From a virus, in the IMG/VR virus record IMGVR_UViG_3300008448_000515, positions 1-26,860 of that record: a stretch of 26,860 nt of DNA; one strand, given 5' to 3'. A program made the translations under genes and the position numbers. How positions within the stretch are numbered: the first letter of the stretch is position 1; every line of letters begins with the position of its first letter. Below the pieces are notes generated by a model. The model searched no databases and was not told the origin of the DNA. It saw only the letters and a program-made list of their open reading frames with translations. This document shows positions 1-26,860 of this stretch, one piece after another.

Positions 1-2
1 TA

Positions 3-47
3 AATCCTAAAATTATAGTAGGACATGAAAAAAAATTAGTAATTTAA
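3..47 (+). CDS. 3' end of an upstream gene (partial)
   Basis: Reading frame 3 is open from the left edge and encodes NPKIIVGHEKKLVI before a TAA at 45-47. The other two forward frames hit stops within the first ten bases, so this is the only forward frame that can carry a gene into the window. Only 14 residues are visible and no family can be named. It could be chance, since the stretch is short. Confidence 0.4.
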   Translation, partial: NPKIIVGHEKKLVI

Positions 48-60
48 TGACAATTTGTCA
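48..60. repeat. Perfect 13-nt palindrome, possible operator
   Basis: TGACAATTTGTCA is a perfect inverted repeat (6-bp arms around a central T). It lies directly after the upstream stop codon and just before the TAAATTTG box at 65-72 in the hsp20 upstream region. A position beside a promoter is typical of a repressor or activator site, but no second copy was noticed and no regulator is known, so the role is a guess. Confidence 0.35.
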
Positions 61-64
61 TACA

Positions 65-114
65 TAAATTTGTGGTATATTAATTGAATTATATTATCCG
101 AATTTATTTTTAAA
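65..114 (+). promoter_or_regulatory. hsp20 upstream region with weak promoter-like boxes
   Basis: The gap between 47 and 131 must hold the hsp20 promoter. It contains TAAATTTG (65-72), which fits the Bacteroidota -7 form TAnnTTTG but lacks a TTTG about 20 nt upstream. It also contains AATTTATTT (101-109), a one-base-short variant of the ATATTTAT motif found before other genes here. Which of these is used cannot be decided from the sequence. Confidence 0.35.
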
Positions 115-130
115 CTAAAACAAAACAAAT

Positions 131-538
131 ATGTACATTATCGATTACAACAAATTGTTAGAAACTTTCTTCAATGAACCTCTTCCAAAATGGACAGGTA
201 CAAGCACTATTAGTAAACCAACTCAATATTCTCCAAGCAAATGTGCGGTAGAATTAAAGGATGATAAGTTGGAATTGGCCTTTTCCGTAATAGGACATAA
301 TCCTAAAGATGTAGAAGTTCAATTAACTGCTGATAGAATCATTATCAAAGCAGTTAAAAACAAAGAAGATAAATCAGTTATAGGTCAGTTTACAGCTGAT
401 ATTAATGAAGAAATCAAAATCACCGATGAATTTGATGGATTAACTGCGAAAGCAGAAATCAAAAATGGTCTTTTACACATCGTTGTTGATAAAAAAGAAG
501 ACCAGAAACCAAAAAAATTAGAAATAAAATTTAAATAG
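131..538 (+). CDS. hsp20: Small heat shock protein (Hsp20 / alpha-crystallin family)
   Basis: This 135-residue protein has the layout of an Hsp20 chaperone. A short variable N-terminus (1-35) is followed by an alpha-crystallin beta-sandwich domain (about 36-122) with the family signature near its end, seen here as EIKNGLLHIVV (109-119). A charged C-terminal tail ends in LEIKFK. Family members form oligomers and hold unfolding proteins without using ATP. Hsp20 genes are known from T4-like phages of marine bacteria, where a role in folding or stabilising virion proteins has been suggested. The gene stands alone: a promoter-bearing gap precedes it and a strong terminator follows. The ATG at 131 is preceded by A-rich sequence without a Shine-Dalgarno site, as is usual for Bacteroidota. 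Residues 1-35 resemble no substrate-specific region that I recognise. Confidence 0.88.
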   Translation: MYIIDYNKLLETFFNEPLPKWTGTSTISKPTQYSPSKCAVELKDDKLELAFSVIGHNPKDVEVQLTADRIIIKAVKNKEDKSVIGQFTADINEEIKITDEFDGLTAKAEIKNGLLHIVVDKKEDQKPKKLEIKFK

Positions 539-574
539 TTTTATTTGGTAATTTGAGTTATTTTTAGTATCTTT

Positions 575-614
575 AATGGGTAAGGGCAATTTCGTTCTTA
601 CCCATTTTTATTTT
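575..614 (+). terminator. Rho-independent terminator after hsp20
   Basis: AATGGGTAAG (575-584) pairs perfectly with CTTACCCATT (597-606) across a 12-nt loop, and the stem runs into a T-rich tract (605-614). This ends the hsp20 transcript 37 nt after its stop codon and isolates it from the genes downstream. Confidence 0.88.
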
Positions 615-618
615 ATAA

Positions 619-626
619 ATATTTAT
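619..626 (+). promoter_or_regulatory. Candidate phage late-promoter motif ATATTTAT, site 1
   Basis: The octamer lies 4 nt before the ATG at 631, directly after the hsp20 terminator. It overlaps TATAAATA (614-621), which is the T4 late -10 consensus. It is one of seven intergenic copies in the window. Promoter function is inferred from placement only. If it acts as a -10 element, the transcript would have almost no leader. Confidence 0.5.
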
Positions 627-630
627 TACT

Positions 631-816
631 ATGATGTACAAAAAGAAAGTGCAAGAACTATTGGATGTTCTTGAAGGAAAATTGAGAATTATCGAAAACG
701 CTTCGACAGGTCAAATGAGATTAACAAGTCAAGAACTCTCAACAGTTATAAATCAAACTAAGCAAGTTAGAGAAAAACTTTCTGAATTAGTAAGTATTGA
801 ACGAGAAGGGCAATAA
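631..816 (+). CDS. Small coiled-coil protein, unknown function
   Basis: The 61 residues are mostly helical with heptad-like spacing of hydrophobic residues and many Lys, Glu and Gln, so a short coiled coil is likely. There is no signal peptide or membrane segment. It begins with two adjacent ATG codons (631 and 634). The stop is only 1 nt from the ATG of the membrane protein downstream, suggesting translational coupling and a shared role. The partner also carries a long coiled coil, so direct contact is possible but unproven. No family was recognised. Confidence 0.7.
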   Translation: MMYKKKVQELLDVLEGKLRIIENASTGQMRLTSQELSTVINQTKQVREKLSELVSIEREGQ

Positions 817-817
817 A

Positions 818-1888
818 ATGAATTGGCTAAAAGTATTAGTAGGATTATCTGCTATTATTATAGCAGGATGTGCAGCTTATTTCTCCGTAACCGGTTTAGG
901 TGTTCTTTTTGCAGGAGCATCTATATCAGTTATGGTGATGGCTAGCGCTTTAGAATTGGCTAAATTAGTAGCAGCAACTTATCTAAAGCAAAAATGGGAT
1001 GATATTGGTGGATTTAACAAATGGTATCTAACAATTTCGGTAGGTGTATTAATGTTAATCACTTCTGCCGGTATTTTTGGATATCTTTCTAACGCTTTTC
1101 AAGCACAATCTCTACAATTACAGCAAGTTGATAGAGAAATTATGGTTCACCAAACAAAAATTGACCAAAATACAACTCAAATTACTCAACTTTCCACTCA
1201 AATTACTGAATTTAACACAAATCAAGGTAAAATATTGGATGGTGGTAAGGTAAATTCCCGTCTTATTCGTTCAATTGATAACAGAGATAGAGAAATTTCG
1301 AAAATTAACGATAAAATTTCAAAATTACAAGAACAAAATGCTCAGGAAACCGAAAAAATCAACGAAATTAAGATTGCAAACTTAGATTTAGAGAAAGAAG
1401 TAGGCGGATTTCGATTTGTTGCTGAAGCATTTGGTATAGAATTGAAAAATGTAGTAAAATTCTTCATATTTTTGATTGTAATAGTGTTTGACCCACTAGC
1501 AGTTGCTCTAATTATCGCATTTAACGGATTAATTGAATCCCAATCAGATAAAAGAAAAAGAATTTTAACTGAAATGATGGAAAATGACCAAAAATTGGGA
1601 TTGTATGAGGTATATGGTGATACCAAAGAAGATATAATGGAAAATATTTCACAAAATACTGAAGATAGTGGAAAAAATTTACCAATTAAGAAAGAAACTC
1701 CTACAATAGAAGAAAATACATCCAATTTACAATGGGAGGAATATATGCACCCAGATTTTCCTTGGGCTAAGAAGAATCTATGGATAAATAATCCAAAAGC
1801 CGTACAATATTGGATTAACACTAAAAAAGGTACTGAAAAAGAGTACTCTAAAATCTTAAACGAAGAAGAAAATACAAAAACTTACTAA
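818..1888 (+). CDS. Membrane protein with central coiled coil, conserved-phage type
   Basis: The 356-residue product has two hydrophobic helices near its N-terminus (about 3-23 and 27-50), a third at about 69-90, a long Gln/Ile/Lys-rich coiled coil (about 98-195) and a fourth helix around the FFIFLIVIVFDPLAV segment (about 212-238). A hydrophilic tail of some 120 residues follows. Proteins with this layout and a DPLA-containing last helix occur in T4-like marine phages as I recall them, without a known function. An envelope role in lysis, adsorption or superinfection control is possible. I chose ATG 818 rather than the in-frame TTG at 797: 818 follows the preceding stop by 1 nt, has a purine run (GAGAAGGG) at useful spacing, and makes the protein start directly before its first membrane helix. 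Confidence 0.75.
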   Translation: MNWLKVLVGLSAIIIAGCAAYFSVTGLGVLFAGASISVMVMASALELAKLVAATYLKQKWDDIGGFNKWYLTISVGVLMLITSAGIFGYLSNAFQAQSLQLQQVDREIMVHQTKIDQNTTQITQLSTQITEFNTNQGKILDGGKVNSRLIRSIDNRDREISKINDKISKLQEQNAQETEKINEIKIANLDLEKEVGGFRFVAEAFGIELKNVVKFFIFLIVIVFDPLAVALIIAFNGLIESQSDKRKRILTEMMENDQKLGLYEVYGDTKEDIMENISQNTEDSGKNLPIKKETPTIEENTSNLQWEEYMHPDFPWAKKNLWINNPKAVQYWINTKKGTEKEYSKILNEEENTKTY

Positions 1889-1892
1889 AAAG

Positions 1893-1924
1893 TTTGGTAT
1901 TCTAAAATAAATTTCTTATATTTG
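1893..1924 (+). promoter_or_regulatory. Bacteroidota-type promoter, leaderless, for the uvdE-to-sigma operon
   Basis: TTTG (1893-1896), a 20-nt spacer and TATATTTG (1917-1924) match the Bacteroidota housekeeping promoter form (TTTG near -33, TAnnTTTG near -7). Only 4 nt separate the -7 box from ATG 1929. The family-typical N-terminus of UvdE begins at that ATG, so the start codon is firm. Transcription would therefore begin at or beside the start codon, giving a leaderless mRNA. The same spacing recurs exactly before the primase gene. Confidence 0.75.
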
Positions 1925-1928
1925 TACT

Positions 1929-2819
1929 ATGAATATAGGATATGCATGTATTAATATGACGATGGGTAAGAAAGTTACCACAAATCGTTCAATGGTGAAG
2001 AAAACATTCAATGCCAGAGGCTTGGATTATGTTTCGGAGTTGGCATTAGCAAATGCTAAAGATTTAATCAAAATATTAGAATGGAATCGATTAAATGGAA
2101 TTAATTTCTTCCGTTTATCATCTGCTTTAATCCCTTGGGGTGATAATATTGATATTACCCAATTAAAAGATTATGAGGAGTTTAAATTCGAATTAAAGAA
2201 AGCAGGTGATTACGCTAAGTTTTGGAATATGCGTATCAATTCACATCCAGGTCCTTTCAATGTACTTCCATCTCCAAATGAATCAGTTATTCAAAAAACT
2301 TTTGCTGATTTAGAATTACATGGTAAGATATTTGACCTTATGGGATTATCTAAAACTCCATACAACAATATTAATATCCATTGTAATGGTGTCTACGGCG
2401 ATAAACAATCTGCGATGGATAGATTGATTACAAACTTCAAAAGACTCTCACCAAGCGTACGCAAACGATTGACATTGGAGAATGATGATAAGGCTTCTAT
2501 GTATTCCGTAAAAGACCTTATGTATATTCACGAAAACACAGGTATTCCAATTGTATTTGATTATCATCACCATCAATTTTGTACAGGTGATTTATCAGAA
2601 GAAGCTGCACTTAAATTAGCAGCAACTACTTGGCCAAAGGGTATTACGCAAGAAGTTCACTATTCAGAATCAAAAGCATTGCACGAAAATAATCCAAAAG
2701 AAAAACCACAAGCTCATTCATTGTATATTAATTCTTTACCAGATACATACGGATTGGATGTAGATATTATGGTTGAAGCAAAAGCAAAAGAATTGGCAAT
2801 ATTGCCTTTTATAAAATAA
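1929..2819 (+). CDS. uvsE: UV-damage DNA endonuclease (UvdE/UvsE family)
   Basis: UvdE enzymes are TIM-barrel metalloenzymes that nick DNA 5' of UV photoproducts and start an alternative excision repair pathway. The 296 residues match the family's full length, and the usual metal-site residues are present in order: H106 (in HPGPFN), H151 (in NIHCNG), E184 (in LTLEND), D211 and H214 (in DYHHHQF), H244, H263 and E283. The N-terminal GYACIN segment (4-9) is also typical and fixes ATG 1929 as the start. It is the first gene of an operon from a host-type promoter, so it is probably made early, when incoming phage DNA would need repair. T4 uses the unrelated DenV glycosylase for this job. A UV repair gene suits a phage of sunlit water. 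Confidence 0.93.
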   Translation: MNIGYACINMTMGKKVTTNRSMVKKTFNARGLDYVSELALANAKDLIKILEWNRLNGINFFRLSSALIPWGDNIDITQLKDYEEFKFELKKAGDYAKFWNMRINSHPGPFNVLPSPNESVIQKTFADLELHGKIFDLMGLSKTPYNNINIHCNGVYGDKQSAMDRLITNFKRLSPSVRKRLTLENDDKASMYSVKDLMYIHENTGIPIVFDYHHHQFCTGDLSEEAALKLAATTWPKGITQEVHYSESKALHENNPKEKPQAHSLYINSLPDTYGLDVDIMVEAKAKELAILPFIK

Positions 2820-2824
2820 AGTAT

Positions 2825-3166
2825 ATGAAAAAATACGCATTATTCATCGGAAGATGGCAAACATGGCACAAAGGGCATCAATGGTTAATTGACCAGCAAT
2901 TTGATAAGGGTAAAAATGTTTGGATAGCCATCAGAGATGTTAATAGAGATGAAAATAATCCTAAAACAGCAAAAGAAGTTTTAGATGAATTAACTAATGA
3001 ACTAAGAGGTTATCTATCTACTGGTAGATTGTTTATTTCAATTATACCCGATATTGAATCGGTAAACTATGGTAGAGGTGTGGGATATGATGTAATTTAT
3101 CACGAACCACCAGCTGAAATTGCTGAAATTAGTGGTACAAAACTAAGAGAAAGTGCCATTAGTTAA
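2825..3166 (+). CDS. Small cytidylyltransferase-fold nucleotidyltransferase
   Basis: The N-terminus reads as a beta strand followed by GRWQTWHKGHQ (9-19), which contains the HxGH nucleotide-binding motif (H15, H18) of the class that includes NMN adenylyltransferase, pantetheine-phosphate adenylyltransferase and CTP transferases. Near the C-terminus ISGTKLRE (103-110) matches the second family motif (ISST.hR type). These enzymes transfer NMP from an NTP to a phosphorylated substrate. At 113 residues it is shorter than typical cellular enzymes (about 160), so it may be a minimal version. The substrate cannot be read from the sequence. NMN (NAD synthesis) is one option, because NAD genes are common in large phages. 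It starts 5 nt after uvsE and overlaps the next gene by 14 nt. Confidence 0.8.
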   Translation: MKKYALFIGRWQTWHKGHQWLIDQQFDKGKNVWIAIRDVNRDENNPKTAKEVLDELTNELRGYLSTGRLFISIIPDIESVNYGRGVGYDVIYHEPPAEIAEISGTKLRESAIS

Positions 3167-3389
3167 ACGACATATAGCTAAAACCATCTCATATCGTATT
3201 TTAAGTACGCTTATAGGGTTTTTATTGATGTGGTGGATAAGTGGTTCAATTAAAATAGGAGCTGCATTTGGTGTAGCAGAATTAGTATACAAGCCAATAC
3301 AATACTTTCTACATGAAAGGTTTTGGTACAAATTTATAAAATACGGATTAAAAAATAAACAAAATGAAATTAATAGTAGACAAAGGTAA
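3153..3389 (+). CDS. DUF2061 family small membrane protein
   Basis: The 78 residues fit the DUF2061 family: a basic N-terminus KRHIAKTISYR (5-15), a hydrophobic helix (about 16-31), a second, weaker hydrophobic stretch (about 33-46) and the conserved HERFWYKF segment (54-61). Function is unknown. In phages and bacteria this domain often lies beside or is fused to sulfate/nucleotide-activating enzymes, which agrees with the nucleotidyltransferase gene just upstream. The start is GTG 3153, the only plausible start codon before the conserved segment. It lies inside the upstream gene (14-nt overlap, +1 frame), so its translation is probably coupled. Its 3' end overlaps the deformylase gene by 26 nt. 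Confidence 0.8.
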   Translation: MPLVKRHIAKTISYRILSTLIGFLLMWWISGSIKIGAAFGVAELVYKPIQYFLHERFWYKFIKYGLKNKQNEINSRQR

Positions 3390-3999
3390 GAACGGATTAC
3401 AAACAAAAGAATTTGTAGAGTATTTGAAAACTCCAATTTTAAAAACGGAGATAACTACAAAGGAAGCAGATGAATTAAGAACTCAATTGGAAGAAGGTAT
3501 GGTATTATACCCAGGTTTAGGAATATCCGCTCCACAATTGGGTATTAAAAAAAGAGCATGTTATATTAAATTTGGTGAAGAAGAACTATTCTTATTAAAT
3601 CCAATCATTACAGCTAAAAGCCAAGAAGGATTTCTATTTTATGAAGGTTGTTTATCAATTCCTTCAACTTTAACTAAACCTATCAGAACTATCCGTGCAA
3701 CTAAAGTTGTTGTACAAACTGATAACTTAGGTGAGTTAACATTTGAAATCAATCCAGATGGAGATAGAGCAAATGAGCAAATTTCGAAAGAAACAATGAT
3801 GACAGTTATTGTTCAACACGAAATAGACCACTTAGATGGTATTACTATCAAAGATAGAGTGTATTCTACAACTGTTACTAAAAAAAGTAATTATGGTAGA
3901 AACGATAAGATTGTAATGAAATCTCCTTCCGGCGAATTGGAAGAGATTAAATACAAACATGCAAATAAATATTTTTTACAAGGATACGAAATAGTATAA
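3364..3999 (+). CDS. def: Peptide deformylase
   Basis: Peptide deformylase removes the formyl group from the N-terminal Met of new proteins using a bound metal. All three family motifs are intact: GLGISAPQ (51-58), EGCLS (94-98, metal ligand C96) and HEIDH (152-156, ligands H152 and H156, catalytic E153). At 211 residues it is longer than many phage deformylases. The extra is a basic C-terminal region (about 165-211) not needed for the catalytic core. Phage deformylases are well known in marine cyanophages, where they are thought to keep processing of phage or photosystem proteins going. Here the host is probably not photosynthetic, so support for general protein synthesis is likelier. ATG 3364 is preceded by the A-rich sequence typical of this genome. 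Confidence 0.95.
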   Translation: MKLIVDKGKNGLQTKEFVEYLKTPILKTEITTKEADELRTQLEEGMVLYPGLGISAPQLGIKKRACYIKFGEEELFLLNPIITAKSQEGFLFYEGCLSIPSTLTKPIRTIRATKVVVQTDNLGELTFEINPDGDRANEQISKETMMTVIVQHEIDHLDGITIKDRVYSTTVTKKSNYGRNDKIVMKSPSGELEEIKYKHANKYFLQGYEIV

Positions 4000-4000
4000 T

Positions 4001-4240
4001 ATGGAACTAATAATCATAATTTTAGTTGTATTCCTAGCAGTTGCTGGATATACAATATGGAATCTTCTAAATAAATTAGAAAAATTAGAAGATTTTATTA
4101 ATCTACAAGAAGAAAGAGATATTCAACTATTATCAAATTTAAAAGATTTGGATTCAAAACAAATGTTTGAAAAAGATGATGAAGTTGGTAGTATCTTTGA
4201 TAAGATGAAAGAAATTATTGAAGCTTACAAAGAAATCTAA
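4001..4240 (+). CDS. One-helix membrane protein with coiled-coil tail
   Basis: The 79 residues consist of an N-terminal hydrophobic helix (about 3-22, rich in Ile, Leu and Val) and a charged helical tail with a heptad-like pattern. The tail ends in a segment FEKDDEVGSIFDKMKEII (56-73), which I believe recurs in small proteins of other T4-like marine phages. It starts 1 nt after the deformylase stop and ends 2 nt before the sigma-factor gene, so it is clearly in the operon. Function is unknown. A membrane-tethered regulator is one possibility given the neighbour, but nothing in the sequence shows it. Confidence 0.7.
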   Translation: MELIIIILVVFLAVAGYTIWNLLNKLEKLEDFINLQEERDIQLLSNLKDLDSKQMFEKDDEVGSIFDKMKEIIEAYKEI

Positions 4241-4242
4241 TA

Positions 4243-4932
4243 ATGCCTAGAAAACCCAGAAACAAACAATACTTTACAAAGGATACAGAAGATGCTATCA
4301 TAGAATATAATTCAACTGATGACCAGTACATCAAAGATAGAGTGTATAGAGATAGAATTAAACCTGCCTTTGATAAACTAGCAGAAATAGTATATAACAA
4401 ATGGAAATTCACCTACTTTGATGATGACCCACAAGATGTAATGAGTGAAGTTGTTACATTTATGATTGAGAAGATTCATATGTACAAAGCAGGTAAAGGA
4501 AAAGCATTTTCTTACTTTACTATTGTTGCAAGAAATTATTTGATTCTCACAAACAACGCAAATTACAAACGATATAAAGATACGGATATCATGTCTGCTA
4601 TGCCAGAATCATTTGATACCGAAAACAATTGGAAAGAAGAAAATCAGAATGATGAATATCGTACATTCAATACGAGAATGTTAGCATATTGGGATGAACA
4701 TTTAGAAAACTATTTCCAAAAGAAAAGAGATATTCAGATAGCAGATGCTGTATTAGAATTATTCCGCAGAGCGGAGTACATAGAATCTTTTAATAAAAAA
4801 TCCCTTTACTTACTAATCAGAGAAATGACAGGGCATCCAACTCATTATATTACAAAAGTGGTTAATAAAATGAGAGAAAAACAAATGGAATTGTATAACC
4901 AATTTATGGATGAAGGGGATATAAGAATATAA
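4243..4932 (+). CDS. Late-transcription RNA polymerase sigma factor (T4 gp55-like)
   Basis: This 229-residue protein resembles the gp55-type late sigma factors of T4-like phages, which replace the host sigma subunit and guide host RNA polymerase to short late promoters. It has a helical N-terminal half and a core segment GKGKAFSYFTIVARNYLI (84-101) that matches sigma-70 region 2, used for core-polymerase and -10 contact. A long helical C-terminus follows, with no clear region 4, as expected for gp55. It is the last gene of the host-promoter operon. The first ATATTTAT motif of the virion cluster begins 16 nt after its stop codon. I infer that this protein recognises that motif. Assignment rests on remembered family patterns, not on a search. 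Confidence 0.8.
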   Translation: MPRKPRNKQYFTKDTEDAIIEYNSTDDQYIKDRVYRDRIKPAFDKLAEIVYNKWKFTYFDDDPQDVMSEVVTFMIEKIHMYKAGKGKAFSYFTIVARNYLILTNNANYKRYKDTDIMSAMPESFDTENNWKEENQNDEYRTFNTRMLAYWDEHLENYFQKKRDIQIADAVLELFRRAEYIESFNKKSLYLLIREMTGHPTHYITKVVNKMREKQMELYNQFMDEGDIRI

Positions 4933-4947
4933 CTTTATAATATAAGA

Positions 4948-4955
4948 ATATTTAT
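4948..4955 (+). promoter_or_regulatory. Candidate late-promoter motif ATATTTAT, site 2
   Basis: The octamer, in context AATATTTATTCT, lies 8 nt before ATG 4964 in the gap between the sigma-factor gene and the first gene of the virion cluster. It would drive the 4964-8039 unit. Confidence 0.55.
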
Positions 4956-4963
4956 TCTAAACA

Positions 4964-5167
4964 ATGTTTATGAAAAATACATTAGTTAAATTGGAATCTA
5001 TTAATTGTTGGGCAGGTGAATTAGGAATAATGCCATCCGATGATAATAATTTACCAATTATGGAAGAATCTAAAGCTTGGGAAAATATTCCTAATGAATT
5101 CTTTCAACAACTATCATCTGAGGATAAAGAAACAGTAAATAAACTAATTAATAAAGGTATAGAATAA
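4964..5167 (+). CDS. Small acidic protein, unknown function
   Basis: The 67 residues are acidic and soluble in character, with no membrane segment, cysteine motif or repeat. The C-terminal part looks helical. Met 1 (4964) and Met 3 (4970) are both possible starts. The first is nearer the upstream ATATTTAT motif. The stop overlaps the next ATG by 1 nt (TAATG), so it is co-translated with the following gene and with the gp5-like gene. That makes a virion or assembly role likely, but no family was recognised. Confidence 0.6.
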   Translation: MFMKNTLVKLESINCWAGELGIMPSDDNNLPIMEESKAWENIPNEFFQQLSSEDKETVNKLINKGIE

Positions 5168-5571
5168 TGAGTTCAGAATTTCAATTATTTGATGGTAAAA
5201 ATTTATCATCATTGTTCAAAGATATTTACGATAACCAACAAACTAAAAAGAAGAATATTTCAGAAATGATTGAATCTCTTCGTAAGTTAATTAAGAATGT
5301 TGGTGAAGCTACAGTTATAGCTCCAATCATTAAAGATTTAATTGATTCATCTATTAAAAATGATGACCACTTAATTAAATTAGCAACGATTGCACAAAGA
5401 TTAGCTACAGCGGAAGCAAAGGGTATTGGTGAAGATGGGTGGTTAAGTGAAAGTGAAAAAGCACAACTACTAACGGATTTAGAAGATACAGTTAACGAAT
5501 TTGAAAAGAAAGCAGATGAAAAGTTAACCGATATACAAATTGAAATAGAAGAAATAAAAACAAAAATATAA
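5167..5571 (+). CDS. Helical protein of the baseplate cluster, unknown function
   Basis: This 134-residue product is almost entirely helical. An N-terminal FDGKNLSSLFKDIYDNQ segment (8-24) is followed by amphipathic helices and a strongly charged coiled-coil C-terminus (about 100-134). Proteins with the same N-terminal pattern sit beside gp5-like genes in other marine T4-like phages as I recall them, but their role is not known. The stop is immediately followed by the gp5-like start, so a structural or assembly role in the baseplate hub is the best inference. Confidence 0.65.
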   Translation: MSSEFQLFDGKNLSSLFKDIYDNQQTKKKNISEMIESLRKLIKNVGEATVIAPIIKDLIDSSIKNDDHLIKLATIAQRLATAEAKGIGEDGWLSESEKAQLLTDLEDTVNEFEKKADEKLTDIQIEIEEIKTKI

Positions 5572-6792
5572 ATGGTTCAGGAAACATTTCTAGCAACAGT
5601 AACCAAAGTATATCTTAAATCGGATAAAAAATTAGATAAGGAAAACGATTTTATAAAAAAATATAATAGTAATTCTAATTTCGATGATAATGATATTCGT
5701 TTTTTAGGTGCGGTAGAGTTTAAAAGAGAATCTACTATTTCAAGAGAAGCGTATGCGTTTCCATTTGATAAAAATAATATAACATATCCCATATTAGGCG
5801 AGACTGTTTTGATATTAAACATTGGTAAAGACTATTATTGGTTACCATATTCAATTACTCATTATCCAAATTATAGAGAAGATTATAAAACATCGGAAGT
5901 TGCAAAAGAAAAAGAAGTAAAGAGTAATAGTGAAGGTGCTAGTAGCAATTCTTATGAAGAAACTAAAAAAACAGGAACACCAAACCAACCTGCTACTCAA
6001 ACTGAATCTGAAAAAACCCAATACGAAATAAAGGAAAAGATTAAGTTTTTAAATCCAAGAGAAGGAGATACTATTTTACAGGGTAGAGTTGGTAACACTA
6101 TTCGTTTTAGTGAGTTCTTTTTGACAGAGGATGGCAAAGCATCTTCGCCTGGCATCTATATAAGAACTAAACAAAATCCAGAGTCGGATTCTAAAAAAAT
6201 TGGTGAATTAGTAGATGAAGATATTAATAAAGATGGAACATCCATTTATATGGTATCTAACAAAGTAAAAGTTCCATTTTTAGAAACAATTAAAAAACAA
6301 AAGAAAGCGTTTACTGAATACCCATCATCATCTGATTTAAAAGGTGACCAATTATTTGTAAATTCCGATAGAATAATTTTATCAGCTAAAGCAAATGAAT
6401 TTATTATATTTGGTAAAAAGAATACGGGCATCATAACCGATGGTAGATTTACAGTTGATTCGGCAAAAGATATTTACCTACATACCGATAAAGCCATAAC
6501 ACTACATTCAAAAGGAAATAATAAGATATTCCTTAATTCAGATAGCGGTGGTAAAATTTATTTAGGTAAAGATACAGGTGTAGGTGGTGCAGGTGCGGAT
6601 GTACAAAAAATGGTATTGGGTGGTGAGTTGGTAAAAATATTACAAGATTTAATATCCGCTATAAATAAACAAATATATGCAACGCCAGTAGGACCTACAC
6701 CAGCTGGACCAGTTAATAGAGCTGAATTTGATGCTATCAAAGGTAGATTGAACACAATTCTTTCTGCAAGAAATTATTTAAGTAAGTCATAA
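5572..6792 (+). CDS. Baseplate hub / tail spike protein (gp5-like, no lysozyme domain)
   Basis: The 406 residues have three parts. Residues 1-110 form a beta-rich OB-fold-like region like the N-terminus of T4 gp5. A low-complexity Ser/Thr/Lys/Glu linker (about 112-155) follows. Next comes a region beginning NPREGDTILQGRVGNTIRFS (160-179), a pattern typical of hub proteins. The C-terminal part (about 265-330) has short strand repeats (VNSDRIILSA, GRFTVDSAKDIYLHTDKAITLHS) of the kind that form the trimeric beta-helix needle of gp5 and VgrG. T4 gp5 carries a lysozyme domain between OB-fold and needle. Here that space is only the linker, so peptidoglycan cutting must be done by another protein. 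A Gly/Ala/Pro-rich tail ends the protein. Confidence 0.8.
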   Translation: MVQETFLATVTKVYLKSDKKLDKENDFIKKYNSNSNFDDNDIRFLGAVEFKRESTISREAYAFPFDKNNITYPILGETVLILNIGKDYYWLPYSITHYPNYREDYKTSEVAKEKEVKSNSEGASSNSYEETKKTGTPNQPATQTESEKTQYEIKEKIKFLNPREGDTILQGRVGNTIRFSEFFLTEDGKASSPGIYIRTKQNPESDSKKIGELVDEDINKDGTSIYMVSNKVKVPFLETIKKQKKAFTEYPSSSDLKGDQLFVNSDRIILSAKANEFIIFGKKNTGIITDGRFTVDSAKDIYLHTDKAITLHSKGNNKIFLNSDSGGKIYLGKDTGVGGAGADVQKMVLGGELVKILQDLISAINKQIYATPVGPTPAGPVNRAEFDAIKGRLNTILSARNYLSKS

Positions 6793-8039
6793 TGTCTTGG
6801 ACTATATTCAAAGTTAATGTTTTAAAATCAATGATTTCAGGTCAGTTTTCAAAAGACCCGGACTCTTTTGCTGAATTTTACGCAAACGAATATGACCAGT
6901 GTATCAAACGAGGTGGTGATATGATATATGGTGTTCCTATTATAAATGGTAATGTAAAAGGAATGGCAGATGTAATAAAAAGAGCATTAAAAAAAGGAAC
7001 TGATTCGGATGGTGAAAACTTTAATATACTACAAGAAATCTACCCATCAGCATTTGATGCATATTGGTTAGGAGCTGAGATGGCACCAATACCAAATCCA
7101 TTATTAAAACCATTGGGATGGCAAATGACTCCACCTGCACCTGGAACAATTATGAATTTAGGGCCTAGTCCAATATCATTAGCTATTTCAACTGCAAAAC
7201 ATAAAGCTGAAGTGGAAGCTCTTAAAGCATTAGAAGATGAGCTTAAAAGTAAAACAATACAAATCACATTACCTCCACCAGCTCCCTCTTTGACGGTAAA
7301 TGTTTACGAAACTATTCAAAAGATTCAAAATAAAGAGGAACTAGCTCCGGAAATAAAGAATCATCCGGCTATTTTAGCAGGTAAGGAAATCGTTGCTAAA
7401 TTGAAAGAAGCTAAAAAGAAAAAACCATCAATTGGTTCTCAATTTAAACCATCTATTAAGTTTCCATTTCCCGAACTACCTAAAAAGAAAGAATTAATAG
7501 AACAAGCTAAAAAGAAAGCATTAGAACAGGCAATTAAAATAATTACGGAACAATTGATTAAACCAATTGAGGAAACAATACTACAACCTGTATATGCCGC
7601 TATTCAAACCGCAGTTGCTTTAGCAGAATCAATACCAAATCCAAAACCTACTCAAAAAGAAGTTAAAGAATTTGTAAAGGATACAATAAATGGTGCTATA
7701 CCTAAGATAGATTTGCCAGGTGTATCCATACCTAAAATACCAACAAAAGAAGAAATTAAAAAAGAAGTAGAAAGCAAAATACCAACAAAAGAAGAAATAG
7801 AAGCTATGGCATACGATGCTATAAATGGATTGATACCTGATATACCAAACATATGGTTTATTCCACCAACATTGGAATTTTCAGAACCAACTAATATAAT
7901 GATAGGTCCATTTGTAAATGTAGCAAAACTACATCTATTAGGAACGAGTGGAACAATGTCAGTAATGGCACAATACCCACCACCTGCTCCACCTGCTCCA
8001 GCGATATTACAATGGAGTTCATATAGTATAATTGGGTAA
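6792..8039 (+). CDS. Virion-associated Pro/Lys-rich protein, unknown family
   Basis: The 415 residues begin with a folded-looking segment (1-95) that includes FAEFYANEYDQCIKRGGD (26-43). A Pro-rich stretch and long Lys/Glu/Ala-rich helical parts follow (about 135-300). An imperfect repeat region with IPTKEEI occurring twice in tandem lies at about 315-345. The C-terminus is hydrophobic and Pro-rich (PPPAPPAPA). It shares a TAATG overlap with the gp5-like gene, so the two are made together, and a hub or tail-tip role is likely. No enzyme motif was found. The Pro-rich C-terminus could bind a partner in the baseplate. Confidence 0.7.
   Translation: MSWTIFKVNVLKSMISGQFSKDPDSFAEFYANEYDQCIKRGGDMIYGVPIINGNVKGMADVIKRALKKGTDSDGENFNILQEIYPSAFDAYWLGAEMAPIPNPLLKPLGWQMTPPAPGTIMNLGPSPISLAISTAKHKAEVEALKALEDELKSKTIQITLPPPAPSLTVNVYETIQKIQNKEELAPEIKNHPAILAGKEIVAKLKEAKKKKPSIGSQFKPSIKFPFPELPKKKELIEQAKKKALEQAIKIITEQLIKPIEETILQPVYAAIQTAVALAESIPNPKPTQKEVKEFVKDTINGAIPKIDLPGVSIPKIPTKEEIKKEVESKIPTKEEIEAMAYDAINGLIPDIPNIWFIPPTLEFSEPTNIMIGPFVNVAKLHLLGTSGTMSVMAQYPPPAPPAPAILQWSSYSIIG
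7734..7798 (+). repeat. Tandem 42-nt repeat inside the 6792-8039 gene
   Basis: A 23-nt sequence (7734-7756) recurs exactly at 7776-7798, a period of 42 nt or 14 codons. It encodes KIPTKEEI twice, separated by KKEVES. The identity at DNA level suggests a recent duplication or an unstable repeat number. Confidence 0.8.
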
Positions 8040-8052
8040 ATTTTAAGTTTCA

Positions 8053-8060
8053 ATATTTAT
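8053..8060 (+). promoter_or_regulatory. Candidate late-promoter motif ATATTTAT, site 3
   Basis: In context AATATTTATTAA, it begins 13 nt after the upstream stop and ends 23 nt before ATG 8084. It would drive the 8084-14590 unit, which includes gp25 and gp6. Confidence 0.55.
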
Positions 8061-8083
8061 TAACAAACAGAACATATATTTTT

Positions 8084-8587
8084 ATGAAATCAGAAATTTT
8101 AGTAACTTTAATCAAAGAAGTTGTAAAAAATGAAGTTAAGAATCAAGTTAAAGAAGAACTTGCTAAACTTATCAAATCTGGTGCGGTTACATTGAACTCA
8201 CAAAAGAAAACTTCTACACCATCATTAAGAGAATTGACAGAAGTTCCAACTACACAAGTTAGAAAACAACAACCTGTGCAACAAGTTCAACAAAGACAAG
8301 CACCTCAAAGGGAATTTTCAAAAGACCCAATGATAAACGAAATTTTAAATGCAACACAACCATTCACAGCTGCTCATAGAGCGGAAGGTTCAATGCCTGG
8401 AGTTGGTGGTGGAAGTATATTAGATGCAATCCAACCTCAAAGAACAATGGAGGAAGATTGGGAAACAATGAATTATTCAACTGATATGATGCCTGACCAT
8501 CAAATACCTATGACAGATAATGCTGGATTGGATGCGTTAACAAAAGCATTGACAAGAGATTATTCGGAATTAGTTAAAAGATTTTAA
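8084..8587 (+). CDS. Gln-rich virion-associated protein, unknown function
   Basis: The 167 residues have a charged N-terminal helix (1-31) that could form a coiled coil and a low-complexity Gln/Pro/Thr/Arg region (about 45-80). A short conserved-looking segment FSKDPMINEILNATQPF (85-101) follows, then a Gly/Met-rich part, and an acidic C-terminus ending in a helix. It is the first gene of the unit that continues into gp25 and gp6, 2 nt upstream of gp25. Similar short proteins with a helix, Gln-rich linker and DPxxNEVLN-like segment occur in marine T4-like phage structural clusters, as I recall. A virion role is probable but its position is unknown. Confidence 0.65.
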   Translation: MKSEILVTLIKEVVKNEVKNQVKEELAKLIKSGAVTLNSQKKTSTPSLRELTEVPTTQVRKQQPVQQVQQRQAPQREFSKDPMINEILNATQPFTAAHRAEGSMPGVGGGSILDAIQPQRTMEEDWETMNYSTDMMPDHQIPMTDNAGLDALTKALTRDYSELVKRF

Positions 8588-8589
8588 TA

Positions 8590-9027
8590 ATGGCAATAGA
8601 GCTTGGTAAAGTTAATGTAGTAGATTTAACAGAAAATGATTATAAAATACTTGGAATAGGTATTAATAGAACATCATCATCTGGAGGTGCGTTTGCTGTT
8701 AATTATACTACATTAAATCAAGCTAAAGATAGTTTGGTTAATTTAATCTTAACAAGAAAGGGTGAAAGATTAATGCAACCTGAATTTGGATGTGATATTT
8801 GGAGAATTTTATTTGAACCAATTATCGATGGACAAATTGAACAAAGAATAGAAGCATCTATATTGGATGCAGTTGAAATGTGGTTGCCGTATTTGAATAT
8901 AGATGAAATAATATTTGATTACGATGAAAATGATATAGATAACAATACTATATCTTTGGATTTAAAGTTTTCATTAAAATCAAATAGAAACTTAGGAGAA
9001 TCAGTAACGATAAATGTAAATAATTAA
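8590..9027 (+). CDS. Baseplate wedge protein, T4 gp25-like
   Basis: gp25 is a small conserved wedge component of contractile tails, related to TssE of type VI secretion, and helps start sheath polymerisation from the baseplate. The 145-residue length fits. The signature region LTRKGERLMQPEFGCDIW (54-71), followed by ILFEP (73-77), is the family hallmark. The C-terminus shows alternating strands ending in a short beta-rich tail, as expected. It begins 2 nt after the previous stop and ends 2 nt before the gp6-like gene, the usual gp25-gp6 neighbour order in many contractile phages. Confidence 0.92.
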   Translation: MAIELGKVNVVDLTENDYKILGIGINRTSSSGGAFAVNYTTLNQAKDSLVNLILTRKGERLMQPEFGCDIWRILFEPIIDGQIEQRIEASILDAVEMWLPYLNIDEIIFDYDENDIDNNTISLDLKFSLKSNRNLGESVTINVNN

Positions 9028-9029
9028 AA

Positions 9030-11045
9030 ATGGCCATTAAACCTTTAAATAAAAGTTGGGGTAGTGATACAAAAAACTTAAATTATGTTGGAAAGGATTT
9101 TTCAACATTAAAGCAGAATCTTGTAGATTTCACTAAAACATATTTTCCAGATACATATTCAGATTTCAATGAAGCTTCGCCTGGTATGGTTTTTATAGAA
9201 CAGGCTGCAGCTATTGGTGATGTGTTATCTTTTTATCAAGATGCACAATTAAAAGAATCAATGTTAGCTTACGCTAGTGAACGAAAAAATGTAGTTTCAT
9301 TAGCTCAATCTATGGGATACAAACCAAAAGTAACTTCTCCGGCAGTAACTACTATGACTGTATACCAGTTAGTTCCATCGATTGGAACTGGTGTAAACAA
9401 TAGACCGGATAATACATACTATCTTAAAATAAAAGATGGTATGGAAATATTATCTACTACTAATTCAAATATAGTATTCAGAACAGTGGATGTTGTTGAT
9501 TTTGAAAATGAAACTGATAGAGAAATTGATGTGTATGAGAGAAACGATTTAACAGGTGAACCAACATTATACTTAATAACAAAAAAAGTAAAAGCTATTT
9601 CGGCAACACAAAAGGAAACAACTGTAACATTATCCGATTCTACTGATTATCCAAGTGTAACAATTAATGATACAAATATAATTCAGATTTCATCATTGAT
9701 GGAAGGTTCGAATAAGTACTATGAAGTTCCGTATTTAGCACAAGAAAGTATTTTTGTTGAAAAGCCAAATACTGAATCAAATTCTGATTTGTCTGCATAT
9801 TCTTCTACTGTTCCTTATATTTTGGAAGTACAAAAAGTACCTCGTAGATTTTCAGTTAAAGTAAATTCAGATAACACAATTGATTTACAATTTGGAGCAG
9901 GTAAATCTATTACAGGAGATGAAACTTTATTACCAAACACTAAGAATGTAGGATTGGGGTTAGCTAATTCAATCAATAGATTAAACCAAAGTATAGACCC
10001 ATCTAACTTCTTAAAAACAAATACATTAGGAGTAGCGCCTGCAAATAAAACATTAACAATTAAGTATTTAGTTGGAGGTGGTGTTGAATCCAATGTAAAC
10101 CAAGGAGATTTAACTACAATTCGTAAGATAGAGTTTGAAGAGGATTTACTTTCAGTATCTAATTTAGCTTTATACTCTACAATGAAACAATCGGTTGCAG
10201 TAGAGAATTTAGAAGCGGCAGTTGGTGGTAGAGGTTCTGAATCAATTGAAGAAATCAGACAAAATGCATTAGCTATGTTTGGTTCTCAAAATAGAGCAGT
10301 AACTAAACAAGATTATGTAGTTAGAGCAGTATCGATGCCAGAAAGATATGGTAGTGTTGCTAAAGTATATGTTTCGCAGGATGGTGAAATAGATAATAAC
10401 TCACCTTCATCTATTCTTGCTAATCCAAATACATTAGCTGAGTTTACAAACTTAGTAGATAGTTTAAAAAATAGTAGTAAGGTTGATATACAAAAAGAGT
10501 TAGTTAAGTTTTTAGCAAATAAAAAGACCTCTTTAAATGAAGTAAACAATCCATTTGCAATCAATATGTATGTATTGGGATACGATGGTAATAAAAAATT
10601 AACTACATTAAATCAAGCGGTAAAACAAAATCTAAAAACCTATTTAGGTGAATATAGAATGATGACTGACGCCGTTAACATAATAGATGGTTTTATAGTT
10701 AACATTGGTGTAGATTTTGAAATAATATGTTATTCAAACTATAACAAAAGAGAAGTACTTACAAATTGTTTAACACAATTACAATCATATTTCGAAATAG
10801 ACAATTGGACATTTAACAAACCAATAAACATTTCAGAAATAGAATTGATATTAGCAAATGTAGAAGGTGTAATGAGTGTACCATCTGTAAAGATTGGTAA
10901 CTTATGTAGAGCAGATGGTTCGTATTCGGCTAATGATTACAATATAGAAGAAGCTACAAAGGGAAAGATAGTTTATCCATCTTTAGACCCTTGTATTTTC
11001 GAAGTAAAATATCCTAACAAAGACATAAAAGGGAGGGCTTTATAA
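9030..11045 (+). CDS. Baseplate wedge subunit, T4 gp6-like
   Basis: gp6 forms the inner ring that joins the wedges of the contractile baseplate, and is related to the gpJ family of P2-type phages. The 671-residue length matches T4-type gp6. The N-terminal segment contains FPDTYSDFNEASPGMVFIEQ (39-58), then a helix with DVLSFYQDAQLKE (65-77) and a MGYKP motif (95-99), a pattern typical of this family. The middle is beta-rich, and a conserved-type segment AAVGGRGSESIEEIRQNA (396-413) marks the core domain. It follows gp25 directly and overlaps the next gene by 1 nt. Confidence 0.88.
   Translation: MAIKPLNKSWGSDTKNLNYVGKDFSTLKQNLVDFTKTYFPDTYSDFNEASPGMVFIEQAAAIGDVLSFYQDAQLKESMLAYASERKNVVSLAQSMGYKPKVTSPAVTTMTVYQLVPSIGTGVNNRPDNTYYLKIKDGMEILSTTNSNIVFRTVDVVDFENETDREIDVYERNDLTGEPTLYLITKKVKAISATQKETTVTLSDSTDYPSVTINDTNIIQISSLMEGSNKYYEVPYLAQESIFVEKPNTESNSDLSAYSSTVPYILEVQKVPRRFSVKVNSDNTIDLQFGAGKSITGDETLLPNTKNVGLGLANSINRLNQSIDPSNFLKTNTLGVAPANKTLTIKYLVGGGVESNVNQGDLTTIRKIEFEEDLLSVSNLALYSTMKQSVAVENLEAAVGGRGSESIEEIRQNALAMFGSQNRAVTKQDYVVRAVSMPERYGSVAKVYVSQDGEIDNNSPSSILANPNTLAEFTNLVDSLKNSSKVDIQKELVKFLANKKTSLNEVNNPFAINMYVLGYDGNKKLTTLNQAVKQNLKTYLGEYRMMTDAVNIIDGFIVNIGVDFEIICYSNYNKREVLTNCLTQLQSYFEIDNWTFNKPINISEIELILANVEGVMSVPSVKIGNLCRADGSYSANDYNIEEATKGKIVYPSLDPCIFEVKYPNKDIKGRAL
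11031..11037 (+). promoter_or_regulatory. Shine-Dalgarno-like GGGAGGG before 11045 gene
   Basis: GGGAGGG lies 7 nt before ATG 11045, inside the end of the gp6-like gene. It is the clearest Shine-Dalgarno-like site in the window. Nearly all other starts have only A-rich upstream sequence, so it may be chance from the KGRAL codons rather than selected. Confidence 0.3.
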
Positions 11046-12124
11046 TGCATAAATTTTTTACATCATCATACGATGCTAGTATCTACTTACAACAACCAAA
11101 TCAAAACTCTGGTAGAGATGAGATATTGGAAGTTGGTAAACTCTATTATGGAGCTACCAAAGATATTAACAGAACATTAATTAAATTCGATACAACTCAC
11201 ATTTCACAATCAATAGCAAGTGGTGATATTAGTGGTAGTTGGAAAGCGTATTTAGTGCTACATTCGGCAAAATCCGAAGAAATTCCATTAGAATATACAA
11301 TATATGCTAATGCAGTTTCTCAAAGTTGGCAAATGGGTATAGGTACTAAGTTCGATAATATAACAACCGAAGGGGTTAGTTGGTATTATAGAGATGGCCA
11401 AACTGATTGGATGGAAGGTGTTGCAGGATATTACAATTCCTATGTTTCAGGTTCAGATACAGGTTCTATATCCAATGGTGGTGGTGGAACTTGGTATACT
11501 TCATCTATGGCATCTCAATCATTTTCGTATCAATCGGATGATGTAAGAATGGATGTTACAAATATAGTAACACTTTGGAATAGCGGCTCAGTACCAAATA
11601 ATGGATTTGTAGTTAGGCATAGTTTAGCAGCTGAAAATGATACAAACGATTATGGTGTATTAAGATTTTTCTCAAAAGAAACACATACTATATATGAACC
11701 AAAATTAGAAGTAGTTTGGGATGGTGTAACATTTGTAACCGGTTCATTAACTCCGATACCGGAAGAGAATTTTAAGATAACATTTACAAACCTTAAATCA
11801 AAGTATCAAAAAGATAGTAAGGCAAAGGTTAGAGTTAAGGGTAGAGAATTATATCCATTAAGAACATTTTCTGGAACATTTGATTATGATAATACAAGCT
11901 ATTTACCTACAACATCATATTATCAATTAGAAGATTATGTAACAGGTGAAGTTATATTTCCATTTGGAACATATACTAAATTACAATGTGATTCTAATGG
12001 TAATTATTTCATTATGGATTTAAATGCATTACCAATTAATAGAGTATATTTACTTAAAATAAAAATAACTCAAAGTGGTATAGATTATATCATAGATGAT
12101 AAAACAACATTTGAAATAGTTTAA
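11045..12124 (+). CDS. Tail/baseplate protein with DNRLRE (CBM96)-like beta domain
   Basis: The 359 residues are beta-rich. Residues about 5-225 have the layout of a DNRLRE/CBM96-like jelly roll: an opening DASIYLQQPNQNSGRDEILEVG (9-30, key residues Asp9, Asn19, Gly23), then NRTLIKFD (42-49), a middle WYYRDGQTDWMEG region (117-129), and a closing PKLEVVWD strand (218-225). Such domains are found in secreted carbohydrate-active and surface proteins. The C-terminal third (about 235-359) is a second beta region with a KVRVKGREL segment. The place after gp6 suggests a wedge-periphery or fibre-attachment protein. Binding to a surface polysaccharide of the host is a reasonable but unproven idea. 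Confidence 0.7.
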   Translation: MHKFFTSSYDASIYLQQPNQNSGRDEILEVGKLYYGATKDINRTLIKFDTTHISQSIASGDISGSWKAYLVLHSAKSEEIPLEYTIYANAVSQSWQMGIGTKFDNITTEGVSWYYRDGQTDWMEGVAGYYNSYVSGSDTGSISNGGGGTWYTSSMASQSFSYQSDDVRMDVTNIVTLWNSGSVPNNGFVVRHSLAAENDTNDYGVLRFFSKETHTIYEPKLEVVWDGVTFVTGSLTPIPEENFKITFTNLKSKYQKDSKAKVRVKGRELYPLRTFSGTFDYDNTSYLPTTSYYQLEDYVTGEVIFPFGTYTKLQCDSNGNYFIMDLNALPINRVYLLKIKITQSGIDYIIDDKTTFEIV

Positions 12125-12125
12125 G

Positions 12126-13259
12126 ATGGCAACAAGCTTAGAAGCAATAGCTCAAAAATTACAAGAAGAAAGACAGAATAAATTAGAATCAATTCTTAGT
12201 ATATCTGGCTCTCAAGCTATTGCTAAAAATGATTACGGAATAACTGTTGTTGAAGAATCAAATGTAGCATCATCATTAGTTTTCAAAGAATTAAACAAAA
12301 ACAAATACGATACTACTGAATTATTAAAAGCAGTGGATGTTGTGGTTAAGGAATTAATGCCTGATATACCAACAGCTAATTTGGATTTAGTTCCAAAACC
12401 ATTGTATGATGAAAAGGTTGTTGAAAATGAAGATTTAAGAAAGCAGGTAAGAGATTTAACCGCAACCATAGTTGATTTAAATGCAAGAATAACTGATTTA
12501 GAAGGACAAGTTCAAACTGAAATTAATAGTAGATTAACTATTGAACAAACAAATGATGCATTAGTAAATCAATTACAAACATTAACTCAAACGATTGATG
12601 AGTTTGCTTTACAAATACAAACAGCAGTTCAGAAATCGGTAGATGAATCAATTTTAAGAACTTCATTACAAGCACAAAACACAGGTTTTAAAGCACAAAT
12701 TGAAGCATTAATTAAACAAATAGATTCGTTGAACTCTATAATTGAAGGATTACAATCTCAATTAGGAGCAGTACAAAATCAACAAGCGATTGTACAAGGT
12801 ACACAAGCACAAGCACAAGCGGCAGGTGCGGATGTTGTAAACGAAGTTGCAATTGTTAAGATTAAAACCAAAGCAGATGCAAATCAACCTGCTATATATG
12901 GTAAAATAAATGCAAAAGGTGGAAACAAATTCATAAACGGAACGGGTGCATCTATCACTAATAATGATAAGCAACCGATTCAAGTTTCAATTCAAATAGC
13001 TAATCCATCCGGAATAGGATGGTTAACTGCATCTCAAACATCTTTTTCAGTTGGACCTGGTGCTAGTACGGATGTTGATTTTAAAATAAATGAAGGAGGA
13101 GCTTCGAATGTGGATAGTAAGAAAGGTAAAACCGCTTATTCGAAAAGCGCCGATTATGAAGGGGGTAGTGTAAAGGTTGTAATAACTCGCTCAGATGGTA
13201 GTTCAAAAGATAGGTCATATCCAACTAAATTAACTAAAAATCACCCTGATAGCTTTTAA
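12126..13259 (+). CDS. Tail protein with long coiled coil and C-terminal beta-sandwich
   Basis: The 377 residues begin with a mixed region (1-95). A long coiled coil follows (about 97-212) with clear heptads such as LRKQVRDLTATIVDLNARI (102-120), then a Gln/Ala-rich stretch (213-235), and a beta-rich C-terminal domain (about 237-377) that looks like an immunoglobulin-type sandwich. This is the shape of a trimeric fibre, whisker or neck-fibre protein: a stalk with a globular tip. It lies 1 nt after the DNRLRE-like gene and 2 nt before the next. No chaperone or peptidase domain is seen. The exact fibre is unknown. Confidence 0.7.
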   Translation: MATSLEAIAQKLQEERQNKLESILSISGSQAIAKNDYGITVVEESNVASSLVFKELNKNKYDTTELLKAVDVVVKELMPDIPTANLDLVPKPLYDEKVVENEDLRKQVRDLTATIVDLNARITDLEGQVQTEINSRLTIEQTNDALVNQLQTLTQTIDEFALQIQTAVQKSVDESILRTSLQAQNTGFKAQIEALIKQIDSLNSIIEGLQSQLGAVQNQQAIVQGTQAQAQAAGADVVNEVAIVKIKTKADANQPAIYGKINAKGGNKFINGTGASITNNDKQPIQVSIQIANPSGIGWLTASQTSFSVGPGASTDVDFKINEGGASNVDSKKGKTAYSKSADYEGGSVKVVITRSDGSSKDRSYPTKLTKNHPDSF

Positions 13260-13261
13260 TT

Positions 13262-14590
13262 ATGAGTATTAAAAAATATACAAATTTTGAGCAAATAGAT
13301 TCTAAAGTAGAGAATAAAGGACAATTTCTACAAAAGGATGATTTGTTTATTGTGTCTAAAACTGAAATAGAAGAAACTGATTTTGGTGATTGTAAATACG
13401 ATGTTATGGAGGTATCTGTATACGATATCAATAACAATTTACTTCCAAATAAATCAGGTAATAATGTTGCTTATGTTAAAACAGGTGATATTAAAAATTA
13501 TTTATATAATCTTAGTAACAAAGGTGGTCAGCAAGAGTTAGCAATTGATGCTGAAAAACTTTTAAAAGAATTGGGATTTACAAATGGTATTCTTAAATTA
13601 AATTTAAATTTTGTAAGAAACAAAGTTGGAACTGATGATAGTTTGACGAGAGTTTGGATACAGGAAATTTCACCTTCAAGAGAAGAAATTCGTATCTTAC
13701 CTTTAAAAACAAAAGATGCTACTATAAATCAACTTACAAATAAAGAATTCAAAAATATACACAATCTAAGTAAGGATTTTAAGTATTATAAAAAAAATAT
13801 ATTAACATCATTAGATACATTCGAATTTAGTAGTTTATCTACCATAGATGATGCATTAGTTAATCAATTTGGAAATGATTTTAAATCTACTTTAAAGAAA
13901 GATTTTGGATTAAGCGATTTAGATGCATTTAGAGATAAAATATTTAAAGATTTTAAAGATAGTATAACACATTGGGTTAATAACAAATATTATGATGTTA
14001 CCCAATCTAATTTTGGAAAACCATCTGAAATTCGTTTTATCGATTGTGACCAATACGATTTTAATTTTTTATTATCTGAAATTCGAAACATTTTAAACAA
14101 TTGTATTTCAGCAAACACTAAAACACTAAAAAGAAGAGATATTAATTATAAAGAAGTACCTCAAGAGTTTGCGGTAGTAGAATTAAGAAAGCAAATACAA
14201 AATAATTTAGAAAGATTCCAAACAAGAGTTGAAATAAAAAGAAATGTATATGCTCCAGATAAGGTAGATTTAAGTATAGGGGGTGTTAGAGATTTAGAAC
14301 CAATTGTTAAAACATTAGATGTAATAGTTCCAATAGAAACTCCTACACCTGTAATTACACCGGCTCCTGTACTTCCTAAAGAAGAACCACAACCAGAGCC
14401 AACACCTCAACCATTACCTGAACCAACTCCTACACCCGTTATAGAACAACCTACTCCTATTATAGAACAACCAGTTTATAGTGGTGGTGGCGGAGGCGGA
14501 GGTGGTAGCAGAAGTTACTACGAAGAAGGTAGAGGATTTGGTGGACAAGCTGATGTAGTTGATAGAGAGAGTATACAAAATTTTATGTAA
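13262..14590 (+). CDS. Structural protein with Pro-rich linker and poly-Gly C-terminus
   Basis: The 442-residue protein has a folded N-terminal part (1-345). It includes a segment NGILKLNLNFVRNKVG (104-119) followed by IQEISPSREEIRILPL (133-148). Pairs of this kind recur in large structural proteins of T4-like marine phages, in my recollection, and may mark a shared assembly domain. After about 355 comes a Pro/Thr/Glu-rich extended linker, then eight Gly in a row (408-415), and a charged C-terminus. The linker should hold the last 30 residues away from the body, as in an attachment arm. It is the last gene of the unit that begins at 8084. The exact tail position is unknown. Confidence 0.7.
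   Translation: MSIKKYTNFEQIDSKVENKGQFLQKDDLFIVSKTEIEETDFGDCKYDVMEVSVYDINNNLLPNKSGNNVAYVKTGDIKNYLYNLSNKGGQQELAIDAEKLLKELGFTNGILKLNLNFVRNKVGTDDSLTRVWIQEISPSREEIRILPLKTKDATINQLTNKEFKNIHNLSKDFKYYKKNILTSLDTFEFSSLSTIDDALVNQFGNDFKSTLKKDFGLSDLDAFRDKIFKDFKDSITHWVNNKYYDVTQSNFGKPSEIRFIDCDQYDFNFLLSEIRNILNNCISANTKTLKRRDINYKEVPQEFAVVELRKQIQNNLERFQTRVEIKRNVYAPDKVDLSIGGVRDLEPIVKTLDVIVPIETPTPVITPAPVLPKEEPQPEPTPQPLPEPTPTPVIEQPTPIIEQPVYSGGGGGGGGSRSYYEEGRGFGGQADVVDRESIQNFM
14336..14506 (+). repeat. Low-complexity Pro/Thr/Glu then poly-Gly coding tract
   Basis: Codons for repeated PTP, PEP and IEQP units run from about 14339 to 14475 and are followed by eight Gly codons at 14483-14506. The Gly codons are mixed (GGT, GGC, GGA), so the tract is held at protein level and is not a simple DNA slippage repeat. 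Confidence 0.75.
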
Positions 14591-14591
14591 G

Positions 14592-14599
14592 ATATTTAT
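14592..14599 (+). promoter_or_regulatory. Candidate late-promoter motif ATATTTAT, site 4
   Basis: In context GATATTTATAATAA, it begins 1 nt after the upstream stop and ends 14 nt before ATG 14614. It would drive the giant tail gene. Confidence 0.55.
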
Positions 14600-14613
14600 A
14601 ATAAAAAGATTAA

Positions 14614-17600
14614 ATGGCGGAAGCACCGATAGATTCACTTTCAAGAGAACCAAATACTACTGATGGTATTCCATTAGATGTTTTAAATGCAACCGGAGGC
14701 GGAGGTGGTGGTGTTTCTACTACATTCGTACCACCAAGTTATACCCAAAGCGATACATCTAAACCATTAATAGTAAATCTTGTTTCAAAAAATGGAACTT
14801 CTGTTGAATGGTTAGAAGATGGTGTTTCGCAGGGTATTGGCCCAAGTGCGAGAGTAATACATAACCCTTCTATTAGATTTGGTTCTAAGAGAACATATAC
14901 TGCCAGATTAAATAATGGGCAAGTTTTAAGTTATTTCGAAGTATCAATCGAAAAAGTATTTGAGAAACCATACAATACTACCACATATACTCCATTTACA
15001 GCATTCGTAAACCCAGCATCATCTATGTTTGGTGGTATGAATGGAAATAGTTATATGTCTGGGTATAACGCATACGATTGGAATTTTAATTATGGATTCC
15101 AAGAACCAATATCGGTGAATGATTCTCTTTACCAAGAAGGTATTGTTATAAGAGAATATACATACCGAAATGGAAGTTGGTCAGAAGGAGATGCACAAAA
15201 GTTATGGTTTACCGATGGTGCAATCACTTTGAATTTTAATGTAGAGAATACATCTACAATAGGTCAACCAATTCAATCTGGTCCAACCGCAGTTGCTACT
15301 CAAATAATTGAGCCAAATCCATTAGCACAATACGAAATTGTATTCAGTAGTAATTTAAAAAATGAATTAGGGGATTCGGTAACATTATCATATCAAATCG
15401 TTTCACAAACAAATGATATTGTAAAAACGGGAACAATTAGTTTATCAAACGCAAATGTTATTGATACAATTGATAGAAATGTTCTTAATAATGGTAGTGT
15501 TAACTTTCAAATAAATGGTTCACTACCAGATGGAATATCTTTTACAAACATATATCACGGATTAGCTTCCCAAATTGGTAATCCTGCTCAAATTAATTAC
15601 GGAGCATTAACAAATGTTCCAACCGCATTCTCAGTACCTGCATCTCAACTTAGAAATAGTTTAGTTATTATTGCTAATGCTGAAAAAGTAATTAGGTTTG
15701 CAGAACCATCGATTGTATTAGATAATACACAATTTGATGTTAGAGTAAAAGATTCCGATACTGAAAAAAGTATATCTATACCATTTTCTACACAAAATGC
15801 GGATAGTGTATTAGTTTATTTATCTCCTGATAAAACATTAAGTGTATCGGCGGCAGATAAACAAGTAACAATATATTTCCAAAAAGATTTTCAAGAGGTA
15901 TACGGACAAAAAAGAATAATATTAGTACCTGTAAGTAATGGATACGGCACAGGTAATAGAATAGAAGCATTAGTGACATTTACGGCAGTAAACGATTACC
16001 CATCTATTACTGAAACAACTTATGCTGATTTAATTGATATCCCATCGTTTTCTGATTTTAATATTGAGTATGAATTAAAGTATTCAACATTTTCAGCAAC
16101 ATCGGTTGATATATTTTTAAGATTAAAAGATAAAAGTTTAACACCTTTATTTAACAATCAATCTCCAAATGGTAATTTAAAAATTAACCTTAAAAAGTTA
16201 AGAGATAATTATCCGAATTGGGCTGGAAGTGATAATATTAGTATTGTATTAAAACCTTATAATAGAGGTGGAGCTGAAGAGTTAGTTGGTAACGATTATG
16301 AAGTTGTAACCAAATTAATTTTACCATCTATACAAATCGATGAAGATGTTTTTGGTAAAGCTATATTTGATGCATTTATAGAAAAATTATCAATAATTGA
16401 ACCTGAAAAAGAGAGTAAGTATTTAACACATCTTGCTAACTTTGGTAATAATGAACAAACTTTAATTTCATCTTGGGAAATTGATAATTGGACACTATCT
16501 AAAAAATCAGTAGATGCTTTAGGTAATGAATATGTAAAAAAAGAAGATGAAGTTGAATCTATAATATTAAAATTATATTCACCACTAAATGCAAGCGTAA
16601 CAGCTAACTCAACTTTTTGGATAACCAAATTGATGACAAATCCGTTAATTGAAACGGTAGTTCTTACTGAGCAAGCTGGGCCTGGATGTCCTCCATTAAA
16701 AGGACCTAATTTTAGTATTGATATTGATTTTGTAAGCGGACAATCTACGAACTACGAATCATTAGATAATATGATTTTAAGTGGTTCTACATCATCAAAC
16801 ACCCTTATTCAAAAGTATTTAAGTGGTTCTTTAGTAAATACAGACGATTTAAACATAGAATATGGTAGTGGTGATGTATTACAAAGTGGTTCTATAAAAT
16901 GGAATAATTTTGTACATTTTAGTTCAGCCAAAGAAAGAGTTGATAATTTTGTATATAAAGTACAATTAATAGAAGCGTATGATGCATCATTAGAATCAGC
17001 ATATGCTACTGGTTCAATTGGAGATGGGTTGTATACAGGCTCAGCAGATGGTATCAAACAAATAGAAAGACTTAATTCAAAGAAAAGGGAATTATTGGGT
17101 GGGTTTGATGGATTTGAAAATTTCTTATATACATCATCTTCTTTAAGTTGGCCTTACAATGGAAATACAAAAGAATTAAGTACTTCTATTGAAGTTTCAA
17201 ATTGGTATGATACAATTATAACATTGGCTGAAGATTTTGATACTCAAAACTTTAATTGGGTTCAAAATAACATTCCACAATATATTGTAAATAATGATGA
17301 GAATGCAAGTTTGTTGTTATTCTTCTCAATGATAGGTCAGCATTTTGATAACATATATTTCCATACAAAATCTATTGAAAAAAGTAGAGGATTGGGATAT
17401 AAAGCTAAAGATGGTATTTCTGATAAATTATTATTTGAAACATTAAAATCATTTAGTTGGGATGCTAAAAATTTAGCAACAAATTCTCAATTATGGAACT
17501 ATGTGTTTGGAGTGGATTCCGATGGTAACACAAAAGAGTTAACACCTGCTAAACAAAGAACATATGATGTTTGGAGAAGAATTGCAAATAACTTACCTTA

Positions 17601-19824
17601 TTTATTGAAACATAAAGGAACGAGAAGAGGTGTTTATGCACTATTAGCTTGTTATGGAATCCCATCATCAAATCTTTCAATTTTAGAATTTGGTGGACCA
17701 GAAGTTGATAATGCAAATTCAAAGAGTAAGTTAGTAATGGATAACATTACAACTGCCTTAACTATGATAAATGGTTCAACTATTGAATTTGATTGGAAAA
17801 ACACCGAAAGAAATAGAAAACCTGATACAATAGAATTCTTTGTTAAGCCATCTACAAGTGGTAATTATCAAATAATATCAGGTAGTGATTGGAACATTAC
17901 AATAAGTGGTTCTACGGGTGATGATTATGGTAAAGTAATATTTAATTACTCTAACTCAAATAGTTTAACATCATCTAGATTACCAATATTTAATGAAAAG
18001 TTTTTTGGTATAGAAGTTAGTAGAGAAGTTAGTGGTAGCTACCATAATTTTGAATTGAATCTAAGACAAGCTGATAAAGAGAGAAGTATATTCCAAGAAT
18101 CAAATTCAGCTAGTGTATTAGCAACTAATAGTAATTGGAATAGTGGTTCTAAAATAAAGTTAGGAAATAACTTTGTTGGTAGTGTAGATGAGTTCCGTTT
18201 ATGGAGTACACCACTACAATCCGATGTATTCTATCAGCATGTATCATTTCCTGAAATGGTTAATGGTAATCATGTATCTGCTTCTACCGATGATTTGTAT
18301 TTCCGTTTAGATTTTGAATATCCTAAGAATTTAGCGGTATTCAATACTCTTCCAAATGTTGATACAAACATATATTTTAGTGGAAGTGCGGATAGAATAA
18401 GTTATGAAAGCGGAAGTGCTACACAATTATATTCATTAAATCCATCCGCTTCTTTTTCAGCAAGTGTAAGTGGATTTGCAAATATAGCAGAATATCCATA
18501 TCAATTCGAAGCAATCGATAGAAGTGTGGTGTTAGAAATACCAGATGGTGGTTCATCTCGTTATTCAACTAATAAGGTTAGATTTGAATCACAAGAGTTG
18601 ATAGGAAGTCTTTCATCTAAAAGTAGAGCAACTAAAAAAGCATTTGACCAATCTCCTACGGATTCTAATAGAGTTGGTTTATTCTTCTCTCCTACAAAAG
18701 AGTTGAACATTGATATTGCAAAATCTTTGGGTGGATTGAATTTAGATAACTATATTGGTGACCCATCGGATAGATACAAAGATAATTACAATCGTTTAGA
18801 TACTTTACGAAAATATTACTTTGAAAGATTCGATGGTAGAGATATTTATGCATACATCAACTTAATCAAATTATATGAGAAATCTATGTTTGATGATATT
18901 AAGAAGATGTTGCCGGCAAGAGTTAAAGCAACTACTGGTCTTTTAATAGAACCACATTTCTTAGAAAGAAGTAAACACAAACATAAGAAACCAACAGGTG
19001 AGGCTAATTTATATGAAGCCGAAATAGATAATAGAGATGATTTAATTATATCTTCCGAAAATATTCAAAAAGAAGTAACATTAAATGCTCAATCTGAATA
19101 TGTATTAAGTGGTGAAAATAATCAAAAAGAATCTACAATTGATGCTAATTTAGGAGAAAGTTTATCAGCTGATAATTATCAATATGATGGTACAATAAAT
19201 TCAGATGAAACAACATTAACTTCTGAATATTATCAAAATCAAGGAACAATTGATGCTGGTTTAGGTGACCCTACTATACTTAGTGAAATTGATATTATAA
19301 ATTCAAACATAGTAGTAGGCCAATCTGATTTAGAACTACTTGGATTTGGTTTATTTGCACAAAGTGGTTCTGCGATTAGAACATATTTTGATAAAGATAA
19401 TAATCGTATAAAAGAAAGAGTTAAAGTAAGTATTATTAAAGAAAAGAAGACTAGAGATTATACTTATTTAACAGGAAGTGCTAGTGATAGATTGTATACA
19501 GCGTTGGGTACTGAAACTTATTATGAATCTTATGTAAACATTCAACCATTTACAGGTTCAAACGGAAGTATAAATTCATTACCAACTACAGACGCTAAAA
19601 TAATAGAAGTAACTCCTGTGAGTGGATATTTAAAAACTCACTTCAGAAATACTTCAGATTTAACAAGAGGATTAGAAAATTCTTTCTTTAGAGGTTCAAA
19701 AAATACTGCAGCTACCACATTAGATGGTACATCACCAGTTGAAACATTTACTACTAACCCTAATACTCTAAGAGTAAATAAAGCAGGTAGAGATGCAAGT
19801 GAACCAATTTTGGAAGTAGAATAA
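14614..19824 (+). CDS. Giant tail/baseplate protein with LamG-like domain (1736 aa)
   Basis: The N-terminus has a Gly6 tract (28-33) and an Ig-like beta domain (about 48-118). Further beta-rich domains extend to about residue 600. A helical region (about 700-1030) contains KHKGTRRGVYALLACYGI (about 1000-1017), followed by a LamG/concanavalin-like domain (about 1055-1237, with SVDEFRLWSTPL at its end). Another helical segment holds MLPARVKATTGLLIEPH (about 1432-1448). Near the C-terminus lie four tandem repeats (1477-1553) and a final beta part. LamG domains often bind sugars. The combination fits a multi-domain baseplate-periphery protein that carries or is itself a receptor-binding element, perhaps filling the role of gp7 or gp10, but no direct match to either can be claimed. 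It has its own upstream ATATTTAT motif. Confidence 0.75.
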   Translation: MAEAPIDSLSREPNTTDGIPLDVLNATGGGGGGVSTTFVPPSYTQSDTSKPLIVNLVSKNGTSVEWLEDGVSQGIGPSARVIHNPSIRFGSKRTYTARLNNGQVLSYFEVSIEKVFEKPYNTTTYTPFTAFVNPASSMFGGMNGNSYMSGYNAYDWNFNYGFQEPISVNDSLYQEGIVIREYTYRNGSWSEGDAQKLWFTDGAITLNFNVENTSTIGQPIQSGPTAVATQIIEPNPLAQYEIVFSSNLKNELGDSVTLSYQIVSQTNDIVKTGTISLSNANVIDTIDRNVLNNGSVNFQINGSLPDGISFTNIYHGLASQIGNPAQINYGALTNVPTAFSVPASQLRNSLVIIANAEKVIRFAEPSIVLDNTQFDVRVKDSDTEKSISIPFSTQNADSVLVYLSPDKTLSVSAADKQVTIYFQKDFQEVYGQKRIILVPVSNGYGTGNRIEALVTFTAVNDYPSITETTYADLIDIPSFSDFNIEYELKYSTFSATSVDIFLRLKDKSLTPLFNNQSPNGNLKINLKKLRDNYPNWAGSDNISIVLKPYNRGGAEELVGNDYEVVTKLILPSIQIDEDVFGKAIFDAFIEKLSIIEPEKESKYLTHLANFGNNEQTLISSWEIDNWTLSKKSVDALGNEYVKKEDEVESIILKLYSPLNASVTANSTFWITKLMTNPLIETVVLTEQAGPGCPPLKGPNFSIDIDFVSGQSTNYESLDNMILSGSTSSNTLIQKYLSGSLVNTDDLNIEYGSGDVLQSGSIKWNNFVHFSSAKERVDNFVYKVQLIEAYDASLESAYATGSIGDGLYTGSADGIKQIERLNSKKRELLGGFDGFENFLYTSSSLSWPYNGNTKELSTSIEVSNWYDTIITLAEDFDTQNFNWVQNNIPQYIVNNDENASLLLFFSMIGQHFDNIYFHTKSIEKSRGLGYKAKDGISDKLLFETLKSFSWDAKNLATNSQLWNYVFGVDSDGNTKELTPAKQRTYDVWRRIANNLPYLLKHKGTRRGVYALLACYGIPSSNLSILEFGGPEVDNANSKSKLVMDNITTALTMINGSTIEFDWKNTERNRKPDTIEFFVKPSTSGNYQIISGSDWNITISGSTGDDYGKVIFNYSNSNSLTSSRLPIFNEKFFGIEVSREVSGSYHNFELNLRQADKERSIFQESNSASVLATNSNWNSGSKIKLGNNFVGSVDEFRLWSTPLQSDVFYQHVSFPEMVNGNHVSASTDDLYFRLDFEYPKNLAVFNTLPNVDTNIYFSGSADRISYESGSATQLYSLNPSASFSASVSGFANIAEYPYQFEAIDRSVVLEIPDGGSSRYSTNKVRFESQELIGSLSSKSRATKKAFDQSPTDSNRVGLFFSPTKELNIDIAKSLGGLNLDNYIGDPSDRYKDNYNRLDTLRKYYFERFDGRDIYAYINLIKLYEKSMFDDIKKMLPARVKATTGLLIEPHFLERSKHKHKKPTGEANLYEAEIDNRDDLIISSENIQKEVTLNAQSEYVLSGENNQKESTIDANLGESLSADNYQYDGTINSDETTLTSEYYQNQGTIDAGLGDPTILSEIDIINSNIVVGQSDLELLGFGLFAQSGSAIRTYFDKDNNRIKERVKVSIIKEKKTRDYTYLTGSASDRLYTALGTETYYESYVNIQPFTGSNGSINSLPTTDAKIIEVTPVSGYLKTHFRNTSDLTRGLENSFFRGSKNTAATTLDGTSPVETFTTNPNTLRVNKAGRDASEPILEVE
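19042..19272 (+). repeat. Four degenerate 18-20-residue tandem repeats in the giant tail protein
   Basis: Units start at 19042, 19102, 19159 and 19213. Each has the pattern hydrophobic-S-x-(E/D)-(N/Y)-x-Q-x-(E/D/Q)-x-T-(I/L)-(N/D), seen as SSENIQKEVTLNA, SGENNQKESTIDA, SADNYQYDGTINS and TSEYYQNQGTIDA. DNA identity between units is low, so they are old or under fast change. Confidence 0.75.
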
Positions 19825-19842
19825 CGGATTTTTATAAAAACT

Positions 19843-19850
19843 ATATTTAT
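19843..19850 (+). promoter_or_regulatory. Candidate late-promoter motif ATATTTAT, site 5
   Basis: In context TATATTTATTATTAAA, it lies 18 nt after the giant gene's stop and 24 nt before ATG 19875. It would drive the 19875-21720 unit, which closes at the terminator at 21745. Confidence 0.55.
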
Positions 19851-19874
19851 TATTAAAATAGAAATAAATTAACA

Positions 19875-20498
19875 ATGGGATATTTAAGTAATACCGAATT
19901 AACAGTGGATGCTATCTTAACAAAAAAAGGTAGAGAAAAACTTGCAGCAGGATTGGGATTGAACATCACTCAATTCGCTTTAGCAGATGATGAAATTGAT
20001 TACTCTTTGTATGAACCGGCTCATCCGCTTGGTTCGGCATTTTATGATGCAGCAATTAAGAGTATGCCAGTTATCGAAGCATCTCCTGATGAAACTCAAG
20101 TAATGAAATACAAATTGGTAACACTACCTAAGAATACAACTCGTATTCCTGTGGTTGAATTTGGTGTTCCTAACATTGCAGTTAATCAGAGAAGTGGTGA
20201 GGTATCATTATCTCCAACTACATCTCCAGCAGGAAATAGAAGATTAGGATATACAATTATCCTTTCTAATAAAAATGCAGGTGATATTGTAGGTGAAGGT
20301 GTAACATCTGATGTAGGTACTGTTCCAGTATTTATTGGTGATGATGTTTCAGCAACAGCTGCAGTAGCAAAGGGATTAACATTTAAGTTTATTCCAAATC
20401 CATCTTTAACTTCGTCTATCAGAACAACAATAACTGTTTATGGTAACGAAACGGGTGGTTCACAAACGATTCCAGTAACCGTAACATATGTACAATAA
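19875..20498 (+). CDS. Conserved phage structural protein, role unknown
   Basis: The 207 residues begin MGYLSNTELTVDAILTKKGR, followed by a segment ITQFALADDEIDYSLYEPAH (31-50) and then DETQVMKYKLVTLP (72-85). This combination is, as I recall, a recurring pattern in proteins of marine T4-like phages, often beside tail-fibre or baseplate genes. The second half is beta-rich with a Gly/Thr/Val composition typical of a surface-exposed sandwich. No membrane segment or enzyme motif is present. It is co-transcribed with the next gene (7-nt gap). A tail or fibre-attachment role is inferred. Confidence 0.7.
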   Translation: MGYLSNTELTVDAILTKKGREKLAAGLGLNITQFALADDEIDYSLYEPAHPLGSAFYDAAIKSMPVIEASPDETQVMKYKLVTLPKNTTRIPVVEFGVPNIAVNQRSGEVSLSPTTSPAGNRRLGYTIILSNKNAGDIVGEGVTSDVGTVPVFIGDDVSATAAVAKGLTFKFIPNPSLTSSIRTTITVYGNETGGSQTIPVTVTYVQ

Positions 20499-20505
20499 AT
20501 AAACT

Positions 20506-21720
20506 ATGGCAGTAATAAGAGATAATAGAGGAGCCCTATTAGCAAGTAATTTATCACAATACTTGGCAGGTGCAGCAAACACCGCTGGCACTCCCGTTGA
20601 TACTAACGAATTAGTAAACATCGTAAACCAATTTTTGGGGCAGGGTGAGCAAATCAGCACCGATATCACTACCGTAACTAATGGTATTTATAAAAAGTTC
20701 GGTTCAATTGATAAGGTAACAAATAGAACTGAAGTTGTAACTTCTGGTATTTGGAGTGGAGATAATGGTTCGTTAGAAACATTCCACACTTCATCTGCTC
20801 AAAGTTCATCTGCAAGTGGAAGATACTACTTAGATGTTTATAATGAAAACGCAACATCTTCTTCAGCAGAAGTTCAATTCTCAATTGCATATGGTCATAT
20901 TAATGGAGGTGGTGCACCAACATTAACTCAAACTGATAGTTCAACACTTCCTACTAAAGCTATTTACTCACAATTCCGTAATTTATTATTGGATAGTGGT
21001 GATACATACTTTAGTGTATACAATGGTTCTACTGCAGGTGCAAAAGATTTAGATGATATATTTGCAATCAATGTAAATAGAGCTAGATATAAAGAACAAT
21101 TAGACCCAGGTAATATTCAATTAAATTTACAAAATGGTTCTACTATTATTTCATTAATAGATGATTCAGGTCAAACTGAAGCTGTTGGTGCAAGTGGTAG
21201 AGTATTTAATATGGTAAGTGGAGCATTAAACATTGGAACTGCTAACGAAGGAACTATTAGTTCTGTAACTGCTTCAAACGGACAAGGATGGGGATTATTC
21301 TATCCAGATGCAGGTGTAATGTTACTTAACCCAATGGCAATAGCTGCAGGGTTAGGTGTAACTTTCTCATCGGCATCAGCAGCTAACACTTATAACAACG
21401 CTATTAACAATATGAAATTATACCAAGCAATTAGTGCTAGTGGTGATTTCCAAGCTCGTAGAACTGAAAATGTTTCTACATCTCATTATTTTGTTAGAGC
21501 AAACAATAGAGAGTTTAACTTCTCAAATAACCCAACATTCGTAACTGGTTCAGTTGGACAATTCGTTCAACCAACATTTGAAAGAGACCCTAAAGTGTAT
21601 ATTACTTCAGTAGGTCTTTACGATGATGCAAATGAGTTATTAGCAGTAGCAAAAACTTCTAAACCAATTGAAAAATCATTTGATAAAGAGGTAGCAATAA
21701 AAGTAAAGTTGGATTTCTAA
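20506..21720 (+). CDS. Structural protein with C-terminal GLYDD module
   Basis: The 404-residue product has a helical N-terminus (about 1-70), a beta-rich Ser/Thr/Asn/Gly middle and a C-terminal module (about 363-404) containing VYITSVGLYDDANELLAVAK (365-384) and ending in IKVKLDF. The same kind of C-terminus is present in the next gene (21792-22745), although the rest of the two proteins differs. The gene is closed by a strong terminator. The context of tail genes and the composition make a virion protein likely, perhaps a baseplate or fibre component. A named T4 counterpart cannot be given. Confidence 0.7.
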   Translation: MAVIRDNRGALLASNLSQYLAGAANTAGTPVDTNELVNIVNQFLGQGEQISTDITTVTNGIYKKFGSIDKVTNRTEVVTSGIWSGDNGSLETFHTSSAQSSSASGRYYLDVYNENATSSSAEVQFSIAYGHINGGGAPTLTQTDSSTLPTKAIYSQFRNLLLDSGDTYFSVYNGSTAGAKDLDDIFAINVNRARYKEQLDPGNIQLNLQNGSTIISLIDDSGQTEAVGASGRVFNMVSGALNIGTANEGTISSVTASNGQGWGLFYPDAGVMLLNPMAIAAGLGVTFSSASAANTYNNAINNMKLYQAISASGDFQARRTENVSTSHYFVRANNREFNFSNNPTFVTGSVGQFVQPTFERDPKVYITSVGLYDDANELLAVAKTSKPIEKSFDKEVAIKVKLDF

Positions 21721-21744
21721 TCGGAAATAACTAATAAACTACTG

Positions 21745-21767
21745 ACCCACCTTTTTGGTGGGTTTTT
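21745..21767 (+). terminator. Rho-independent terminator after the tail cluster
   Basis: ACCCACC (21745-21751) pairs with GGTGGGT (21757-21763) across a five-T loop and is followed by a run of T to 21767. It lies 25 nt after the stop of the 20506 gene and 10 nt before the ATATTTAT motif of the next unit. Confidence 0.9.
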
Positions 21768-21776
21768 AGTTTCTGA

Positions 21777-21784
21777 ATATTTAT
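21777..21784 (+). promoter_or_regulatory. Candidate late-promoter motif ATATTTAT, site 6
   Basis: In context GAATATTTATATA, it is placed between a strong terminator and ATG 21792, 7 nt before the start. Because transcription from upstream should stop at 21767, a promoter is required in this 24-nt stretch, which makes this the best single argument that the motif is a promoter. Confidence 0.65.
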
Positions 21785-21791
21785 ATACGAT

Positions 21792-22745
21792 ATGTTAAAA
21801 AGAATACCTAAATCTGATGTTAGTATTAGACCATTCAAAGCCTACAAAGAGTGGAGTTTTGTAAGTGGTTCTGATATTACTTTAATGGAAGCTGAAAATA
21901 CATTATTGTATGATGAAGCAAATAATGTAACTCTTGGAAATGGTGTTACATATAATAAGCACTCTTTATATGGTCAATTAAATTCATTATTTTATTCGAA
22001 TGTAGATAACCCATTTTATAGAGTTGGAACTAAATCTAACCAACCTGCAGCTGTAAGTGGTGAAAGAGCGTTTAATGGTAAAGCTAAAATATTATCTATT
22101 CCGCAATCTATATTTGGAGAAGAAATTAAAAAAGGAAGTTTATCTTTAACCGATAGCGTAACATCTACTACATTTGTTGAAAATGGTTCTGGCTCTTTGA
22201 TGAATGGAACTACAATTGTTGGTGATGTGTTTTATGACCATGGGTTGGTTGTATATACCGATACTGCTTCGTTAAGTAGTACATTAACTGGCGATTGGCA
22301 AATTGATTTTAAATCAACCGAAACTATTTACGAAAATGAATATTTACTAATCGTAAACGAAGATGAATTTAATATTTCACAAAATCCTTCAGCAGTTGTT
22401 AAAGTGGGGGGTATTACTTCTACTTTTACAGATACCGATGGAATTGTTCGAACAATTAACGAAGAGCAACCTGTTAGGTATATTAGAAAAAAAACCACAT
22501 TAGATAATGGTACTATATTAGATTTTAGATATGGTTCAAATGTTAATTCTGCTATTAGTGGTGGATTCGAACATAGTGATTTAAGTGGTTCGGTGGATTC
22601 AACCGGCTCATTCTTAGCACCATTTATTACAACAATAGGATTATATGATGATAATTGTGATTTAGTTGCTGTGGCAAAATTACCACAACCAATTAAATCA
22701 GAACCTGATTTTCCTGTGAACTTTATTGTTCGTTTTGATACATAA
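21792..22745 (+). CDS. Structural protein sharing the GLYDD C-terminal module
   Basis: The 317 residues start MLKRIPKSDVSIRPFKAYKE, continue into a segment SIPQSIFGEEIKKGSLSLTD (102-121) and VGDVFYDHGLVVYTD (142-156), and end in a module with FITTIGLYDDNCDLVAVAKL (278-297) like that of the preceding gene. The FGEEIK-plus-FYDHGLV pattern recurs in structural proteins of marine T4-like phages, in my recollection. It is transcribed from its own motif after a terminator. Most likely it is a tail-fibre, fibre-attachment or baseplate protein. The exact role is unknown. Confidence 0.7.
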   Translation: MLKRIPKSDVSIRPFKAYKEWSFVSGSDITLMEAENTLLYDEANNVTLGNGVTYNKHSLYGQLNSLFYSNVDNPFYRVGTKSNQPAAVSGERAFNGKAKILSIPQSIFGEEIKKGSLSLTDSVTSTTFVENGSGSLMNGTTIVGDVFYDHGLVVYTDTASLSSTLTGDWQIDFKSTETIYENEYLLIVNEDEFNISQNPSAVVKVGGITSTFTDTDGIVRTINEEQPVRYIRKKTTLDNGTILDFRYGSNVNSAISGGFEHSDLSGSVDSTGSFLAPFITTIGLYDDNCDLVAVAKLPQPIKSEPDFPVNFIVRFDT

Positions 22746-22748
22746 TTG

Positions 22749-22756
22749 ATATTTAT
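22749..22756 (+). promoter_or_regulatory. Candidate late-promoter motif ATATTTAT, site 7
   Basis: In context GATATTTATTAATAAA, it is 3 nt after the upstream stop and 18 nt before ATG 22775. It would drive the small 22775 gene and the endonuclease I gene. Confidence 0.55.
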
Positions 22757-22774
22757 TAATAAACAAAATAAAAT

Positions 22775-22990
22775 ATGTCAAAGATTTTAGAATTATATAA
22801 GGCAGCTCAAAAAAGTTTAGGATTAGATAAAATCTCTAAAGAAGCTGGAATCAAATCACAAACACCTTATACTACCAATGATTTAAAACAGGTAGATGAG
22901 CAAGTATTAACAGCAGCTAAATTTAAAACCGGAAGAGGTGGTGAGGTAACATCCGCTCCAAAGTATTCCGATACAATGAAAGCTAAATAA
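22775..22990 (+). CDS. Small basic protein, unknown function
   Basis: The 71 residues are soluble, Lys-rich and partly helical (1-25), with an extended-looking Gly/Thr/Lys C-terminal half. No cysteine pair, membrane segment or known motif was found. It starts 18 nt after an ATATTTAT motif and ends 9 nt before the endonuclease gene. If the motif is a late promoter, this protein is made late, and it may be a virion component or a partner of the resolvase. That is only a context inference. Confidence 0.6.
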   Translation: MSKILELYKAAQKSLGLDKISKEAGIKSQTPYTTNDLKQVDEQVLTAAKFKTGRGGEVTSAPKYSDTMKAK

Positions 22991-22999
22991 AAACATTTA

Positions 23000-23410
23000 A
23001 TGGCTAAAAAAGTTACAAAGAAATCTAGCAATTGGGTTGCTAGAAAATATGGGTTTAAATCGGGTCTTGAAGAAAATATATCTATACAAATCGAAAGTAA
23101 AGGAATTAAGGTTGAATATGAGTCCGAAAAGGTGGCTTATACTATACCTGCTTCTCAACATACTTACAATCCTGATTTTAAGTTACCAAATGGTATTTTT
23201 GTAGAAACAAAAGGTAGATTTGTTGCGGCTGACAGGAAAAAACACCTATTAGTTAAGGCGCAAAACCCTACACTTGATATTCGTTTCGTATTCTCCAATT
23301 CAAAGAATAAAATCACTAAAACATCAAAAACCACATATGGGGATTGGTGTGATAAGAACGGCATTAAGTATGCTGACAAGATAATACCAGATTCTTGGTT
23401 CGAGGAGTAA
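23000..23410 (+). CDS. Holliday-junction resolvase, T7 endonuclease I family
   Basis: Endonuclease I cuts four-way junctions and branched DNA, clearing recombination intermediates before packaging. The 136 residues align closely with the 149-residue T7 enzyme. The shared landmarks are SGLEENI (21-27), IESKGIKVEYE (31-41), IPASQHTYNPDFKLPNGIFV (49-68), ETKG (69-72) and DRKKHLL (78-84). The catalytic residues of T7 (E20, D55, E65, K67) correspond to E24, D59, E69 and K71, all present. T4 uses the unrelated endonuclease VII (gp49) for this task, so the gene is a functional replacement. It lacks the basic C-terminal tail of the T7 protein. It is placed in a late-motif unit, in line with a role at packaging. 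Confidence 0.94.
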   Translation: MAKKVTKKSSNWVARKYGFKSGLEENISIQIESKGIKVEYESEKVAYTIPASQHTYNPDFKLPNGIFVETKGRFVAADRKKHLLVKAQNPTLDIRFVFSNSKNKITKTSKTTYGDWCDKNGIKYADKIIPDSWFEE

Positions 23411-23426
23411 AATAGTTCCCAAAATA

Positions 23427-23458
23427 TTTGGAAATATCAAATATTGTTCATATATTTG
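23427..23458 (+). promoter_or_regulatory. Bacteroidota-type promoter, leaderless, for primase
   Basis: TTTG (23427-23430), a 20-nt spacer and TATATTTG (23451-23458) repeat exactly the boxes, spacer length and 4-nt distance to the start codon (GTG 23463) seen before uvsE. Transcription should begin at or beside the GTG. It would drive primase and the SbcD-SbcC gene. Confidence 0.75.
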
Positions 23459-23462
23459 TATT

Positions 23463-24404
23463 GTGTTGAATAGTACTGACAAATCCAAAGTTATTACAAC
23501 GCTTTCTAATGCGTTGGGTAGTTACTCCAATTTAAAAGGTAATGAACTTGCATTTTATTGTCCTTTTTGTAATCATCACAAACAAAAACTACAAGTAAAT
23601 ACGGAAACCCAAAAGTGGCATTGTTGGACTTGTAATAGTGGTGGTAAAAAATTAACATCTTTATTAAAAAGATTAGATGTTGATAGAAAAACAATCTCAA
23701 TCATTAGAGAAATATACGGAGATTCGAATTATAATCCCCAAAATGAGGATGCGGATACAAAAGTATATATTTCCTTACCAAAAGAATTTAAATCGCTTAA
23801 TGAAGTTCCTAAAGGGTTTAATCCTGAATATAAACATGCTATGTTCTATCTAACTCAAAGAGGAATTGGTATGAAGGAAATTATTAAATATAATATTGGA
23901 TATTGTACCGAAGGTTTGTATGCAAAGAGAGTTATCATACCATCGTATTTATCAGATGGGCAATTAAACTACTTTGTTTCTCGTTCTTATTACCCAGAAG
24001 AGAAAATGAAATACAAAAACCCACCAATCAGTAAAAATGTAATTTGTTTAGAATCACAAATTAATTGGAATGAACCAATTATATTATGTGAAGGTGTTTT
24101 TGATGCAATTACAATCAGAAGAAATGCGATTCCACTATTAGGTAAGTTTCCATCAAGAACATTGGTTGAGAAAATCTTTATGAGTGGTGTTAGTGATATT
24201 ATTATTTCATTGGATAACGATGCAATTAATGAAGCACTAAAAGCAGCAGAATATTTTAGAAAGCAAGGAATAAATGTAAAGATGATGCATATGAAAGATA
24301 AAGATGCATCTGAAATTGGATATGATAAGTTTTATGAAGAACTAAAGAAAACTAAAGAGTTTTCATCCGAACAATTATTATTAAATAAGATTAATAGTTT
24401 ATGA
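23463..24404 (+). CDS. DNA primase (zinc finger plus Toprim, T4 gp61-like)
   Basis: The 313-residue protein has the layout of a phage primase that makes RNA primers for lagging-strand synthesis, normally together with the replicative helicase. An N-terminal zinc site uses C33, C36, C54 and C57 (CPFC and CWTC). A Toprim catalytic domain (about 200-285) shows E210 in ILCEGVFDAI and the D-x-D pair D251/D253 in SLDNDA, with DKDASE (279-284) as the third acidic cluster. There is no helicase domain. The start is GTG 23463, 4 nt after a host-type -7 box. TTG 23466 is an alternative. It overlaps the next gene by 4 nt (ATGA). Early expression from a host-type promoter agrees with a replication role. 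Confidence 0.88.
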   Translation: MLNSTDKSKVITTLSNALGSYSNLKGNELAFYCPFCNHHKQKLQVNTETQKWHCWTCNSGGKKLTSLLKRLDVDRKTISIIREIYGDSNYNPQNEDADTKVYISLPKEFKSLNEVPKGFNPEYKHAMFYLTQRGIGMKEIIKYNIGYCTEGLYAKRVIIPSYLSDGQLNYFVSRSYYPEEKMKYKNPPISKNVICLESQINWNEPIILCEGVFDAITIRRNAIPLLGKFPSRTLVEKIFMSGVSDIIISLDNDAINEALKAAEYFRKQGINVKMMHMKDKDASEIGYDKFYEELKKTKEFSSEQLLLNKINSL

Positions 24405-26860
24405 GTAAATTAAAAAAGATTTACCACATTGCCGATGTACACATCCGTAATGTGAAAAGACACAATGAGTATCGACAAGTGTTTGAAAAGATGTTTGAGG
24501 AGATTCGTAAAAGAGGTACGGAAGATTCAATCATTTATTTAGCAGGGGATATTGCCCATGCTAAATTAGAATTATCTCCTGAATTAGTTAGAGAGATAAG
24601 TTGGTTATTTACGGAATGTTCTAAACATTGTGAAACAATCCTTATTACAGGTAATCACGATTGTAATATGAATAATTCCGATAGATTAGATGTACTTACT
24701 CCAATTGTGGAGGCATTAAACCTACCAAACTTTACATATTTAAGAGATACGCAAATACACACAATTGATGATGTGGATTTTGCAGTATTCAGTATTTTCG
24801 ATGATAAATCAAATTGGCCTAAAGCAGAAACTTTGAGTGGAAACAAAAAGATTGCTTTATTTCACGGACCAGTTGATAATTCACAAACCGATATTGGATA
24901 TGTAGTATCTTCTCGCCATTTTACAACGGATATGTTTGATGGATACGATTTGGCTTTATTAGGTGATATCCACAAAAGACAAGAGATGATTTCTCCAAAA
25001 GGTTGTAAGGTAGTTTATGCCGGTTCATTAGTTCAACAAAACTTTGGTGAAACTTTGGATAAGCACGGATTCCTTGTTTGGGATTTGGATACAATGAGTT
25101 ACGAAGCAGTTGATATTCATAACGATTATGGATATTATACAATGGATATTGATAATGGGAAAGTTCCTATTGTATCTGATATGCCAAATAAACCTCGTTT
25201 GAGAGTTCGTTTATCTAATACTGATTCTGCTGATACTAAAAGAGTAATGGCTGAAATTAAGATGAGATATGGTGTTGAAGATTTTACAATTATCAGAACC
25301 GATTCTCTTTCTAAATCAAAAACAGGTGATAGATTAAACAAATTGGATTTTGAAGATATTTCAGATATCAATTATCAAAACTCACTTATCAATGAATATG
25401 TTGAGAGAATGATGCCATTTGTAGTTAAAGAAGATTTAGAAAAGTTAGAAGGAATTAATAGAGATATCAATAGTAGAATTGTAAATGAAGATGTACAAAG
25501 AAATATCCAATGGAAACCAATTAAGTTTGAGTTTTCAAATATGTTTAGTTATGGAGAAAATAACAAAATTGATTTTACAAAGTTAGGTGGATTGATGGGA
25601 TTATTTGCACCAAATGCGCAGGGTAAATCATCCCTATTTGATGCAGTATCATTTTGTTTATATGACAAAAGTAGTAGAGCTTACAAAGCAGCTAATATTC
25701 TAAACAATCGTAAATCAGATTTCGTTTGCCATTTACACTTTCAAATCGATGGAATAGATTACCACATTGAAAGAACTGCAAAAACTATTAACAAAGGAAA
25801 GAATGTTAAAGTAGATGTACAATTTTGGAGACAAGATGGTGATACTAAAACTTCATTAAACGGAACGGAAAGAAGAGATACAAATACTATCATTGAGCAA
25901 TATGTTGGTAAGTATGAAGATTTCGTACTAACTGCATTATCTTTGCAAGGTAACAACGCCCTATTCATTGATAAATCACAATCCGAAAGAAAAGATTTAT
26001 TAGCACAATTTATGGGATTAAATGTATTTGATAAATTATATGAAACCGCAACCGAAGATATTAAAGAAGTATCCGTTTTAATTAAGAACTTTAAGAAAAC
26101 CGATTTTACATCTGAATTGGCTGATAAAGCAACTGAATTAAAAGATAAAAAAGTTGAATTAAAAGAGTTAGAAAAGGAATTGGGTAGATTAAACGATGAT
26201 TCTACGGATTTGAATAATAGAATTGTTGGATTGAGTGCAGAGCTTACTCCAATGGATGGTAATTTAGATTTAGATACTTTAACACAGCAAGAAGGAAAGA
26301 TTGGTAGAGATATCCTACATATTCTTGCAGAAAAGAAAGCCAAATTACAATTGATTGAATCACAAAGTAACATTTTAAACGAATTATCACAATCAATAGA
26401 AACTAAAAAATTATTTGATGGAACTATTGATATAGAAACGGCTTATTCAAATTATCAAAAAGAAGAAAAAGCATTAACCGAAGCAACAAAAGTTTATGAT
26501 ATTGCAAAAGAACATGTAAGTTCTGCAGAAGAAACGATTTCACATTTAGATAATCATAAATACGACCCAAATTGTGAATTTTGTTGTGATAATGTGTTCG
26601 TAAAAGATGCAATGAGAGTAAAAGAATTATTACCTCAATTGAAAGAAACTTTTAAAGAGGCATTGGTTAATTGTACCGGTATTCAACAAACTTTGGATAC
26701 TATGGAAGGTGTGGAAGAACAATATAATGAGTGGAATGATTTAAAAACAAAACTTTCACAAGCCAAAGGTATCTTAAAAACGGCAGAAGCTGAATTATCT
26801 GGTTTGGAAACAAAGGAAGAGTTATTACAACATCAATTAGACAAAGTTGAAGAAGACATT
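24401..26860 (+). CDS. Fused SbcD-SbcC (Mre11-Rad50, T4 gp47-gp46) nuclease, partial
   Basis: One frame is open from ATG 24401 to the right edge (820 codons, no stop). Residues 1-about 340 are an Mre11/SbcD-type metallophosphoesterase with DVH (12-14), GDIAH (49-53), GNHD (84-87), a FHG segment and a GDIH segment. Residues from about 370 begin a Rad50/SbcC-type ATPase with Walker A APNAQGKS (403-410), a Q-loop region LSLQGNNALF and ERKDLLAQFMGLNVFDKL, and then a long coiled coil. CEFC (C725 and C728) is the zinc hook at its apex. The second half of the coiled coil and the Walker B/signature part lie beyond the window. In T4, gp47 and gp46 are separate genes. The complex resects DNA ends for recombination-dependent replication and can degrade host DNA. 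It overlaps primase by 4 nt. Confidence 0.92.
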   Translation, partial: MSKLKKIYHIADVHIRNVKRHNEYRQVFEKMFEEIRKRGTEDSIIYLAGDIAHAKLELSPELVREISWLFTECSKHCETILITGNHDCNMNNSDRLDVLTPIVEALNLPNFTYLRDTQIHTIDDVDFAVFSIFDDKSNWPKAETLSGNKKIALFHGPVDNSQTDIGYVVSSRHFTTDMFDGYDLALLGDIHKRQEMISPKGCKVVYAGSLVQQNFGETLDKHGFLVWDLDTMSYEAVDIHNDYGYYTMDIDNGKVPIVSDMPNKPRLRVRLSNTDSADTKRVMAEIKMRYGVEDFTIIRTDSLSKSKTGDRLNKLDFEDISDINYQNSLINEYVERMMPFVVKEDLEKLEGINRDINSRIVNEDVQRNIQWKPIKFEFSNMFSYGENNKIDFTKLGGLMGLFAPNAQGKSSLFDAVSFCLYDKSSRAYKAANILNNRKSDFVCHLHFQIDGIDYHIERTAKTINKGKNVKVDVQFWRQDGDTKTSLNGTERRDTNTIIEQYVGKYEDFVLTALSLQGNNALFIDKSQSERKDLLAQFMGLNVFDKLYETATEDIKEVSVLIKNFKKTDFTSELADKATELKDKKVELKELEKELGRLNDDSTDLNNRIVGLSAELTPMDGNLDLDTLTQQEGKIGRDILHILAEKKAKLQLIESQSNILNELSQSIETKKLFDGTIDIETAYSNYQKEEKALTEATKVYDIAKEHVSSAEETISHLDNHKYDPNCEFCCDNVFVKDAMRVKELLPQLKETFKEALVNCTGIQQTLDTMEGVEEQYNEWNDLKTKLSQAKGILKTAEAELSGLETKEELLQHQLDKVEEDI

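Follow-up and report, generated by a model that had tools for sequence, protein, structure and literature searches.

The gene uvsE encodes a UvdE-type UV-damage endonuclease in a viral window of 26,860 nt (the whole stretch of DNA analysed, from an IMG/VR record), where it is a member of a run of codirectional genes; the preceding ORF 797 lies on the same strand and ends at 1888, 40 nt before the uvsE ATG. The promoter and gene consist of the following features.

1893-1896, + strand: -33 box TTTG, part of TTTGG in the extended motif and kept in relatives
1897-1916, + strand: spacer of 20 nt between the uvsE promoter boxes
1917-1924, + strand: -7 box TATATTTG, which occupies -12 to -5 if +1 is 1929
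1925-1928, + strand: TACT, the 4 nt from the -7 box to the uvsE ATG
1929-2819, + strand: uvsE, 296 aa, with the mRNA predicted to begin at the A of the ATG

The letters are exactly those claimed in an earlier sequence-only reading (TTTG, 20 nt, TATATTTG, 4 nt, ATG), and its description of the element as a host-type promoter holds: the boxes are of the Bacteroidota sigma-A type, with a -7 box of the form TAHHTTTG and a -33 TTTG approximately 17-23 nt upstream, and they fit published Flavobacterium positions. The TAnnTTTG box of F. psychrophilum lies at -12 to -5 (PMC9723704), and the transcript start of F. johnsoniae follows the -7 box after 4 or 5 nt (PMC6847099); because published host boxes lie 4-5 nt before the start, +1 is predicted to be the A of the uvsE ATG, as the same reading had proposed, and, for the primase described below, the G of its GTG. 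The first T of the uvsE box is 12 nt before the ATG, which agrees with the spacing (a -10-type box ~12 nt upstream of the start codon) by which Zheng et al. 2011 called leaderless genes (PMC3160421). The UvdE domain (Pfam PF03851; E=1.3e-62, 211.9 bits against a gathering cut-off of 24) begins with model position 1 at residue 3 of the product, and the N-terminus is common to leadered relatives; ATG 1929 is considered to be the true gene start, fixed by the UvdE N-terminus as had been claimed. A later start is ruled out, as the domain is already underway at residue 3.

When both strands of the window are searched for TTTG-N19..21-TANNTTTG, two matches are found against 1.2 expected by chance, and thus the box pair by itself is weak evidence; in both, a start codon follows after exactly 4 nt, the uvsE ATG in one and the GTG of the primase (23463) in the other. 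RNA structure downstream of these two predicted leaderless starts is nothing out of the ordinary, and an Rfam search returned no match.

Two layouts in relatives of uvsE and the primase

Relatives of uvsE were fetched from IMG/VR and 79 sequences were compared by d, the number of nucleotides from the end of the box to the start codon. The promoter is kept in 79/79; related phages without the boxes, named beforehand as an observation that would speak against the promoter, were looked for and did not appear. The distance falls into two classes, with d=3-5 (leaderless) in 37 sequences, d=17-25 (leadered) in 42 and intermediate values in none. The gene tree of uvsE requires at least 11 switches of layout, 7 of them forced by well-supported branches, a count that recombination at the promoter could inflate. 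In L048 the usual start codon has been lost and the sole candidate is an in-frame ATG at d=4; a leaderless start is therefore obligatory there, if the promoter serves uvsE. A perfect TATATTTG box is present in approximately 9/37 leaderless uvsE compared to 39/42 leadered ones (loci L002-L080), the imperfect boxes of the leaderless class including TATATTAC, TATATTAG and TATATTTA; this scarcity counts against the leaderless explanation.

The proximity of ORF 797, in a codirectional run and ending 40 nt upstream, means that read-through could also supply a leadered uvsE message. A stronger form of this proposal, in which the promoter does start RNA at the ATG while most UvsE is made from upstream read-through and the leaderless RNA mainly serves downstream genes (NadM-like, DUF2061 and peptide deformylase), is considered quite unlikely. 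A promoter serving only downstream genes needs no fixed distance to the uvsE ATG; the confinement of d to 3-5 in one class and 17-25 in the other, with nothing between, therefore argues against it.

The second promoter of this layout in the window precedes a primase gene.

23427-23458, + strand: second promoter, TTTGG-N19-TATATTTG, ending 4 nt before the GTG at 23463
23463-24404, + strand: DnaG-like DNA primase, 313 aa, GTG start, predicted to be leaderless

Among 80 primase loci fetched from IMG/VR (L082-L161), a TATATTTG-like box lies 12 nt before the start in every one, across 36 different promoter sequences, and the start codon is GTG in 80/80; within the same genes GTG is rare as a valine codon (66/1021). 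A more distant relative, G006, has an ATG start and a leader. Leaderless mRNAs of E. coli initiate poorly at GUG (PMC9031893), which, set beside the invariant primase GTG, counts against leaderless initiation at these loci.

A position weight matrix (PWM) built from strict promoter matches was run on eight large related phages (1.54 Mb) and finds 249 sites compared to 1 in shuffled sequence; the matrix was trained on strict matches from the same genomes, so the strict-match count is partly built in, while the start-codon distances are not. From box to first start, with GTG and TTG allowed at 4 nt only, 41 promoters fall at 1-7 nt (22 at exactly 4), 1 at 8-13 nt and about 109 at 14-32 nt. Counting ATG alone gives 17 at 4 nt and 34 at 3-7 nt, with 4 at 8-13 nt against 10 expected by background; the 17 at 4 nt exceed background with P=2.6e-12, a value that assumes independent promoters and overstates the certainty, the genomes being related. 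Leaderless placement accounts for 41/183 promoters with a start within 60 nt, about a fifth; by protein family a leaderless member is found in 22/113, and 8 of these 22 families also have another layout. The leaderless families include a DnaB-like helicase, a weak DNA-polymerase-A match, a phosphoesterase and an asparagine synthase. It is therefore not a layout special to uvsE, as had been implied, since the primase and other families share it; that leaderless placement is general in these phages is well supported by their predicted promoters.

The possibility that the uvsE boxes are a chance match in AT-rich DNA draws on the ~1.2 pairs expected in the window, and a single match could indeed be chance; the placement and conservation of this promoter are not. 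Conservation in 79 uvsE and 80 primase sequences, the 249 sites against 1 after shuffling and the exact placement at the start codon leave this possibility negligible, and chance is ruled out by conservation and shuffles.

The phage spacers (L162-L241) are conserved as TTTGG-N6-[CG]AAA...TTCG, with AAA near -23 and TCG before the box. In the same loci an imperfect TTTG...CAAA inverted repeat spans the -33 box, and could be an operator or a stronger form of the promoter.

A test independent of uvsE and the primase is provided by sampled and deduplicated pattern scans of IMG/VR for TTTGG-N19-TATATTTG followed by an ATG. Among the matches listed, the ATG starts an ORF no shorter than 40 codons in 102/110 cases at d=4, 23/90 at d=10 and 64/89 at d=22, the 102 ORF-opening ATGs at d=4 representing 62 protein families. 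A pyrimidine at -1 (with A at +1) is found in 92% of d=4 families compared to 70% at 22 nt, again among the matches listed; this combination would make a good initiator, as expected of a transcript start. The extended spacer of the phage group is absent from about half of the d=4 cases among the matches listed, and thus the leaderless layout is wider than this group.

Late-type motif and candidate sigma factor

Host-type matrix matches are absent from the window between 1893 and 23427, a region that holds the structural module (a baseplate wedge protein is among its products); structural and other genes here are preceded by a different motif, ATATTTATA. These and neighboring elements are listed below.

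544-575, + strand: third PWM match, TTTGGTAATTTGAGTTATTTTTAGTATCTTTA, 55 nt before ORF 631
575-606: hairpin with T tail directly after the third PWM match, 13 pairs, -17.8 kcal/mol, z -5.9
619-626, + strand: late-type motif ATATTTAT; the ATG of ORF 631 follows after 4 nt
21777-21784, + strand: late-type motif ATATTTAT; the ATG of ORF 21792 follows after 7 nt
upstream of 4964, 8084, 14614, 19875 and 22775: late-type motif ATATTTATA with no -33 box, preceding structural genes as well as others
4243-4932, + strand: candidate phage sigma factor, 229 aa, whose model resembles sigma region 2, including that of T4 gp55

At the left end of the window, the sigma-A-type promoter at 544-575 has its predicted transcript start inside the 575-606 hairpin, between hsp20 and ORF 631; G007 and G008 have promoter matches at the equivalent place. 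A sigma-54-like -24/-12 element (TGGTATA-N4-TTGAA) is located at 73-88, upstream of hsp20 (131), and its spacing also occurs upstream of hsp20 in G007, G008, G009 and G011. Chaperone genes of F. psychrophilum are driven by sigma-54 (PMC9723704), and the phage hsp20 may therefore use a host heat-shock-type promoter.

In the relatives, ATATTTATA lies before 161/727 genes and its reverse complement before 6. The motif has a leaderless class of its own, with 18 cases at 4-7 nt, 2 at 8-11 nt and the remainder farther. The leaderless layout had been put forward as an early-gene device, a proposal which fits poorly both with this class of a motif found before structural genes and with the related uvsE, about half of which have a 17-25 nt leader behind the same promoter.

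ORF 4243 possibly encodes a phage sigma factor, as the best structural matches to its model are sigma factors (Z ~8-10); the model has a pLDDT of 67, and high scores arise by chance among helical folds. The model aligns with T4 gp55 at Z 10.0. Searches of Pfam, PHROGs and PDB gave no sequence match naming a sigma factor; membership of a known sigma family by sequence is rejected, which leaves the structural resemblance. The late promoter consensus of T4 is TATAAATA. The phage shares with T4 late transcription (gp55 and a single-box promoter) a motif of one box upstream of structural genes and perhaps a protein resembling sigma region 2; it differs in that the coding-strand motif is ATATTTATA rather than TATAAATA, and in that sequence does not support the family membership of ORF 4243. 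Together, ORF 4243 and ATATTTATA would fit a T4-like division into early and late genes; under such a division leaderless starts would not be confined to early genes.

This sigma-like gene also bears on whether the uvsE promoter is a middle promoter, read by host polymerase after phage modification or with a phage sigma factor or activator, a proposal which is compatible with leaderlessness and is considered unlikely. The phage motif conserves more than the host consensus does, namely TTTGG, the AAA near -23 and the TCG before the box, and F. johnsoniae has a weak -33 motif (PMC6847099); however, the host -33 TTTG is kept, as are the six positions that never vary in the host -7 box, and the ATATTTATA carried instead by structural genes is a better fit to a phage sigma factor.

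Comparison with hosts and meaning of the two layouts

The explanation preferred here, given a probability of roughly 0.85, is that a sigma-A-type promoter placed at the ATG would produce a leaderless uvsE mRNA, as one of two layouts in the phage group. The Bacteroidota promoter TTTGG-N19-TAnnTTTG ends 4 nt before the start codon and would be recognized by unmodified host RNA polymerase, which would begin RNA at the A of the ATG; the ribosome would then have to recognize the uvsE mRNA by its 5'-terminal AUG alone and translate from a bare start codon. The group has two separate layouts, leaderless or with a leader of ~10-28 nt; uvsE, the primase and ~20 other gene families in the eight large relatives use leaderless placement, and lineages have switched between the two forms at the same gene.

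Bacteroidota mRNAs are without Shine-Dalgarno sequences and are mostly leadered. Promoters of the Bacteroidota primary sigma factor resemble those of the phage in their TTTG and TAHHTTTG boxes and the 4-5 nt to the transcript start; the phage motif differs in its stricter TTTGG, fixed 20-nt spacer and conserved spacer ending in TTCG. Leaderless mRNAs make up 5.5% in F. psychrophilum (PMC9723704), 5' UTRs below 10 nt make up 3.7% in B. thetaiotaomicron (PMC7366714) and leaders of 10 nt or less at most 13% in F. johnsoniae (PMC6847099), whereas leaderless placement is found at 41/183 of the phage promoters with a start within 60 nt. This rarity in known hosts, such as the 5.5% of F. psychrophilum, also counts against the preferred explanation. 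The comparison rests on these published values instead of a direct pattern count (21 genomes from the family of a Flavobacteriaceae MAG), which gives 2.05 per Mb in hosts (control 1.36) against 12.3 in phages (control 1.3) and is biased by the weak host -33 motif. Known leaderless mRNAs, such as lambda cI and those of Mycobacterium and Deinococcus, likewise carry a -10-type box ~12 nt ahead of the start codon; the present cases differ in belonging to Bacteroidota phages and in including a strictly conserved GUG start. What appears to be new is that ordinary Bacteroidota promoters are placed at start codons unusually often, and in phages; in the open literature searched, which is a part of the whole, no report of leaderless genes in Bacteroidota phages was found.

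A broader suggestion, advanced tentatively and more doubtful than the reading of uvsE itself, is that large Bacteroidota phages have two genome-wide modes of starting, leaderless or with a leader of at least ~10 nt and the range between avoided, and that the leaderless mode, including the fixed GUG of the primase, is a regulatory choice. If true, leaderless mRNAs could, for example, be translated by 70S ribosomes under conditions that restrict normal initiation.

Bacteroidota ribosomes must find start codons without Shine-Dalgarno pairing, and a single gene with leaderless and leadered forms and many switches between them provides natural matched pairs for tests of start-codon recognition. It would be unusual for a leaderless GUG start to be conserved. 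Two promoter motifs are also gained for annotating Bacteroidota phages, few of which have been studied at the RNA level.
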